Shown piece after piece: positions 1 to 64,000 of a stretch of 64,000 nt of DNA. Location: contig NZ_MDJS01000004.1 in assembly GCF_001705515.1 (NCBI RefSeq), positions 62,001 to 126,000 on the forward strand. Reading direction: 5' to 3'. The notes beneath the pieces were generated by a model. That model was not told the DNA's origin and searched no databases. It was given only the letters and a program-made list of their open reading frames with translations. The position numbers were made by a program, and so were the translations under genes. The DNA comes from Mucilaginibacter sp. PPCGB 2223 (lineage in GTDB: Bacteria; Bacteroidota; Bacteroidia; Sphingobacteriales; Sphingobacteriaceae). Every line of letters starts with the position of its first letter. The stretch's first letter is position 1.

Positions 1-77
1 TAATGCCAAATCAATAGCACAGCAGGTACGCCTAATCGGCCTAACACGCAGCATGCAAACTATCGCATCCTGAGCTT

Positions 78-560
78 TTAATACATAATTATTTTACTGG
101 CCGATATGGTGTAGCTCGTTACTCCATTATTATTGCCAATGCCCAGCATAACCAGGTCATCGCCCTTGGCAAAAGCTAAAAAGTTAGGATTGCTTACATC
201 GCCCCTGGGCAGGTAGCCCGCTCCCTTTACATAATTCAGCGCCGCTAAATATTCGTTATTACTGATGGTACTGTAATATGCTGTCGATACGCTTTGCCCC
301 GTATCATCCAACACCGTTAAGCCATAAACGCTGGTAGCGTGCAGTACACGGTACATATAATCAAAGCCGCCCTCGTGCGGGTTTTTACCGGCAAAAACGC
401 AATGCCTGGTGCGCAGGTAGGCGCCTGCCTTAGGTTCGTCCTGCATCTTAACCAGCTTTATCAGCTCGGTAACGATGTTTGCCTTTTCGGCGGGAGTTGT
501 CTGGCTGTAGGCATTACAGAATATCAATATTGCGGCTATAAAAAGGGGGTATTTTTTCAC
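78..560 (-). CDS. Secreted protein of unknown function
   Basis: The reading frame encodes 160 residues and starts at a GTG codon. A lysine pair and a hydrophobic stretch ending in NAYSQ look like a Sec signal peptide cleaved after about residue 19, so the protein is probably periplasmic or surface-exposed. The mature part is rich in Asn, Gly, Ser and Tyr and contains an RTRHCVF segment with one cysteine. I recognise no family or catalytic motif. It follows the MG2/plug gene on the same strand after 46 bp and may be co-transcribed with it. The product is clearly exported; its function is open. Confidence 0.75.
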   Translation of the reverse strand: MKKYPLFIAAILIFCNAYSQTTPAEKANIVTELIKLVKMQDEPKAGAYLRTRHCVFAGKNPHEGGFDYMYRVLHATSVYGLTVLDDTGQSVSTAYYSTISNNEYLAALNYVKGAGYLPRGDVSNPNFLAFAKGDDLVMLGIGNNNGVTSYTISASKIIMY

Positions 561-606
561 GCTGATAAAGATGCGTAAATAAAAGCAGATTCACCCTATG
601 GTAATA

Positions 607-3318
607 CTATTCTACCTTGTACCTGTATACCTGCCGGCCGATGTTACCGTCGGCATCCATACCTTCAACTACAGCTTTGTAAGAACCTTTACCGTCGGCA
701 TTAAAAAATGACAGAGATGCTGCGCCATTTTTTGTGGTAATAAGGTTTGGCTCCCAGAATATGGTGGTGCGTAAATCGGCTACGCGCGTATTGGTTTTAG
801 GATCGTTGTATTGCGGCTCGTAGAACTTCCGTGCCTGGTAATAGCCTTTGGGATAATAAGTGGTAATACCGGGTGCGTAGCTTCTGTATCCCTGGTCTTC
901 TCCTCCGCGTTTAGTGGTAATAACCAAAACGCCTCCGCCTGCCCTCGAACCATAGATCGCCGTATACGCTATGCTTCTCAATACCTCAACGCTCGAAACA
1001 TCGTTCGGCGATAAATCGTCCAGGTCAAAGTTATCCATGCTCATCCCATCCAGTACAACTAACATGGGTGTATACGGGGTGCGTGTCGAATAAGCCATCC
1101 CGTTCCTGAAATTAATAAAGTTAGCCTTGCCGATCAGGCATTGGGTTAATGTGGCGCAGGCCTCCAGTTTATCGCTTGTAATAACCTGGTCGGCATTTCC
1201 GGCGCCATTCAGGTTATCAGAGTTGGGCGCTTTTGATTTTTTGGTATCGGATATGGTAACACCTTTGAGCATAATAGTCTTGTTAACAAGGCCGTATTTT
1301 AAAAAATCATCATACTGATTTTTGCTGTTAAGCAGATAAGGCATCAGTGCAGCATTTACATTTACCTCAACATCGGCAGCATTTTTATTGGCGGTTACAA
1401 TCGGCAGCGGCACGTTATCCAGTTCTATCTCCACATCTCTGCCCTCTTTCGCATTCCGTGCCTGCACAACAAATTTTACACTGTCGCGAAAAACCAGGTT
1501 CCTGAAAGCAAACGCGCCTTGTTCATCGGTAAGCGTATCTAATAAAAACATCCCTCCTGCGGTGCTAAAAATGGTTACCTTACCTTTAACTACAGGTTTA
1601 CCACTTGCAGTTTTTACATGGCCGCTAATATCAAGCGATTTTTCGGGCCTGAAAGCCAAGGGGGCCAGGCTGCCGGCCATCAGCTTTTTCCACTCAAAAC
1701 GCCGGTAGCCTTGTGTCATCATCAGGATATCGAGGTCGGCGCGGGTTTTATCGCTCACATTCGTAAAATAATAATTGGGCTGTTCTATGTAGCCCCTGAT
1801 ATCGGATGACAGCAATAAATTTGAAAGAATAGTGCTTTCATTAGCTTCGTTAAACGGCACCTTACTTTCGTCGGTAACCGACACCGAAAAGCTGCCTACA
1901 ACGGGTTGTCCGTCTTTATTCCTGGCATCTATATTCAGTTTTACGTTTTCGCGCGGGGCGTAAGAGGCTTTTTCTGAGCTCACGGTAATGTTCAGCTGGC
2001 CGGGATTTTGTATCAAGGCAATGCGTTCATTCAGGGGCTGGCCGTTAGCCGAAAACAAGGTGAACTGTGCTATGCCCGACGGGAACCTGCTTTTGGCTAT
2101 TTTCGCCGAAAACACAGGGTCGGTGAGCTTTGTTTTTGCCGTAAAAATAACATTCCCGCCCGAGTGTGCCAGCAAACTTATCTCGTTATTCTGATTAGCT
2201 CCCAGCGTAGCTTCATTGGTTGATATTTTTACAATCACGTTCTCCGGATCATAGGTATCGTTAACGCTCAGTGCGTATCCTGCGTCGGCTGGTTTAGGTA
2301 AAGCCACCGTTCCCTCCGAACCATCGGGATAAGTAAGCTTCGCACTATAGGTTTTACCAGCCTGGGGCATAATAACAAAAACCCCCATGCCCAGGTGCTG
2401 GGTTGTTATGCTGGCTACGGTTTGCCCCTCGTTATCTACAACCATGCCCTTGACATCAACACCTAAACCATCGGCACCTACAGCCTTGAAAGCAACCTTA
2501 TTGCGGATACCGCTGATAAACGTTCCTCCTTCGGGGAAGAACTGTACATCGGTTTTTTGCGAGGAGGCTTTTACCGGTACAACTTTGGTGATGCTTTGTT
2601 TCGGCTCCAGTTTAATGGTTGTGGTAATATGGCCGCTTTTTAGCAACGCAGGCATATTGTTATTGAAGGATATATTGAGGTTACCTTCGCTGTCGGTTAT
2701 ACCTTTGCCGCGGGCAACCTGTCTGAAACTCAACTCAACCGTATAATTTACTTCTTTACCATCAAGCGGCTGGCCCTGCAAATCGGTATAATTGATTGTA
2801 GCATCGATGTGCTGCTGATCTTTTTGCGTGCTGTAGGTATAGCTGGCCTTGGTAAGTACATTGTTTGCAATAGAGTTACCTACCTGTATCGTTTTATCAA
2901 AAAAGTAATCTTCGCCTGCATTGCGCATCCAGTTGGTGTAGGCGCGTATGCGATAGTTGCCTTCGCTTAACGAGTCGGTCAATTTAAAATCGCCCCAGGC
3001 AACTCCTGCGGTTACAGGTAGTTTAACGGCCTTTTTAACCGAGTCTTTATCGTTGATCAACTCAACATTCAAAATACCGCTTAATGCCGAAAGCTGGTGT
3101 TTGCCGCCAATTGTTACATAGGCCTTGAACCAGATATCATCGCCAATGGCATAGTAAGGTTTATCCAGGTGCAGGTATACTTTTTCGACCGGCTGCTGTA
3201 CCGACCATTCGCCGAGTTTATCGACAGCTTTTTGAAGGACGTCATCATCAAACCGGCTAAAACCGGCTATAAAAATTACCGGTACTATAATAAGCGCAAA
3301 TCGTTTCAGTTTTTTCAC
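607..3318 (-). CDS. MG2 and TonB-plug domain cell-envelope protein
   Basis: This 903-residue protein starts at GTG and has an N-terminal hydrophobic export signal ending near FIAGFSRF. Residues about 40-130 contain KVYLHLDKPYYAIGDDIW, the start of an alpha-2-macroglobulin MG2-type domain. Further beta-sandwich segments follow, including a carboxypeptidase-regulatory-like module near residues 560-640 (SGHVKTASGKPV). A TonB-receptor plug-like module lies near residues 700-815 (PMLVVLDGM, SSVEVLRS, YGSRAGGGVLVITTKRG). After the plug there are only about 85 residues, so no receptor barrel is present. In Bacteroidota such MG2-plug proteins are thought to work on the periplasmic side of the outer membrane with other barrels; the partner and substrate are unknown here. 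Confidence 0.8.
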   Translation of the reverse strand: MKKLKRFALIIVPVIFIAGFSRFDDDVLQKAVDKLGEWSVQQPVEKVYLHLDKPYYAIGDDIWFKAYVTIGGKHQLSALSGILNVELINDKDSVKKAVKLPVTAGVAWGDFKLTDSLSEGNYRIRAYTNWMRNAGEDYFFDKTIQVGNSIANNVLTKASYTYSTQKDQQHIDATINYTDLQGQPLDGKEVNYTVELSFRQVARGKGITDSEGNLNISFNNNMPALLKSGHITTTIKLEPKQSITKVVPVKASSQKTDVQFFPEGGTFISGIRNKVAFKAVGADGLGVDVKGMVVDNEGQTVASITTQHLGMGVFVIMPQAGKTYSAKLTYPDGSEGTVALPKPADAGYALSVNDTYDPENVIVKISTNEATLGANQNNEISLLAHSGGNVIFTAKTKLTDPVFSAKIAKSRFPSGIAQFTLFSANGQPLNERIALIQNPGQLNITVSSEKASYAPRENVKLNIDARNKDGQPVVGSFSVSVTDESKVPFNEANESTILSNLLLSSDIRGYIEQPNYYFTNVSDKTRADLDILMMTQGYRRFEWKKLMAGSLAPLAFRPEKSLDISGHVKTASGKPVVKGKVTIFSTAGGMFLLDTLTDEQGAFAFRNLVFRDSVKFVVQARNAKEGRDVEIELDNVPLPIVTANKNAADVEVNVNAALMPYLLNSKNQYDDFLKYGLVNKTIMLKGVTISDTKKSKAPNSDNLNGAGNADQVITSDKLEACATLTQCLIGKANFINFRNGMAYSTRTPYTPMLVVLDGMSMDNFDLDDLSPNDVSSVEVLRSIAYTAIYGSRAGGGVLVITTKRGGEDQGYRSYAPGITTYYPKGYYQARKFYEPQYNDPKTNTRVADLRTTIFWEPNLITTKNGAASLSFFNADGKGSYKAVVEGMDADGNIGRQVYRYKVE

Positions 3319-3397
3319 AGGTATATCAATACTTTGGTTTAAAACATACGGGTATTGCCGGGGCGCTTACCGGGGATCAGAAGCAAAGGCAAACCGG

Positions 3398-3934
3398 TCA
3401 GAACTTATTCTTCCACATCATACTTTCAACGGGCCGGGTGGTTTTATTATTGTACTTTGCATTGCTCTTATCATTGTACATGGTCTCTACATCTCCTTCA
3501 ACAATAAAATAGATGAGCTGCCCAATGGGCATCCCGGCATAAACGCGGACTGGCTGTGCCACCGATATTTCGAGCGTCCAGGTATTACAAAAACCCACAT
3601 CGCCCTTGCCTGCTGTGGCATGTATATCGATACCCAATCGCCCCGTGCTCGATTTACCTTCCAAAAAAGGCACATGGGCATGCGTTTCGGTATACTCCAT
3701 GGTCACTCCCAGATACAATGCGTTAGGCTGCAAAATAAACCCATCTTTAGGTATTTCAAAGTGCTCTATCTCATTGTGCATTTTTGCATCCAATACCCGG
3801 TTTTTATAATTGGCCAGATATTTGCCCAAATGTACATCGTACGAATTGGTACCAAGGCATTTACGGTCGAACGGCTCAATGATGATAGTGCCCTTTTCAA
3901 TTTCTTCCAGGATGCGTTTGTCTGATAAAATCAT
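3398..3934 (-). CDS. dcd: dCTP deaminase
   Basis: The 178-residue product is a typical trimeric dCTP deaminase, which converts dCTP to dUTP in the cytoplasm and feeds dTTP synthesis. The family signature EGKSSTGRLG covers residues 92-101, with the nucleotide-contacting SS-R (S95, S96, R99). E122 in TLEIS is the expected catalytic glutamate, and AGMPIGQLIYF near residues 133-143 is also conserved. Length and start agree with the family. The gene is divergent from the phosphopantetheinyl transferase operon across a 69-bp AT-rich gap. Whether the enzyme is a plain deaminase or a bifunctional dCTP deaminase/dUTPase cannot be settled by eye; the plain form is assumed. Confidence 0.93.
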   Translation of the reverse strand: MILSDKRILEEIEKGTIIIEPFDRKCLGTNSYDVHLGKYLANYKNRVLDAKMHNEIEHFEIPKDGFILQPNALYLGVTMEYTETHAHVPFLEGKSSTGRLGIDIHATAGKGDVGFCNTWTLEISVAQPVRVYAGMPIGQLIYFIVEGDVETMYNDKSNAKYNNKTTRPVESMMWKNKF

Positions 3935-3973
3935 ATACTTATATCAACACATCTAAATTAGAATTATTTGATA

Positions 3974-3981
3974 TAATTTTG
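3974..3981 (+). promoter_or_regulatory. Candidate -7 element for the PPTase-lipB operon
   Basis: TAATTTTG fits the Bacteroidota -7 consensus TAnnTTTG and lies 22 nt before the ATG at 4004. No TTTG is found at the expected -33 distance, so this call rests on one box only. Confidence 0.3.
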
Positions 3982-4003
3982 CACGTTTTTACAATTTTAC
4001 TTT

Positions 4004-4657
4004 ATGGCCATTGCGTTTAGGTTACAGGTTGACGAGGATACGGAGTTTGCCCTCTGGAAGATAGAAGAGGATGCAGAAACGCTGTATAATCAGTTACAGC
4101 TAAACGATGATGAAAAAGCGTATATCGAATCGATAGGTAACGGCAAGCGCCACCTGCACTGGCTGGGTACACGGGTACTTTTACGCACGATGCTCAATAC
4201 ATCCGAGTATATTGATTGCCGGGTAGACGACCATGGAAAACCCTACCTGGTTGATATGCCATACCAGATATCCCTGAGCCACTCGTTTGACTACGCCGCG
4301 GTGATGATCAGCAAAAGCAAAGCCGTTGGTATCGATATTGAACTGATAAGCCCTAAGGTTGAGCGCATTGCCCATAAGTTTTTAAATAAGCAAGAATTGG
4401 CAACTATCCAACCCAGTCACCGGGTCGAACAATTATATGTAGCCTGGTGTGCCAAAGAGGCCGTTTATAAATGCAACGGGCGTAAGGTTATTTCGTTTTT
4501 GGATCATATTTTCCTCGACCCTTTCGAAGGCTACCAGGCCGGCCACTTACAGGCAAAGATCATCAAAGACAGTTTTAAGAAAAGATATGATGTGCATTAC
4601 CTGCGTTTTGAAGAGTATATGATAGGCTATGTTAATGAAGGAAGCGATGAAGAATAA
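4004..4657 (+). CDS. 4'-phosphopantetheinyl transferase family protein
   Basis: The 217-residue protein has the Sfp/AcpS superfamily signature: GIDIE at residues 109-113 (metal ligands D111 and E113) and WCAKEAVYK at 148-156 (E152 and K156). Members transfer the phosphopantetheine arm of CoA to a serine of carrier proteins. An upstream SLSHS segment at residues 90-94 matches the CoA-binding part of Sfp-type enzymes. The two-half architecture and length point to the Sfp type rather than the short AcpS type. The carrier protein served is not shown by the neighbourhood. It is the first gene of an apparent operon with lipB and an SGNH hydrolase lipoprotein, and its 3' end overlaps the start of lipB. 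Confidence 0.88.
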
Positions 4658-5402
4658 AAAAGTAATTTTACAGGATTGGGGCCTGATTGACTATAAACAA
4701 GGCTGGGACAGGCAGGAAGCTTTATTTGCCGATACGGTCAAAGCAAAGATCGATATACGCAACCACGAGATGGCCATGATTGTTGCCGAGCGGAACGGTA
4801 GCCATACCTACGATCATTGCGTAGCTGAAGAAACGCTTAACTACCTGGTTTTTTGCGAGCACCCGCATGTTTACACCTTAGGCAAAAGCGGCAAGCCCGA
4901 GCATTTGTTACTGGATGAACAGGGCCTTAAAGAAAAACAGGCTACCTACTATCCCATCAACCGCGGCGGCGATATTACCTACCATGGCCCGGGGCAGATT
5001 GTGGTTTACCCGATACTCGACCTGGATAACTTTTTTACGGATATCCACCTGTACCTGCGCACGCTCGAGGAGGCCGTAATTTTAACCATGGCCGACTACG
5101 GCCTGAAAGGCGAGCGTTACCCCGGTTATACCGGCGTCTGGCTCGACCCGGAAATCCCCGAAAAGGCACGTAAGATTTGCGCCATGGGTGTACGCTGCAG
5201 CCGCTGGGTGACTATGCATGGCATAGCTTTGAATGTGAATACCGATCTGGATTATTTTAACCACATTGTTCCCTGCGGTATCGACGATAAGGCAGTAACC
5301 TCGATGCAGGCCGAACTGGGCAAACAACCGAATATAAACGAAGTTAAAAAAAACCTGCTGCACCATATTTCCGTATTGTTTGATATGGAAATGGTGATAT
5401 GA
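4647..5402 (+). CDS. lipB: Lipoyl(octanoyl) transferase LipB
   Basis: LipB moves octanoyl groups from acyl carrier protein onto lipoyl domains, for example those of GcvH and 2-oxoacid dehydrogenase E2, the first step of de novo lipoate attachment. The motif [13 protein letters not shown] is diagnostic. The catalytic pair expected of the family is the Lys in RKICAMG and the Cys in IVPCG, and [12 protein letters not shown] is also conserved. In-frame ATGs at 4629 and 4635 are alternatives; I chose 4647 because it leaves the shortest overlap (11 bp) with the upstream gene and starts a Lys-rich N terminus, giving 251 residues. Candidate clients GcvH and the E1 dehydrogenase complex are encoded elsewhere in this window. 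Confidence 0.92.
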
Positions 5403-6124
5403 AAACAGCTTTTTTAGTTTTGTTAAGTTTATGCTGTTTACTGGGATGCGCCAAAACGGCACAAACCGGCCAACAATTGTTTACTCAAAATACCGACACG
5501 ACCACCAAATTGACCAATAAAACCACCTTACAATACCTGGCCCTGGGCGATTCGTACACCATCGGCGAGTCGGTCGAGCCGGCGCAATCTTTTCCCTACC
5601 AGCTAAAAACCGTTTTAACCGGGCAAGGGTATACCGTTGCTGATCCAAGGATCATCGCCGTTACCGGGTGGACGACCACTAACCTGATCGATGCCATCGC
5701 GCAAGCAAAACTTACACAGAAATACGATTTTGTGACTTTGCTGATCGGGGTTAACAATCAGTACCAGGGCAAAAGTCAGGCGCAGTACCGCACCGAGTTT
5801 GTGCAGTTATTGAATACCGCTATCACTTTTGCCAACGGCAATAAAAAACATGTTTTTGTACTGTCGATACCCGATTACAGCGTGACGCCTTTCGCACAAA
5901 ACTCCGATAAGGCGAAGATCGCATCCGAAATTGATCAGTTTAACGATATCAACTTGTACGAGAGCACGAATGCAGGGGTAAATTACCTCAACATTACCGG
6001 CATATCGCGGCAGGCAGACACCGACCCAACCTTAATTGCGGTTGATGGCTTGCACCCCTCGGCAAAAATGTACAGCCTTTGGGTAGCCGGGCTGGCGCCC
6101 ATGGTGGCGAATAATTTGAAATAA
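5399..6124 (+). CDS. SGNH/GDSL hydrolase lipoprotein
   Basis: The 241-residue protein begins with a lipoprotein signal ([10 protein letters not shown]), so it is probably lipid-anchored in the envelope. The four SGNH blocks are visible: [10 protein letters not shown] with the nucleophile Ser, the Gly of VTGW, GVNNQ with the Asn, and DGLHPS with the Asp-His pair. Such enzymes hydrolyse ester bonds of lipids, acylated sugars or thioesters; the substrate is not predictable here. Its ATG overlaps the lipB stop codon (ATGA), so translation is probably coupled. It is the last gene of the operon; a palindrome and a toxin-antitoxin pair follow. Confidence 0.88.
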
Positions 6125-6130
6125 ATTTGG

Positions 6131-6154
6131 AATTAATGACAATTGTCGTTAATT
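6131..6154. promoter_or_regulatory. 24-bp near-perfect palindrome before the Xre-RES operon
   Basis: The sequence reads AATTAA-T-GACAATTGTC-G-TTAATT, with all pairs complementary except position 6137 against 6148. It lies 6 bp after the lipase stop and 26 bp before the antitoxin start. No T-run follows it on the plus strand, which argues against a terminator. Xre-type antitoxins commonly repress their own operon through such palindromes, so it is a good operator candidate. Confidence 0.6.
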
Positions 6155-6180
6155 TTATGACAGATTGCTTAAAGTAAGGA

Positions 6181-6591
6181 ATGAAGGAGCCGAAAAAATA
6201 TCCGATACTGAGCGATGCCGATCCCGAAGAGTTGGTAAACATCGTTCGCGATGGGGTTGCTTTTCCGTATTTTGTTAAGCTGAGCGATAAGCTTCATTTT
6301 ACTTTTGAGGAATGGTCGTCGTACCTGCACCTTTCCGAACGCACCATACAGCGGTACAAAAAAGAGTCGAAAACTTTTGACCCTATTTACTCAGAGCGCA
6401 TTATCCAGATAGAGCTTTTATACAAACGCGGCAGCGAAGTTTTTGGTAGCGAAGCCAGCTTTAATACCTGGATGGAATCAAACATCGTTGCTTTGGGTAA
6501 TGTTAAGCCCAAAGAGCTTTTAGATACTTCGTTTGGCATCCAATCCATCATGGATGAGCTTGGCCGTATTGAGCACGGCGTTTTTGCATGA
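6181..6591 (+). CDS. Xre/MbcA/ParS-type antitoxin of a RES-Xre pair
   Basis: This 136-residue protein has the architecture of type II antitoxins paired with RES toxins: an N-terminal helical Xre-like part (EEWSSYLHLSERTIQRYKK, residues about 42-60) and a C-terminal ParS/MbcA toxin-binding domain (DUF2384) with YSERIIQIELLYKRGSEVFG and FNTWMESNIVALG. The antitoxin neutralises the RES enzyme in the cytoplasm and usually represses the operon as a complex. It overlaps the toxin gene by 4 bp (ATGA), the usual arrangement with antitoxin first. The 24-bp palindrome just upstream is the likely operator. Confidence 0.88.
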   Translation: MKEPKKYPILSDADPEELVNIVRDGVAFPYFVKLSDKLHFTFEEWSSYLHLSERTIQRYKKESKTFDPIYSERIIQIELLYKRGSEVFGSEASFNTWMESNIVALGNVKPKELLDTSFGIQSIMDELGRIEHGVFA

Positions 6592-7052
6592 TACTTTACC
6601 GTTTAAGCAAACAGCAGTATATTAATGATCTGTCGGGCCGTGGCGCCGAGTTAACCGGCGGGCGCTGGAACAGCAAAGGCATCCCGGTTTTATACACCGC
6701 CGAATCGCGGGCACTGGCCGCTATAGAAATTGCGGTGCATATCCCACTTGGCATACTTCCATCAAACTATCACCTGGCAACTATTCAGATACCGGATATT
6801 GAACGCGCCGCCAGGATCAATATCGAAGATCTACCATCTCGCTGGGATGCACATCCTTTCATCAAAATAACGCAGCAGGTTGGCGACAATTTTGTTAAGG
6901 CAAATAAACACTTGTTGCTGCAAGTACCATCAGCTACCGTAAAAGGCGATCACAACTATCTCATTAACCCCCGTCATGCTGATTTTAGCAAGGTTAAGAT
7001 TATCGGTATCGAACCTTTTGAGTTTGATTCGAGGTTGTTTAAGAAAGGATAA
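6588..7052 (+). CDS. RES-domain toxin (NAD-degrading type)
   Basis: The 154-residue protein is a full-length RES domain. The name-giving conserved residues are visible: Arg in GGRWNSKG (residues 24-31), Tyr/Thr/Glu in VLYTAES and Glu47 in AAIEIAVH. Characterised RES toxins, such as MbcT, break down NAD+ and so stop growth or kill when the antitoxin is lost. The gene overlaps the antitoxin by 4 bp. Nothing suggests inactivation: the length is normal and the N-terminal MILYRLSKQQY is typical. A long inverted repeat follows and separates it from the converging serine deaminase gene. Confidence 0.88.
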   Translation: MILYRLSKQQYINDLSGRGAELTGGRWNSKGIPVLYTAESRALAAIEIAVHIPLGILPSNYHLATIQIPDIERAARINIEDLPSRWDAHPFIKITQQVGDNFVKANKHLLLQVPSATVKGDHNYLINPRHADFSKVKIIGIEPFEFDSRLFKKG

Positions 7053-7061
7053 TATTAAAAT

Positions 7062-7142
7062 TGTCATTTCGACCAGCGGGAGAAATCTTCTGCTTCATGC
7101 TTATCAACTGCAGAAGATCTCTCACTATCGTTCGAGATGACA
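7062..7142. repeat. Imperfect inverted-repeat element, possible two-way terminator
   Basis: Two arms, 7062-7093 and 7110-7142, form a long imperfect hairpin. The inner part GAGAAATCTTCTGC pairs with GCAGAAGATCTCTC with one mismatch, and the outer parts TGTCATTTCGA and TCGAGATGACA also pair. It fills the gap between the converging RES toxin and serine deaminase genes. I know similar TGTCATTTCGA...GAAATCTTCTGC elements as dispersed intergenic repeats of Bacteroidota genomes; copy number here cannot be tested in this window. Confidence 0.7.
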
Positions 7143-7160
7143 TTTTTTGGATTTTCAGAT

Positions 7161-8588
7161 CTAACACTCCGGCAAGCTAAGCGGGATATTGACGGCCAAT
7201 CCCCCATCCGATGTTTCTTTGTACTTGGAGTTCATATCGAGCGCCGTCTGCCACATGGTTTTAACTACGGCATCCAGACTTACTTTGGCATTATCGGGAT
7301 TGGTTTGCAATGCCAGTTGCGAGGCCGTGATGGCTTTAATGGCGCCCATGGTATTGCGTTCGATGCAGGGTATTTGTACCAAACCACCGATAGGGTCGCA
7401 GGTTAGGCCCAGGTGATGTTCCATGGCTATTTCGGCGGCCATTAGCACCTGCCTTTGCGAGCCGCCCAGGCATTCGGTCAAAGCAGCCGCAGCCATTGCC
7501 GACGATACCCCGATCTCGGCCTGGCAACCGCCCATTGCAGCCGAAAGTGTTGCGCCTTTTTTAAATATGCTGCCGATTTCGGATGCTGTGCAGATGAACC
7601 GGATGATCTTATCCTCGCTAAAACCGTCGCAAAAAACAATAAGGTATTGCAGTACGGCAGGCACAACGCCCGCAGCGCCGTTGGTAGGTGCAGTAACCAC
7701 ACGGCCAAACGAGGCGTTCTCTTCATTCACTGCAAGCGCGAAACAGCTCACCCAGTCCAAAGTATATTTAAAACCATTACCGCCTTCGCGGATGGCTTTT
7801 ATCCAACTCGGATAATCGGTATACGCTGCGCCACTCAACAGCTTTTTATTCAGCTTATCGGCCCGCCGGGCAACGTTTAGGCCACCCGGCAGGTTACCTT
7901 TGGTATGGCAGCCTTTGTAAATGCACTCGTGGATGACGCGGAAAATATTGAGGATCCCGTCGCGCGTTTCCTTTTCGCTGCGCCATGCCAGTTCGTTCTC
8001 CATCACCACATCCGATACTTTTAGTCCGGTTTTAATACACCAATGCAGCAGATCGTTAGCCTTATCTATCGGAAAAGGCAGGTCGACCTCCGCTTTGGCC
8101 GATTTGCTTTCTCCCTCTTTAACTACAAAACCGCCCCCTATCGAGTAAAAAGTTTCGGATACGGCCCTGCCGGTATTTAAAAACGCCTGGAAAGTAACCG
8201 CATTCGGGTGAAAAGGCAGACTCTCATTAAACAGGAAGATCATGTCCTCATCTTTAACAAAACCTACCGGTTGCGATCCGCCTAAATTTAACCGGTGCTG
8301 GTTATTGATATCAGCAATCTTGTTGTCAATACGGTCAACGTCGAATGTAACCGGGTCATCGCCGCTTAAACCCAGCAAAATGGCGATATCGGTGCCATGG
8401 CCCTTACCGGTTTTGGCCAGCGAACCATAGAGCAAAATTTTAACCTGTACTACCTGACCCAAAATATGCTGATCGCTCAGTGTTTGAATAAACTGCTGCG
8501 CAGCGCGCCAGGGGCCTAAAGTATGAGAGCTTGAAGGGCCTATGCCAATCTTAAAAATATCGAAAACGGAAATTTGCTCGCGTTGCAT
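7161..8588 (-). CDS. sdaA: L-serine ammonia-lyase, iron-sulfur type, single chain
   Basis: The 475-residue enzyme deaminates L-serine to pyruvate and ammonia. The N-terminal beta domain ([17 protein letters not shown], residues 10-26) is fused to the alpha domain (about 190-470), the single-chain arrangement. Cys355 (MGGCQAEIG), Cys397 (LTCDPIGG) and Cys408 (QIPCIERN) have the 42 and 11 residue spacing of the three 4Fe-4S ligands of E. coli SdaA, so the cluster is probably intact. The catalytic loop [19 protein letters not shown] lies at 295-313. It is transcribed alone and is divergent from the CD225 gene. Confidence 0.94.
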
Positions 8589-8702
8589 CGGGCATAAAGT
8601 TACGAATAATACTGCTGATAAATTTTTTATGCAACGGTGGTGTTTATCAAATATTATTTTTACCTTTTACCAAAATTATTACCAACCTCAACTTATTTCA
8701 CA

Positions 8703-9005
8703 ATGGAAACGGATCAAACATTTGCTCAAACACCTGTGCCACGCCCTAAAAACTGGCTCGTAGAGTCAATTTTAGTTACCATCTTTTGCTGTCTGCCTTT
8801 TGGTATTGTAGGTATCATTTTCTCATCGCAGGTAAACAGCAAGTATGATGCAGGCGATATCGCGGGAGCTCTCAAATCATCGAAAGACGCAGGCACCTGG
8901 ACCAAAGTAGGATTTTTTACCGGCCTGGGCATCATTATACTTTATGTCATATTCGTATTTATAGTAGGTGTAAGCTTTTTGGGTGCCTCTCACCACGTTC
9001 AATAA
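8703..9005 (+). CDS. CD225/dispanin family small membrane protein
   Basis: I start the protein at the ATG at 8703 (METDQT), giving 100 residues; an upstream in-frame ATG at 8637 would add 22 hydrophobic residues with no family counterpart. The protein has a short proline-containing cytosolic head, a first membrane segment (TIFCCLPFGIVGIIFSSQV), a charged link with YDAGDIAGALKSSKDA, and a second segment. This is the CD225/dispanin pattern. Bacterial members have no established role. The DUF2752 gene follows after 7 bp, and the two families often occur side by side in Bacteroidota, so an operon is likely. Confidence 0.85.
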   Translation: METDQTFAQTPVPRPKNWLVESILVTIFCCLPFGIVGIIFSSQVNSKYDAGDIAGALKSSKDAGTWTKVGFFTGLGIIILYVIFVFIVGVSFLGASHHVQ

Positions 9006-9012
9006 ATATTTA

Positions 9013-9417
9013 ATGAACTTTAAAAAGCCATATGCCGTGTTGGCTTTAGCCGGGATTATAAGTTTAAGCTATTTATATTACCGCTTTAACCCGCAGCATT
9101 ACAGCTTTTTCCCTAAGTGCCCTTTTTATACGATCACCGGGTTTGATTGCCCCGGCTGCGGCTCGCAAAGGGCCATATACTGCCTTTTACACGGACAGCT
9201 TGTACAGGCTGTCCGTTTTAATTTACTACTGGTGTTAAGCCTGCCATTCTTGTTAGTTCACTTCGGGCACAAAGCCGCATCAGTAATATTAAAAAAAGAT
9301 ATACGGTGGCGGTTGCTTTATCGCCCTTTAACCCCGGTAGTGATTTTTACAGTTGTGTTGGTATTTTGGATAATGCGCAATGTTCCGGCATATCCTTTTA
9401 TACTACTTAAAGCTTAA
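9013..9417 (+). CDS. DUF2752 membrane protein
   Basis: The 134-residue product begins at ATG 9013; an in-frame ATG at 8983 would overlap the upstream gene. The family hallmark FDCPGCGSQRAIYCLLHG is present near residues 37-54, preceded by KCPFYTITG, and two further hydrophobic segments follow. DUF2752 proteins are small membrane proteins with a conserved CPGCG motif; no biochemical role is established. The gene converges on the RDD gene, and the two overlap by 4 bp at their 3' ends. Confidence 0.86.
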   Translation: MNFKKPYAVLALAGIISLSYLYYRFNPQHYSFFPKCPFYTITGFDCPGCGSQRAIYCLLHGQLVQAVRFNLLLVLSLPFLLVHFGHKAASVILKKDIRWRLLYRPLTPVVIFTVVLVFWIMRNVPAYPFILLKA

Positions 9418-10148
9418 GCTTCGGCAGAAATACTCGAGAGGTGATTGTAGTCTTTTATCAGGATGTTTAAGAATTGCAATTCGGTCATATCTTCTGGTAG
9501 GGTAATACCTAAATGTTCTTTTATCCGCAGCGCCATATTGTATACCAAAACAGCATTACCGGTAGCATTGTAGCTTACGATCACATCGTGCACCAGGGTG
9601 ATGTCTTTATCAGTAAGGTTTATAACCTGCGGAAAAACCGGCTGATATGTACTTACGGTTACCGGCATAAACGCAATGCTATCCATTTGAACACGTGGCT
9701 TGGTTTTAATCAGGGTTGTGCCGGCCACCATATCGCCTATACGTTGTTTTTTTTGAGATACTGCTACGGCTATCAAAGCACATATACCCGAACCGATGCT
9801 GAAATCAACAATCCGGAAAAGCCAGCGTATCAGGTATTGCCCAAAACTCGGGCGCGAACCATCGATACTGATTACCTTGATCTTCATAACCCGCTTACCG
9901 ATACTTTGCCCGTTAAAAAAAAGCTCGCAAAGCAGGTCGTAAAAAACAAAAGCAACCAGGTAAACAATGATAAGCAGTATCCCAAAAACCTCGTTCCACG
10001 AAGTAAGCGAAGCCAGGAACAGCAACACCAAAGCAAGGCCGACAAATATGCCTATATCAGCCAGCCTGCCCAAAACGCGTTCGCCAAGATCGGCCACCTC
10101 GTAATCAATATCAATATTCTGGGCTGTTTTTATCTGTACAGTCTGCAT
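9414..10148 (-). CDS. RDD family membrane protein
   Basis: The 244-residue protein contains an N-terminal RDD domain: an early arginine in VLGRLADIGIFVG, two long hydrophobic segments (residues about 30-75), the NGQSIGKRVMKIKVIS signature and QYLIRWLFRIVD. The C-terminal 80 residues are soluble and not recognised. RDD proteins are inner-membrane proteins; some are proposed to move ions or compatible solutes. The gene is divergent from the SpoIIM operon over 87 bp, a common Bacteroidota arrangement (RDD beside SpoIIM, DUF4129, MoxR and DUF58), so a shared envelope role is likely. A TATATTTG box lies 5 nt before its start, but no -33 partner was found. Confidence 0.86.
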   Translation of the reverse strand: MQTVQIKTAQNIDIDYEVADLGERVLGRLADIGIFVGLALVLLFLASLTSWNEVFGILLIIVYLVAFVFYDLLCELFFNGQSIGKRVMKIKVISIDGSRPSFGQYLIRWLFRIVDFSIGSGICALIAVAVSQKKQRIGDMVAGTTLIKTKPRVQMDSIAFMPVTVSTYQPVFPQVINLTDKDITLVHDVIVSYNATGNAVLVYNMALRIKEHLGITLPEDMTELQFLNILIKDYNHLSSISAEA

Positions 10149-10235
10149 TAAAACAAATATATACGGCTACCTCGAAATATTTATATAAACATTAATTATT
10201 TGTTGTTATTTTAACGAAAAAATAGAACGGCAAAT

Positions 10236-11213
10236 ATGCGTGAAGCTTTATTTGTAAAACAGAATACCGAACGCTGGAAGCAATACGAAAACTCGGCCAC
10301 GACCGACCCGGACGAACTTGCAGAGCGCTTTATAGCTATTACCGACGACCTGGCTTTTGCCAAAACATTTTATCCAAAATCGAACACAACAAAATACCTT
10401 AACGGGCTGGCGGCAAGGTTTCATCAGTCTATTTATAAAAACAAAAAGGAAAAAGGCAATCGTTTTTTAGAGTTCTGGGCCGCCGAACTGCCGGCTATCT
10501 TTTATAAATACCGCCGCCAACTGTTGTATTCCTTCATATTTACAGTAGTTTTCACATTGATAGGCGTTGTATCGGCAAAGTACGATAATACCTTTGTGCG
10601 CCTGATATTAGGCGATGGTTATGTTAACATGACCAATGACAACATAGCCAAAGGCGATCCGTTTGGCGTTTATAAGCAGGAAAGCCCCGCGCTGATGTTT
10701 ATGGGCATTGCCGCTAATAACATTTACTACTCGTTCCTGGTATTTTGTTGGGGAGCTTTTTTTTCGGTAGGAACGGTTTTCCAGCTTTTGCGAAATGGCC
10801 TGATGCTGGGTTCGTTTGAATATTATTTTTTCAGCAAAGGGCTTGGATTACAATCTATTTTAGTGATATGGATACACGGCACGCTGGAGATATCATCCAT
10901 AGTAATAAGCGGCGCCGCCGGACTTACCCTGGGCAACGGCTTGTTATTTCCCAAAACTTACTCGCGTTTACAATCTTTCAAACAGGGAGCTAAGGACGGT
11001 ATAAAAATGGCCCTGGGCGTAGTGCCTATATTTATTGTAGCAGCTTTTTTTGAAGGTTTTGTTACCCGGCATACAGGCATGCCATTGTGGTTAAGTATAA
11101 GTATTTTATCGGCCTCGGCGGCATTTATTACCTGGTATGTAGTTATTTATCCGGCAAGGCTGTCACACAAGCTAACTTTTAAAAACACCCTTGATAATGA
11201 AGACGACTATTGA
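10236..11213 (+). CDS. Stage II sporulation protein M (SpoIIM) family membrane protein
   Basis: The 325-residue protein has a soluble N-terminal part (residues 1-95, including TERWKQYENSA) followed by several membrane segments, among them YSFIFTVVFTLIGVVSAKY and NNIYYSFLVFCWGAFFSVGT. The segment GTLEISSIVISGAAGLTLG with a conserved Glu is typical of the SpoIIM/DUF95 family. This organism type does not sporulate, so the family name describes homology only; in Bacillus SpoIIM belongs to a peptidoglycan-degrading engulfment complex. It is the first gene of a six-gene co-directional operon that ends with DUF58, and it overlaps the next gene by 17 bp. Confidence 0.86.
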   Translation: MREALFVKQNTERWKQYENSATTDPDELAERFIAITDDLAFAKTFYPKSNTTKYLNGLAARFHQSIYKNKKEKGNRFLEFWAAELPAIFYKYRRQLLYSFIFTVVFTLIGVVSAKYDNTFVRLILGDGYVNMTNDNIAKGDPFGVYKQESPALMFMGIAANNIYYSFLVFCWGAFFSVGTVFQLLRNGLMLGSFEYYFFSKGLGLQSILVIWIHGTLEISSIVISGAAGLTLGNGLLFPKTYSRLQSFKQGAKDGIKMALGVVPIFIVAAFFEGFVTRHTGMPLWLSISILSASAAFITWYVVIYPARLSHKLTFKNTLDNEDDY

Positions 11214-12090
11214 GTTAAGAAAAACACGCGACTTTGGACAATTGATAAGCGATACGCTGGGTTTCATCCGCGAAAACTTTAAACCCTTGTTTAAAGCCGT
11301 TGCTGTTATATGTGGTTTTTTTATAGCTGTAACATTTTTAACCAATGTTTTAATAGACGATTCCATTTTTTCGGCCTTTAATACAGCGCGCACCCTGCAA
11401 ATGAACCCCGATGCTCCTCAGCCCTTCGAGCCCTTGGGAGCCGATTATTTTTTGAGGGTCTTTTTCCTGTGTGTTTCAACTATGTTATCTTATATAGGCG
11501 TTTATCTTACAACTTTTTGCTACATATCGCTCTATCGCGAAAAAGGCAACATGCCACCAACGGTAGAAGAAGTATGGGCATATTTTAAGTATTATTTTTT
11601 CAGGGTGCTGGGCAGTGGTTTACTGGTAGGTATTATCATGATATTCAGTTTAATGCTTTGTGGTTTTGGCATCTATCTTATCCCCCCCTTTGCCCTGATA
11701 CTACCTATCATCGTACTCGAAAACGCTTCGTTCTCGTATGCATGGGGTCGCAGCTTTAAACTAATCAAGGATTACTGGTGGCAAACCTTCGGGGTGATTT
11801 TTGTGATAGGCCTTATTGTAGGTTTTGTAGGCTTCTTCCTTGCTGTACCGGGCCAGATACTGCTTGTGGTTCAAATGATGGTGAGTACAAAAAAAGTAAC
11901 CTTACCTGTTACCATTGTATCGGGTTTTCTCAAAAGCCTCATCCTGTTTCTATATACTGTGCCGGCGACAGCTTATTCTTTATGTTACTTTAGCCTGGAC
12001 GAGATCAAGGAAAGCACAGGTTTGCTTGACCGTATCGACTCTTTCGGCAAAACCGATGTACCGGATGACTCTACATCTGAAGAATACTGA
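11197..12090 (+). CDS. Polytopic membrane protein of the SpoIIM-MoxR island
   Basis: The product is about 297 residues when started at ATG 11197 (MKTTIELRKTRDF); a TTG six bases earlier is possible. Hydrophobic segments lie near residues 30-50, 90-115, 135-180, 190-225 and 240-265, so five or six membrane passes are likely. The N-terminal DFGQLISDTLGFIRENFKPLF resembles proteins annotated as membrane domains of glycerophosphodiester phosphodiesterase-like or DUF4013-like families, but I cannot assign a function. The gene overlaps SpoIIM by 17 bp and is followed after 4 bp by the DUF4129 gene, so translation along the operon is probably coupled. Confidence 0.75.
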   Translation: MKTTIELRKTRDFGQLISDTLGFIRENFKPLFKAVAVICGFFIAVTFLTNVLIDDSIFSAFNTARTLQMNPDAPQPFEPLGADYFLRVFFLCVSTMLSYIGVYLTTFCYISLYREKGNMPPTVEEVWAYFKYYFFRVLGSGLLVGIIMIFSLMLCGFGIYLIPPFALILPIIVLENASFSYAWGRSFKLIKDYWWQTFGVIFVIGLIVGFVGFFLAVPGQILLVVQMMVSTKKVTLPVTIVSGFLKSLILFLYTVPATAYSLCYFSLDEIKESTGLLDRIDSFGKTDVPDDSTSEEY

Positions 12091-12094
12091 CAAT

Positions 12095-12838
12095 ATGCCC
12101 AAACCGGTACTGATCATCCTCCTGCTTCTTTTTTCATATGGCGCATATTGTGGTCCTAAACCTCAAAAAACAGCGCCGCATGCACAACAGGTACTACATA
12201 TCGATACAGAAAAAGTAAACCTGCATAACTTTGATAGCACAGCGCTAAAACGCTATGCCCGCGATAAGGACTTTCAATACGATAATGCAAAGTTATCCGG
12301 AGAATCGCTCTGGACCAGATTCTGGCGATGGCTTTGGGGGCGGCTTGGAGATATCTTCGGCAATAGTTTTAACGGCGGCAGGATATTTACCATTGTCGAA
12401 TACGTGCTGATTATCGCTGCTATTGGCTTTTTAATATATGTAGTTTTAAAAATGGCGGGTATTGATGTGATGCAGGTATTCAGGGGCGCATCCAAAAAAA
12501 TTGAGATCCCCTACGCCGAATCGCTCGAAAACATTCATGAAATTAATTTCGATGAAGAGATCGAACATGCCGTTAACAACCGCAATTACCGTTTGGCCAT
12601 AAGGTTGCTATACCTGCGCAGCTTAAAGCAATTGAATGATGCGCAACTGATACACTGGCAGCTCGAAAAAACGAACGCCGCATATATAAATGAGCTTACC
12701 AGCGACGAATTACGGCGATCATTCAGCTTGTTAACCCGGCAGTTTGAGTACGCCTGGTACGGTAATTTTTTGATAGACGGAAATGCTTTTCAGAACATCA
12801 GTATACTTTTCCAGGATTTTAAACGCATGATGATATGA
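12095..12838 (+). CDS. DUF4129 domain membrane protein
   Basis: I start at ATG 12095 (MPKPVLIILLLLFSYG), 4 bp after the upstream stop, giving 247 residues. There is a signal-like N terminus, an extracytoplasmic region with an ARDKDFQYDNAKLSGESLW segment, a membrane pass near residues 105-125 (IVEYVLIIAAIGFLIYVVLK), and a cytoplasmic DUF4129 part with RNYRLAIRLLYLRSLKQLND. DUF4129 is often found at the end of transglutaminase-like proteins and next to MoxR/DUF58 genes. It overlaps the next gene by 4 bp (ATGA). Confidence 0.84.
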   Translation: MPKPVLIILLLLFSYGAYCGPKPQKTAPHAQQVLHIDTEKVNLHNFDSTALKRYARDKDFQYDNAKLSGESLWTRFWRWLWGRLGDIFGNSFNGGRIFTIVEYVLIIAAIGFLIYVVLKMAGIDVMQVFRGASKKIEIPYAESLENIHEINFDEEIEHAVNNRNYRLAIRLLYLRSLKQLNDAQLIHWQLEKTNAAYINELTSDELRRSFSLLTRQFEYAWYGNFLIDGNAFQNISILFQDFKRMMI

Positions 12839-14013
12839 AAGACCTGAAGATTTATATCATTATAGCGTCGGTTCTGGTAGGATTTTACCTGGTTGCAGAA
12901 TACAATAAGCCGAAACCCATCGACTGGAGCCCAACCCTGATTAATACCGATAAGATACCGCTGGGCACTTATATTTTATACAATCAGTTGCCGGATATAT
13001 TTAAAGGTGCAAGGGTAATACAGATGCGCGAGCCTGTTTACAATGTTATTGCCGATCATGATTTTAAAAATGCAGCCTACATTATTATAACTGATAATTT
13101 AAAACTTACCGACTATGATTATGGCAAACTAACCCGGTTTATCAAACAGGGCAATGATGTTTTTATTTCTGCATCGTCATTTGGTAACGAACTTGAAAAA
13201 GAATTAAAGCTAAGCACCAGCCAACCATACTCAGGCAATGGTTATTTGCCGAGTATCAATTTCATCAGCCCCGGATTTGACAGCACAACACATTATGCTT
13301 TTAAAAGGCTCGGACAGCAATATTTTAATGAACTTGATACCGCCAAAACCTATGTAATAGCCAAAAACAGCAACGGCAAAAGCACCCTTATCAGGTATCA
13401 GTTTGGCGAGGGATCGTTATACCTGTGCACCAATCCTTTTTTATTCACTAATTATACTATGCTTCAGCCGCAAGGGGCCGATTTTGTTGCAAAAGCGTTA
13501 TCAGTTGCATCGAAAAACAGGCCAACTGTTATCTGGGACGAATTTTATACACAGGGTAGAGACGGGGATGAATCTTTAATGCGTGTTTTTTTGCGTAACC
13601 CGTCATTGCGTACGGCATATTACATTTGTTTAATCACCATGGCGATTTTTGTGCTGTACGAAATGAAACGGCGCCAGCGCATCATCCCCATCATCGAGCC
13701 GCTGCGCAACAGCAGTGTTGATTTTGTTAACGTGGTTGGCCAGGTATACTACGAGCAGCGTAACAACAGCAATATCGCACAAAAAAAAGCGGTGTATTTT
13801 TTAGAATATATCCGTACACGTTATTACCTGCGGACCAATTTACTTAACGAAGAGCTCGTTGAGGTACTTTCGCAGAAAAGCGGGGCGGATACTGCCCTTT
13901 TACACCAGCTTTTTAACCAGATCAACATCATCCGCTCGGGCGTATACATCAGCGATAACGACCTGATCTCCTTCAACCGCAATATCGAACAATTTTATAT
14001 TCAATCCAGATAA
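12835..14013 (+). CDS. DUF4350 domain protein
   Basis: The 392-residue protein has an N-terminal membrane anchor (IIIASVLVGFYLVAEY) and an extracytoplasmic DUF4350 domain resembling a glutamine-amidotransferase-like fold (YIIITDNLKLTDYDYGKLTRF, then KQGNDVFISASSFG). A second membrane segment lies near residues 262-280 (YYICLITMAIFVLYEMKRR), with a cytoplasmic helical tail. DUF4350 proteins are consistently encoded with DUF4129, MoxR and DUF58, as here, which suggests one membrane-associated machine. Spacing to MoxR is 5 bp. No enzymatic residues can be claimed. Confidence 0.84.
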   Translation: MKDLKIYIIIASVLVGFYLVAEYNKPKPIDWSPTLINTDKIPLGTYILYNQLPDIFKGARVIQMREPVYNVIADHDFKNAAYIIITDNLKLTDYDYGKLTRFIKQGNDVFISASSFGNELEKELKLSTSQPYSGNGYLPSINFISPGFDSTTHYAFKRLGQQYFNELDTAKTYVIAKNSNGKSTLIRYQFGEGSLYLCTNPFLFTNYTMLQPQGADFVAKALSVASKNRPTVIWDEFYTQGRDGDESLMRVFLRNPSLRTAYYICLITMAIFVLYEMKRRQRIIPIIEPLRNSSVDFVNVVGQVYYEQRNNSNIAQKKAVYFLEYIRTRYYLRTNLLNEELVEVLSQKSGADTALLHQLFNQINIIRSGVYISDNDLISFNRNIEQFYIQSR

Positions 14014-14018
14014 AGCAT

Positions 14019-14996
14019 ATGGAACAAGAGTTTTTTGAACAACGTACCGATTTGAGCAAATTAAGCCAGGCGGTTATACAGATTAAGGATACACTGGGTA
14101 AGATTGTCGTTGGGCAGCACGATGTTATCGACCTGCTTATCGCAGGTATTTTAGCCGACGGGCATATCCTGATCGAAGGTGTGCCGGGCATAGCTAAAAC
14201 GCTCACCGCAAAACTGATAGCCAAAAGCATCGACGCACAGTTCTCGCGCATACAGTTCACGCCCGACCTGATGCCATCCGATGTGCTGGGCACCTCGGTC
14301 TTTAACCCCAAGACCACCGATTTTGAATATAAACGCGGCCCGGTATTCGGCAATATCATCCTGATCGACGAGATCAACCGCGCACCGGCCAAAACCCAGT
14401 CGGCATTGTTCGAGGCTATGGAAGAACGCCAGGTAACCATCGACGGCACAACCTATAAAATGAACGAGCCATTTATTGTACTGGCCACACAAAACCCGGT
14501 TGAGCAGGAAGGCACCTACCGCCTGCCCGAGGCCCAGCTCGACAGGTTTTTGTTTAAGATAGAGATCAAATACCCATCGCTTGAAGAAGAGATCGCCATC
14601 ATCACACAACAACACCGGCAAACTACCGCCGCGCAGCTTACCGAGGTTAAACCGGTGCTGAGCGTAAGCGATATTATTGGCTTACGTGCGCTTGTACGGG
14701 GCCTGTATGTCGAACCTAAAATACTGGAATTTGTGGCTAAGATCATTCACGAAACGCGCAGTAATAAATCGCTGTTCTTAGGTGGTTCGCCACGGGCATC
14801 ATTAGCTATTGTTAACAGCGCCAAAGCAATGGCCGCTATGAAGGGCCGCGATTTTATCACGCCCGAAGACGTGATATGGGTGGCGCCTGCAGTGTTGCGA
14901 CATCGTATTATGCTTACGCCCGATAAGGAAATGGAGGGTGTTAGCCCGGACGATGTGGTAGCTCAGATCATACAGAAAATTGAAATCCCACGGTAA
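14019..14996 (+). CDS. MoxR family AAA+ ATPase
   Basis: The 325-residue ATPase has Walker A GVPGIAKT at residues 54-61, Walker B IILIDEINR near residue 115, sensor LATQNPVEQEGTY, the arginine-containing LPEAQLDRFLFK, and the C-terminal lid with GGSPRASLAIVNSAKA. MoxR ATPases act as chaperones that mature or insert metal-dependent and VWA/DUF58 partner proteins. The partner here is most likely the DUF58 protein, whose GTG start follows the TAA stop directly without a gap. The ATPase is the cytosolic engine of the SpoIIM-DUF4129-DUF4350-DUF58 operon. Confidence 0.93.
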   Translation: MEQEFFEQRTDLSKLSQAVIQIKDTLGKIVVGQHDVIDLLIAGILADGHILIEGVPGIAKTLTAKLIAKSIDAQFSRIQFTPDLMPSDVLGTSVFNPKTTDFEYKRGPVFGNIILIDEINRAPAKTQSALFEAMEERQVTIDGTTYKMNEPFIVLATQNPVEQEGTYRLPEAQLDRFLFKIEIKYPSLEEEIAIITQQHRQTTAAQLTEVKPVLSVSDIIGLRALVRGLYVEPKILEFVAKIIHETRSNKSLFLGGSPRASLAIVNSAKAMAAMKGRDFITPEDVIWVAPAVLRHRIMLTPDKEMEGVSPDDVVAQIIQKIEIPR

Positions 14997-16343
14997 GTGA
15001 AATCGGCATTTAACCTTTTTTATAAAAACCTGTTTCTGCCCGGCCGGCTGTTTATATGCATTGGCCTGGTGGTGATCATGTTTTTGCTTTCGTTTTTCTT
15101 TTCGTGGCTGGGCGATATCCCCATGGTGCTGTTTACAGCGTTGTTATTACTGTTACTTATTGATACCTGGATGCTTTATCGCCTGCCAAAGGGCATATTT
15201 GCCCGCCGCCATGCTCCCGAGCGCTTAAGCAACGGCGACGAAAACGAGATAGGTATTTACATCGAGAACTTTTACTCTTTTAACATAGCTGCCGGTATTA
15301 TTGATGAGATACCGCACCAGTTTCAAAAACGCGACGTACTGTTTAATACCGGTTTAAAATCGCGACAGCATAAGTTACTGAACTATCAACTGCGACCGAC
15401 GAAGCGCGGCGAATACGAGTTTGGCGCATTAAGGGTTTATATTACATCGCCTATCGGCCTGGTAAGCCGCCGCTATAATTTTGAACAGGCCCAGAACCTG
15501 CCTGTTTACCCTTCGTTTTTACAGATGCGTAAATACGAGTTGATGGCCATATCAAACCGGTTAAGCGAGTATGGTATCAAAAAAATACGCCGCATCGGGC
15601 ACAGCATGGAGTTTGAACAGATCAAAAACTATGTACCCGGCGATGACTACCGTACCCTGAACTGGAAAGCCACTGCCAGGCGCGGCGACCTGATGGTGAA
15701 CAACTACACCGACGAGAAATCGCAGCATGTGTATTGCATCATCGATAAATCGCGCGTTATGAAAATGCCTTTTGATGGCCTGAGCCTGCTGGATTACGCC
15801 ATCAATGCCAGCCTGGTATTATCGAGCGTGGCTTTAATTAAAGAAGATAAAGCCGGGTTGATCACTATTGCCGAGAAGAAAGGTGCAGTAGTCCCCGCCG
15901 AGCGCCGCCCAACGCAACTGAACAAGATAATGGAGGTTTTGTATAAAGAGAAGACCCGTTACCTTGAAACCAATATGGAATTGCTGTATAACATCGTGCG
16001 CAATACTTTAAAACAGCGCAGCCTTATCGTTTTCTTCACCAATTTCGAAAGCATGTCGGCATTGGAGCGCCAGTTGCCCTTTTTAAAACGCATTGCAAAA
16101 TTTCACCTGCTGGTGATGGTGTTTTTTGAAAACTCCGAACTAAAAACACTAAGCGAAACGCCGGCTGCCGACGTGGAGGGCATCTACATTAAAACCATTG
16201 CCGAAAAGTTTGCTTACGAAAAGAAATTGATCGTAAAAGAACTGGCTAAACACGGTATACAATCCATACTCACGGCACCGCAAAACCTGACGGTGAATAC
16301 CATCAACAAATACCTCGAGTTAAAAGCCAAACAGAAGATATAA
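14997..16343 (+). CDS. DUF58 (VWA-like) membrane protein
   Basis: The 448-residue protein starts with GTG directly after the MoxR stop. Two membrane segments lie near residues 15-60 (LFICIGLVVIMFLLSFFFSW and a second). The DUF58 core contains IRRIGHSMEFEQIKNYVPGD and DYRTLNWKATARRGDLMVN near residues 198-240, and a VWA-like half with VYCIIDKSRVMKMPF. DUF58 proteins are standard partners of MoxR ATPases. It is the final gene of the operon. The reading frame after its stop remains open for about 50 more codons without a start, described separately. Confidence 0.9.
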   Translation: MKSAFNLFYKNLFLPGRLFICIGLVVIMFLLSFFFSWLGDIPMVLFTALLLLLLIDTWMLYRLPKGIFARRHAPERLSNGDENEIGIYIENFYSFNIAAGIIDEIPHQFQKRDVLFNTGLKSRQHKLLNYQLRPTKRGEYEFGALRVYITSPIGLVSRRYNFEQAQNLPVYPSFLQMRKYELMAISNRLSEYGIKKIRRIGHSMEFEQIKNYVPGDDYRTLNWKATARRGDLMVNNYTDEKSQHVYCIIDKSRVMKMPFDGLSLLDYAINASLVLSSVALIKEDKAGLITIAEKKGAVVPAERRPTQLNKIMEVLYKEKTRYLETNMELLYNIVRNTLKQRSLIVFFTNFESMSALERQLPFLKRIAKFHLLVMVFFENSELKTLSETPAADVEGIYIKTIAEKFAYEKKLIVKELAKHGIQSILTAPQNLTVNTINKYLELKAKQKI

Positions 16344-16502
16344 ACGGGATATGGACAGCCTCATGTTAATTTCGGTGAAGACACCGACATTGGCAAAACC
16401 TTATTAAGTTCTCGTATGTTCGGGCTAAATGACAGGTATAGCTTTCATATAAAGATCGTGTCGTCGAAATGGCATGAGGGGCATCCTGATTGACTTAACA
16501 GG
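16344..16502. other. Gap between converging DUF58 and mscS genes
   Basis: No terminator hairpin or convincing gene is visible in these 159 bp. The frame of the DUF58 gene stays open past its stop codon to a TGA near 16493, encoding a segment with EDTDIGKTLL and FGLNDRYSFH. It has no good start codon, so it may be a gene remnant or chance. Confidence 0.35.
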
Positions 16503-17288
16503 TTACAACCCCGGCAACTTAACGCCCGCTCCTTTTAGCGTGGTTAAAACATTCTCATGCAGATCGAGGCTGGTTGCACCGAACTGATCGGTTTTGACCC
16601 ATACTTTGGTGATGATGCGCACGCCATCCAGTTCCATGGCCGATACGCCGACAACAGGTTCGGGCGAGGGTGATATGTTTTCGGTTTTTTGGATGGCTTG
16701 TATAATGAGCGATTTGACCTGTTCGATATCGACAATGTAACCCAGCTTGATCTCGAAATCGATACGCCGGTGGCCCTCGCGCGTTACATTGGTAATGATC
16801 TCGTTAAACAACTTGCCGTTGGGTATGATCACGGTTTTATTATCACCGGTGAGCACTTCGGTATAAAATACCTGTATCGAGGTTACTACCCCGTCAACAC
16901 CTTGGGCGATGATGTTATCATCGATAGTGAATGGTTTTAAAATTAATATAAAAACACCACCGGCAAAGTTTTGCAGTGTACCCGACAGTGCTAAACCGAT
17001 AGTTACCGTAATAGCGCCGGCAAGAGTAGCAAAAATAGTGACACCTATGCCAACAATATTCATTACCAGCAAGGCGAGCAATATATGCAGTGCGCTTATA
17101 CTTAAACTGAGAAGAAAGGGCTGGAGTGAGGAATGTATTTGTTTTTGGGTCATTTTACCGCGCACCCTGTTTTTAACGGTGCGGATAATTCGGAGGCCTA
17201 TAAGGTAAACTACAACGCCGACTAATATTCGCGGCCCATAGTTAATAACCCAATCAGTTGCTGCGGCATAAAATTTCTTCCAATCCAT
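16503..17288 (-). CDS. Small-conductance mechanosensitive channel (MscS family)
   Basis: The 261-residue protein is a minimal MscS channel, which opens under membrane tension and releases solutes on osmotic downshock. Three membrane segments lie near residues 17-35, 55-80 and 85-110. The third is the pore helix, with ATLAGAITVTIGLALSGTLQNFAGG. The beta domain follows (VDGVVTSIQVFYTEVLTGD, then VIIPNG), and the C-terminal half shows DIEQVKSLI. The length equals that of short MscS forms. A consensus promoter lies only 4 nt upstream of the ATG, so the message may be leaderless or nearly so. Confidence 0.92.
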   Translation of the reverse strand: MDWKKFYAAATDWVINYGPRILVGVVVYLIGLRIIRTVKNRVRGKMTQKQIHSSLQPFLLSLSISALHILLALLVMNIVGIGVTIFATLAGAITVTIGLALSGTLQNFAGGVFILILKPFTIDDNIIAQGVDGVVTSIQVFYTEVLTGDNKTVIIPNGKLFNEIITNVTREGHRRIDFEIKLGYIVDIEQVKSLIIQAIQKTENISPSPEPVVGVSAMELDGVRIITKVWVKTDQFGATSLDLHENVLTTLKGAGVKLPGL

Positions 17289-17292
17289 ACCG

Positions 17293-17324
17293 CAAAGGTA
17301 TTTTTATCTGAAGAGAGTTACAAA
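17293..17324 (-). promoter_or_regulatory. Consensus promoter of mscS
   Basis: On the minus strand TTTG (17324-17321) is followed after 20 nt by TACCTTTG (17300-17293), an exact fit to the Bacteroidota pattern TTTG-N19-21-TAnnTTTG. The -7 box ends 4 nt before the mscS ATG at 17288, which would place transcription initiation at or inside the start codon. Confidence 0.7.
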
Positions 17325-17402
17325 TAACTGCGGCCCTTCAATAATGGCCCACCCAATGATGAGGTTGGATACTTGTTTGGTTTTTTCACTTATCGCTTTC
17401 AT
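17304..17402 (-). CDS. Possible 32-residue hydrophobic ORF upstream of mscS
   Basis: The frame runs from ATG 17402 to a TAA at 17304-17306. It encodes a short basic head (MKAISEKTK) and a hydrophobic stretch (NLIIGWAIIEGPQLF). Its end overlaps the -33 box of the mscS promoter. There is no homology I recognise and the length is at chance level, so it may be spurious. Confidence 0.2.
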   Translation of the reverse strand: MKAISEKTKQVSNLIIGWAIIEGPQLFVTLFR

Positions 17403-17559
17403 ACCCGTAAAATATCAAACGTTGTGCCTTTTTTAGGAGATAGACCGTTTTAAGCTAAATACGTTTAACCTGTTTTACAGAATTTTAAAAATGATATATT
17501 ATTGTTACATAACACACTGAAAATTGCCATTTTAACAATATCAGCAGTGTATAAAAAAC

Positions 17560-17591
17560 AAAACCCTGTATGCAATTGCATACAGGGTTTT
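17560..17591 (-). terminator. groEL terminator, perfect 32-bp palindrome
   Basis: Both 16-base halves are exactly complementary (AAAACCCTGTATGCAA against TTGCATACAGGGTTTT). On the minus strand a T-rich run follows. It lies 27 bp after the groEL stop codon. Confidence 0.88.
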
Positions 17592-17617
17592 ATACAGTGT
17601 TATTTTTTGGACTTGAA

Positions 17618-19356
<1,739 letters not shown>

Positions 19357-19365
19357 GAATTAAAT

Positions 19366-19641
19366 TTACAGAACCGCGTAAACGTCGGATTCACGCATGA
19401 TCAGATACTCTTTACCTTCGTAGGTAATTTCGGTACCGGCGTATTTACCGTATAAAACCTGGTCGCCTACTTTAACGGTTAAAGGCTCATCTTTTTTTCC
19501 ATCGCCAACAGCAACAATAGTTCCGCGCTGAGGTTTTTCTTTGGCAGTGTCTGGGATAATGATACCAGAAGCGGTCTTTTCTTCGGCAGCGGCAGCTTCA
19601 ACAACCACCCTGTCTCCAATAGGTTTAATTTTTAACGACAT
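19366..19641 (-). CDS. groS: Co-chaperonin GroES (Hsp10)
   Basis: The 91-residue protein is a normal-length GroES lid. Conserved features are [11 protein letters not shown] at the start, the mobile loop [19 protein letters not shown] that binds GroEL (residues about 20-38), and [12 protein letters not shown] and [10 protein letters not shown] in the barrel. It is the first gene of the groESL unit on the minus strand, separated from secG by a hairpin terminator and about 200 bp of non-coding sequence that should contain the promoter. No CIRCE element was seen. Confidence 0.97.
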
Positions 19642-19743
19642 AGTTATACTTATTTAATTGTATTGATTTATAAATGTTACAGTACCCTATCAGCATCAAT
19701 TATGCCAAGGGCGCCCAAACGTACATATTGGCGCACGACTTGT

Positions 19744-19751
19744 CAAAATTA
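19744..19751 (-). promoter_or_regulatory. Weak candidate -7 box for groESL
   Basis: TAATTTTG on the minus strand fits TAnnTTTG and lies about 100 nt upstream of groES. No -33 TTTG is found at the right distance, so this is tentative. Confidence 0.25.
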
Positions 19752-19820
19752 CATTAACTATAAAAATAGCTTAACTTAACCTTAACAACGCCGTGTCAAG
19801 GTGTCAGGTGGTTCTAAAAC

Positions 19821-19856
19821 AAAAAAAGACCTAAGTCGGGTACCTAAGTCTTTTTC
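19821..19856 (-). terminator. Probable terminator after secG
   Basis: AAAAAGAC and GTCTTTTT flank an imperfect stem made of two copies of ACCTAAGTC. It lies 20 bp beyond the secG stop on the minus strand and would separate the secG operon from groESL. Confidence 0.5.
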
Positions 19857-19875
19857 TTATGCTATTCTATGCCTT

Positions 19876-20220
19876 TTATGGTTTTTTAGGGTTGGGAACA
19901 ACCGGCAGCGGCGCTGCTTTACCAGGCGTTGCTGTATTGTTAGAAGGTGTTAATGATTTTTCTATCTGCTGCTGGTTACTGATATCTGTTTTAGCGCTGC
20001 CGCCTTTGCCAATCACATTAATAGCTAACGACAATACCATTAAGGCAACGGCCAAAATCCAGGTGCCTTTTTCTAAGATATCGCCGGTTTTTTGCACGCC
20101 TAATAATTGCGATGAGCTTGAAAAGTTAGATGATAAGCCACCTCCTTTAGGGTTTTGTATCAACACAATGGCACCTAACAACACACATACAACAACGGCA
20201 AGGAATAATAAAAAATACAT
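19876..20220 (-). CDS. secG: Preprotein translocase subunit SecG
   Basis: The 114-residue protein has two membrane segments: residues 1-18 (FLLFLAVVVCVLLGAIVLIQ) and about 54-72 (WILAVALMVLSLAINVIG). Between them is the SecG signature IQNPKGGGLSSNFSSSSQLLGVQKTGDILEK. SecG helps SecYEG-dependent export through the inner membrane. The Pro-rich C-terminal tail is common in Bacteroidota SecG. It starts 7 bp after the TPR gene on the same strand and closes the miaB-sigma54-lptE-TPR-secG block. Confidence 0.94.
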   Translation of the reverse strand: MYFLLFLAVVVCVLLGAIVLIQNPKGGGLSSNFSSSSQLLGVQKTGDILEKGTWILAVALMVLSLAINVIGKGGSAKTDISNQQQIEKSLTPSNNTATPGKAAPLPVVPNPKKP

Positions 20221-20227
20221 TTTTTGT

Positions 20228-21976
20228 TTATTTAGTTGATTTCTTTTCTAATAATTCGATCTGGGCCACAAAGTAACTGCTTTTTTCCGGGAATTTCAAC
20301 AACAATTTTTTGTAAGTAGATATGGCTTTGTGATATAGCATCTGGTCGATATAAATATTGGCCAGCGTTTCGGATACCAGGGCGTCCTCATCCTCTGAGC
20401 TTTTACGTGCCTTGTTTTCGTTATCGATCTTATCGAGGCTCGGTGGTTTCATCTGCGGCTCTTCCTGGATAAACCTGTCGATAATGTCATCCTCCTTATG
20501 TTTTACCGGTGTTTCTTCGGCTGGCTTAACCACGTTCTTATCCAGGTCTTCGATCGTGGTTAAATGGAAAATATTTTCGTAATACTGCTGCTGTAATTTA
20601 TCGGGTACGTTAACCTTTACCGGCTTAGGCATTGGCGGTACTTTGTACGATGCGTAAGGCTGATAGGTATCGGCATGCTCCTGCCGCGTTTTATCGAGCC
20701 ACCACATAAAGGTATACGGCATAGTTTCGTCGTTATACCGCGATACGGTGCTGTTATCCTCTTCTGCAACCGGCTGTTCGGTTACCACAGCGACAGCCGC
20801 TGCCGGCGGGATACCTGCTGTGGGCGCCGGGGCAGCCTGTATGGGTTCAACAGCTACTGGTTCAGGTTTAACCGGCCCGGCTTCGGCAACAATATTCCCT
20901 GCCTGGAAACCTTCGGCTAAGGCCGCGGCCATGGCATCGCCAAAATTATCTGTCAGGTGATCATCTTCAATTTGTGCCGCAGTTTCGGTTTGTGATGTTC
21001 CCGCCACATCATCCGCTGTTTCGAACAACCTGCTTTCCTGCTCCAGGTCAACATAGGCCTGTTCGGTTTCATCTGCTATAGCGGTGGGTTGTACTGAGGT
21101 CTCATCGTCATGATCAGCTTCTTCCGGGTATACGTGCTTTGCAGGTAATTCGTTTATCTCATCGTCTTCTTCGTTCCCTGCAGCAACTGCACCGGCTACC
21201 TCGGCCCCGAAATCAAACCCGGCATCAGCATCACCTATAACCGGTTCAGCATTTGAAGGATGCTCAAACCGGATATCGTCAATACCGGTTATCTCATCAA
21301 AAACCTCGTCGTCTATCTCGGTCGAAAACTTGTATTCAACTGGTTCTTCCTCCGCCTCCCGGGCAACAAGGGTTTCGGGGGTCTCATCGGGCTGGTGGAA
21401 AAAGTTGATCGTATCTTCCTCCTCGTCAAGGGGCAGGTATTCTTCCTCATCAAAGTTCTCCAGGTCGTCATCAGGCATATCAACCGGCAGGTATGCAGGT
21501 TCGGCATGTTCGTGTGCAGGTTCGGATACGGCGGGCTTTTCTTCTGTGGGGGTTCCTCCGGCTAAAGGAGCAAGAGTTTCCTCTTGTACCGGTTCGGCCT
21601 GGTATTCGTCTGATATTTCTGCAACCTCTGTATTGATATAATCTGAGGTTGTAACCCGCGGTACATGTAATACCGTACCGGCAAACACACCGCCTATCTG
21701 CGCAGGTTCGGCAGGCGATAATTTTTCGGGTGTATTAATTATTTTATAGAGTACCGGGCGTTCGGGTGCATAAGCCGCAGCCGATTTAAGCTTTGGTTCA
21801 AATGCTTCGTGGTTATTTTTTGTGGCACGGGCGAGCATGGCATGCAGCAAACCCATATGCGGAAACATATCGATCAGGCTCTCGAGTTTCTCAATATCCT
21901 GTTCGCCAATATGATCCGGATTTGCGATAATATCGGCAAAGAAATTCTTTTGCCCGCTGTTTAATATGCTTTCCAC
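20228..21976 (-). CDS. Acidic TPR-like protein of the lptE-secG operon
   Basis: The 582-residue protein starts at GTG (21976). The N-terminal part (residues 1-90, FFADIIANPDHIGEQDIEKL, then MGLLHAMLARATKN) is helical. A long, strongly acidic, low-complexity middle of about 330 residues follows, rich in Glu, Asp, Pro and Ala. The C-terminal 60 residues (SETLANIYIDQMLYHKAIS, YKKLLLKFPEKS) look like a tetratricopeptide repeat. No signal peptide is visible, so it is probably cytoplasmic. Its fixed place between lptE and secG suggests a link to envelope protein traffic, but no function is established. Confidence 0.82.
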   Translation of the reverse strand: MESILNSGQKNFFADIIANPDHIGEQDIEKLESLIDMFPHMGLLHAMLARATKNNHEAFEPKLKSAAAYAPERPVLYKIINTPEKLSPAEPAQIGGVFAGTVLHVPRVTTSDYINTEVAEISDEYQAEPVQEETLAPLAGGTPTEEKPAVSEPAHEHAEPAYLPVDMPDDDLENFDEEEYLPLDEEEDTINFFHQPDETPETLVAREAEEEPVEYKFSTEIDDEVFDEITGIDDIRFEHPSNAEPVIGDADAGFDFGAEVAGAVAAGNEEDDEINELPAKHVYPEEADHDDETSVQPTAIADETEQAYVDLEQESRLFETADDVAGTSQTETAAQIEDDHLTDNFGDAMAAALAEGFQAGNIVAEAGPVKPEPVAVEPIQAAPAPTAGIPPAAAVAVVTEQPVAEEDNSTVSRYNDETMPYTFMWWLDKTRQEHADTYQPYASYKVPPMPKPVKVNVPDKLQQQYYENIFHLTTIEDLDKNVVKPAEETPVKHKEDDIIDRFIQEEPQMKPPSLDKIDNENKARKSSEDEDALVSETLANIYIDQMLYHKAISTYKKLLLKFPEKSSYFVAQIELLEKKSTK

Positions 21977-21998
21977 GTGGTTGAAAATACGGCTTTAG

Positions 21999-22523
21999 CT
22001 ACCAATTTGCAAAAGCTTTGTTAAATATGTCTTCGGTAAGCTGTTTAGTAATATCGGTGATCAGGGCTTGCTCCTGCGTAGAAAGATCGCCGGCATAGTC
22101 CTTAAACCGCGAAAAGCTTGTTTCGTAACTGTAGCCCTTTGCAGCCGGATCTTTTAAATTAACTACATATTTTACATTTACGGTAATGGTTAACCGGGTT
22201 AAGCTGGCTATCGGCGCGGTATTACCTACCGGCGCCTGAACCGCTGCCGGAGCGATACTATAACCTGTAATACTTCCTGATAAAACGGCATCGGCATCCT
22301 CGGTACGTACAATTTTCAACCTGGTTTCCGAGCGTATCTTTTGCTTCAATGCTTCGGTAAACGTTTGGCTCAGATTATTGACAACCAACGGTGCATTGTT
22401 TTCAAAAAACTCCACATCGAGGGTTTTCATCTCGAGAGGTATAGATGCCCCGCTCAGTTTTATGGAGCATGATTGCACGAACAACAGTAAAACAGCAACC
22501 GAAGAATAAAACAGATACTTCAT
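21999..22523 (-). CDS. lptE: LptE-family LPS-assembly lipoprotein
   Basis: The 174-residue protein has a lipoprotein signal with lipobox VQSC (Cys19), so it should be anchored in the outer membrane. The mature part shows FFENNAPLVVNNLSQTFTEAL, KIRSETRLKIV and SGSITGYSIAPAAV, the pattern of the Bacteroidota LptE-like family. LptE forms the plug of the LptD barrel that inserts lipopolysaccharide into the outer membrane. It follows the sigma-54 activator gene by 4 bp and precedes the TPR gene by 22 bp. LptD is not in this window. Confidence 0.88.
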   Translation of the reverse strand: MKYLFYSSVAVLLLFVQSCSIKLSGASIPLEMKTLDVEFFENNAPLVVNNLSQTFTEALKQKIRSETRLKIVRTEDADAVLSGSITGYSIAPAAVQAPVGNTAPIASLTRLTITVNVKYVVNLKDPAAKGYSYETSFSRFKDYAGDLSTQEQALITDITKQLTEDIFNKAFANW

Positions 22524-22527
22524 GTAT

Positions 22528-23766
22528 TTATAAGTTTAGTTCCTTTATCTTACGATAGAGGGTACGTTCGGATATCCCCAGTTCCTGCGCGGCAAGCTTG
22601 CGTTTGCCTTTGTGTTTTTTTAACGCCTTGCGGATCAGGTCGGATTCCTTTTCGACCAGCGATAACGACTCTTCAACTTCCTCAGCTTCGTGGGTAATGT
22701 TGAAGTTATCGTTTTTAGCATGAACGGGTTGCTGGATAGTAAATTGTTGGTCGGCGCCGTTTGGCAGCTCAATATCGCGGTAAAGCTGGTTAATGGTTTG
22801 CTGGTTACCGCTGGTATACCCTTGAGGAGCCACACCGCCGCCATGCTCGATGATATCGGCAACGAGCTTTTTCAGATCGACCATGTCGCGCTTCATATCA
22901 AACAGCACCTTGTAAAGGATATCCCTTTCGGACAGGTCTTCCTTGCCCTGGTTTTCGATACGCATAGGCAAATTGCGGCTGCCCTGCTCATGCGGGATAT
23001 AGGTGAGCAAGGTTTGCGCCGTAATAGCGCGGTCGCGCTCCAGTACAGCCAGTTGCTCGGCTATGTTTTTTAGCTGGCGCACGTTGCCCGGCCACGAATA
23101 ATTGATCAGCACCTGCTGTGCGGCATCGTCCAACTGGATAGGCGGGCTGCGGTATTTGGCCGTAAAGTCTGAAGTAAACTTACGGAAGATCAGATAAATA
23201 TCTTCTTTCCTGTCGCGCAATGGCGGAATGCGAAGCGGCACGGTATTTAAACGGTAGTACAGATCCTCGCGGAACTTGCCGTTTTTTACCGCGTCGTAAA
23301 CATCGACATTGGTTGCGGCGATTACACGTACGTTGGTCTTCTCAACTTTCGACGAACCTACCTTGATATACTGGCCCGACTCGAGCACACGCAGCAAACG
23401 GGCCTGGGTGCCTAATGGCATCTCGGCAATCTCGTCTAAAAAGATAGTACCACCGTTAACGGTTTCAAAGTAACCCTTACGCTCGCCGACGGCGCCGGTG
23501 TAAGCGCCTTTTTCGTGGCCGAACAGTTCCGAATCGATGGTACCCTCGGGTATCGCACCGCAGTTTACCGCGATGAACGGCCCATGCTTACGCGGGCTCA
23601 TCTGGTGGATGATGTGCGAAAAAACTTCTTTACCGCTACCGCTCTCGCCCGTTATCAAAACCGAAATATCGGTGGGCGCAACCTGGTTTGCTATATCTAT
23701 TGCCCGGTTCAGCAAAGGCGAGTTGCCGATGATGCCGAAGCGCTGTTTTATTTCTTGTATTTCCAT
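22528..23766 (-). CDS. Sigma-54 interaction domain transcriptional activator
   Basis: The 412-residue regulator starts directly with the AAA+ domain: Walker A GESGSGKE at 40-47, the sigma-54 contact loop as GAYTGA at 87-92 (a variant of GAFTGA), and FLDEIAEMPLGTQARLLRV for Walker B. No receiver or other sensor domain precedes it. The C terminus has a Fis-type helix-turn-helix (KRKLAAQELGISERTLYRKIKEL). A linker of about 120 residues separates the two. It activates promoters read by RpoN; the signal is unknown. It lies between miaB and lptE, consistent with a conserved operon. Confidence 0.92.
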   Translation of the reverse strand: MEIQEIKQRFGIIGNSPLLNRAIDIANQVAPTDISVLITGESGSGKEVFSHIIHQMSPRKHGPFIAVNCGAIPEGTIDSELFGHEKGAYTGAVGERKGYFETVNGGTIFLDEIAEMPLGTQARLLRVLESGQYIKVGSSKVEKTNVRVIAATNVDVYDAVKNGKFREDLYYRLNTVPLRIPPLRDRKEDIYLIFRKFTSDFTAKYRSPPIQLDDAAQQVLINYSWPGNVRQLKNIAEQLAVLERDRAITAQTLLTYIPHEQGSRNLPMRIENQGKEDLSERDILYKVLFDMKRDMVDLKKLVADIIEHGGGVAPQGYTSGNQQTINQLYRDIELPNGADQQFTIQQPVHAKNDNFNITHEAEEVEESLSLVEKESDLIRKALKKHKGKRKLAAQELGISERTLYRKIKELNL

Positions 23767-23771
23767 TTGTT

Positions 23772-23883
23772 AGTATTGAGATATGCGTATTGCGTATTGA
23801 GATCAATCTCCGTCGGCAAACGCACTCATCACACAATTTAATTTTATCACAATACGCAATACTCACTACGCAATACTACTCAA
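23772..23883. repeat. Inverted repeat between miaB and the sigma-54 activator gene
   Basis: The left arm 23772-23800 contains ATGCGTATTGCGTATTGAG and the right arm 23850-23883 contains CAATACGCAATACTCAC. The arms are complementary over their core, and each holds an internal short repeat of the GCGTATTG type. The right arm runs into the 3' end of miaB. I regard it as a dispersed intergenic repeat; copies outside the window would confirm this. Confidence 0.65.
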
Positions 23884-25294
23884 TAATCCTCCCTATCAAC
23901 GTAGCCGTAGTACACTTCTCGGCCAATACGTTGGCGTACTGACCGGGTTTGTAACCTTCCGTCTTAGGAAACACCACCATGGCGTTCTGGTCGTTACGGC
24001 CGCAAAAGTCCTGGTCGGATTTTTTTGAGTAGCCTTCAATCAGTACCCTTTGCACCTTGCCCAGCTGGCTTTGTAAACGTACATGCGAATACTGCTGTTG
24101 TTTGGCCACGATCTCCTGCAGGCGTGCTTTTTTTACATCTTCCGGGATATCGTCGGCATAGCGTTTGGCGGCCAGCGTGCCCGGGCGCTCCGAGTACATA
24201 AACATGTAGGCATAATCGTATTGCACATAATCCATCATGCTCACGGTATCCTGGTGCTCTTCGTCGGTTTCGGTGCAGAAGCCGGTAATCACATCAGTCG
24301 AGATGGCGCAACCGGGCAGTATCCGGCGGATAGCGTCGATACGATCGATATACCATTCGCGGGTATAGGTACGGTTCATCATTTCCAATATCCGGGTATT
24401 GCCCGATTGTACCGGCAGGTGGATATAGTTGCAGATGTTATCGTATTTGGCGATGGTATACAAAACCTCGTCGGTAATATCTTTCGGATGCGAAGTAGAG
24501 AAACGTACGCGTAACTCGGGATTAACCAAAGCCGTTAACTCCAGCAAACGCGCAAAGTTCACATGCTCGTTGGTGGCCTCGTCGGTCCATTTGTACGAGT
24601 CGACGTTCTGGCCAAGCAGCGTCACCTCGCGATATCCCTCGTTAAACAGGTCGGTACACTCTTTAATGATGGAATGCGCATCGCGGCTGCGTTCGCGGCC
24701 GCGGGTAAAAGGCACCACACAGAATGAACACATGTTATCGCAGCCGCGCATAATAGATACGAAGGCATTGATGCCGTTACTGTTCAGCCGTACCGGGTTG
24801 ATATCGGCATAGGTTTCCTCGCGTGATAGCAAAACATTAACCGCACGCTGCCCGCCATCCACCTGGTCGATCAGATTAGGCAGGTCGCGGTAAGCATCGG
24901 GGCCAACTACCACATCGACCAGCTTTTCTTCTTCCAGGAATTTTGATTTAAGGCGCTCGGCCATACAGCCCAATACGCCGACCACCATGCCCGGGTTTTT
25001 ATCCTTGGCCCACTTAAACTCTTTCAGGCGGTTGCGAACGCGCGTTTCGGCGTTTTCGCGGATGGAGCAGGTGTTGATAAAAACCACATCGGCGTTTTTG
25101 TAATCGTTAGTGGTTTCGAACCCCTTTTCCGACAAAATAGACGCTACGATCTCGCTGTCCGAAAAATTCATGGCGCAGCCGTAGCTTTCAATATATAGTT
25201 TACGCCCATTCCTGTTTTCGGGCTGCTCTAACATTAAAGCTTCGCCCTGCCTGCTCTCATCGTGCGTTTTAACCGGGATATCTAACTCTGTCAT
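23876..25294 (-). CDS. miaB: tRNA-2-methylthio-N6-isopentenyladenosine synthase MiaB
   Basis: The 472-residue radical-SAM enzyme adds the methylthio group to isopentenyl-A37 of tRNAs reading UNN codons. The N-terminal UPF0004 domain carries the three auxiliary cluster ligands Cys40 (ESYGCAMN), Cys76 ([10 protein letters not shown]) and Cys110 (VLGCMAERL). The radical-SAM triad Cys185, Cys189 and Cys192 is in [28 protein letters not shown]-binding domain ends the protein. It is the first gene of the block that leads into the sigma-54 activator, lptE and secG. Confidence 0.97.
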
Positions 25295-25310
25295 TGTAAA
25301 AATTGAAGTG

Positions 25311-25318
25311 CAAAGATA
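25311..25318 (-). promoter_or_regulatory. Candidate -7 box for miaB
   Basis: TATCTTTG on the minus strand fits TAnnTTTG and lies 16 nt upstream of the miaB ATG. The -33 partner is not convincing, so only the -7 box supports the call. Confidence 0.4.
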
Positions 25319-25474
25319 TAAAATTTATTACACCGGGTGACATATTGTCAGCACACGAATGTAATTTTTCAGTGAATTGAAGACCAAACAATTGCCGCAT
25401 TCACAAACTTATCTGCTCAAAAAACGTAATAAAGTACCACAGCAATTCGATATATTGCAGTGGTGCAAAAACCT

Positions 25475-27328
25475 ATGGCAATTAGTTTTTTAAAAAAGCG
25501 CTGGCAGCGTGTACTTTTCAGGATATTAATAACGGCTGCTGCGCTGGTAATTGTTATTGGCTGCGCTATTAACTTCTACTTCTCTCCAAAGCTCGATCAC
25601 AAACTTAAAAGTACCGTTTTAACCAGTACCGACAGTCTTTACTCGCTCGATTTTACGAAAGCCAACTTACATGTGCTGCAGGGTAAGATCGTAATCAGCA
25701 ACCTGGTTTTGCACCCCGACACAGCGGTTTACAGCCGCCTTAAAAAAGCCAGCTTGGCTCCCAACAGTTTATACGAGGTTAAGATACGGCGCCTGGTGAT
25801 CAAACATGTGCATCCGTTCATGCTTTATTTTCAAAAAAAGCTGGATATTGATCAACTGGAAATTACCGAACCCGAAGTTGTGGTAAGCTACGAGCAGAAC
25901 CGCAGCCAGGATACGGTGCTCAAAGACAAAAAGACACCTTATCAATTGATATCCAAACTGTTAAAATCGGTCCATATCCAGAGTATTTTGCTGAACGATG
26001 TAAAGCTGAAATATGTTAACCACGATGGCGCCAAAACTGATTCGATGGCATTTAAGGAGCTAAACTTTGCCGCGACCAATTTTCTGCTCGATCCGGTAAC
26101 GCAGTTCAATCAAAAGCGTTTTTTGTTTTGCGATGATGTGAGCGCCGAGCTGAATAATTACTCCGGAACAAGTTACGATGAGAGATATACCTACCAGGTT
26201 AAGAAAATAAGATTCTCGACACGCTCGTCGGAACTAAATGTTGCCGGGATGAGCTTTTTGCCTACCGAACCGGCCATGCGCTTTTTTAAAAACAGCCATG
26301 CCGATTATTATACCATCAGGCTCGATTCGCTTAAGCTGAACAAGTTCGATTTTAAAACCTACAGCAAATACCACAAACTTTTTGCCGCCAACCTTAGCCT
26401 GAATACGGGTAGTTTCCAGCTTTTTGCTAACCCCGTACCGGGCGATTCGACGAAGGATAACAGCCCGAACTTCCCGCAAATGATGCTGAAAAGGCTCAGC
26501 ATCGACCTGAAGATTGACACCATACACGCCCAAAAGATATCGGTATTGTATACCGAGCTGAACAATAAATCGAAACAGACAGGCACTGTAATTTTCGCCA
26601 ATACCAGCGGGTACCTTTATAATCTCACCAATAACAAAGCTGCGTTGCAAAAAAACAGCATGGCCACAGCAAAGCTCGAAAGCTATTTCATGAATGTGGC
26701 GAAGCTGAATGTAGATTTTAGTTTTAAACTGGGCGACGATAATATGCCTTTTAGCTTTAAGGGCAGTTTAGGTGCGATGGACCTGAAAAAAGTAAACCCG
26801 GTAGCCATTCCGCTGGGGATGGTCAAGATAGCATCGGGCAAAGAGAAGCAGTTGAGCTTTAGTTACCTGGCCGATAAACAACAGGCACGGGGCAAGCTCT
26901 CGGTGCTGTATAACGACCTGCGGGTGGCGCTTTTAAAACGCGATAGCAGCGACAATACCAACCGGTTGAAAAAGATGAGCATTATGTCGCTGTTCGCCAA
27001 TGCGCTGGTCATTAAACGGGATAACCCTGCCGGTAACGAACCTGTACGGATAGCCAACGTATTTTTACCCCGGGTGCCGCGCTGGTCGATATTTACATTG
27101 ATGTGGAAGAGCCTGTGGGTGGGGCTGAAAGAATGCGGCGGTTATGATAAGCAGACCGAGCAAAGCGTAAAACAGCGCCTCGGCGAAATGAAGGCTAATA
27201 AAGCTACCCGGGCCATCCGCAAAGCCGAGCGTAAACAGCGGCGGGCCGAGCGCCGGGCCCGGCGGGAGTTGAAAAAACAGCAAAAAGAGGCTGAGAAAGC
27301 GGCGAAGGAAACACAGGAGGAAAAGTAA
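25475..27328 (+). CDS. AsmA-like envelope protein with a basic tail
   Basis: Starting at ATG 25475 (MAISFLKKRW) the product has about 617 residues; a GTG at 25460 is an alternative. One membrane anchor (ILITAAALVIVIGCAINFYF, near residues 15-35) is followed by a long beta-rich extracytoplasmic region with repeats of the type NLHVLQGKIVISNLVLHPD, resembling AsmA/DUF748-type proteins thought to move lipids between membranes. The last 60 residues are extremely rich in Lys, Arg, Ala and Glu (QRRAERRARRELKKQQKEAE), probably a charged coil. It is transcribed alone. Family assignment is by general pattern only. Confidence 0.72.
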   Translation: MAISFLKKRWQRVLFRILITAAALVIVIGCAINFYFSPKLDHKLKSTVLTSTDSLYSLDFTKANLHVLQGKIVISNLVLHPDTAVYSRLKKASLAPNSLYEVKIRRLVIKHVHPFMLYFQKKLDIDQLEITEPEVVVSYEQNRSQDTVLKDKKTPYQLISKLLKSVHIQSILLNDVKLKYVNHDGAKTDSMAFKELNFAATNFLLDPVTQFNQKRFLFCDDVSAELNNYSGTSYDERYTYQVKKIRFSTRSSELNVAGMSFLPTEPAMRFFKNSHADYYTIRLDSLKLNKFDFKTYSKYHKLFAANLSLNTGSFQLFANPVPGDSTKDNSPNFPQMMLKRLSIDLKIDTIHAQKISVLYTELNNKSKQTGTVIFANTSGYLYNLTNNKAALQKNSMATAKLESYFMNVAKLNVDFSFKLGDDNMPFSFKGSLGAMDLKKVNPVAIPLGMVKIASGKEKQLSFSYLADKQQARGKLSVLYNDLRVALLKRDSSDNTNRLKKMSIMSLFANALVIKRDNPAGNEPVRIANVFLPRVPRWSIFTLMWKSLWVGLKECGGYDKQTEQSVKQRLGEMKANKATRAIRKAERKQRRAERRARRELKKQQKEAEKAAKETQEEK

Positions 27329-27530
27329 TATGTTCGCGCTACAGGTGTGGACGCTTTAATCTGAAGAAGTTATTGGTGAGGACAACAACTGCGCGGAATA
27401 TTTCCACACTAAGCGGGAGTCTGCCGGCTAAATTTCACTTTCATTTTTAACCAAAAAATCGTATATTGATAGCAAACCGGGCGAGCCGGAGAATTATGAT
27501 TTTGATAATGGAGTCGCAGAATTAACGTAA

Positions 27531-27556
27531 AAATACCCATAAATACCCATGTGTTT
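27531..27556 (-). repeat. 26-bp dispersed repeat, copy 1
   Basis: AAATACCCAT occurs twice in tandem and is followed by GTGTTT. The exact reverse complement of all 26 bp is found at 52902-52927, more than 25 kb away. Both copies lie in non-coding gaps. Confidence 0.75.
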
Positions 27557-27611
27557 ATGACGTATTCGTCAGGGCGTGTTATGAAAATGGCAACGGTGAT
27601 TAGCATGTGAG

Positions 27612-27632
27612 ATCCCGAAACAAGTTCGGGAT
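27612..27632. repeat. Short hairpin ATCCCGAA-N5-TTCGGGAT
   Basis: Eight-base perfect arms surround a 5-nt loop. It lies 20 bp beyond the stop of the minus-strand DUF4198-like gene. The ATCCCGAA...TTCGGGAT type is familiar as a dispersed intergenic repeat in related genomes and may also help end transcription. Confidence 0.5.
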
Positions 27633-27651
27633 GACTCCGGCTTCTAAAACA

Positions 27652-28485
27652 TCAGTAAGCATCGGGCAGTTTACGCGTATTGGCAAAAGCAAAAGTATAT
27701 GCGGCGCCCCATTTTTCGTAGTCGACATCTTTGGCTTTGGTGACATCGATATTCACCGTGCGCAGCATGTAGGTACCCTCGAGGCTGAGTTTAAAAGTGA
27801 TATGGCCGGAAGCATCGCTGGCTAACCTTTCGGGGTGTATCTTGCCGGCGGAGGTCTTCACCACCAAATCCACATGGGCATTGGCCAGAGGCGCGCCTTT
27901 AAATTTCACCAGGGCGGTCACATCATCACCATAACCTAATTTGTAGGGGTTTTCTTCGAGAATGATCTCGAGCGTTTGGCCGAGTTCTTTGTTGAATACT
28001 GTGCCATTAGGTTTATCGACGGTAAACAGGGTTTTAAGGTAAGTGGTGTAGCGCTCGCGGATGTCTTGCTGAAAGGACGCGCTTGCTTTTTCGGATAGCT
28101 TGGTGAGCTGTTCCTGGTCGAGCTCTTTGATCAGCGCTGCCCTGTCGAGCTCAACCACCGGGTACACCTGGTCCATCTCGATGAGTTGCAGGCCGGTATT
28201 TTCCAATTTATAGTTGGATAATATGGCAGAATCTGCATCTTTGGCAATTCCCTTTAAGTCGACCGTATTTTTTGACCCGGTGTGTAATACCAGCTTTGCG
28301 GTAGCTGCCGATTGGTATTGTACACCTTTCTCATTCTCGAAATAATCCCCTAATAATAAACGCAGGATGAGTTTTTCGCCCTTGTGCAGGAAAAAGTTAT
28401 TGGGTATGAGGTAGTAATCGCTTGCGCGGGCTGCCAAAACAATAACCAGCAACAGGCACAAAGGAAAAAGGTATTTATTTTTCAT
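27652..28485 (-). CDS. DUF4198-like periplasmic protein
   Basis: I start at the ATG at 28485 (MKNKYLFPLCLLLV), giving 277 residues with a clean signal peptide ending near ARA-SDY; the frame extends nine codons upstream. The mature start YYLIPNNFFLHKGEKLILRLLLGDYF and the C-terminal Ig-like part (LGYGDDVTALVKFKGAPLAN) fit DUF4198, a family that includes periplasmic proteins of nickel/cobalt uptake (NikM/CbiM-associated). No transporter gene is adjacent, so a metal role is not supported by context. It is divergent from the E1 dehydrogenase gene. Confidence 0.72.
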   Translation of the reverse strand: MKNKYLFPLCLLLVIVLAARASDYYLIPNNFFLHKGEKLILRLLLGDYFENEKGVQYQSAATAKLVLHTGSKNTVDLKGIAKDADSAILSNYKLENTGLQLIEMDQVYPVVELDRAALIKELDQEQLTKLSEKASASFQQDIRERYTTYLKTLFTVDKPNGTVFNKELGQTLEIILEENPYKLGYGDDVTALVKFKGAPLANAHVDLVVKTSAGKIHPERLASDASGHITFKLSLEGTYMLRTVNIDVTKAKDVDYEKWGAAYTFAFANTRKLPDAY

Positions 28486-28528
28486 GGAATCGACAGTAAC
28501 AGAGAAAACCAAAAATAGGAAGATTTTA

Positions 28529-28544
28529 AAAACTACGTAGTTTT
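28529..28544. promoter_or_regulatory. 16-bp perfect palindrome before the E1 gene
   Basis: AAAACTACGTAGTTTT is perfectly self-complementary. It ends 6 nt before the ATG of the E1 gene and lies 43 bp from the divergent DUF4198-like start. It may be an operator for one or both genes; no regulator is known. Confidence 0.4.
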
Positions 28545-28550
28545 ACTTTT

Positions 28551-30530
28551 ATGATTTTTGACCGCAGGCAATTAACCGATTATACCCTTACCAGTTTTTA
28601 CAAAAACCTGCTGTGGCCGCGCCTTGTTGAAGAAAAGATGCTCATTTTACTGCGCCAGGGCCGTATAGGCAAATGGTTTTCGGGCATCGGCCAGGAAGCT
28701 ATTGCCGTTGGCAGCACCCTGGCCATGCATACCGATGAGTACATTTTGCCCATGCACCGTAACCTTGGTGTTTTTACCACACGCAATATCCCGCTTTCGC
28801 GATTGATGGCGCAATGGCAGGGCAAGGCCAGCGGTTTTACCAAGGGGCGCGACCGGTCGTTCCATTTCGGTACACAGGAATATAAGATCATCGGGATGAT
28901 ATCGCACCTGGGGCCGCAGCTTGCTCTGGCCGATGGTATTGCCCTGGCCGATGTTCTGGGACAGAACCAGCATGCTACATTAGTTTTTACCGGAGAAGGA
29001 GCTACGAGCGAGGGCGATTTTCATGAAGCGCTGAACGTGGCCGCGGTGTGGGACCTGCCGGTTATCTTCCTGATCGAAAATAATGGTTATGGGCTATCCA
29101 CCCCACTTAATGAGCAATATCGCTGTAAAAATTTAATCGACCGGGCTGTGGGTTATGGCATGGAAGGCCGGCAGATAGACGGCAACAACATTCTGGAAGT
29201 TTACCATACCATCAGCGAAATTGCCGAAGACATCCGCGTTAAGCCGAGACCTGTTCTGGTAGAGTGTATGACTTTCAGGATGCGCGGGCACGAGGAAGCA
29301 TCGGGAACCAAATACGTACCACAGCACCTGATGGACGAGTGGGCGTTGAAAGACCCGATAGCTAACTATGAGGAATATTTGCTTGATGAAGGCATCATCA
29401 CACCCGAACAGATACAGCAAATACGCACCGAGTTTAAACAGCAGATAGAGCAGCAGGTTGAAAAGGTATTTACCGAAGCGGATATCGTGCCCGACCTGTT
29501 TCACGAATTGAAGGATGTTTACAAGCCTTTCAGCTTTAAACCGATAAATCCCGCCACAAATAAACAAACCGAAACACGCTACCTGGATGCCATTAGCGAT
29601 GGGCTGCGTTTGGCGATGCGCAAGTTTGATAACCTGGTGATCATGGGGCAGGATATTGCCGAATACGGCGGTGCGTTTAAAATAACCCAAGGCTTTGTGG
29701 AGGAGTTTGGCCGCGGCAGGGTACGCAATACACCGATATGCGAATCGGCCATTGTGGGTGCGGCGATGGGTTTATCCATCAACGGTTATAAGGCTGTGAT
29801 GGAAATGCAGTTTGCCGATTTTGCCAGCTGCGGCTTTAACCAGATCGTAAACAACCTGGCCAAAACCTATTACCGCTGGAACGAGGGCGTTGATGTGGTG
29901 GTACGCATGCCGACGGGCGCAGGCACCGGCGCAGGGCCGTTCCACTCGCAAAGTAACGAGGCCTGGTTCACCAAAACGCCGGGATTAAAAGTGGTTTATC
30001 CGGCTTTCCCTGCCGATGCCAAAGGTTTGCTGCTTGCTGCGATTGAGGACCCCAACCCGGTGATCTATTTCGAACATAAATACCTGTACCGGAGCCTAAG
30101 CGAGCCTGTACCGGACGATTATTATACCATCGAGATCGGCAAGGCAAAAATTATCCGTGAGGGAACCAAAGCCAGCATTATCACCTATGGCTTAGGGGTA
30201 CACTGGGCCATCGAATATGCCGATAAGCATCCGGAAACCGCTATCGAAATTGTCGACCTGCGCAGTTTACAGCCCTGGGATACAGATGCAGTTGAAGCCA
30301 GTGTAAAGAAAACGGGCCGGGTTTTGATATTGCACGAGGATACCCTGACCAGCGGTTTTGGCGGCGAGATAGCAGCACACTTAGCCGAACACTGTTTTGC
30401 TTACCTGGATGCCCCAATTGTGCGTTGCGCCAGCTTAGATACGGCCATCCCAATGAATAAGGAGTTGGAAGAGCAGTTTTTGGCAAAGGCAAGGTTGGCG
30501 CAGATGATGGAGAGGTTGCTGGGGTATTAA
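28551..30530 (+). CDS. Fused alpha/beta 2-oxoacid dehydrogenase E1 (branched-chain type)
   Basis: The 659-residue protein joins the alpha subunit (residues about 1-320) and beta subunit (about 340-659) of a thiamine-diphosphate E1. The alpha half has FTGEGATSEGDFHEALN and LIENNGYGLSTP, a ThDP motif with GEG instead of the usual GDG. The beta half begins ETRYLDAISDGLRLAMRK and shows IMGQDIAEYGG and VVRMPTGAGTGAGPFHSQS. Such fusions are common in Bacteroidota and are usually annotated as branched-chain (2-oxoisovalerate) dehydrogenase, which makes acyl-CoA primers for branched fatty acids. E2 and E3 are not in the window. The lipoylated E2 partner would need LipB. Confidence 0.9.
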   Translation: MIFDRRQLTDYTLTSFYKNLLWPRLVEEKMLILLRQGRIGKWFSGIGQEAIAVGSTLAMHTDEYILPMHRNLGVFTTRNIPLSRLMAQWQGKASGFTKGRDRSFHFGTQEYKIIGMISHLGPQLALADGIALADVLGQNQHATLVFTGEGATSEGDFHEALNVAAVWDLPVIFLIENNGYGLSTPLNEQYRCKNLIDRAVGYGMEGRQIDGNNILEVYHTISEIAEDIRVKPRPVLVECMTFRMRGHEEASGTKYVPQHLMDEWALKDPIANYEEYLLDEGIITPEQIQQIRTEFKQQIEQQVEKVFTEADIVPDLFHELKDVYKPFSFKPINPATNKQTETRYLDAISDGLRLAMRKFDNLVIMGQDIAEYGGAFKITQGFVEEFGRGRVRNTPICESAIVGAAMGLSINGYKAVMEMQFADFASCGFNQIVNNLAKTYYRWNEGVDVVVRMPTGAGTGAGPFHSQSNEAWFTKTPGLKVVYPAFPADAKGLLLAAIEDPNPVIYFEHKYLYRSLSEPVPDDYYTIEIGKAKIIREGTKASIITYGLGVHWAIEYADKHPETAIEIVDLRSLQPWDTDAVEASVKKTGRVLILHEDTLTSGFGGEIAAHLAEHCFAYLDAPIVRCASLDTAIPMNKELEEQFLAKARLAQMMERLLGY

Positions 30531-31462
30531 AGAATTTTACCGCTTTTCGCCCAATTTTGGCTAGTACGCAATGCGGATAACATTTTGTACAGCTTATTTA
30601 AGCCAAAGGTACCAACTTCGCCATAATCGGTTATTTCCTTTACAGAACCATCCCTAAACCTGATCCGTAAAGTCGCGGTTTGATCGTCTGTCCAGGGCAC
30701 GGCGTAATGATCTTTGAGGTTTTTGATGCTTATATAGTTGATCAAGGCGATGATGCCGATGTAATCGGCTTTATCGATTTTCGCGGTAAACTTCCCATCG
30801 ACAGGGTTATAGAAATTTGCATGATATAAAGCATCTCTATCCTTATTAATAGCTAAAGTAAAAGAGGGGCAGCTACCCAGGCATGATGAGTTTTTGACGA
30901 TTATCGAGTCGATAGCATACCTAGCTGGCTTTTCATTTTTTTCAATAAAAGCTCCGTATTTATAGATAAGTGTATCTATCTGTCCGTATTGTTTGTAATT
31001 AAAAACCCGCGTACGATCGGGTTCCTGTTTAACTTGGTAAAACAACAATGCGGGATGATTATTGATGGTTGCAGGTTTTCCCAACTTACATTTTTCAAAA
31101 ACATCATGCGATAGCTTAAATAGTTTAAAAGTGTTGTCTCCGTTATCCATTGCCACATATACATCATAATTATACCAATGGCTGGTTACAATAATATCGG
31201 TAAGCCCGTCTTCATTAAAATCGAATTTTTCCCAATTGTTGATCTGCCATTTTTCAGCAATACCATCACAAGCCAGTTCTTTGCGTAATACATCAGTCGG
31301 TTTTATGATAAATTTGACCCGATCTTGCCCTTTCTGAATGTTGGGACTGAGAGATATAATAAAATCGGCGACATCCTTGTCTGTTTTTAGGTTATCTATT
31401 TTGTTTGAAAAAACGCTATTTGCAAAAAACGCTAATAAAAGCGCAATAAAAGATATTCTCAT
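30527..31462 (-). CDS. DUF6438-domain secreted protein
   Basis: The 311-residue protein has a signal peptide (LLLAFFANSVFS). Its middle has a calcium-loop-like FDFNEDGLTDIIVTSHW segment, as in FG-GAP/VCBS repeats (residues about 75-95). The C-terminal 150 residues begin DSIIVKNSSCLGSCPSFTL with a Cys-x4-Cys pair and fit DUF6438, a family without known function. It converges on the E1 gene and overlaps its end by 4 bp. The 103-residue gene lies 26 bp upstream on the same strand. Location is probably periplasmic or surface. Confidence 0.75.
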   Translation of the reverse strand: MRISFIALLLAFFANSVFSNKIDNLKTDKDVADFIISLSPNIQKGQDRVKFIIKPTDVLRKELACDGIAEKWQINNWEKFDFNEDGLTDIIVTSHWYNYDVYVAMDNGDNTFKLFKLSHDVFEKCKLGKPATINNHPALLFYQVKQEPDRTRVFNYKQYGQIDTLIYKYGAFIEKNEKPARYAIDSIIVKNSSCLGSCPSFTLAINKDRDALYHANFYNPVDGKFTAKIDKADYIGIIALINYISIKNLKDHYAVPWTDDQTATLRIRFRDGSVKEITDYGEVGTFGLNKLYKMLSALRTSQNWAKSGKIL

Positions 31463-31488
31463 ACCTAAAGTTACACAAAATCCCTAAC

Positions 31489-31800
31489 TCACAAATTCCA
31501 CAATTCGGGGTTTTCGCGGTAATAGGTAATCTTTTCAATGGCTTCGCGTACTTCATCGCTCGATAGTTCCTGGTAGCCGTCGGCCGTGTACGAGAATACT
31601 TTATCAGGTATTTCGAAAGTGATATAGCCCATGTAGTCGGGGTTATCTTTTTTTACCGGTTCCGCATCGTAATCATACTGATGTTTTTTGTAAATATGGT
31701 AGTTGACCGAAATGACAGGATGACCATCCAGTTCGACTTTGGTTTCGGGAACCACCATCAGGGGTTTGTTGTTATCCACAGAAAAATATAATGGCTTCAT
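31489..31800 (-). CDS. Small conserved-looking protein of unknown function
   Basis: The 103-residue product has no signal peptide or membrane segment. It contains KVELDGHPVISVNYHIYKKH and YITFEIPDKVFSYTADGYQ, and ends with an acidic helix (DEVREAIEKITYYRENPELW). Charged and aromatic residues are frequent and codon use matches the neighbours, which favours a real gene. I recognise no family. It lies between the SprT-like gene and the DUF6438 gene on the same strand. Confidence 0.6.
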   Translation of the reverse strand: MKPLYFSVDNNKPLMVVPETKVELDGHPVISVNYHIYKKHQYDYDAEPVKKDNPDYMGYITFEIPDKVFSYTADGYQELSSDEVREAIEKITYYRENPELWNL

Positions 31801-31844
31801 TGTATCTCCTTATTCTGAAAATACAACGACAACAAGGCTTTGTT

Positions 31845-32501
31845 TTATTCTTCGATCAGTTGTACCTCTGCAACCGGGCTGAAAAGGTAAATACGTTTAC
31901 TGTCTATCTCGATACATTTGTAGCGTTTACGCACCCGCTCCTGTTTGCGGAAGATACGGCCGTCTTTGATCTTGAACAGGGCATGCGCCGGTAGTTTCTC
32001 GATGGTGAGATGATCGGGTTTTGGCGCATCGTACTTACGCAGTGAGCGGTACAGGTTCAGGTCGGAACAGCTTGATGCCGCCGGGTTGTTCAGGTAGTTT
32101 ACGATCGCGTGTTTGATATCGGGTGGGAAAATATCCATCTCGAAAAAAGGTTGCATCATCCGTTTAAAGTTGGCCTTCCACTCGGCGCCATGGGGTTTAA
32201 CCTTATTTTTGTGTTCGTTCCAGGTGTGCAGGTGCGCAAATTCGTGCACGGTTGTTACCAGGAAAGCATAAGGGTTGAGATCGTAATTTACCGAAATGCG
32301 GTGTCCTTGCCCGCCAAAAGGGTGCCGGTAATCGCCAAACTTGGAGTTTCGGTTTCGCGACACTTTAAACTCACAAAAAAAATAATCTATCCAGCGGCTA
32401 ATCAACGGCGCTGCCTTAGGCGGCAGGTACGTTTCCAGAATTTTTACTTTATCCAATTTTACCTCAATAGCAAATATCGGCGATCGATAGCTATTCCGCA
32501 A
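31845..32501 (-). CDS. SprT-like zinc metalloprotease-fold protein
   Basis: The 218-residue protein has the HExxH zinc motif as HEFAH at residues 86-90 (TTVHEFAHLHTW), preceded by a SprT-type start (ILETYLPPKAAPLISRWIDY) and GDYRHPFGGQGHRISVNYDL. SprT/SPRTN-like domains can act as cytosolic DNA-protein crosslink proteases in eukaryotes; the bacterial role is not established. The C terminus (RKQERVRKRYKCIEIDSKRIY) has a single Cys and no clear zinc-ribbon. It lies 22 bp downstream of feoB on the same strand. Confidence 0.82.
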   Translation of the reverse strand: MRNSYRSPIFAIEVKLDKVKILETYLPPKAAPLISRWIDYFFCEFKVSRNRNSKFGDYRHPFGGQGHRISVNYDLNPYAFLVTTVHEFAHLHTWNEHKNKVKPHGAEWKANFKRMMQPFFEMDIFPPDIKHAIVNYLNNPAASSCSDLNLYRSLRKYDAPKPDHLTIEKLPAHALFKIKDGRIFRKQERVRKRYKCIEIDSKRIYLFSPVAEVQLIEE

Positions 32502-32523
32502 AGGCTGTGACGGGAAAATTACT

Positions 32524-34644
32524 TTATTTCAAGATATGATACGTAATGAAGCTCGCCAGGTAGGCTAACACCGTCATATAAGCGAATTGTGCAACCGGCC
32601 AGCGCCAGTTTTTAGTTTCGCGGTATACTACAGCCACGGTACTGGCGCATTGCATGGCAAAGGCATAAAACATCATGAGCGACATAGCCACAGCGAGCGT
32701 AAATACGGGTTCGCCGGTTTGGGGGTTACGGGCGTTACCCATCTTTTGCTGTACCGATTCCATCTTTTCGGCATCGCCGTTTACACTGTACATGGTGGCC
32801 ATGGTACCCACAAATACTTCGCGCGCAGCGAATGAAGTAATCAGCGCAATACCGATCTTCCAGTCGAAACCCAGCGGTTTGATCACGGGCTCTATCACAT
32901 GGCCCAGCATACCGGCATAAGAGTTTTCGAGCTTTTCGGACGCGATCATCCGCTGTACACTATCGGGGGCAGCTTTTTTCAAAGCAGCGAATTGAGGCTG
33001 TTTATATTTCTGTTCGATGTTATCCATCTGCCGGCCCGGCCCGAACGATGCCAGCACCCACAGGATGACCGATACGGCTATAATGACCTTGCCTGCCTGG
33101 ATCACAAAGGTTTTAGCCCTGTCGTACATGGTATGCGCCACGTTTTTCCAGCGGGGCATACGGTATACGGGCAGTTCCATAATAAAATAGCCGCGTTCAC
33201 GGGCGCGCAGCACATGCTTCATCACCCAGGCCACCACCACTGCCGATACCAGGCTAAACAGGTACATCGCCGTTAAGGCAAGCCCCTGCATATTGAATAT
33301 CCACCAAACGTTTTTATTAGGCACTACCAGCGATATGAGCAAGGTATAAACCGGTAAACGGGCCGAACACGTGACCAGCGGCGTAACCATGATGGTGATC
33401 ATCCTGTCCTTCCAGTTCTCGATGGTGCGGGTGCTCATGATGGATGGCACGGCGCAGGCAAAACCGCCGATGAGCGGCACTACCGATTTACCGTTCAGGC
33501 CTACCTTACGCATGATCTTATCCATCATAAACGTAACACGCGACATGTAGCCGGTATCTTCCAGTATCGATATGAATGCAAACAGGATGGTGATTTGCGG
33601 GATGAATACCATTACCCCGCTCAAACCTGCGACAATGCCGTCGGATAGCAGGTTGGTGAGCGGACCAACTGGCAGGTAGTGGTGCAGCGCGGTTTGCGTC
33701 CACGTAAATCCATCGGATATGAGCTCCATCGGGTATTTCGACCAGGCGAATATCGACTGGAATATAAACATCAGGATGGCAAAGAAGATGATAAAGCCGA
33801 AAACTTTATGCGTCAATACTTTATCTATCCGGTTGCTGAGGGTCTCGTCTTCGGCGGTTATTTTTTGCGTAACGGTATCGTAAAGCAGGTCGTTGATGAA
33901 ATTATACCGGGCAATGGTTTCGGCACCCTGTGCTTTTTGCGAATGGAAAGAGTATTCTTTTTCCAGTTCTTCGATGTGGTCGCTTTGCTCTTTACTTAAA
34001 AACGTCAGCGTTTCGTGCTGGTGCGCCAGCTGCAGGGCAAAGTAATCGTTATCGATATGGATATCCTGCCTGATGCGGCCGATCAGCTGTGGCGCAATAG
34101 ATTCGATATCGATGCTATCCTGCTGCAGGGCAACTTTATTGGCAAAAGCGATAGCCTGTTTGAGTTGTACAATCCCTTCGTTTTTTCGTGCCGAAATAGG
34201 CACCACCGGCACACCAAGCTTTTCCGCAAAGCCGTTTACATCGATGTCGATATCGGCTTTCTTTGCCATATCCATCATATTGAGGGCAATGATGACCGGT
34301 ATCTTCAGGTCGGCCACCTGAGTATAGAGCAGCAGATTGCGTTTCAGGTTGGTAGCGTCTAAAATGATCACCACCAGGTCGGGGCTTAGCTCGTTGGCTT
34401 TATCCGCCAGTACCGAAAATACGATAGATTCGTCGCGGCTTTTGGGGTACAGACTGTAGGTTCCGGGCAGGTCGACAATCTCGGCCGTGCGGCCATCAGG
34501 CAGGCTGCTGTAACCTACTTTTTTATCGACGGTAACACCCGGAAAGTTTCCAATTTTTTGGTTAAGGCCTGTAAGTACGTTAAAAAGCGTTGATTTACCG
34601 GTATTGGGGTTACCTACAAGTGCAACTCTGATGTCAGCCTTCAC
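32524..34644 (-). CDS. feoB: Ferrous iron transporter FeoB
   Basis: FeoB imports Fe(II) across the inner membrane. The 706-residue protein begins with the GTPase domain: G1 GNPNTGKST at 11-19, G3 DLPGTYS near 59-65 and G4-like ALNMMDMAKK near 124-133. A membrane domain of several helices contains the gate motifs, including FACAVPSIMSTRTI and TPLVTCSARLPVYTLLI. The C-terminal MFYAFAMQCASTVAVVYRE is also conserved. It follows feoA by 12 bp and shares its promoter and operator. Confidence 0.97.
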   Translation of the reverse strand: MKADIRVALVGNPNTGKSTLFNVLTGLNQKIGNFPGVTVDKKVGYSSLPDGRTAEIVDLPGTYSLYPKSRDESIVFSVLADKANELSPDLVVIILDATNLKRNLLLYTQVADLKIPVIIALNMMDMAKKADIDIDVNGFAEKLGVPVVPISARKNEGIVQLKQAIAFANKVALQQDSIDIESIAPQLIGRIRQDIHIDNDYFALQLAHQHETLTFLSKEQSDHIEELEKEYSFHSQKAQGAETIARYNFINDLLYDTVTQKITAEDETLSNRIDKVLTHKVFGFIIFFAILMFIFQSIFAWSKYPMELISDGFTWTQTALHHYLPVGPLTNLLSDGIVAGLSGVMVFIPQITILFAFISILEDTGYMSRVTFMMDKIMRKVGLNGKSVVPLIGGFACAVPSIMSTRTIENWKDRMITIMVTPLVTCSARLPVYTLLISLVVPNKNVWWIFNMQGLALTAMYLFSLVSAVVVAWVMKHVLRARERGYFIMELPVYRMPRWKNVAHTMYDRAKTFVIQAGKVIIAVSVILWVLASFGPGRQMDNIEQKYKQPQFAALKKAAPDSVQRMIASEKLENSYAGMLGHVIEPVIKPLGFDWKIGIALITSFAAREVFVGTMATMYSVNGDAEKMESVQQKMGNARNPQTGEPVFTLAVAMSLMMFYAFAMQCASTVAVVYRETKNWRWPVAQFAYMTVLAYLASFITYHILK

Positions 34645-34656
34645 CTTGCTATATCA

Positions 34657-34872
34657 CTACTGTAAAATAATGGTCGAAGCTTCGCGTTTGCGCAAGCTTA
34701 ACTGGTAACCGGCAACGTTTACAGCTATCGGATCGCCCATGGGGGCAATACGCTCAACCTTGATCTCTTCGCCTGGTAAACAACCCATTTCCATCAGTTT
34801 TACCGACATTTCGAGATCCGTAAATTCTTTAACAGTACCTTTCTCGCCTACTTTAAGTTGTGATAGCCTCAT
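34657..34872 (-). CDS. feoA: FeoA-like iron transport protein
   Basis: Starting at ATG 34872 (MRLSQLKVGEKG) the product has 71 residues; the frame could begin eight codons earlier, but that start would lie almost at the -7 promoter box. The SH3-like FeoA domain shows LKVGEKGTVKEF, LMEMGCLPGEEIKVERIAPMGDPIAV and GYQLSLRKREASTIIL. FeoA is a small cytosolic partner of FeoB needed for efficient Fe(II) uptake. It heads the feoAB operon. Confidence 0.94.
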   Translation of the reverse strand: MRLSQLKVGEKGTVKEFTDLEMSVKLMEMGCLPGEEIKVERIAPMGDPIAVNVAGYQLSLRKREASTIILQ

Positions 34873-34893
34873 TTTGTATATGGTATAACTCAA

Positions 34894-34934
34894 CAAAGGT
34901 ATTGCTTATTTAAATTAAATCCAAATAAGCAATA
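34894..34934 (-). promoter_or_regulatory. feoAB promoter overlapped by a 12-bp inverted repeat
   Basis: On the minus strand TTTG (34925-34922), a 20-nt spacer and TACCTTTG (34901-34894) match the Bacteroidota promoter exactly; the feoA ATG follows 21 nt later. A perfect inverted repeat TATTGCTTATTT / AAATAAGCAATA (34900-34911 and 34923-34934, 11-nt gap) spans the -33 to -7 region, as expected of a repressor operator. The regulator is unknown; an iron sensor of the Fur or DtxR type is plausible. Confidence 0.72.
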
Positions 34935-34952
34935 GCCTCTGCAGTAAAATTA

Positions 34953-37796
34953 TTACCGCATGATGATGATCGGCGAGCCCGAGGCATTGGAAGCTTTTCC
35001 GCCCACTTTATTGATCTTATAAGTAAGTTTAAGATAAAAGTATTGCCCCAGGGTATTGGTTTGATAGTTTTGGATAACCCCGGTAGTATTGATGGAACGC
35101 TGGATACCTGAGTTTTGATCGAGCAGGTCGAACGCGTTCAACGAGAAGGTCAGGTTCTGATCTTTCAGAAAGTAATGCTCTATACCGGCGTTCCATAAAA
35201 AGAAGGTGGTGTTCAGATTGGCCTGCTGACCACGATAGGCAGTTTCGGTCAGGTCCGAAAATACACGCCAGGTTTTAGATGGCAGTACACTCGCTGTAAA
35301 GTTTCCGTTCAGGTTATAGTAGTGCTGATCGGCGGTGTGCTGATACGAGTTACTGGCTATATTGTAATTGATATATGGCCTGATACCCAGCTGCAATTTA
35401 TCCATATCATAGTTGGAGCTAAAGCTTAAGCTCGGGTTAAAACGCGTAACTTCGTTACGGTTACCATTGATAAAGTTAATGTTACGGTTTAATGAATTAT
35501 AGGCACCGATGCTATATTTTAAACCTTTTATACCGGTTTTGCGACCGATGTTAAAGCCAAGATTCATATTATAATTCCCATCAACATTAATGGGTTTTGA
35601 TGTGGTTATCCCATTGGCATCAACGGTACTGGTTGTCGCAAAACCGTTCCATGTACGGCTGTAGTTACCATAAAAGTTAAAATAACTGTTGTTCTTATTA
35701 TCAAAAAAGTTGTAGTTGGTGCTCACATACATCGAGCGCGATTGTGCCAGGTTAGGGTTACCCTGCCTAATGTACAATGGGTTGGTATTGTTAAACACCG
35801 TTTGCAGATCGGTGGCCGATGGCAATGCAACGTTGGTGCCAATGTTAAAGTAAAACGACGGACCGTTTGGCTTGCGGTAATTGAAAAAGCCGTTGGGCAC
35901 AAAGGCCCAAACATCGCGGTTAACATCGTTTAGGATGTTATTGCTGAGCGATATGCCGTGCAAACCCAGTTCGGCAAGGGCCATATTGGCACCAAAATTG
36001 AACAGCCCGCTGCTTTTGGAAATGCCCATGGTTGAGGTAAAGCGGTGGTTGCGGTTATCGGAATTACCGGTATACAATGGGTCGAGGATTTCGTACCTGC
36101 CTGTTACCGCGTTATAATCAACGGTATATTGGTTGGCATCCTGCTTACGGATGTCGAACGACTGGCTGACGTTCATCGTGATCTTCTTTGCACGGTTCAG
36201 CAGTCTCACAAACGATGCCGTACCGGTTATAAAACTGGCGTCGTTATCCTGCGATGCCTGCTGGTTGATATTGCTGTTCAATCCACTATTTACATAGTAA
36301 TAAGCCTGCGAGCGGTTGTTATAATCGGCGTTATTAGCCGAGTAATTGCCATTGGTAAAAAAGTTGACCGAACCTTTACCATTGTGAAAGCGGTGGTTAA
36401 AGGATAATTGCCCGCCAACCGCAGGGCTGTGCGTGCTTTGATCAAGCATCTGGCTAATGCTGTTGATGCTATCGGCCAACTGGTTAAGCGTGCCCGATGC
36501 CGATGACGAATAATTTTTTCGGAAAGTGATGGATGCATTGGGTTTAAAGGCAACACTGTTCAAACTGTCTATCTTATAATCAAACGCCATATTGAAGCGG
36601 TAGCTGTTACTGCTGTTGTTGCCGTTGCTCAGCTGTGTGGTAAACAGGTTATTGGGGATATCCTGCAGATCGGCTGAGCGGTTAAGCGTATTTTTAGACA
36701 GGATGCTCACGAAGTTGGTGTTGAACTTGAGTTTGCCATCTTTACCAAACTCATCGGTATAATTGATGCCAGCGGTATGGGTGGTGATCAAACCACCGCT
36801 TACACCTGAGAAAGCGCCGTTGATATCGGCACGTCCGTTTGAATTGACATTAACATTTATTGAACCGTCAGTCGAGGCGAAGGTGCTGAAAGCGTTACCT
36901 CCGGCAAAGTTGTTCAGATCATCCAGAGTAAAACCCGATTCGTTAACGTTGTTACTTAACGACAGGATGGATACCTGTTTCTTTTTATCGAAATGGTTCA
37001 TGTTAAACTGGCCCAGGTAGCGATCTTCAGACCCGCCCGCCGCCGACATGTTGCCGAACCAGCCCGACTTTTTATCCTCCTTCAAAGTAACGTTGATCAC
37101 CTTATCGCGCTGCCCGTCGTCGATACCTGTTTTCTTGGCGTTATCGGTTTTATCATCGATCACCTGCACTTTGGCGATGGCGTCGGCAGGCAGGTTTTTG
37201 GTTACTGCTTTAGGGTCGTTGCCAAAAAACTCCTTGCCATCAACTAAAACCTTGTTTACGTCCTTACCCTGCGAGGTTATCTTACCATCCTTATCGACAT
37301 CAATGCCCGGTATCTTTTTGAGCAGTTCCTCCACATTATCATTCTTCTGGGTTTTAAATGCTGCGGCATTAAACTCAACAGTATCCTTTTTCACCGTTAC
37401 AGCCGCCCGCTCATCGTTGATGTTTACCTGTTTCAGGTTGATATTGCTCGGCTCCATCACAATATCGCCCAGGCTGGCGTATGGCGTTATTGCATTGATC
37501 GAGAAAGGTAATTTTATTGGTTTTAAACCCAGCTGATAAGCCAGCAGGCGGTAATTACCTGTGCCCAGACCGGTAAATTCGATCACTCCGGTTTTGTCGG
37601 TTACCGAGCTGCGAACGATGGCTGAATCTTTAACGGTAACGATCGACACGCTTACCAGCTCAACCGGTTGTTTAGTTGCAGCATCTGTCAGCCGGGCCTT
37701 AACGGTACCCTTTTTTAACTGGGCCGATGCGGTTATAGTGTTCAGCAATAAGCATACGAGAAGGAGAACGAGATACGGAAAGTAGTTTTTTGCCAT
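34953..37796 (-). CDS. Outer-membrane beta-barrel receptor-like protein
   Basis: The 947-residue protein has a signal peptide (LLLNTITASAQ), a carboxypeptidase-regulatory-like domain (residues about 30-110, GTVKARLTDAATKQPVELVS), a plug-like region (NVEELLKKIPGIDVDKDGKI, GKDVNKVLVDGKEFFGNDP, near 150-205) and a long C-terminal barrel of the OMP_b-brl_3 type with many aromatic-ended strands. Such proteins are TonB-receptor relatives without an obvious substrate. It lies just upstream of feoA on the same strand, but feoAB has its own promoter, so an iron role should not be assumed. Confidence 0.86.
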   Translation of the reverse strand: MAKNYFPYLVLLLVCLLLNTITASAQLKKGTVKARLTDAATKQPVELVSVSIVTVKDSAIVRSSVTDKTGVIEFTGLGTGNYRLLAYQLGLKPIKLPFSINAITPYASLGDIVMEPSNINLKQVNINDERAAVTVKKDTVEFNAAAFKTQKNDNVEELLKKIPGIDVDKDGKITSQGKDVNKVLVDGKEFFGNDPKAVTKNLPADAIAKVQVIDDKTDNAKKTGIDDGQRDKVINVTLKEDKKSGWFGNMSAAGGSEDRYLGQFNMNHFDKKKQVSILSLSNNVNESGFTLDDLNNFAGGNAFSTFASTDGSINVNVNSNGRADINGAFSGVSGGLITTHTAGINYTDEFGKDGKLKFNTNFVSILSKNTLNRSADLQDIPNNLFTTQLSNGNNSSNSYRFNMAFDYKIDSLNSVAFKPNASITFRKNYSSSASGTLNQLADSINSISQMLDQSTHSPAVGGQLSFNHRFHNGKGSVNFFTNGNYSANNADYNNRSQAYYYVNSGLNSNINQQASQDNDASFITGTASFVRLLNRAKKITMNVSQSFDIRKQDANQYTVDYNAVTGRYEILDPLYTGNSDNRNHRFTSTMGISKSSGLFNFGANMALAELGLHGISLSNNILNDVNRDVWAFVPNGFFNYRKPNGPSFYFNIGTNVALPSATDLQTVFNNTNPLYIRQGNPNLAQSRSMYVSTNYNFFDNKNNSYFNFYGNYSRTWNGFATTSTVDANGITTSKPINVDGNYNMNLGFNIGRKTGIKGLKYSIGAYNSLNRNINFINGNRNEVTRFNPSLSFSSNYDMDKLQLGIRPYINYNIASNSYQHTADQHYYNLNGNFTASVLPSKTWRVFSDLTETAYRGQQANLNTTFFLWNAGIEHYFLKDQNLTFSLNAFDLLDQNSGIQRSINTTGVIQNYQTNTLGQYFYLKLTYKINKVGGKASNASGSPIIIMR

Positions 37797-37887
37797 ACGG
37801 TAGGTAAGTTTATTTACCTAAAAGATGCGCGCGCATGGCAAATGTTGCAGCAGACTAAAAATTTAGTTAGCAAAAAAAAATCGGACC

Positions 37888-38025
37888 TTACGAAAGGTAA
37901 GCGGCGTGTGCAGGAGCACCCGCTTTAGAAAAGTGCGGGCAATTACAGCTTTTATGAAAAAGACCGCATGAGCTTAAGCCGCTTAACAGCGCGGCAGCAA
38001 ACAGGAGTTTAACTTTGTTTTTCAT
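37888..38025 (-). CDS. 45-residue lipoprotein overlapping vanZ
   Basis: The frame runs from ATG 38025 to a TAA at 37888-37890. It has a basic head (MKNKVK), a hydrophobic core (LLFAAALLSG) and lipobox LSSC, followed by GLFHKSCNCPHF, and the product ends about 27 residues after the lipid-bearing Cys. Besides that Cys there are two more in the motif C-N-C. The start overlaps the vanZ 3' end by 17 bp, which suggests translational coupling within a gcvH-vanZ-lipoprotein operon. It is short, but the signal structure is complete, so I consider it real. Function is unknown. Confidence 0.7.
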   Translation of the reverse strand: MKNKVKLLFAAALLSGLSSCGLFHKSCNCPHFSKAGAPAHAAYLS

Positions 38026-38407
38026 ATTTCTGCGACCATATAGTTAACACTACACAAAACATGGCCATACTTGCACCTACTGTATCGGCAAACAGATCGG
38101 CCCATTCGCCGCTGCGCCAGGTAAATATATAAGCCTGTAAAATTTCGATGATCCCGCCAAATGCAACAGGTATCAAAAAACTTAAAAACTGCTGTAGCGG
38201 GGTTAAGTTATGCCGGGTATTTGCCCTTATTACACCGCTGCTCATCAAAGCCGTTAGTACGAAAAATAAACCGCAATGCACCAGTTTATCAAAACCGGCA
38301 AAAAACAGGTGCGAGTTACTTACGCCTCCCAATTTTACGGTACACAAAATAAAAATAATCAGGGCCCATATAAGCGTAAGGCCCTGATATTTAAACAAGT
38401 ATCGCAT
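38009..38407 (-). CDS. VanZ family membrane protein
   Basis: The 132-residue protein has four hydrophobic segments and the VanZ-like pattern: GGVSNSHLFFAGFDKLVHCGLFFVLTALM with conserved Asp-Lys-His, then PVAFGGIIEILQAYIFTWRSGEWADLFADTVGA. VanZ proteins are small membrane proteins; the founder gives weak teicoplanin resistance, but most family members have no known role. Its ATG shares one base with the gcvH stop codon, so the two genes are translationally linked. It is followed by an overlapping small lipoprotein gene. Confidence 0.87.
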   Translation of the reverse strand: MRYLFKYQGLTLIWALIIFILCTVKLGGVSNSHLFFAGFDKLVHCGLFFVLTALMSSGVIRANTRHNLTPLQQFLSFLIPVAFGGIIEILQAYIFTWRSGEWADLFADTVGASMAMFCVVLTIWSQKYEKQS

Positions 38408-38787
38408 TAAGCGCCGATAATGGATTGATATTCATCGGCTGTAAGCAATTCGCCAAGTTGTGAATCATCGGCCATTTCTGCCTTGATCACCCAACCCTGG
38501 CCGTAAGGGTCGCTGTTAACGAGTTCGGGCTGAGCATCCAGTACCTTATTCACCTCAATTACCCTGCCTGCAACAGGCATAAACAGATCCGACACCGTTT
38601 TAACCGCTTCGATGGTGCCAAAAACGGCCCCCATCTCCACATCATCGCCAACGGTATTAATATCCACATAAACAATATCACCCAACTCACGTTGTGCAAA
38701 ATCGGTTATGCCAATGGTTACAAGGTTGCCTTCAACGCTAACCCATTCGTGCTCTTTAGTGTACTTTAACTCAGCCGGAAAATTCAT
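38407..38787 (-). CDS. gcvH: Glycine cleavage system H protein
   Basis: The 126-residue protein carries the lipoyl arm that shuttles the aminomethyl group between the P, T and L proteins of glycine cleavage. The attachment Lys is K63 in [11 protein letters not shown]. The N-terminal [13 protein letters not shown] and the C-terminal [15 protein letters not shown] are typical. It heads an apparent operon with vanZ and a small lipoprotein gene; the other glycine cleavage genes are not in the window. A consensus-like promoter lies just upstream. It is a likely substrate of the LipB encoded at 4.6 kb. Confidence 0.96.
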
Positions 38788-38807
38788 GTTTATCGTTTTT
38801 ATAACAC

Positions 38808-38838
38808 CAAAAGTAGCAAAACTTTAAATTATGGCAAT
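38808..38838 (-). promoter_or_regulatory. gcvH promoter
   Basis: On the minus strand ATTG (38838-38835), a 19-nt spacer and TACTTTTG (38815-38808) closely match the Bacteroidota consensus, with TTG rather than TTTG at -33. The leader to the gcvH ATG is about 20 nt. Confidence 0.6.
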
Positions 38839-38966
38839 AAAGGCACTGCACTATATTTAATACCTGTACCATTAAAAATCACAGACCGGCTAACTAACGA
38901 AAAATTAAAACTATTAGTATATTTTACTGTTTAACATTTAATAAAATCTTAAAAAAATCTACCTAT

Positions 38967-39569
38967 ATGAAAAAGTTAAGTATGTTAATGGTTGCTTCAG
39001 CAACCGCATTGTGTATGCAGGCCTGCCATAGCAATACAGATAGTAAATCGGCAGCCGACAGTATGAACAAAGCGCACGATACCACCAAAATGGACTCGGT
39101 AAAAAAAGACACTACCAAAACCGCGATGACCGTTGGCGGCGACGATGCCAAGTTTGCCGTTGAAGCAGCCAATGGCGGCATGGCCGAAGTGATGCTGGGC
39201 AAACTCGCCCAGGAAAAAAGCGACAATGCAAAGATCAAAGAGTTTGGCGGGATGATGGTAACCGACCACAGTAAAGCTAACGATGAATTAAGAGCCCTGG
39301 CAAAAGGCAAAAATATTGCATTGCCCCTGGTAGTCGGAGCCGACGAACAGAAGCATTACGATGACCTGAACAAAAAAACCGGCGCCGACTTTGACAAGGC
39401 CTATGTAAGCATGATGGTTGACGACCACAAAACGGATATTAAACATTTTGAGGATGCTGAAAAAAACCTGAAAGATCCGGACCTTAAAGCATTTGTAATA
39501 AAAACCCTGCCTACCCTGAAGATGCACTTAAGCTCAATCGAATCGATTGAAAAAGGCATGAAAAAGTAA
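38967..39569 (+). CDS. DUF4142 ferritin-like lipoprotein
   Basis: The 200-residue protein has a lipoprotein signal with lipobox MQAC near residue 19. The mature domain is all-helical: KFAVEAANGGMAEVMLGKLA, IKEFGGMMVTDHSKANDEL, YVSMMVDDHKTDIKHFEDAE and PTLKMHLSSIESI. The histidines and glutamates in these helices fit DUF4142, a ferritin-like four-helix family found in the periplasm and without a settled function. It is transcribed alone, divergent from gcvH, and ends at a strong terminator. Confidence 0.9.
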   Translation: MKKLSMLMVASATALCMQACHSNTDSKSAADSMNKAHDTTKMDSVKKDTTKTAMTVGGDDAKFAVEAANGGMAEVMLGKLAQEKSDNAKIKEFGGMMVTDHSKANDELRALAKGKNIALPLVVGADEQKHYDDLNKKTGADFDKAYVSMMVDDHKTDIKHFEDAEKNLKDPDLKAFVIKTLPTLKMHLSSIESIEKGMKK

Positions 39570-39593
39570 GTTGGCTCGGTATATTAATCAACA

Positions 39594-39626
39594 AAAGCCC
39601 TGCAGATAATACCTGCGGGGCTTTTT
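39594..39626 (+). terminator. Terminator of the DUF4142 gene
   Basis: A 12-bp stem (AAAGCCCTGCAG with CTGCGGGGCTTT, one G-T pair) with a 7-nt loop is followed by T residues, 24 bp after the stop codon. Confidence 0.88.
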
Positions 39627-39857
39627 ATTTGAACAACAAGTAAATCAATTATTTAGCACAAACACAGCAAACACCTTATACAGGAGCATCTTAAAAAATA
39701 TTTCATTTTTTATTATTTATATCGATAAATATTTTACTTTTATATAGCGAAAGCATTGTGATACGGGTAACTGAGCAACCCAGGGCTTATTGATCTGTTG
39801 CATATAACAACCTTGTTATATTTTATTATTTACCTAAATTTTAATCACAATTATCCA

Positions 39858-41678
39858 ATGAGAAAATCTTTTAAATTTACTATCGCACTTGCGCTGTTGG
39901 GCGTGGTGTTATGGGGTTGCAGCCGTAAGCCTGCTCCATCAGCCGGTACTGTAAGTAAAGTTGTTTTGCCGCCCGATGTCTGCAAATCGTGCGTGGTGGC
40001 AAAAGACACCTTTAACCACTGGTTTAAAAGCGGAACTCCCGCTCCAAATGGCCAGGTTTTGCCTGCCAACAGCGTAACATTTGTGCCTAACAACAACTGC
40101 GATTTTTACCGCTGGTCTGAACAGATGTTCCTGTGGATCACCTCGCCCGATTCGACCTATTCGCCTGGCGGCGGAATTGTATTGGAGTCGCCGGTGTTTT
40201 ACAATGTTTCACCGCCCAACCCGGTAACCCACGAGCGTACGCTCAGTGCACATAAACCGGACAGTCTGCTCCGGATGACCGGTCACATCCGCAAACTCGG
40301 CCCTCACCGCCTGCCTGCATTCATGGATAAAAACGGCCGGTTATTTGAAATAGAGGAGGCTGCTAAACCCGTCGTAAAGGACGCAACCGGAAAATCAGTC
40401 GAAGTTGGGCAGATCAATCCCAACGCAAACGGCCCTGCGCAGCTTTTGGATAAAGCCGGAAAGCCAATTGCTCATCCTGCGGCATTGCTGCAGCATAAAA
40501 CCGGTGCTAAATTTATCGTACAGCGTGTTAAAGTGGGTAAGAACTTTGTGTTTTTAGATAGTTCGGGCAAACAGGTGCAGGCAGAGCAGGCCCAGGCGAC
40601 CGATGATATCCTGATGTCGCAGGGAAAATCGCTGGTGTATTACCTTACGCTTGTAAATGATGTGTATGCCTATTATGTAACAGCGGTACGCAATAAATCC
40701 CCTATGGTCGATTCGACCAGCTTTCCGATCACCGCAGCCGCCCGCGACAGCGTGTGCAAATATGCCCGTAAAACGGCGCATGCCACTCTGCCCGATTCGA
40801 ACGCGCTGGCCATCGAGATCAAATCATCATGGGTAGAGGCGAGCACCTTGCCTAACCCGCAGGATTACGTAACCGTCAATGCTATTATCCCAACTTACGA
40901 TACTTCCGACAGTACAAACTGGAAACCCAACGGCGAGAAAAAAGCTAAAATGGCTTTGGTCGGGATACATATCGTAGGCAGTGTGGCGCACCACCCCGAA
41001 ATGGTTTGGGCCACTTTTGAACACGAAAGCAATACGCCGAACGCCAAATACCAGTATATTGATTCGACCTCGGCCAAAACGGTTAAAACCGTTCCGCAGG
41101 ATAAGGGCACAGGCTGGCTGTTCAGCAATACAACCGATACATCGCTTAGCGCCTACAACAACTCGCACATGACGGATACCACAGCTACCGGCGCCACCAC
41201 CGATAATATTATAGCCACGCCGGGCAATACGGTTAGCCCGAGCAATACCATGCAAACACTGCCGTGGGGCAGCGCGTTTGGGCAACCTACCAACCAGGAA
41301 GATAAAAGTTCGGCCGCATCCAACAGCGAGGTCATTTCCATCAATAACTACGTCCGCGATCATATTCCGGGAGCCGACATCCGTAAAAATTACCTGTTTA
41401 TAGGTGCTATATGGACCTTTGGCGGCACGGGCCCTACCGGTACCGGCTACGACCAGACCACACCCGGATCGAGCCTTACCGGAGTTACCATAGGCACAAG
41501 CGTTTTGGCCAATACCACTATGGAAACTTATTTCCAATCGCCGCAATTTTCGTGCTTCACCTGCCACTCGGATAATGCGTCATTTGCACCTGATGCCATC
41601 AGTCACATATTCAGGCACCTGGAGCCCCTGTATGTTTTACACGATTCGCTGAATAAAGCACCCAAAAAGAAAAAATAG
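39858..41678 (+). CDS. Large lipoprotein with a C-terminal CXXCH heme-binding motif
   Basis: I start at ATG 39858 (MRKSFKFTIALALLG), giving 606 residues with lipobox LWGC; the frame begins 20 codons earlier. A CKSC pair lies near residue 45 of this start. Near the C terminus CFTCH (residues 566-570) is a c-type heme attachment motif, followed by FAPDAISHIFRHLEPLY, which may hold a distal ligand. The middle (about 500 residues) has no fold that I recognise. Proteins of this kind often carry one heme for electron transfer or sensing. It is probably outer-membrane anchored. The gene stands alone and ends at a terminator. Confidence 0.75.
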   Translation: MRKSFKFTIALALLGVVLWGCSRKPAPSAGTVSKVVLPPDVCKSCVVAKDTFNHWFKSGTPAPNGQVLPANSVTFVPNNNCDFYRWSEQMFLWITSPDSTYSPGGGIVLESPVFYNVSPPNPVTHERTLSAHKPDSLLRMTGHIRKLGPHRLPAFMDKNGRLFEIEEAAKPVVKDATGKSVEVGQINPNANGPAQLLDKAGKPIAHPAALLQHKTGAKFIVQRVKVGKNFVFLDSSGKQVQAEQAQATDDILMSQGKSLVYYLTLVNDVYAYYVTAVRNKSPMVDSTSFPITAAARDSVCKYARKTAHATLPDSNALAIEIKSSWVEASTLPNPQDYVTVNAIIPTYDTSDSTNWKPNGEKKAKMALVGIHIVGSVAHHPEMVWATFEHESNTPNAKYQYIDSTSAKTVKTVPQDKGTGWLFSNTTDTSLSAYNNSHMTDTTATGATTDNIIATPGNTVSPSNTMQTLPWGSAFGQPTNQEDKSSAASNSEVISINNYVRDHIPGADIRKNYLFIGAIWTFGGTGPTGTGYDQTTPGSSLTGVTIGTSVLANTTMETYFQSPQFSCFTCHSDNASFAPDAISHIFRHLEPLYVLHDSLNKAPKKKK

Positions 41679-41696
41679 CAGCCAGCTATCAATATG

Positions 41697-41731
41697 CGCC
41701 CCTTCGGACAAATGTTCGAGGGGCGTTTTTT
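41697..41731 (+). terminator. Terminator of the CXXCH lipoprotein gene
   Basis: CGCCCCTTCG pairs with CGAGGGGCG (one bulge) and is followed by a T run, 18 bp after the stop codon. Confidence 0.85.
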
Positions 41732-41826
41732 GTTGTGTGTATACAGGCAGTGTAAAATTCTTTTTGCAAGGCAATTTCTTGAGGGATGATCTTTAATTGT
41801 TGTTTTTAAATTATCTATACTTGCGT

Positions 41827-42852
41827 ATGTCAAAACCTATAATAGCGGGTATTATGTCGTACGGCATGTCGGGCAGGATATTCCAGGCGCCTTTTTTAGA
41901 GGCTCATCCGGGTTTCCGGCTTAAAGCCGTTACCGAACGGAGCAAAAAAACAGCAGTACAGCGTTATCCGGATATTATCAGCTACGACAGCATCGACGAA
42001 TTGCTGAACGATGCTGAAATAGAGCTCATCGCCGTAAACACCCCCGGCAATACGCATTACGACTTTGCTAAACGTGCTTTGCAAGCCGGTAAGCACGTAC
42101 TGGTTGAAAAACCTGCCGCAGCTACCGCAGCCGAGGTTAAAGAACTGCACGATCTGGGCCGCGCCCAGGGCAAACAGGTATTTATTTATCAGAACCGCAG
42201 GTGGGACAGCGATTTCCAATCATTCAAACAAATTATCGAAAGCGGTAAACTCGGTAAACTGATCGAAGTTACCCTGAGGTTCGATCGTTACAACCCTGTT
42301 CTTAGTCCGAAAGTATTTAAAGAGGCGGCCAACACCCAGGCTAACGGCCTGGTTTATGATCTGGGGCCGCATGTGCTCGACCAGGCGATCAGCCTGTTCG
42401 GCAAGCCGTTGCGGTTTACCAAAGTAACAGGCCGTAACCGCCCCGGTACATTGGTTGATGATTATTTCTTTTTCCAGCTAAGCTACCCTGATCAGTTAAA
42501 TGTGTTGGTCGCCGGCAGTTTGCTCACCGCGCAGCCCATGCCGGCTTTCGTTGCACATGGTACATTGGGTAGCTATCTCAAAGATCGTGTTGACGTGCAG
42601 GAAGCCCAACTGGATAAAAATATGCTGCCGACCGACGCAGCTTACGGAATTGAACCGCCGGGAAGCGAAGCAAAACTGATTACCTTTGCCGCCGACGGGA
42701 GCAAACAAATACAAATCATCCCACCGGTAAAGGGCGATTATATGGGTTTGTTCGAGGCAGTTTACCAAGCTATACGAAATAATAAGCCGTACCCTATTAC
42801 CGAAGAAAATATTTTAGCACAAGTGGAGTTATTGGAAAGTCGAAACTCCTGA
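41827..42852 (+). CDS. Gfo/Idh/MocA family oxidoreductase
   Basis: The 341-residue enzyme (start MSKPIIAGIMSYGMSG at ATG 41827) has an N-terminal Rossmann NAD(P) fold and the family markers VNTPGNTHYDFAKRAL and HVLVEKPAAATAAE (EKP holds the catalytic-site Lys). The C-terminal domain contains GLVYDLGPHVLDQAISLFG with the conserved DxxxHxxD-like Asp and His. The family oxidises or reduces sugar hydroxyls and similar alcohols; the substrate is unknown. A thioredoxin-like gene starts 26 bp downstream on the same strand. A near-consensus -7 box TATACTTG lies 3 nt before the start. Confidence 0.92.
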   Translation: MSKPIIAGIMSYGMSGRIFQAPFLEAHPGFRLKAVTERSKKTAVQRYPDIISYDSIDELLNDAEIELIAVNTPGNTHYDFAKRALQAGKHVLVEKPAAATAAEVKELHDLGRAQGKQVFIYQNRRWDSDFQSFKQIIESGKLGKLIEVTLRFDRYNPVLSPKVFKEAANTQANGLVYDLGPHVLDQAISLFGKPLRFTKVTGRNRPGTLVDDYFFFQLSYPDQLNVLVAGSLLTAQPMPAFVAHGTLGSYLKDRVDVQEAQLDKNMLPTDAAYGIEPPGSEAKLITFAADGSKQIQIIPPVKGDYMGLFEAVYQAIRNNKPYPITEENILAQVELLESRNS

Positions 42853-42878
42853 TAGCAACATCAAACCCTATACTCAAC

Positions 42879-43388
42879 ATGAAAAGAGTTCTCTTACTGA
42901 TTGCATTTATAGCCGGCATCACTACTTTAAAGGCACAAAATACATCCAATATTGTTAACATACCGCCTTATAAAATCCTGACCAAAGACAGCGCCTTTGT
43001 GACCCCGGCCAACCTGAAAAAAGGCAAGCCGGTGATGATCGTTTACTTCTCGCCCGATTGTACGCATTGCCAGCATTTTACCGAGGAGCTAAAAAGCAGG
43101 ATGGATGCCGAGAAGAAAAAGGGTACAAGTATCTTCCGCAATACCCAGATCGTGATGATCACCTTTACCGCGGTGTTAAATATGAAACTGTTTTATATTG
43201 ATTACGAGTTGGCTAAATACCCCAATATCATTATGGGTACCGAGGGCACGACTTACACCGTATTGCGTTATTACAGCGTTAAAACCACACCGTACATAGC
43301 GGTTTATGGCAAAAACGGCAAACTTGTTCAGGGCTTCGAGAAGATACCCAAACTGGACGACCTGGAAGCGACCATCAAAAAAGGATAA
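42879..43388 (+). CDS. TlpA-like thioredoxin-fold periplasmic protein
   Basis: The 169-residue protein has a signal peptide (LLLIAFIAGITTLKAQ) and a thioredoxin fold with an active-site pair CTHC at residues 61-64 (YFSPDCTHCQHF). The cis-Pro region is in VKTTPYIAVYGKNGKLV. Such periplasmic proteins reduce disulfides, often for cytochrome c maturation or oxidative repair. The neighbouring CXXCH lipoprotein two genes upstream makes a heme-maturation link possible but not shown. It lies 26 bp after the Gfo/Idh gene. Confidence 0.9.
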   Translation: MKRVLLLIAFIAGITTLKAQNTSNIVNIPPYKILTKDSAFVTPANLKKGKPVMIVYFSPDCTHCQHFTEELKSRMDAEKKKGTSIFRNTQIVMITFTAVLNMKLFYIDYELAKYPNIIMGTEGTTYTVLRYYSVKTTPYIAVYGKNGKLVQGFEKIPKLDDLEATIKKG

Positions 43389-43476
43389 CGGGAAGAGTTA
43401 AAAATTTTAACCTGTTTAGCAATAAAGTTACACAGGTAATGCGGCAACGAATTTGTAAAAAGCAGATTTTTGCCGC

Positions 43477-45999
43477 ATGAATTTTTCGAGGCTTAACCTG
43501 ACCGCAATTTTATTTTTTACCCTGTTTATTTTTACCACTAAGGCGCAGCAGCCTGTAGCACAGCGGCAAAACGGACCTGCCGATGGCCACATCGGTGGCA
43601 AGGTTATCGATGCGGGGAACGCCGAACCGGTGGCGTTTGCTACTGTCGCATTGATCAAAAAATCAGACAACCAGATTGCCAAAGCACTCCAAACCGATAT
43701 ACAAGGCGCTTTTAAGCTTGAGAATATAGCCTATGGCCGTTATCTTTTGCGCATTACTTTCGTGGGATATACCACCATCATTAAGGATAGTATATCGGTA
43801 AACCCCAACCACAAGATCATCAGTTTTGGCGTGTTGAAAATGTACGCCGGTAAATCGGCTATGCTAAGTGAAGTTAGCGTACGCTCAAAGAAAAGCAGTA
43901 TCCAGTTAGGTATCGACCGTAAGGTGTTCTCGGTAGATCAGAGCCTGGTGAGCGAAGGCGGCTCGGCTACCGACCTGCTGGCCAACGTGCCATCGGTACA
44001 GGTGGATGTGGATGGGAATGTGAACCTGCGCGGCTCAAGCAACGTACGCATCCTGATCGATGGCAAACCTTCGCTGATAGCGGGCGGGAGCGTTAGCGAT
44101 ATCCTGCAATCCATACCTGCCAGTTCGATCGAGACTATTGAGCTGATCACTAATCCCTCATCAAAATACGATCCGGAGGGCCAATCGGGTATTATCAATA
44201 TCGTACTCAAAAAAAACAAATCGTTGGGTTTTACAGGTACCGCATCTGCAAGTATCGGTACGCTAAATGCGTTCAACAGCAATGTGAGCCTGGCCTATCA
44301 GCATAAAAAAGTAAACATCTATGGCAACTATAGCCACAGGCAGAATAACCGCTCGGCCAATGGTTACAGCTACCGTACGCGCGATGCTTTACAGCCCGAT
44401 ACCATCCCGCAGAAATATAACCAAAACTCGTTAAACACCGGCAGCAACACCGGCAACCAGATCAAAGCTGGTATTGATTACAACCTGGCACAAAAAACTA
44501 CGGTGAGTTTCTCGAGCAATATTAACTTCAGAGACAATAACCGCATCCAGAACAGTACCACGAACGGTATTAACAGTAAGAGTGCGCTGATCCGGAACCA
44601 GATAACATCCAACGATGCCGATAACCACGGCAATAACCACGACTTTAATATCGACCTGTCGCAAAAGTTTAAAAAGCCTAAAGAAGAGCTTACGGCAAAC
44701 TTCTCGCTGGCGAAAGGCAACGAAAACGATATCGACAACCTGAATACCAGCCAATACACCTATTATCCCAAAAACGACCTTACCGTTAACAGGCAATATA
44801 ATGTAAACGATGGCAATAACCGCAACTGGAACCTGCAAACCGACTATACCGACCCGATCGGCAAAGACGGCAAGCTCGAATTAGGCTACCGCACCACCTT
44901 AAACCGCGCCGATAACAATTTTATAGCCAGCGTTTTTAATGCAACCACTAACCAGTTTGTATACGATCCTACCATATCTACCCGCTTTATCTACGACGAA
45001 AAGATACACGCTGTTTATAGCAACTACCAGCAGCAGTTCGGTAAATTCGGGCTGCAGGTTGGCGCGCGTTTCGAAAAAACGATCATCAACACCAACCTTG
45101 TCAATTTCGATACATCGCACGTGCAAAACTATTTCAGGGTATATCCAAGCGTTTTCCTGTCCGAAAAGTTAACGGATGATCAAACCCTGCAATTAAGCTA
45201 TTCGCGCCGCATCAACCGCCCGCGCGACAGGCAGATCATCCCTTTCCTGGATCGCAGCGACCCGCTGAGCTACCGCATCGGTAATGCTGATTTAAGACCT
45301 GAGGATGTACATTCGTTCGAGCTGAGCTACGCCAAATACTGGAAGTCGACCACGCTGACCTCGTCGGTATACTACCGCCGCACCAACGATATTATTCAGT
45401 TTGTACGTGGTGCTTACGATAACACCGGCATCACCATAACCCGTTTTGCCAACTTTAGTTATGGTACTGCAGCCGGTTTCGAATTTATTGCCCGTACCGA
45501 TATTACCAATAAATGGAACATCACCAGCAACCTCAACCTGTATCAAAACACGCTGAAAGGAAATTCGGCTTTAGGCGTATCAGACAATGACGGCTTTGCC
45601 TGGAATGCTAACCTGACAACCAATATTACCCTGCCTTACAGCTTAAGCCTGCAGGTACGCGGCGATTACCAGGCGCCACAAGCCATTGCGCAAGGCAAAA
45701 GCAAGGCTAACTCGGGTGTAGATGCCGCATTGCGTTACGACTTTTACAAGCACAGGGCCAGTTTAAGCCTCAATGGCCGCGATCTGTTTGATACACGTAA
45801 GTTTGGCTATGTGACCGACGACGGTACATATCAAAGCAATGTGAACCGCCGTTTCCAGAGCCGAATGTTTTTAATGACCTTATCGTACCGTTTTGGCCGT
45901 GGGGGCGACGAAGGGGGCAAAGGCAAAAACAAGGACAAGAAAGACAAGCAACAAGATAACAACAACCCACCCGATGAGGGCGGCATGGGGCCGCAATAG
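43477..45999 (+). CDS. Outer-membrane beta-barrel protein of the TonB-receptor type
   Basis: The 840-residue protein has a signal peptide (LFIFTTKAQ), a carboxypeptidase-regulatory-like domain (IGGKVIDAGNAEPVAFATVA, residues about 38-120), a plug (GGSATDLLANVPSVQVDVDG, NVRILIDGKPSLIAGG, SIETIELITNPSSKYDPEG, about 155-240) and a C-terminal OMP_b-brl_3-type barrel. The last 35 residues form a charged tail (KGKNKDKKDKQQDNNN), unusual because barrels commonly end in an aromatic residue; the strand ending SYRFGRG lies just before. The substrate is unknown. It converges on the LytS-type kinase gene with one base between the stops. Confidence 0.86.
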   Translation: MNFSRLNLTAILFFTLFIFTTKAQQPVAQRQNGPADGHIGGKVIDAGNAEPVAFATVALIKKSDNQIAKALQTDIQGAFKLENIAYGRYLLRITFVGYTTIIKDSISVNPNHKIISFGVLKMYAGKSAMLSEVSVRSKKSSIQLGIDRKVFSVDQSLVSEGGSATDLLANVPSVQVDVDGNVNLRGSSNVRILIDGKPSLIAGGSVSDILQSIPASSIETIELITNPSSKYDPEGQSGIINIVLKKNKSLGFTGTASASIGTLNAFNSNVSLAYQHKKVNIYGNYSHRQNNRSANGYSYRTRDALQPDTIPQKYNQNSLNTGSNTGNQIKAGIDYNLAQKTTVSFSSNINFRDNNRIQNSTTNGINSKSALIRNQITSNDADNHGNNHDFNIDLSQKFKKPKEELTANFSLAKGNENDIDNLNTSQYTYYPKNDLTVNRQYNVNDGNNRNWNLQTDYTDPIGKDGKLELGYRTTLNRADNNFIASVFNATTNQFVYDPTISTRFIYDEKIHAVYSNYQQQFGKFGLQVGARFEKTIINTNLVNFDTSHVQNYFRVYPSVFLSEKLTDDQTLQLSYSRRINRPRDRQIIPFLDRSDPLSYRIGNADLRPEDVHSFELSYAKYWKSTTLTSSVYYRRTNDIIQFVRGAYDNTGITITRFANFSYGTAAGFEFIARTDITNKWNITSNLNLYQNTLKGNSALGVSDNDGFAWNANLTTNITLPYSLSLQVRGDYQAPQAIAQGKSKANSGVDAALRYDFYKHRASLSLNGRDLFDTRKFGYVTDDGTYQSNVNRRFQSRMFLMTLSYRFGRGGDEGGKGKNKDKKDKQQDNNNPPDEGGMGPQ

Positions 46000-46000
46000 G

Positions 46001-47062
46001 TTACAGATCGATCGTCAGTTCGGCGACAAAAGCATGTTCGCCTTTTGAGATATACAGGCTGTGGCGGTTTGGATACAACAGCTCTAACCGGCGCCTTACG
46101 TTGGTTAGGCCGATACCGGGCTGTTCGTCTTTAGGTAACTCCATATCGCTTATTTCGTTCACCACGCGAAAACAGATACGTTTTGGCCCCATAATTTCCA
46201 ATGTGATGACGATAACCGGCCGTTCGGTTATGCCGGTGCCGTGTTTAAAGGCGTTCTCAACAAAAGGTATCAGCAGCATAGGCGCTATACTGTAACCGAT
46301 ACCTTCCAGATTGGGGAATTTGGTTTCGACCAAGATGTTTTTGCCAAACCTGAAGCTTTGCAATTCGATATAACTTTTCAGGTAAGCCACTTCTTTTTCG
46401 AGCGGCACCGGCTGGTCGTCGGTTTCGTAGAGCATATAACGCATCAGCCGCGAAAGCTGCATAATAATCGGCTCCAGCTGATCTGATTTTCTCCGCACCA
46501 GCGCAATCATCGAATTTAAAACATTGAACAAAAAATGCGGGCTGACCTGCGAGCGTAAAAAATTGAGTTCGGTTTGCAGATGGATCATCTCGCGCTCCTT
46601 AAGTAATGCCTTACGCTCGGCCTGGTCGAGTATCAGCCGGTAACAAAAACTGCATAGCAGCGTAATCAGGACCGACATCACCTGGAAGAAACCAAAGGGC
46701 GGGTGCTGGTCGAAATTAGGAGGCGGCGCATGCTGGCCCGCGCCTGGCATATCATGCAAATGCGGGTTAAAAGGCGTAACCAACTGACCGAATGCCAGCA
46801 CATAGATTATCAAAAGCAAAGCCAGCGCCGGCCAGTATGTCCATTGCTTTTTTGAGCTGAGCAAGGGGTAAACCAGGTAGGTGTGGCAATAAAACAGTAC
46901 CAGGGTGAAAATATTGTTCTGAAAAGTGTGCAGCCAAAAACGATGGTGTATTTCGGCGGGCATGTTGCCAGGCCCGGTAAATAACGGCATTACCACCAGC
47001 AACAGCCAGATCAGCAGCGGGGCTATTTTATAAAACCAGGGGCGATACGTTATCTGAGACAT
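46001..47062 (-). CDS. LytS/YehU-type sensor histidine kinase
   Basis: The protein has 353 residues from ATG 47062. Four hydrophobic segments form the N-terminal membrane part (residues about 15-145) with a His/Pro-rich loop. The His_kinase domain has the phosphoacceptor in QVSPHFLFNVLNS (His176), and the ATPase part shows MLLIPFVENAFKHG and GIGLTNVRRRLELLYP. There is no long sensor domain, so the signal is probably sensed in or near the membrane. It is divergent from the LytTR regulator, its obvious partner. Confidence 0.92.
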   Translation of the reverse strand: MSQITYRPWFYKIAPLLIWLLLVVMPLFTGPGNMPAEIHHRFWLHTFQNNIFTLVLFYCHTYLVYPLLSSKKQWTYWPALALLLIIYVLAFGQLVTPFNPHLHDMPGAGQHAPPPNFDQHPPFGFFQVMSVLITLLCSFCYRLILDQAERKALLKEREMIHLQTELNFLRSQVSPHFLFNVLNSMIALVRRKSDQLEPIIMQLSRLMRYMLYETDDQPVPLEKEVAYLKSYIELQSFRFGKNILVETKFPNLEGIGYSIAPMLLIPFVENAFKHGTGITERPVIVITLEIMGPKRICFRVVNEISDMELPKDEQPGIGLTNVRRRLELLYPNRHSLYISKGEHAFVAELTIDL

Positions 47063-47134
47063 ACCAGGCAAATTAAATACATCGGGCTTTCAGCTGCGAA
47101 TAAATAAGATAAAAGCCTCAAATGTATCGACCAA

Positions 47135-47205
47135 TACGTTAAAGAGTGTTAAAAAACGACCTTAAAACTCAATCTGTCACATTAAAACACAAAATTTACG
47201 TTTGA
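47135..47205. promoter_or_regulatory. Two LytTR-type half-sites between kinase and regulator genes
   Basis: TACGTTAAA (47135-47143) and TACGTTTGA (47197-47205) each match 8 of 9 positions of the LytTR half-site pattern [TA][AC][CA]GTTN[AG][TG] and lie 62 bp apart. They may mediate autoregulation; the 62-bp spacing is far from the usual close pair, so support is weak. Confidence 0.3.
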
Positions 47206-47225
47206 ATTAGATAAAGGATGATCAT

Positions 47226-47918
47226 ATGATGCGCTGTTTGATTTTAGATGATGAGCCGCTCTCGTTAGAAGTGCTGGAAGATAATATTAAACGGACCGGT
47301 TTGTTCGAGGTAGCCGAACGGTGCTCGGCCCCGGCACAAGCCATGTTGGCACTGCAGCACGAGCAGATTGATCTTTTGTTTTGCGATATACAGATGCCCG
47401 GTATTAACGGCCTGCAACTGGTAAGAAGTTTAAAGAACGGCCCGCCGGTTATCTTTATAACAGCCTACCAGGAGTTTGCCCTGCAGGGTTACGAACTGGA
47501 TGTGATTGATTACCTGCTGAAGCCCGTCGAGATCGAACGGTTTTTACAGGCTTGCCAGAAAGCTGTGCGCCACATCGAGCGGGGGCAGCGGCGCCATCAG
47601 CGCGATTATTTTTTTTTGCATGTCGATTATACACTCGTTAAGGTACCTTTTAATGACATTATTTATATCGAAGGCCTGAAAGATTATGTTAAGGTTTACC
47701 TGGATTCCCAATCCAAACCTTTGCTATCGCGTATTACTTTCAAAGCGCTCGAAGAACAATTGCCCGGCGAACGCTTTTTCCGGGTACATAAATCCTACAT
47801 TGTTAACATCGACCAGGTACAGTCAATACGTAAGGGGCGCATCAAAACCGTACAGGCCGAAATACCCTGCAGCGATAATTACAAAGAGATCGTCGGGCAG
47901 ATGACCGGTCGCTGCTGA
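47226..47918 (+). CDS. LytTR-family response regulator
   Basis: The 230-residue regulator has a receiver domain with acidic pocket D8 and D9 and phosphoacceptor D54 in FCDIQMPGING; the conserved Lys is in YLLKPVE. The C-terminal LytTR DNA-binding domain (residues about 125-230) shows VPFNDIIYIEGLKDYVKVYL and FFRVHKSYIVNIDQVQSI. Together with the divergent kinase it forms a two-component system. The TonB receptor gene follows on the same strand after 108 bp, so it is a likely target or operon partner. Confidence 0.94.
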   Translation: MMRCLILDDEPLSLEVLEDNIKRTGLFEVAERCSAPAQAMLALQHEQIDLLFCDIQMPGINGLQLVRSLKNGPPVIFITAYQEFALQGYELDVIDYLLKPVEIERFLQACQKAVRHIERGQRRHQRDYFFLHVDYTLVKVPFNDIIYIEGLKDYVKVYLDSQSKPLLSRITFKALEEQLPGERFFRVHKSYIVNIDQVQSIRKGRIKTVQAEIPCSDNYKEIVGQMTGRC

Positions 47919-48026
47919 TCATCTTCGGCACATTCATCCTTTTGGTCGCTAAGATCAGGTACCTCATCGCATTTATTTGAGTTTAAGCGGCATTCAAGGC
48001 ACATTTGGACGATTGACGTAGCCCGA

Positions 48027-50816
48027 ATGAAGAAACTTTTCCTCGCCCTGTTTATACTTTTATCGGTTACCTGTTTTTGGGCAAATGCCCAGCAAACAGA
48101 AAAAACCATCAAAAAGGTGATCATCAACCACTTTTTCTCGTGCCCGCTGGATGCTATGCTCGACACGCTCCAGCTTCAATACCATATCCCCATCGTATTT
48201 GAGCGCGACTCGATGCATAAAATGGATGTTGTTGACCATTTTTTTGAAGAACCGCTGATCAACGTCCTGAAAAAGGTTTGCCGCGACAACGACCTGCACT
48301 ACTGGATAGAAAACGACGGTACGGTGTACATGTTGCAAAAACCCGACGATCTGCCGCGTTTAAAGAGGCTGTATGCCTTTTTACAAAAAACCAGGGAGTT
48401 TCAGCCCAAACGGCTCGAACCGGCAAAAGGCCCGCCAACGCAGTATAAATTCTCCATCACCGGAAAGGTTTTCGATCAGCAGACGGGCGAGGCATTGCCC
48501 TCGGCCAACGTGCAGATCAGGGGCACCGACATCAGCGCACGCACCAATACCAGCGGCGTATTCACCATACTGGAGGTGCCGAGCGATACCTGCGTGGCCG
48601 ATATCTCGCTGGTAGGCTATCAAAGAGATGCCTTCCGCCTGAGCACGCTCAACCTGAGTGAACCTTTGCAATTTGGCCTCTTCCCATCCTTTAACGCGTT
48701 GAATGTTGTTGACATTACCGATAAAAAGAACGGCGTGCTCAATACCGATAGTAAAAAGGTGAGCGTTCTGCAACTTACTCCAACCGCCTTAGATAAATTA
48801 CCCAATATTGGTGAGCGCGATATTATGCGTGCCTTCCAGCTGATGCCGGGTGTAAGCGGCACCAACGAATCATCATCGGGCGCTTATGTTCGGGGCGGCA
48901 CGCCCGACCAAAACCTCGTGTTGTTTGATGGCTTTACCGTTTACGAGGTCGACCACCTTTACGGCTTTTTCAGCGCTTTCAACAGCAACATCGTGCGCGA
49001 TGTAGAACTATATAAAGGCGGCTTTTCGGCCAAATACGGCGGGCGCCTCTCGAGCGTAACCGAAATACGCGGCAAGGACGGCAACAGCAAAGAAACCAAC
49101 GTTGGCGGCGACATCAGTCTGTTAAGCGTCAACGCCTTTGTCGAAACGCCCGTCGGCGATAAATCATCGGCCATCGTTGCTTACCGGCATTCGTATCAGG
49201 GGCCTTTGTACGATAAGATATTCGGCCAGTTTAACACCAGCACAACCGGCAACGGCCCGGGTGGCGGCGGCCCGGGCGGGCCGGGCGGGCGCGGGCCAGG
49301 CGGAGGAGGTTTTGGCGGTTTTCAGCAAACTACGCCCTCGTCTTACTTTTACGATCTGAACGCCCGTTATACCTACCGCGCATCAAACCGGCAAACCTTT
49401 AGCTGGAGCTATTACAACGGCGCCGATAATACCGATAACAGCCGTACCCTGCCCGCCTTCGGCGCCAGCAGCAGCAGTTTACAGCTCAACGATAAGTACG
49501 TTACTAATAATACCGGAACCAGCCTCAAAGCTACCAGCAGCTGGAGCAGTAAGTTATTCTCGGTAAACGCGCTCACCTACTCCTCATTCACGAGCGACCG
49601 AAACCGGGGCACCATCGGCAGCATTGTCGACAGCGGCATCACCAAATCGCTCAATAACGGCACCCTCGAAAGCAACCGCCTGCGCGACCTTGGGTTTAAA
49701 TCCGACTGGGAGTGGCAGGCGAAAAGCAATTATAAGCTATTGTTCGGCGCTTATGGCTCGAGCCTCAGCGTAAACTACCAGGATATCCAGAACGATACCC
49801 TGGCCCTCATCAGCGATCAGCAAAAGGCATTTAACGGCGGCTTATATACCGAACTATCGCTCGACCCGATCCCCGACCTGCATGTCCAGCCAGGCCTGCG
49901 CGAAACTTATTACTCGCCCACAGGCCGGCTTTATACCGAGCCACGGTTATCGTTCACCTATAAACTCACCGACCGCGTATTGCTGAAGGGCGCTACGGGC
50001 CGTTTTTACCAGTTTGCCAACCAGGTAACCCGCGAAGATATTTTGGAAGGCAACCGTAATTTCTGGCTCCTATCCAACAACGGAAATATCCCCGTAGGCG
50101 TGGCCGATCATTATATCGCCGGCTTCAATTACGAAACCGATGCTTTTTTGTTAGACGTTGAGGGTTATTACAAGCGGCTCGACGGGTTGACGCAATATAC
50201 CATCACACAGGAAGGCATCGGCCCGATGCGCATACCGGCAGCTTCGGCTTCGAACAGCCTGCAGCAAAATTTTTATAATGGCTCGGGCTTTACCAGGGGC
50301 GTCGAACTCTTATTGCAGAAAAAGCAGGGCCTGTATACCGGCTGGATAGCTTATACTTTAGGGCAGGCACAAAATAAGTTCGCTGCCATAGGCCCTGATT
50401 ATTACCCGTCCGATCAGGATGTACGGCACGAGCTAAAGCTCATCAACATGTACCACTACCAGCGCTGGAGCTTTGCGGCAACTTTTATCTTCAGTACCGG
50501 CCATCCTTACACGGCACCCCTTAGTGCCTACGCAGTAACAACGCTCGATGGCGGTAAGATAACTTACCTGGCCATCAGCGGGAAGAATACCGAACGTTTA
50601 CCCGATTATCACCGCCTGGATTTATCGGCCACGTACGACCTGCTCCGCGTCGACGGGAAAAAGATAGGCAGCCTTGGCTTCTCGCTGTTCAACGCTTACG
50701 ATCATATCAATACCTGGTATAAAGATTATACCGTCCGCAATAACCAGGTTATCACCACCAATGTCAACTACCTGGGCATCACACCCAACATCACCCTAAG
50801 TTTAAAACTCAAATGA
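48027..50816 (+). CDS. TonB-dependent receptor with STN domain
   Basis: The 929-residue receptor has a signal peptide (SVTCFWANAQ), an STN-type domain (residues about 40-100: AMLDTLQLQYHIPIVFE, NDGTVYMLQK), a carboxypeptidase-regulatory-like domain (about 140-215), a plug (GERDIMRAFQLMPGVSGTN, GAYVRGGTPDQNLVLFDGF) and a barrel. STN domains usually signal through FecR/FecI-type anti-sigma pairs, which are absent here; the LytTR pair stands in the neighbouring position. A Gly-Pro-rich loop lies near residues 408-430. Its stop overlaps the DUF4249 start (ATGA). The ligand is unknown. Confidence 0.9.
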   Translation: MKKLFLALFILLSVTCFWANAQQTEKTIKKVIINHFFSCPLDAMLDTLQLQYHIPIVFERDSMHKMDVVDHFFEEPLINVLKKVCRDNDLHYWIENDGTVYMLQKPDDLPRLKRLYAFLQKTREFQPKRLEPAKGPPTQYKFSITGKVFDQQTGEALPSANVQIRGTDISARTNTSGVFTILEVPSDTCVADISLVGYQRDAFRLSTLNLSEPLQFGLFPSFNALNVVDITDKKNGVLNTDSKKVSVLQLTPTALDKLPNIGERDIMRAFQLMPGVSGTNESSSGAYVRGGTPDQNLVLFDGFTVYEVDHLYGFFSAFNSNIVRDVELYKGGFSAKYGGRLSSVTEIRGKDGNSKETNVGGDISLLSVNAFVETPVGDKSSAIVAYRHSYQGPLYDKIFGQFNTSTTGNGPGGGGPGGPGGRGPGGGGFGGFQQTTPSSYFYDLNARYTYRASNRQTFSWSYYNGADNTDNSRTLPAFGASSSSLQLNDKYVTNNTGTSLKATSSWSSKLFSVNALTYSSFTSDRNRGTIGSIVDSGITKSLNNGTLESNRLRDLGFKSDWEWQAKSNYKLLFGAYGSSLSVNYQDIQNDTLALISDQQKAFNGGLYTELSLDPIPDLHVQPGLRETYYSPTGRLYTEPRLSFTYKLTDRVLLKGATGRFYQFANQVTREDILEGNRNFWLLSNNGNIPVGVADHYIAGFNYETDAFLLDVEGYYKRLDGLTQYTITQEGIGPMRIPAASASNSLQQNFYNGSGFTRGVELLLQKKQGLYTGWIAYTLGQAQNKFAAIGPDYYPSDQDVRHELKLINMYHYQRWSFAATFIFSTGHPYTAPLSAYAVTTLDGGKITYLAISGKNTERLPDYHRLDLSATYDLLRVDGKKIGSLGFSLFNAYDHINTWYKDYTVRNNQVITTNVNYLGITPNITLSLKLK

Positions 50817-51601
50817 GAAAGAACCTTCTTTATTTGCTCCCCATATTATTCGCCGTAGTTACGGACTCGTCTTCGTGCAGTAAATCGGGCACCGATACCG
50901 ATATATCGGCCGAAGCCGTTGTGGTAGGCTATTTAAATGCCGGCAAACCCATCAGCATCAAAATATATGAGCAAAAAGCTTTGGACGATACCGCCAGTTA
51001 CGGCCCGGCTCTAAGCGGTTTAACGCCCGGCATTACCGACGGTAGTAAATCCATCAATCTTACCGAAACTGCAACCGGCACCTACACCTATGCCGATAGC
51101 ACGTATTTAACCCCCGGCAAAACCTATACCCTCAATTTTACCTACAACGGCAAACCGGTAACTGCCAGCACCATAATGCCAACAAAACCAACGGGCTATA
51201 CCTCATCAGCAACTACTTTGCAGCTGCCATTGGCAACCACACAGAACAATACCATCGCGTTGATTTTTAAGTGGAAGAACCCCGACTCGCTGTACCATGT
51301 GCTGGTGTTCAAAAACGATGAAACCTCGCCTTACAACGTTCATCTGCAAAACAACAGCCCGGTAAATTTTACCTTCAACGTCAACAAGGCCGAAGCTTAC
51401 AATGTGTATTACCGCTCGCTAAACTACCTGGGCGTTTACCGTGCAATATTGTACCGGGTGAACAAGGAATATATCGACCTGCTGAACAACACCACCACAA
51501 CCACATCTAAAAACCTCACCAACCCGCCAACCAACGTTGTGGGCGGACTGGGGATTTTTACGGCCATGCAGTCGGACACCATCAAGCTAACCTTTTATTA
51601 G
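50813..51601 (+). CDS. DUF4249 lipoprotein partner of the TonB receptor
   Basis: The 262-residue protein has a signal peptide and Cys in DSSSCSK as probable lipid site, and the DUF4249 pattern of a beta-rich extracytoplasmic domain: SAEAVVVGYLNAGKPISIKIYE, PGKTYTLNFTYNGKPVTASTIMP and a C-terminal VVGGLGIFTAMQSDTIKLTF. DUF4249 genes in Bacteroidota commonly follow an STN/plug TonB receptor, as here with a 4-bp overlap, and may act as its surface ligand-binding partner. It ends 6 bp before the converging lipoprotein gene. Confidence 0.86.
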   Translation: MRKNLLYLLPILFAVVTDSSSCSKSGTDTDISAEAVVVGYLNAGKPISIKIYEQKALDDTASYGPALSGLTPGITDGSKSINLTETATGTYTYADSTYLTPGKTYTLNFTYNGKPVTASTIMPTKPTGYTSSATTLQLPLATTQNNTIALIFKWKNPDSLYHVLVFKNDETSPYNVHLQNNSPVNFTFNVNKAEAYNVYYRSLNYLGVYRAILYRVNKEYIDLLNNTTTTTSKNLTNPPTNVVGGLGIFTAMQSDTIKLTFY

Positions 51602-51606
51602 GCCGC

Positions 51607-52329
51607 TTATTTGATTTTGTAGGAAAGTATAGTAGTGGTCCCTGTCACCGATACACCAAAACTGCTCACCGACGAATCGATCTCGATAACGCCAATATTT
51701 TGAGCGACGTAGTATTCGTAGGTAGCGCTGGTTTGATAACCCGTTCCATAATCGTACTGCAATTGCAGCGTGGAGTGTATCACATTGTTAAACGTTAAGC
51801 CTGTAACAGTTTTGCTGATACCAACCTCGGTAATTTTACCCGATACCCTGGCCGGCACACCGTTGATACTGCCCGAAGGTGAAGCCGGGGTAACCCATGT
51901 TGTACCAACCGCAACGTTATCTATCAGGTATTGCATTTCCAAAATATCGCTTGTGGTGGGTATAGCCGAAGCCAAGGTATATACATGGCTAACGGTTGCA
52001 AAATAGCCTGTCGAATTACCCGCTTTTACAGCGGTTACATTTACAACGCTAAAAAGCTTACCGTCTATCGTAGTGGTGTTACCGCTCATGGTATTGGTGG
52101 TTGTATCTACGGATGATCCTACCACGGCCTTATACGTCCAATAGGAACCCGCAGTAACGGGCGAATACGTACCGGTAGTTGTCGAGCCGCTGCCTGATCC
52201 CGACCCCGATCCGGAACCAGACCCTGAACTTCCCGAACCAGGCTGAATAGCATGCCCCGGTATTTTTTGACAGCTGTACAAAGCTGCCGATAAAACTAAT
52301 ATAAACAGGTAAGTATATTTTTTACTCAT
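51607..52329 (-). CDS. Lipoprotein with a Gly-Ser linker, function unknown
   Basis: I start at ATG 52329 (MSKKYTYLFILVLSAALYSC), giving 240 residues with lipobox LYSC. A repetitive Ser-Gly linker (about 17 residues of SG repeats) joins the lipid anchor to a beta-rich domain with GSYWTYKAVVGSSVDTTT and WVTPASPSGSINGVPARVSG. I recognise no family. The linker would hold the domain off the membrane surface. A -7-like box TATATTTG lies 8 nt upstream (52338-52345) without a good -33 partner. It converges on the DUF4249 gene. Confidence 0.72.
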   Translation of the reverse strand: MSKKYTYLFILVLSAALYSCQKIPGHAIQPGSGSSGSGSGSGSGSGSGSTTTGTYSPVTAGSYWTYKAVVGSSVDTTTNTMSGNTTTIDGKLFSVVNVTAVKAGNSTGYFATVSHVYTLASAIPTTSDILEMQYLIDNVAVGTTWVTPASPSGSINGVPARVSGKITEVGISKTVTGLTFNNVIHSTLQLQYDYGTGYQTSATYEYYVAQNIGVIEIDSSVSSFGVSVTGTTTILSYKIK

Positions 52330-52487
52330 AGTGCCAACAAATATATCTGTATAAAGATACATAAGATGAGATAATAATCAAACTGCTTCGCCGGCCAACC
52401 CTGCCCGGCGCGTTTCCCTGCGCAAAAAAAATAAAAACACTAATTATCAGCACGATAAAAGCGCCCTCAAAAAAATGTAAAATAAAT

Positions 52488-52518
52488 TTTGACAAAACAG
52501 CTTACACTTCTATATTTG
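52488..52518 (+). promoter_or_regulatory. tRNA-Val promoter
   Basis: TTTG (52488-52491), 19 nt and TATATTTG (52511-52518) match the Bacteroidota consensus exactly. The tRNA begins 16 nt after the -7 box. Confidence 0.85.
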
Positions 52519-52533
52519 CAGTCCCAAAGCAAA

Positions 52534-52611
52534 GGGAGCTTAGCTCAGCTGGTTCAGAGCATCTGCCTTACAAGCAGAGGGTCACTGGTTCGAACCCAGT
52601 AGCTCCCACCA
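52534..52611 (+). tRNA. tRNA-Val (anticodon TAC)
   Basis: The sequence folds as a normal cloverleaf: acceptor GGGAGCT with AGCTCCC, a D arm TAGCTCAGCTGGTTCAGAGC, anticodon stem TCTGC/GCAGA around loop CTTACAA, and a T arm with GGTTCGAACCC. The loop centre TAC reads GUA/GUG-type valine codons. The discriminator A at 52608 is followed by an encoded CCA (52609-52611). A perfect promoter stands upstream and a terminator follows. Confidence 0.97.
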
Positions 52612-52613
52612 AA

Positions 52614-52639
52614 AGCCCCGCAGAAATGTGGGGCTTTTT
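52614..52639 (+). terminator. tRNA-Val terminator
   Basis: AGCCCCGC pairs with GTGGGGCT (one G-T pair) around a 6-nt loop and runs into TTTT, immediately after the tRNA 3' end. Confidence 0.85.
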
Positions 52640-52901
52640 CGTTTCAATACGTTTTCGGCCCCAGGTCGCGATATTATTCGCAACACCTTAGCCACATCTG
52701 CCCATCCTGCATCTTACTAAACTTCTTGGCTCTTGATCCTATTTTTGGGCGGTGCCTGCGGCCCGGGCTATCCCTGCCCGTCCGGCAGGCGGGCACTCAT
52801 ACTGCGCAGGGCATTAGCCACAGGGCCGGTATCCCTGTCTGCCGACAGGCAGGCGTTGCTATCCCTACCGCGGGAATTATCGTTTTTGCAACGAATTTCC
52901 G

Positions 52902-52927
52902 AAACACATGGGTATTTATGGGTATTT
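52902..52927 (+). repeat. 26-bp dispersed repeat, copy 2
   Basis: This is the exact reverse complement of 27531-27556: AAACAC followed by two tandem copies of ATGGGTATTT. It lies in a non-coding gap flanked by GC-rich REP-like motifs. Confidence 0.75.
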
Positions 52928-53137
52928 CCTGGTTAGTTATAGATGCTTGACTATCAAATTCGTAATCGTTTTGGATTATCGTTTTTGCAATGTTCTTATC
53001 ATAACAGGGGGGAAATTGTAAGAGAATTTTGCAGAGGTTTCTTGATTATTTATCAAACTCCTAATCATTTTTGCTGGCACTTTATACAATATACGCATTT
53101 TTTAGGGCTTCTCAAAGAACGTTTTAGCGAGGCATCC

Positions 53138-53200
53138 GCCTTGCGCCTCATTAAAACTAATTAAAATGATTTATAAAGCCACCAACAACTTTGATACACT
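53138..53200. repeat. 63-bp direct repeat unit, copy A
   Basis: The unit is GCCTTGCGCCTCATTAAAAC followed by an AATTAAAATG part and then the 22-bp block CCACCAACAACTTTGATACA plus CT. Copy B (53359-53420) is nearly identical, with differences only in the middle. Confidence 0.75.
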
Positions 53201-53244
53201 TGTTCATTGATCAGCTATTTACGTTCGGTATAATATACAAAAAC

Positions 53245-53280
53245 AAAGCGGGTGGTACTTTCATACCACCCGCTTTTATC
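53245..53280 (-). terminator. Terminator of the RHS-immunity operon
   Basis: A perfect 13-bp stem (AAAGCGGGTGGTA with TACCACCCGCTTT) and 6-nt loop, followed by T-rich sequence in both directions. It lies about 150 bp beyond the immunity gene on the minus strand. Confidence 0.85.
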
Positions 53281-53333
53281 TTTTTTATCTGTTTGGTTTA
53301 GAAATTATATTTGATTATCAATGCTTTAATTAA

Positions 53334-53355
53334 CCACCAACAACTTTGATACACT
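53334..53355. repeat. 22-bp repeat block, lone copy
   Basis: CCACCAACAACTTTGATACA plus CT matches the ends of copies A and B exactly. It stands between the terminator and copy B. Confidence 0.7.
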
Positions 53356-53358
53356 ACC

Positions 53359-53420
53359 GCCTTGCGCCTCATTAAAACTAATTAAAATGGTTATAATTCC
53401 ACCAACAACTTTGATACACT
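53359..53420. repeat. 62-bp direct repeat unit, copy B
   Basis: The unit matches copy A over the GCCTTGCGCCTCATTAAAAC block and the closing 22-bp block. It ends 13 bp beyond the stop codon of the immunity-like gene. Confidence 0.75.
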
Positions 53421-53433
53421 ACCACCTTATTCT

Positions 53434-54144
53434 TTATAGTTGTATCCCATATTGAACTATCTCAGGCGGAATATTGAATTTTAAAGGCAAATAATCTACA
53501 TCTTTTGAGCCTTTTATAACAATAACATTATTAACCACTGTTATTTTTTTATATATCGTCAAAAAGTACTCTATACCTAACTTAGCACTATCAATTTGAT
53601 GTTCAAAAATTATCGTGTCATAACCTTTCTCCAAAGTAAAAACTGAATACATGTTAAAGTCGTCAAAGTTAATTGATAGAATAGCTTTAATATTTGTCCC
53701 ATATAAAACAATGTTTTCTTCTAACAATCTGAAATTTGTTTCCAAATTCATTCTAAGCCCTTTATGGTAACCATATTCCGCAGCTACTGCTAATTCCGAA
53801 ATCTTACTTTTTACAGATACTTCGATTAATATTTCATAGGCCCTTTCCCATAAAAAATAATTTTTTTCTTGTTTCGTCATTAGGTTAAACGCTTCAATAT
53901 TAAAAACGTCATTGTAAAAAATTGTATCCTTATAATAATGTGTATAATATCTCACAGATTTTGGATATAACTGATATGTTTCTTCAGTTGAAAATTTAAG
54001 ATTCAGAAACTTGATTTTTCTCCCGTTGTATTTTTCGTTAAGTAGTCTATTAAGCAACAAGCATAGGGGATAGAATTGATTGTCTATATCTATCAAATCA
54101 TTATGCCCGTCTCGAAAAAAGAACATTATTCTGCCTATACTCAT
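53434..54144 (-). CDS. Probable immunity protein for the RHS toxin
   Basis: The 236-residue protein is encoded 7 bp after the RHS stop on the same strand, the standard position of an immunity gene. It has no signal peptide, as expected of a cytosolic protector. The gene is visibly more AT-rich than the rest of the window, with many Ile, Asn, Lys, Tyr and Phe codons, a sign of recent acquisition along with the toxin tip. Segments include FNLMTKQEKNYFLWERAYE, EYGYHKGLRMNLETNFRLL and NVIVIKGSKDVDYLPLKFN. I recognise no immunity family, so the assignment rests on position and composition. Confidence 0.6.
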   Translation of the reverse strand: MSIGRIMFFFRDGHNDLIDIDNQFYPLCLLLNRLLNEKYNGRKIKFLNLKFSTEETYQLYPKSVRYYTHYYKDTIFYNDVFNIEAFNLMTKQEKNYFLWERAYEILIEVSVKSKISELAVAAEYGYHKGLRMNLETNFRLLEENIVLYGTNIKAILSINFDDFNMYSVFTLEKGYDTIIFEHQIDSAKLGIEYFLTIYKKITVVNNVIVIKGSKDVDYLPLKFNIPPEIVQYGIQL

Positions 54145-54151
54145 ATAATTA

Positions 54152-57100
54152 TTAATTTGATGTTGATGGTGCCGGCACCGGATTAGTTACAACATTTGTA
54201 TTAGCCTTTGCTGGTCCGATAGGACGTCCTGTGTTAAAATCTACCGGATAAGGTTTTTTCATATCTAATAAGTTATATTGCCCGGTTGAGTTATATTGCA
54301 AACTTCGCAAATATTTTTCGAAGATATGCGCCGTTGCTTTTGGAACAACACCCGAAGTTCGATAGGTGGCCCCTTCGCCAGCTGCTTTAAGAGATTGCCT
54401 CAACCGAACCCCATTTGCATCAGAAACACCAACTTTAACCAGTCTTCCCTCAGCGTCATAAATCGTATACGAAAATGACGGTTTGGTTGAGGTAGAAGAG
54501 GTAGTAATGTTCGTGACCGGATCAATAGCAATTTTATTTTCATTTGCCGCTTCAATATTTCCTGCATTTGCATTTGCAGATTCCATACTCGCAACTTCAG
54601 CTGTTGAAGCAGCGCTGGCAACTCTGGCTGCAACAAATTCATCTGCCGCTACTGTGCTACCCAAAGCTGCATGACTTGCAAAAATATCGTCTCCTGCCTT
54701 ATCTTGTCTATCGTGTTCCCATTCCTTAATCTGTTTTATAGTTTTACCATGAGCAACTATTTTTAATTCCTGAAATGAGTTAAATACAGCTAATTGTTCG
54801 CCTTTGTAGAATAAGACCGCATGAGATGGTTCTCCTGGTTTTCTATTCATCATGTCATTAGCTATGTTATCCATCCAGTCTTTTTCTTCTACATTACCTT
54901 GTTGAATTGCAAAAATTGGTTTACCATCAGAGTTTTTGGATAACACTAAATTATAATTGGCATTCTCTAAACCATCCAAATCAACATTAGCTATTGGACT
55001 ATTACCTGCAAATTGGTAAGGTGTAAAGAATGGAAATTTAGTTTGTAACGGGTCAAGACTTAAAAATCTGCCCGATCTTTTGTCATATACTCTTTTGCCA
55101 TAATCCTGTGCACCATTCTCTATATTCTTGTCGTTCTCTTTCCCGTTAAACCCATATCGGTAACTATCACCATTGTAAGTCAGCCCCGGTTGCTCCATGC
55201 CAAAAGCATAATAACTTTGAGCATTCGCTACATCAGCCTCGTAATGCCCAACAACACTCCCACTCACCACTTGCAAACGCCTGTCCGTTATAGTCACCAA
55301 AACATTGCCCAAATGGTTAGTGAGTTCGTATTTCTTCTTACCTACCGTATCATAAATCGCACGGGTATTACCTGTTGCCATATTCATATCCGGCTCCCAC
55401 ATCCCTAACCGCGAGCTTCCATAGATATGTTGCTCCTTCCAGTTAATGGCACTATGCGCATTGTCGTACAAGGCCAGCGTATTCCCCTGTCCATCCCTCA
55501 CGTAATAGGTCGTTATGCTGTTGGCTGTTTTGGTCACCCGCTGCCCACCGGGGTCGTAGCTATAAGTAACAACATTGCTACCTTTGGCTACTTTCTTTAT
55601 TTTTCCGTAAACACTCCAATTTATACTATCTATCCCGGCCTGTGTATCTTTTATTAAATTGCCAATTTGGTCATAACTGTAGTTATTCGCCGGTTGGTTC
55701 TTAATATCGGTGCTGTAGGCGCCATCGCTGGCGTTGTCGGTTACATAATTCAGTTTATTGTTAGCTAAACGGCCGTTATTATCGTATGTGTAACGGTAAA
55801 TTAAGCTGTCCATCCGGCCAACGTTGCCATAGCGGTTTGCCGTTAATATGTTACCGTTACCATCATAAGTAAAATTCTCTTTGTAATTATTGGTTGCAAT
55901 CGGCGTCCAGGCGTTAGTTGCGCTGTCCAGCCCGGTAAAGGCATTGGCGCGTTTAATCCGGTTCAGTTGGTCATAACCGTATTGGCATAGCATAGGTATC
56001 CCCAGTTGTTTGATATTTACCGTTTGTGCCACTATGTTACCGTTGTACAGTGGTTTGTTTAGTGTAGGGTTGGCAAAAGGGTTGCTTATACCTGTTCCTA
56101 TCGGCTGGTAATCATTGTTACCAAAGTAATGCAATGCAAAGCCGTAGGCATCCCGTGCTACGTTGTTGTTATTCGGGTTGCTCCTGCCGTCCTGGTTTAT
56201 ATCGATATCCGGGTTCAGGTTGCTGCTGTTGGTGCCTTTTAACCAGCCCTGCAATGTATACGCATAATCCACTCCCTGCACTTTGCTGTACTGGTCGCCC
56301 AGTTCCAATCTCGCCAGCGGGCCGTGCAGGTAGTATTGGTAATGGGCATCCTGTTTGCTCCATTCTTTCAGCAGGTAGCTGCCGTTGCTTGGGTCGGTAA
56401 TGGCTTTAACGCCGCTCCAGGCATGGGTTAGCCTATTATCGGCATCATAGCTGTATTTATAATAAAACTGATCAGCTTTCCCATCCTGGTACCGCACAAA
56501 GTTTACTTTACCGCTGATTAAGTCATACTCATAATCAATCTGTTTAATACCCAGTCCCGCTATCTGCTGGTACAGGGTTTTTACGTTGCCGTCCAAATCG
56601 TAATTATAATACGTGGCATGCATTACCGTGTCGCCCTGGTTTTCTTTGTAGGTGCTTAGGGCTACCCTCTTTCGCAGGTTGTTTTGAGCCAGGTTATGGA
56701 TGCCGCCGGTTATTGCCGGTTTATAATCATAATACGTATGCGTGATCTGGCTATTCGTCCCCGCACTGTTAAAGCTGTTTACTTTCGTCGTATCCACATA
56801 GTCGGGCCTGGTGCCTATGTAATGGTATAGCGCGCTGCTGCCTGTCGCTCCATGTTTCTGCCCTACTTCTTTGATTCGTCCCAGCGGGTCGTACTGGGTA
56901 TAGCTGTAGTTGCTGTCGGGTTGCTGTTTATCGTTCTGTGATATCACCAATCTGCTCAGCAAATCATACCAGAACCTGTTCGTCCCTCCGTCCGGGCTGT
57001 TTTGTTTGCTTACCTGGTTGGTGCTGTTGTATACGTAGGTCGTCCTGAGCGTATGGTTCGGGTAGATCGCGCTCAACCTTGTTTCCAGCGTGCTCGTATC

Positions 57101-60100
57101 GTTGACGGCCGTTACCGCTCCTGTATCCGGCACGTTGAACCTGTACCAGTGCATTTGGGTGGTATCGCTTGGCAGCAGACAATTGTCGGCTGCGTTGGCT
57201 GCTATTTCCGTAGTTGTGAGCAGGCGGTTATACAACCGCAGGTGTTTCAGCGTAGCGTAATTCGCCGGGAAGTTTACGCTCGTGTTCGTTGCTTTTACGC
57301 TCCACCTGCCCACCGTCTTCTGTTTCGGGCTCAGCTGGGTTTGCAGCGTGCCGTTCAGGTAGATGTTCAGTGTCCCTGATGCAAAATTGCTGCCTTGTAT
57401 AACGATATGCACCCAGGGGTTCAGCGGCAATTGCGCCGATATATCCATCGTCGCCCGGTTGCTCAGCGTGTATTTGATCCGGTTGGCCGACGTCTGCGTC
57501 GTACTATACACTTCTACCTGCAGCCGGTTACCGCTGATCGCCGTCCTGAACTGGTAATGCCTGTCCGGTGTTTCCTCGATAAACTGGTTCGTGCCCGTGG
57601 TATTCGGGTAATACAGCCACATTTCGATGGCTTTGTTTGTTGTAGTTGCCAGGGTTGTGGATAAGGCATTGAACGCCGTCGTCGTGTCCGAATTCGTTCT
57701 CGGCTCATAGCCTGGCGCCGTGCAGGTGGTGGTATTGGCCCGTGCCTGCTGCACCCACCCGATCTGGGTACCTGATAATAGCTGCACCCCTTCCGGCGGG
57801 ATCGTCCGCACCAGGTTATCCGCCTGATCGTAGTAGTACAGCGTATAATGGTACTCCTGCTGTTCGGCTTCCATCGTAGCTTCGGCTTTAGCCGCCGAGC
57901 AGGTGTTTATATAGGCCGTCCTGAACAGTCTCTTCTGCTCATCGATGTAATCATTATAATCCCTTCTGCCGTTAAATACTGCCGTGGCAATCTGATCTTT
58001 GATGCACTGGTAAGGGTCGGGGTAGATGGTTATCGTCGATGGCGTGTTGCACAGTATCGCCGTGCTGTCCGCCAGGAGCTTGGTCTTATAATTCTGGTAA
58101 TCCTCGTAGTTCAGCGTAAATCCCCATTTCTGGTTCATGTAATTGGTGAAGATCGTCCGGTACAGGGTATCCGCCGTGCTCAGGCTCCCGCCAAAGGCGG
58201 TCGAGAGGTCGCTTTGCGCCTGGTTAAATGCTGATGGAAGGATGCAGCCCGTTGCCCCCGGGTCGATAAATACCGGCAGCTGCAGGTCCTCGGCTATCAA
58301 AAACTTACAGTTCGCGCACGATTTCTGCAGCTCGGCAAACTGCGCCGCCGTCAGCGTCATCGCGTTACCGTATTTGCTCAGCAGCCAGTTATACAGCCCC
58401 GCCGTACTTCCCGAGGCCACATAATCCGAATTGAGCTGCGCCAGCTTGTTGCAGATCCCCGTATCGCTGATGCCCACCACCCGCTGCGCCAGTTGCGCCC
58501 TCGGGCTTGCCGGGTACGGCATATTGATCAGCCAGGGGTTCAGCAAACGCGTATACGTGCTGATACCCGTTACCGATTTAAGCGCATGGCCAAAGCTCCG
58601 CCCCGGCGCCGTGCTCGCACCCATCAAATGGTTCACATCCCCGCCAAGGGTACAAATGGCAATCAAACTATCGCGCAGGTGGCGCTTTTTCGTCGTCGAA
58701 TCGCTGTATTGATCCAAGCCCCGGTTCAATACTGCCATCCAGCTGTCGGCCTGTACCTCGCAGGCGGTCTGCACCTGCTGGTTGATCACATCGTGCGCAT
58801 GGGCAATGGCATCCGCCGCCGATGGCGGTACGCTGCTGCTCTGCACGCCAATATCAAAGCGCGAGGTTTTATAGGCATATGCTGAATCGCAGAGCGGGCC
58901 GGGTGGGACATAAATAAAGTCTGAGCATATATTATCTAACTTAGAAACATCAATATTAGCTCCAGTAACGGAATGAACACAATTAAACCCTTGTACACAA
59001 AAGCCTGAATAACATGGATCTTCAGCTCCGAGAGTATTTAAAGAAATGTAATTGTAATGGACAATGCTACTATCAATCGGTATAATAATTGGTACAGAAA
59101 TAATTGTTCCTGTTGATGCTCCACAGGTCAGCACATTGTAGTTAATGCCAACTGTTATTTCTGGATGTGACGTTACAGGGTTGCCTAAAACATCAATTAG
59201 ACTAATAGTGGTCGTTCGCCAACTTACAAAATATTCAGTTTCACCGCACTCTAATTTATTACTAATAACATCGTTCTCATCATCAGTCACCATTATGGTG
59301 TATATAGGTCCAGATACCGGCACCACTACCGGCCCACCGCCACCGCCCGCACAATTAACGGCGCTGATATGTATGCCCGATACCGGGATGCTCAAAGGCA
59401 CGCAAAATAGCTTAACCGAGTCGCCCGCGGCAAAGCTCAGCGCGGTAGGCAAGCCCGTAACCGCCGAGCCCGGCGGGTAATAAATTCCAACCGTAACCGC
59501 CCCCGGCACCGCGCCCGGCAAATAGCGTACACTCACGCTCCGGTGCAGGCTATCGCATGCAAGCTGTGTACTATCAGCAATATTATACGCATCAATAACA
59601 AAATTAGCGGCATCGGGGCAGGAGCTTACGGCAGCCATAGCGTAGGTTACCGGTACCCCGACTTTGCAATCGTTCGCGCAGGTACTGTCGCGCAGGCGTT
59701 TGTAAAACGTATCCTTTAATTGAAAATAAAACTGCTTATAATTGGTCCACTCCCTGTCGGGCACACGGCAGGCGCTGTCGACATTGCAATTGGTCCAGGT
59801 ATCCGTTGAGCTGTAGCTGGTATTGGTTAGCCAGGTATGGGTGGTATCGGCGCAATACAGGCCAAAGTCCACAAACTGCGTTAAACTTTTTGCAGGCAGG
59901 CCCGATGCCACATGCAAAACATTGGCACTGTAATTCAGCAGGTCGTTCCGCATTTCGGTTAAATACCGGTGGCCGCTACCGCCGCTGGCAAAAAAACTAT
60001 CCGCGTTAAGCAAATAATCGGCGCTGTTGCTTGGGCTGTAATGCAGTGTCGATACACCTGTCGGCACCGGGATGTTAGGTATATCGCCGGCACTGTTGAT

Positions 60101-62824
60101 ATTTTGCTTCACCAGGTTATCCCAAGCGTACGAATCGCTGTTGGCATAACAAAACAGCAGTTTGCAGTACTCCGGGTGATACGGCAAAAACAGCTCGGCC
60201 CATTTATCCTGCCAGTAAGTTACCAGCATACCCAGGGTAAATGCGGGATCATACGGCGAGGTCACCGTCCCGTCGCTCAGCGTAACCAGGTTTTGCCGGT
60301 ACAGCGAATCCGCCGGACTTAAATTATTAAAAACCGTGGTCTTAAAATTCGTCGCCAGCACATTGATGCCCGGCTCCAAAGCATTCGTCCCGCTAAACAG
60401 TGCATATTGCCCGCCCGGCGAAACATCCTGGAGCATCTGCTGTTTCACCGCATCGCAGGGCGATACATGGCAACTGTTATGGATCGCCGTGGCAATCACC
60501 AGCAAACTATCATACTTATTATTCAACCAGGTATTGTAGGCCGTGGTGGTCAGCGTAGCCGAATCTACTTTTAATGAGCGCAGCTTCGCTGTAAACATGG
60601 TAGTAAAATCGCTGCGCGTTCCCAGTATGTTCAAGCTGTTCTTGCAATCGCTCAAACAGCCCGAGTAATCTATCTTATCCAGGTAAGGTTGTATAAAGCT
60701 GAACTCCTTACGGAGATAGCCGCTAGCGTTTCCCTGGCTGATAAAATTATCCACATAGTTTTCGATCACATTTTTGTTTAATGCGAACGTAAAGCTGATA
60801 TGATACTCGCCTACATTGCTTATCGGTACGCTGATGCTGTCGCGATAAGCAGCCGTATCCGCACAGTTCGATGTTGCCGCTCCTATCTGCACCGGGTGCG
60901 CGTTGGCATAAACTACATTATTGCAATCATCAAAAACCTTAATGGTCAGCTCATAATGGCAATTGCTGCACACCGTAAAACTACCGCCGGGATATTTATC
61001 GATCAGCTTCTGGATATCATATTTTAACACCGTGCTATCCGGCACCGAGGCCAGGTAAGTGGTACTGGCCGACAGCGTCATATCCGAACTGTTATAAACA
61101 AACTGCGCCGGACTAAGCAAATGAATAGTTTTTCGTGTTCTTTTTGTGTACGATGTCAGCGTATCCAGGTTATCGGGCGCTTTACCGGTCAATGCCGTAG
61201 CGATGGTTTTGCCGCTGGCGTTCAGGTAGCTGATGCTGATCTGCTGGTTCGGGTCGATCACCATGTTTTTAAGGTAATGCTCGGCATAACCTGCATCGTT
61301 GCCAAAAAGCTGGTCGAGCTCCCACTGCTCGGGTTTACCGTAATAGTATTTGGTGGTTTTGCTTGCCGCCGATTTACCGGGTTGAAAAGTTGCGCCCACC
61401 CCGCCCTGAACCTTGATCCGGCCGGTATTATCTGCCGTATACTGCGTAACCGAGATCGGGAAGCCGCTGCCATCGGGTATATAACTGTTATACCTCGGCC
61501 CCGCGCTCACAAACGGGTTAGATCTCGAATAATATCGCGATGCTCCGGACGTGGTATTCAGCGAATCCGGATTAAACTCACAGTTGGCCGATAATGTCGT
61601 ACCCTTCACATTGATAAAAGTATACGAGCTATCGTCCGTGGCATTCCGGTTAAAATTGGTAATATAATGCAGTGCCGGGTTTATTGCTGTCGAATCTTTA
61701 AACGGAGCCGGCAAAATACTCGCCGTGGCGCGACCAAACTGGTCGTAAATATTTTCCTGGGCCAGGGCAATGTTATCCGAGTTATTGATGGTTACCGTTT
61801 GCCGCCCGCGCAAGGTACCGTCGAAATAACTCACCACTTCTTTTTTCTTGCCATCCTCGGCAAATGCCGATGAATACTGCCAGTTTAACTTAGGCTCGTT
61901 CCAGGTGAGCGCCCATATCGAATAGCCGGTACTACCCGCCAGCCGGTAATCCCAGTCGCCTTCATTACGCAGGCCATTAGCAGCGTACTGTACCTGCCTT
62001 ATCCGCACCACAATGTATTTATCGTTGTACATTAACGACAGGTTGTAACTGTTTTGCGATGTCGTTACCCTGCTGGCATTGTTGCGGAACAGTTGGTCGA
62101 GTGTGGCCGTGCTTTGGCTGATATTGGCCGCCATCTGTGTGGCCAGGTTGTAATTCTCCGAAAGGCTATCAATCGTTGTCCACTCAATATCATATTCTTC
62201 AGAGCCACTGATATTGGCGACGGTGACAGGCACCCAACTCAGATTCAACTGCTTACCCGAAGTTGAGGTAATGGATGAAATGCTGCCGCTGATACCTACT
62301 GCCGCGTGCGGGCTGAAATCGTATTTCCGGTTAATGGTGATCCGGCTGGTTAACTGGTAAAAAGGCATACCACCCGCCCCGGCCGTATTGTTAATGCTTA
62401 AAATCCTGAAGAAAACTTTATAGGCGCCTGTAAAATCGTAGGTATCCATGCCCTTATAAGTGGTACCATGTGCCGGGTTGTAGCTTACAACCAACGACTT
62501 GTCGACCGAATCGGGAATGGTTTGGGTCGGGCTGCTATACGTATACACGCGCAAACGTACGCTATCTTTAAAACTATAGGTGATCAGCGCCGAATCCACC
62601 ACCTGTAGGGTGATCGCATCTTTCACCGCGATGTTATGGATGCTGCTCCACGAAACCAACGGGTTCTGGAACATCTTGTCCTTAACCGTCATTGTATCGC
62701 CTACATGCAGGGTCGGTTTCAAAAAGTTAACGTAAGGTTCGGTACCGGCAAAGCTGTTCCGGCTCATTATCAACGAGCAGAGTATCGTCAGTCCTGTAAT
62801 CACCTTGTTAATCGATCTGTACAT
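54152..62824 (-). CDS. Giant RHS-repeat polymorphic toxin with URI-like C-terminal module
   Basis: The 2890-residue protein has a signal peptide (LIMSRNSFAG). A DUF6443-type start region lies near residues 310-390 (SSAFAEDGKKKEVVSYFDGT). A long Cys-rich middle follows, then a LamG-like domain near 1730-1885 (EMWLYYPNTTG, WVHIVIQGSNF, GTLNIYLNG). YD/RHS repeats run to about 2540, and the RHS-associated core lies near 2520-2614 (LTNHLGNVLVTITD, SYYAFGMEQPG, GKRVYDKRSGRFLSLDPLQ). The final ~275 residues are variable: an Ala-rich linker and a tip near 2780-2860 with YTIYDAEGRLVKVGVSD, an Arg, FEKYL and an Asn, resembling the GIY-YIG/URI nuclease layout. An AT-rich island codes residues about 1170-1306. 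Confidence 0.9.
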   Translation of the reverse strand: MYRSINKVITGLTILCSLIMSRNSFAGTEPYVNFLKPTLHVGDTMTVKDKMFQNPLVSWSSIHNIAVKDAITLQVVDSALITYSFKDSVRLRVYTYSSPTQTIPDSVDKSLVVSYNPAHGTTYKGMDTYDFTGAYKVFFRILSINNTAGAGGMPFYQLTSRITINRKYDFSPHAAVGISGSISSITSTSGKQLNLSWVPVTVANISGSEEYDIEWTTIDSLSENYNLATQMAANISQSTATLDQLFRNNASRVTTSQNSYNLSLMYNDKYIVVRIRQVQYAANGLRNEGDWDYRLAGSTGYSIWALTWNEPKLNWQYSSAFAEDGKKKEVVSYFDGTLRGRQTVTINNSDNIALAQENIYDQFGRATASILPAPFKDSTAINPALHYITNFNRNATDDSSYTFINVKGTTLSANCEFNPDSLNTTSGASRYYSRSNPFVSAGPRYNSYIPDGSGFPISVTQYTADNTGRIKVQGGVGATFQPGKSAASKTTKYYYGKPEQWELDQLFGNDAGYAEHYLKNMVIDPNQQISISYLNASGKTIATALTGKAPDNLDTLTSYTKRTRKTIHLLSPAQFVYNSSDMTLSASTTYLASVPDSTVLKYDIQKLIDKYPGGSFTVCSNCHYELTIKVFDDCNNVVYANAHPVQIGAATSNCADTAAYRDSISVPISNVGEYHISFTFALNKNVIENYVDNFISQGNASGYLRKEFSFIQPYLDKIDYSGCLSDCKNSLNILGTRSDFTTMFTAKLRSLKVDSATLTTTAYNTWLNNKYDSLLVIATAIHNSCHVSPCDAVKQQMLQDVSPGGQYALFSGTNALEPGINVLATNFKTTVFNNLSPADSLYRQNLVTLSDGTVTSPYDPAFTLGMLVTYWQDKWAELFLPYHPEYCKLLFCYANSDSYAWDNLVKQNINSAGDIPNIPVPTGVSTLHYSPSNSADYLLNADSFFASGGSGHRYLTEMRNDLLNYSANVLHVASGLPAKSLTQFVDFGLYCADTTHTWLTNTSYSSTDTWTNCNVDSACRVPDREWTNYKQFYFQLKDTFYKRLRDSTCANDCKVGVPVTYAMAAVSSCPDAANFVIDAYNIADSTQLACDSLHRSVSVRYLPGAVPGAVTVGIYYPPGSAVTGLPTALSFAAGDSVKLFCVPLSIPVSGIHISAVNCAGGGGGPVVVPVSGPIYTIMVTDDENDVISNKLECGETEYFVSWRTTTISLIDVLGNPVTSHPEITVGINYNVLTCGASTGTIISVPIIIPIDSSIVHYNYISLNTLGAEDPCYSGFCVQGFNCVHSVTGANIDVSKLDNICSDFIYVPPGPLCDSAYAYKTSRFDIGVQSSSVPPSAADAIAHAHDVINQQVQTACEVQADSWMAVLNRGLDQYSDSTTKKRHLRDSLIAICTLGGDVNHLMGASTAPGRSFGHALKSVTGISTYTRLLNPWLINMPYPASPRAQLAQRVVGISDTGICNKLAQLNSDYVASGSTAGLYNWLLSKYGNAMTLTAAQFAELQKSCANCKFLIAEDLQLPVFIDPGATGCILPSAFNQAQSDLSTAFGGSLSTADTLYRTIFTNYMNQKWGFTLNYEDYQNYKTKLLADSTAILCNTPSTITIYPDPYQCIKDQIATAVFNGRRDYNDYIDEQKRLFRTAYINTCSAAKAEATMEAEQQEYHYTLYYYDQADNLVRTIPPEGVQLLSGTQIGWVQQARANTTTCTAPGYEPRTNSDTTTAFNALSTTLATTTNKAIEMWLYYPNTTGTNQFIEETPDRHYQFRTAISGNRLQVEVYSTTQTSANRIKYTLSNRATMDISAQLPLNPWVHIVIQGSNFASGTLNIYLNGTLQTQLSPKQKTVGRWSVKATNTSVNFPANYATLKHLRLYNRLLTTTEIAANAADNCLLPSDTTQMHWYRFNVPDTGAVTAVNDTSTLETRLSAIYPNHTLRTTYVYNSTNQVSKQNSPDGGTNRFWYDLLSRLVISQNDKQQPDSNYSYTQYDPLGRIKEVGQKHGATGSSALYHYIGTRPDYVDTTKVNSFNSAGTNSQITHTYYDYKPAITGGIHNLAQNNLRKRVALSTYKENQGDTVMHATYYNYDLDGNVKTLYQQIAGLGIKQIDYEYDLISGKVNFVRYQDGKADQFYYKYSYDADNRLTHAWSGVKAITDPSNGSYLLKEWSKQDAHYQYYLHGPLARLELGDQYSKVQGVDYAYTLQGWLKGTNSSNLNPDIDINQDGRSNPNNNNVARDAYGFALHYFGNNDYQPIGTGISNPFANPTLNKPLYNGNIVAQTVNIKQLGIPMLCQYGYDQLNRIKRANAFTGLDSATNAWTPIATNNYKENFTYDGNGNILTANRYGNVGRMDSLIYRYTYDNNGRLANNKLNYVTDNASDGAYSTDIKNQPANNYSYDQIGNLIKDTQAGIDSINWSVYGKIKKVAKGSNVVTYSYDPGGQRVTKTANSITTYYVRDGQGNTLALYDNAHSAINWKEQHIYGSSRLGMWEPDMNMATGNTRAIYDTVGKKKYELTNHLGNVLVTITDRRLQVVSGSVVGHYEADVANAQSYYAFGMEQPGLTYNGDSYRYGFNGKENDKNIENGAQDYGKRVYDKRSGRFLSLDPLQTKFPFFTPYQFAGNSPIANVDLDGLENANYNLVLSKNSDGKPIFAIQQGNVEEKDWMDNIANDMMNRKPGEPSHAVLFYKGEQLAVFNSFQELKIVAHGKTIKQIKEWEHDRQDKAGDDIFASHAALGSTVAADEFVAARVASAASTAEVASMESANANAGNIEAANENKIAIDPVTNITTSSTSTKPSFSYTIYDAEGRLVKVGVSDANGVRLRQSLKAAGEGATYRTSGVVPKATAHIFEKYLRSLQYNSTGQYNLLDMKKPYPVDFNTGRPIGPAKANTNVVTNPVPAPSTSN
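58910..59320 (-). other. AT-rich island inside the RHS gene
   Basis: By eye this stretch is about one third G+C, against more than half on both sides, and the change is abrupt at each end. It stays in frame and encodes about 136 residues with cysteine motifs (KLECGETEY, LTCGAST, CYSGFCVQGFNC). It suggests insertion or exchange of a domain. Confidence 0.6.
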
Positions 62825-62834
62825 TTATCGTTTT

Positions 62835-63635
62835 CTATAAATTGATCAATTCGTAACCTGTATATTTCCCTGTTAGCTTTGTGCTATTACCTGCCTGCCG
62901 GATTGCCGTGTACCTGCCGACATATTTGTCCACATCGGCAGTATCGTCGCATTCAGCTATCGTAATCTCTATTATTTTTTCCCTGTCTTTTCTTTCAGGC
63001 GCCTTAAAATTGGTCAGCCTCGCATAAACCCGGTTCGCCTTTTTGCTCAGCGTATCAAAAGTGATGGCATACTCCTTGCAGGTAATGTGCCTTTCGTTCA
63101 CAAAGGCGATGGTTTCGTTTTTACCCGCAACGCTGTCTGTCAGGTTATAATAGTCGGCAGCCATATTCTTAGCCATCTGCGACATATCAGGCAACGGCGC
63201 ATCAATAAAGCTTTTTTGTTCGGTAACGATCACCCTTTTCTGATCATTCTCTATGCAGATATACTTCCCCCGGGCATTCAGTATCACGGTATGGCCAAAC
63301 TGGTAAAAACAATCGCTGCCCTTTTTGCACATCGTAAAAGTCAAATTCCTGATGCTCTTGCTGCTATCGGCGCCATCGGTAACATTAATCACGCCCGAGC
63401 AGGTAAAAACCGGTTTTTGCATGTTGAATACCTGGCAAACGGTCGCAAACTTTTGCAGGATAGCCTGGTTATAAACAGGAGTTTTGCGAACCGGCTGTGC
63501 ATATACAGCTTTTTCCGGGCGATGGATAACCTGCCAGTTCAATATTTTATGGCCTAATGCCCAGGTAAAAGCAGTTATCGCCATCAGCATGGTGAAAAAT
63601 ACAAGTCCTTTTATTCTTTTGCTATTGTTCATCAT
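62835..63635 (-). CDS. LolA-like periplasmic protein of the RHS operon
   Basis: The 266-residue protein starts MMNNSKRIKGLVFF with a signal-anchor (TMLMAITAFTWALGHKI). The rest is beta-rich: PVFTCSGVINVTD, IRNLTFTMCKKGSDCFYQFG and KYICIENDQKRVIVTEQKS, a pattern like the lipid-binding half-barrel of LolA-type proteins with several Cys residues. It lies between a large YD-repeat-like protein and the RHS gene with gaps of only 7 and 10 bp, so it belongs to the same operon. It may help bring the giant RHS protein through the envelope; that is inference from position. Confidence 0.68.
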   Translation of the reverse strand: MMNNSKRIKGLVFFTMLMAITAFTWALGHKILNWQVIHRPEKAVYAQPVRKTPVYNQAILQKFATVCQVFNMQKPVFTCSGVINVTDGADSSKSIRNLTFTMCKKGSDCFYQFGHTVILNARGKYICIENDQKRVIVTEQKSFIDAPLPDMSQMAKNMAADYYNLTDSVAGKNETIAFVNERHITCKEYAITFDTLSKKANRVYARLTNFKAPERKDREKIIEITIAECDDTADVDKYVGRYTAIRQAGNSTKLTGKYTGYELINL

Positions 63636-63642
63636 TACTCCC

Positions 63643-64000
63643 TTAAAGTGTTTTCCGGTACGATGACCGGCTCTCTTTCAGTGTCATTATCCCCCGTTCC
63701 GTTTCTTTTTTAACCCGCACCAGCAAACCTTCCTCGTCGTATTCATAAAAAGTGGCAAAACCATTTTCGTCTATTTCTGCCATCAGGCGCATATTTTTAT
63801 CGTTGTAGGCGTAAGTTTTCAGGTGCGAATTAAAAGGGTGCATCCTGATATCATCGATATGCACATTGGATGTCGTAGGAGATACCTGCATCGTAAACGG
63901 AGTGCTTAACATAAAGCTGCCCAATGTAAATGTACCTTCAACCAGTTTCCAGCCTTCAACGGTAGCTTTACGCGTCAGGGTAACCGGGCTGCCGTTAATC
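63643..64000 (-). CDS. C-terminal end of a large YD-repeat-like protein (partial)
   Basis: The reading frame is open to the window edge, so only the last 118 residues are visible. It ends with RMHPFNSHLKTYAYNDKNMR, an EIDENGFATFYEYDEEGLLV segment and KKETERGIMTLKESRSSY. The tandem Tyr-Asp-type pieces are like RHS/YD repeats. A TTG at 63924 could look like a start, but conserved-looking sequence upstream (VEGWKLVEGTFTLGSFM) argues that the gene simply continues. It is the first visible gene of the operon that includes the LolA-like protein, RHS toxin and immunity gene. Confidence 0.75.
   Translation of the reverse strand, partial: INGSPVTLTRKATVEGWKLVEGTFTLGSFMLSTPFTMQVSPTTSNVHIDDIRMHPFNSHLKTYAYNDKNMRLMAEIDENGFATFYEYDEEGLLVRVKKETERGIMTLKESRSSYRKTL

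What the first reader, a model, noticed from the sequence alone, without database searches (positions are those of the whole stretch)
54152..55000. RHS toxin tip resembles a divergent GIY-YIG/URI nuclease
Seen: after the RHS core (ending near residue 2614) an Ala-rich linker is followed by Tyr-Ile-Tyr, VKVGVSD, an Arg-rich RLRQSL, FEKYL and a downstream Asn, the order of the GIY-YIG catalytic residues. Known: URI/GIY-YIG nucleases are reported tips of polymorphic toxins. Inference: this is a nuclease toxin with the Gly of GIY replaced.
Basis: partly seen in the sequence, partly recalled or inferred. Interest (0 to 1): 0.72.

Follow-up and report, generated by a model that had tools for sequence, protein, structure and literature searches.

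The report
Divergent GIY-YIG-like RHS toxin tip
The last 126 residues of a giant secreted bacterial RHS protein are most likely a small, very divergent nuclease toxin of the GIY-YIG (URI) kind, encoded right beside a protective immunity gene from a family that has no name in the libraries searched and that also sits behind recognised toxins of this kind in other bacteria.

Summary
The 2890-aa RHS protein (54152-62824, minus strand) ends in a swappable cassette, residues 2765-2890. A 62%-identical relative diverges abruptly there and carries a different tip. The named motifs exist, in GIY-YIG order and spacing: Y2786, K2797-V-G2799, R2807, E2836, N2851. Besides Gly to Phe, the second Tyr is Lys, as in the Tox-URI2 toxin clade (signature Y, KxG, [EQ]). 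The tip has no homologue at usual thresholds and is missed by Pfam Tox-URI2. Single-sequence AlphaFold gives beta-beta-alpha-beta-alpha at modest confidence; a three-row alignment gave a poor model. The best independent evidence is the adjacent 236-aa gene: its profile matches (E 4e-6; score 45 versus shuffle maximum 22) an unnamed immunity family that follows Tox-URI2 or Tox-URI2-like tips in all four other toxin-linked cases, in Bacteroidota and Bacillota, and none of about 35 other RHS tips. The tip also shares the ordered motifs of those toxins (alignment z 4.5-5.8). Verdict: probably a divergent Tox-URI2-type GIY-YIG nuclease toxin with its immunity protein. Activity is untested.

The parts
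54152..62824 (-). giant RHS polymorphic-toxin protein, 2890 aa; Sec-type signal peptide at the N-terminus (by inspection, about residues 1-26), DUF6443 at residues 321-393
   Evidence: signal peptide by inspection only
54968..55213 (-). RHS-associated core domain (TIGR03696), residues 2538-2619
   Evidence: NCBIfam E 1.9e-11
54533..54967 (-). pre-tip module, residues 2620-2764, shared with one relative (G007) that carries another tip
   Evidence: 62% identity over 2585-2763 then abrupt loss of similarity; found in only 2 of 150 genus genomes
54155..54532 (-). toxin tip cassette, residues 2765-2890
   Evidence: boundary; no database family
54245..54484 (-). proposed divergent GIY-YIG/Tox-URI2-type nuclease domain, residues 2781-2860: Y2786, K2797-x-G2799, R2807-x-x-Q2810, K2829-xx-A2832-xxx-E2836, G2848, N2851, KP-x-P 2857-2860
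   Evidence: AlphaFold single-sequence topology; motif chain and alignment to four Tox-URI2-type tips
53434..54144 (-). candidate immunity gene P0002, 236 aa, starts 7 nt after the toxin stop; member of an unnamed immunity family that follows Tox-URI2-type tips elsewhere
62835..63635 (-). 266-aa protein with a hydrophobic N-terminal segment directly upstream of the RHS gene (10-nt gap), no family
63643..63999 (-). C-terminal end of a 2021-aa RHS-like protein that runs off the window; part of the same gene row

Best explanation
The cassette is the toxic end of a secreted polymorphic RHS toxin. The RHS shell carries and releases the tip (established for RHS toxins in general, inferred here). The tip is a divergent GIY-YIG/URI-fold nuclease of the Tox-URI2 type: Y2786, K2797, R2807 and E2836, with N2851 or a neighbouring residue, form a metal-dependent active site that cuts nucleic acid, probably DNA, in a competing bacterium (fold and residues partly shown, chemistry and substrate inferred). 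The downstream 236-aa protein binds and neutralises the tip in the producer and its kin (inferred from position and family).
For: Cassette exchange at residue 2764. GIY-YIG residue order and spacing. KxG matches the published Tox-URI2 signature Y, KxG, [EQ] (PMC3482391). Unbiased single-sequence AlphaFold: beta3-9, beta15-22, alpha26-35, beta40-44, alpha49-58, pLDDT 76-84 for the first 40 residues; I-TevI and UvrC GIY-YIG domains appear in the PDB top 50 and at least six named GIY-YIG proteins in the viral top 50, all weak. Blind MAFFT alignment with two Tox-URI2 tips of the same genus puts R2807 and E2836 in invariant columns. Summed alignment to four Tox-URI2-type tips gives z 4.5-5.8, 0 of 1000 shuffles as good, and exceeds 35 other tips. 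The C-terminal motif [KR]xxAxxxE-x-G-x-PxP has shuffle p 3e-4 and no other tip has it. Immunity: the profile of P0002 and its orphan homologue L145 (42% identity) against 12 other family members scores 45.4, E 4e-6, with column-shuffle maximum 21.7. That family sits behind the Tox-URI2 tips in G820 and G829, Paenibacillus (tip 64.7 bits to PF15653, partner 62 bits to the family), Persicobacter (partner 99.8 bits), and behind none of about 35 other RHS tips.
Against: PF15653 does not match the tip even at E 10, and an HMM of the four relatives scores it no better than shuffles (rank 156 of 1983). AlphaFold with a three-row alignment fell to pLDDT 39 and lost helix 1. All fold-search hits have E above 0.02. 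No sequence homologue of the tip was found in any collection searched. The hairpin resembles a YD repeat. The motif patterns were partly set after seeing the tip. P0002 matched against four toxin-linked partners alone is not significant (score 21.7), so the link runs through the wider family, most of whose members are orphan genes.
Confidence: 0.78

Rival explanations
1. The tip is a toxin domain of another fold, and the Tyr/Lys-x-Gly hairpin is just a stray YD-repeat-like beta-hairpin of the RHS protein (convergence or a captured repeat); its mechanism would be unrelated to GIY-YIG.
For: Own YD repeat SYTQYDPLGRIKEVG and a relative's FSYTDYDALGRIIEVG align with the hairpin; Pfam RHS_repeat is among the only weak hits; the three-row AlphaFold model is poor.
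Against: The resemblance stops after about 23 residues (the rest scores 28 against the shell). The rest is predicted helix-strand-helix, not a YD shell, and carries the C-terminal Tox-URI2 motifs. The cassette lies after the RHS core, where relatives have toxins. The partner gene belongs to the family found behind Tox-URI2-type tips.
Confidence: 0.15
2. The tip has the GIY-YIG fold but is inactive or non-nucleolytic (for example a binding domain, or a decayed toxin kept for its immunity gene).
For: The second catalytic Tyr is Lys, the insert between strand 2 and helix 1 is short, and the tip is a singleton.
Against: KxG is the published signature of the Tox-URI2 clade (PMC3482391). The frame is intact over 2890 codons, and Tyr, Arg, Glu and Asn are all retained.
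Confidence: 0.12
3. P0002 is not the cognate immunity protein: it is a neighbour unrelated to the tip's activity.
For: Most family members in this genus are orphan genes without an adjacent toxin.
Against: It starts 7 nt after the toxin stop, same strand, like the partners behind the Tox-URI2-type tips. Orphan immunity genes are common in polymorphic systems: Paenibacillus sp. 37 has a 95%-identical orphan copy of the P. amylolyticus partner in an immunity-gene row.
Confidence: 0.1

Closest known systems
Tox-URI2 (PF15653), second URI/GIY-YIG clade of polymorphic toxins (Zhang et al. 2012, PMC3482391)
   Same: C-terminal tip of RHS proteins; Y, KxG, E signature; R-x-x-Q, [KR]xxAxxxE, G and PxP motifs in order; partner gene of similar size and the same family as in four other loci
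   Different: No match to the Pfam model at E 10; strand 2 to helix 1 loop much shorter (8 residues from G to R against 14-22); third strand region shorter; Asp instead of Gly after G-V-S
GIY-YIG nucleases of the I-TevI/UvrC/YhbQ kind (PF01541)
   Same: Order of elements and of the Tyr, Gly, Arg, Glu, Asn residues; blind hhalign puts Y2786, KVG and R2807 on Tyr, Y[IT]G and Arg of 25 YhbQ-like proteins
   Different: Gly of GIY is Phe and Tyr of YIG is Lys; hhalign score within shuffles (14.0 against 95% 14.6)
Nte4/Nti4, GIY-YIG Rhs effector and immunity pair of Neisseria cinerea (PMC8263058)
   Same: Rhs protein with a C-terminal GIY-YIG nuclease that is toxic in E. coli and rescued by the adjacent gene
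   Different: Type VI-associated proteobacterial effector; recognised by cd00719; here a 2890-aa Bacteroidota protein with a Sec-type N-terminus
TANFOR-class Bacteroidota polymorphic toxins (PMC7073777)
   Same: Large secreted Bacteroidota proteins with swappable tips, GIY-YIG among them; the T9SS gene sprA is present in this genome
   Different: No TANFOR domain found here; an RHS shell with DUF6443

Membership tests
RHS polymorphic toxins | RHS core domain followed by a variable C-terminal tip | tested here: met
   TIGR03696 at 2538-2619; 62% identity up to 2763 then a different tip in G007
RHS polymorphic toxins | Adjacent immunity gene | tested here: met
   P0002 starts 7 nt downstream and belongs to the family found behind Tox-URI2-type tips; rescue not tested
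Tox-URI2 | Match to PF15653 | tested here: not met
   No match at E 10 in own genome, no hmmscan hit
Tox-URI2 | Signature Y, KxG, [EQ] (PMC3482391 Table 2) | tested here: met
   Y2786, K2797-V-G2799, E2836
Tox-URI2 | Alignable over full length to accepted members above chance | tested here: inconclusive
   Summed pairwise z 4.5-5.8 but HMM of the four members gives chance-level score and hhalign score 17.2 against shuffle 95% 13.8, maximum 18.2
Tox-URI2 | Partner gene of the same immunity family as accepted members | tested here: met
GIY-YIG superfamily | beta-beta-alpha-beta-alpha core | tested here: inconclusive
   Single-sequence model has it, mean pLDDT 60; three-row model pLDDT 39 lost helix 1; fold-search hits to GIY-YIG weak
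GIY-YIG superfamily | Catalytic Tyr, Tyr, Arg, Glu, Asn in order | tested here: inconclusive
   Tyr, Arg, Glu, Asn present in order and spacing; second Tyr is Lys, as in Tox-URI2
GIY-YIG superfamily | Metal-dependent nuclease activity | not testable with these tools
   needs purified protein

The most novel reading that the evidence does not exclude
A previously unnamed immunity family, found in Bacteroidota and Bacillota, is the dedicated partner of Tox-URI2 nucleases; the present tip is an extreme branch of that toxin clade, unrecognisable by sequence profiles and identified through its immunity gene. If so, immunity genes can be used to classify singleton toxin tips.
Probability: 0.65. Interest if true: 0.5.

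Novelty: new variant of a known kind. Interest (0 to 1): 0.42.

Why it matters
Here the tip's neighbour gives the answer that the tip itself cannot: an immunity family that keeps company with one toxin fold across two phyla. That family is absent from Pfam and NCBIfam as searched, and includes many orphan copies that would mark past exposure to Tox-URI2 toxins. The Lys-for-Tyr active site also makes a direct biochemical question: how a KxG GIY-YIG nuclease cleaves.

Tried and rejected
Direct homologue search of the tip by single sequence: nothing in 150 relatives or 396 phylum genomes (the weak hits were SusC, an RHS repeat or frame noise), genome contigs, plasmids and phages. For one search the seed alignment A4 held artificial rows used only to widen the search pattern; 563 candidates, none confirmed. 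hhalign of the tip against 25 YhbQ-like GIY-YIG proteins: correct register but not above shuffles. AlphaFold with a three-row alignment: poor, reported as evidence against. HMM of four Tox-URI2 tips: no signal. Rejected: phage hit MT838641 and plasmid hit in Rhizobium (chance); Vasohibin and Nse3 weak hits (chance). G095:C65 GIY-YIG match in a long frame is a restriction-system-like neighbourhood, not an RHS tip.

Full report
Observation. The finding covers the last 283 residues of a 2890-aa ORF on the minus strand, 54152-62824. The RHS-associated core domain ends at residue 2619. The string is Y-T-I-Y, not Tyr-Ile-Tyr.

Where the tip begins. The closest relative of the protein (genome G007 of the same genus, locus L056) is 62% identical from residue 2585 to 2763 and then unrelated. 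Its own tip resembles a PD-(D/E)xK nuclease by eye (PDFAILDRETGKIVKIVDAKNG) and is followed by a different downstream gene. So residues 2765-2890 are an exchangeable cassette, as in polymorphic toxins. The genome has only two RHS proteins with this core, the other of 2988 aa on contig C1.

What the tip is, directly. No Pfam, NCBIfam, PHROG or PDB sequence match is meaningful, and no homologue was found in any collection searched. A single-sequence AlphaFold model of residues 2781-2890 has mean pLDDT 60, with 76-84 in the first 40 residues, and the order beta-beta-alpha-beta-alpha, which is the GIY-YIG order. Fold searches give no significant hit, but I-TevI and UvrC GIY-YIG domains are in the PDB top 50 and at least six named GIY-YIG proteins are in the viral top 50. 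Against this, a model with a three-row alignment was poor (pLDDT 39), and the hairpin alone resembles a YD repeat of the same protein.

Residue register. hhalign against 25 YhbQ-like GIY-YIG proteins, although not above shuffles in score, places Y2786 on the Tyr of GIY, K2797-V-G on Y-[IT]-G and R2807 on the catalytic Arg. From my knowledge of I-TevI (Y6, Y17, G19, R27, E75, N90) the tip has the same spacing Y, +11 K, +13 G, +21 R, and E to N 15. The second Tyr is thus Lys. That is the signature published for the second URI toxin clade, Tox-URI2: Y, KxG, [EQ] (PMC3482391).

Comparison with Tox-URI2-type tips. Two RHS tips of the same genus match PF15653 at 21.5 and 16.7 bits, and plasmids gave Paenibacillus (64.7 bits to PF15653) and Persicobacter (20.8 bits) tips. 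Blind MAFFT alignment of the tip with the first two makes R2807 and E2836 invariant. The four share Y.[IV], [KE].G[IV]S, R..Q, [KR]..A...E, G and P.P in order. The tip has all of them, with a shorter loop before the Arg. Shuffle frequencies are 3e-5 for the N-terminal half and 3e-4 for the C-terminal half; in a 168,000-residue ORF set the N-terminal half is found only in the two known Tox-URI2 tips and the C-terminal half occurs twice in all. The patterns were finished after seeing the tip, so these are not clean p-values. The summed alignment score to the four, which involves no pattern, is 4.5-5.8 standard deviations above shuffles, with 0 of 1000 as high, and above 35 other RHS tips. The Pfam model and a four-sequence HMM do not see the tip. 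So it looks like a Tox-URI2 but fails that family's model.

The neighbour. The gene starting 7 nt after the toxin stop encodes 236 aa of no known family (P0002). The genes directly behind the two Tox-URI2 tips of the genus encode 249 and 238 aa and are homologous to each other. A search with the three together found more members, including an orphan 42% identical to P0002 (L145). To avoid circularity, a profile of only P0002 and L145 was compared with a profile of 12 other members: hhalign score 45.4, E 4e-6, 168 columns; column shuffles reach at most 21.7, the reversed profile 12.7. The HMM of those 12 members then recognises the partner of the Paenibacillus Tox-URI2 tip (62 bits), of the Persicobacter tip (100 bits) and, weakly, of a frame-shifted Bergeyella copy (20 bits). 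It hits nothing else among 1201 ORFs around about 35 other RHS tips. Most other members are orphans, as usual for immunity genes; Paenibacillus sp. 37 keeps a 95% identical copy in an immunity row after a tip exchange. This is independent evidence that the tip belongs with Tox-URI2. Its limit: P0002 against four toxin-linked partners alone is not significant (score 21.7).

Mechanism. Shown: cassette architecture, residue pattern, immunity-family link. Inferred: GIY-YIG fold (moderate support), metal-dependent cleavage of nucleic acid, release from the RHS shell, delivery, neutralisation by P0002. The protein starts with a Sec-type signal by inspection, follows a row of secreted-looking genes including a 2021-aa RHS-like protein, and the genome has the T9SS protein SprA. 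T9SS export has been proposed for other Bacteroidota polymorphic toxins, some with GIY-YIG tips (PMC7073777), but was not tested here. A GIY-YIG Rhs effector of Neisseria cinerea is toxic in E. coli and rescued by its adjacent gene (PMC8263058), which shows the proposed function is possible.

Verdict. The toxin kind is known; the variant is extreme, and its immunity family appears to be unnamed in Pfam and NCBIfam.

Noticed in passing
L145 (G078:C536), L142-L152: Unnamed immunity family with many orphan members at fixed chromosomal places in this genus, for example next to an 820-830-aa secreted protein gene in three species.
   Followed up: partly
L056/L136 (G007:C103): Closest RHS relative carries a PD-(D/E)xK-like tip and a 233-aa candidate immunity gene, neither with a significant Pfam match.
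   Followed up: partly
window 62835-63999 and contig C4 125646-137278 (L137): The RHS gene is near the end of a row: three proteins with a shared EMNKLLLKKVEELTLYLIEKDKQ-type C-terminus, a 2021-aa RHS-like protein, a 266-aa protein, then the toxin and its immunity gene; possibly one secretion and delivery operon.
   Followed up: no
G007:C17, G026:C1:171728-177900, G014:C7, G028:C19: Extra RHS-core-plus-tip ORFs of about 480-1330 aa next to or near full-length RHS genes, in G007:C17 several in a row: typical orphan toxin cassettes.
   Followed up: no
L164 2262-2857 (Bergeyella porcorum plasmid): A Tox-URI2-like tip apparently broken by a frame shift between two annotated ORFs, with its immunity-family partner still intact.
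   Followed up: partly
L063 (G067:C1), end of a 2933-aa RHS protein: Tip ends in VYRILQ...NGNPLYKYGWS, which looks like the first hairpin of a Tox-URI2-type domain cut short; the downstream gene is not of the immunity family described here.
   Followed up: partly
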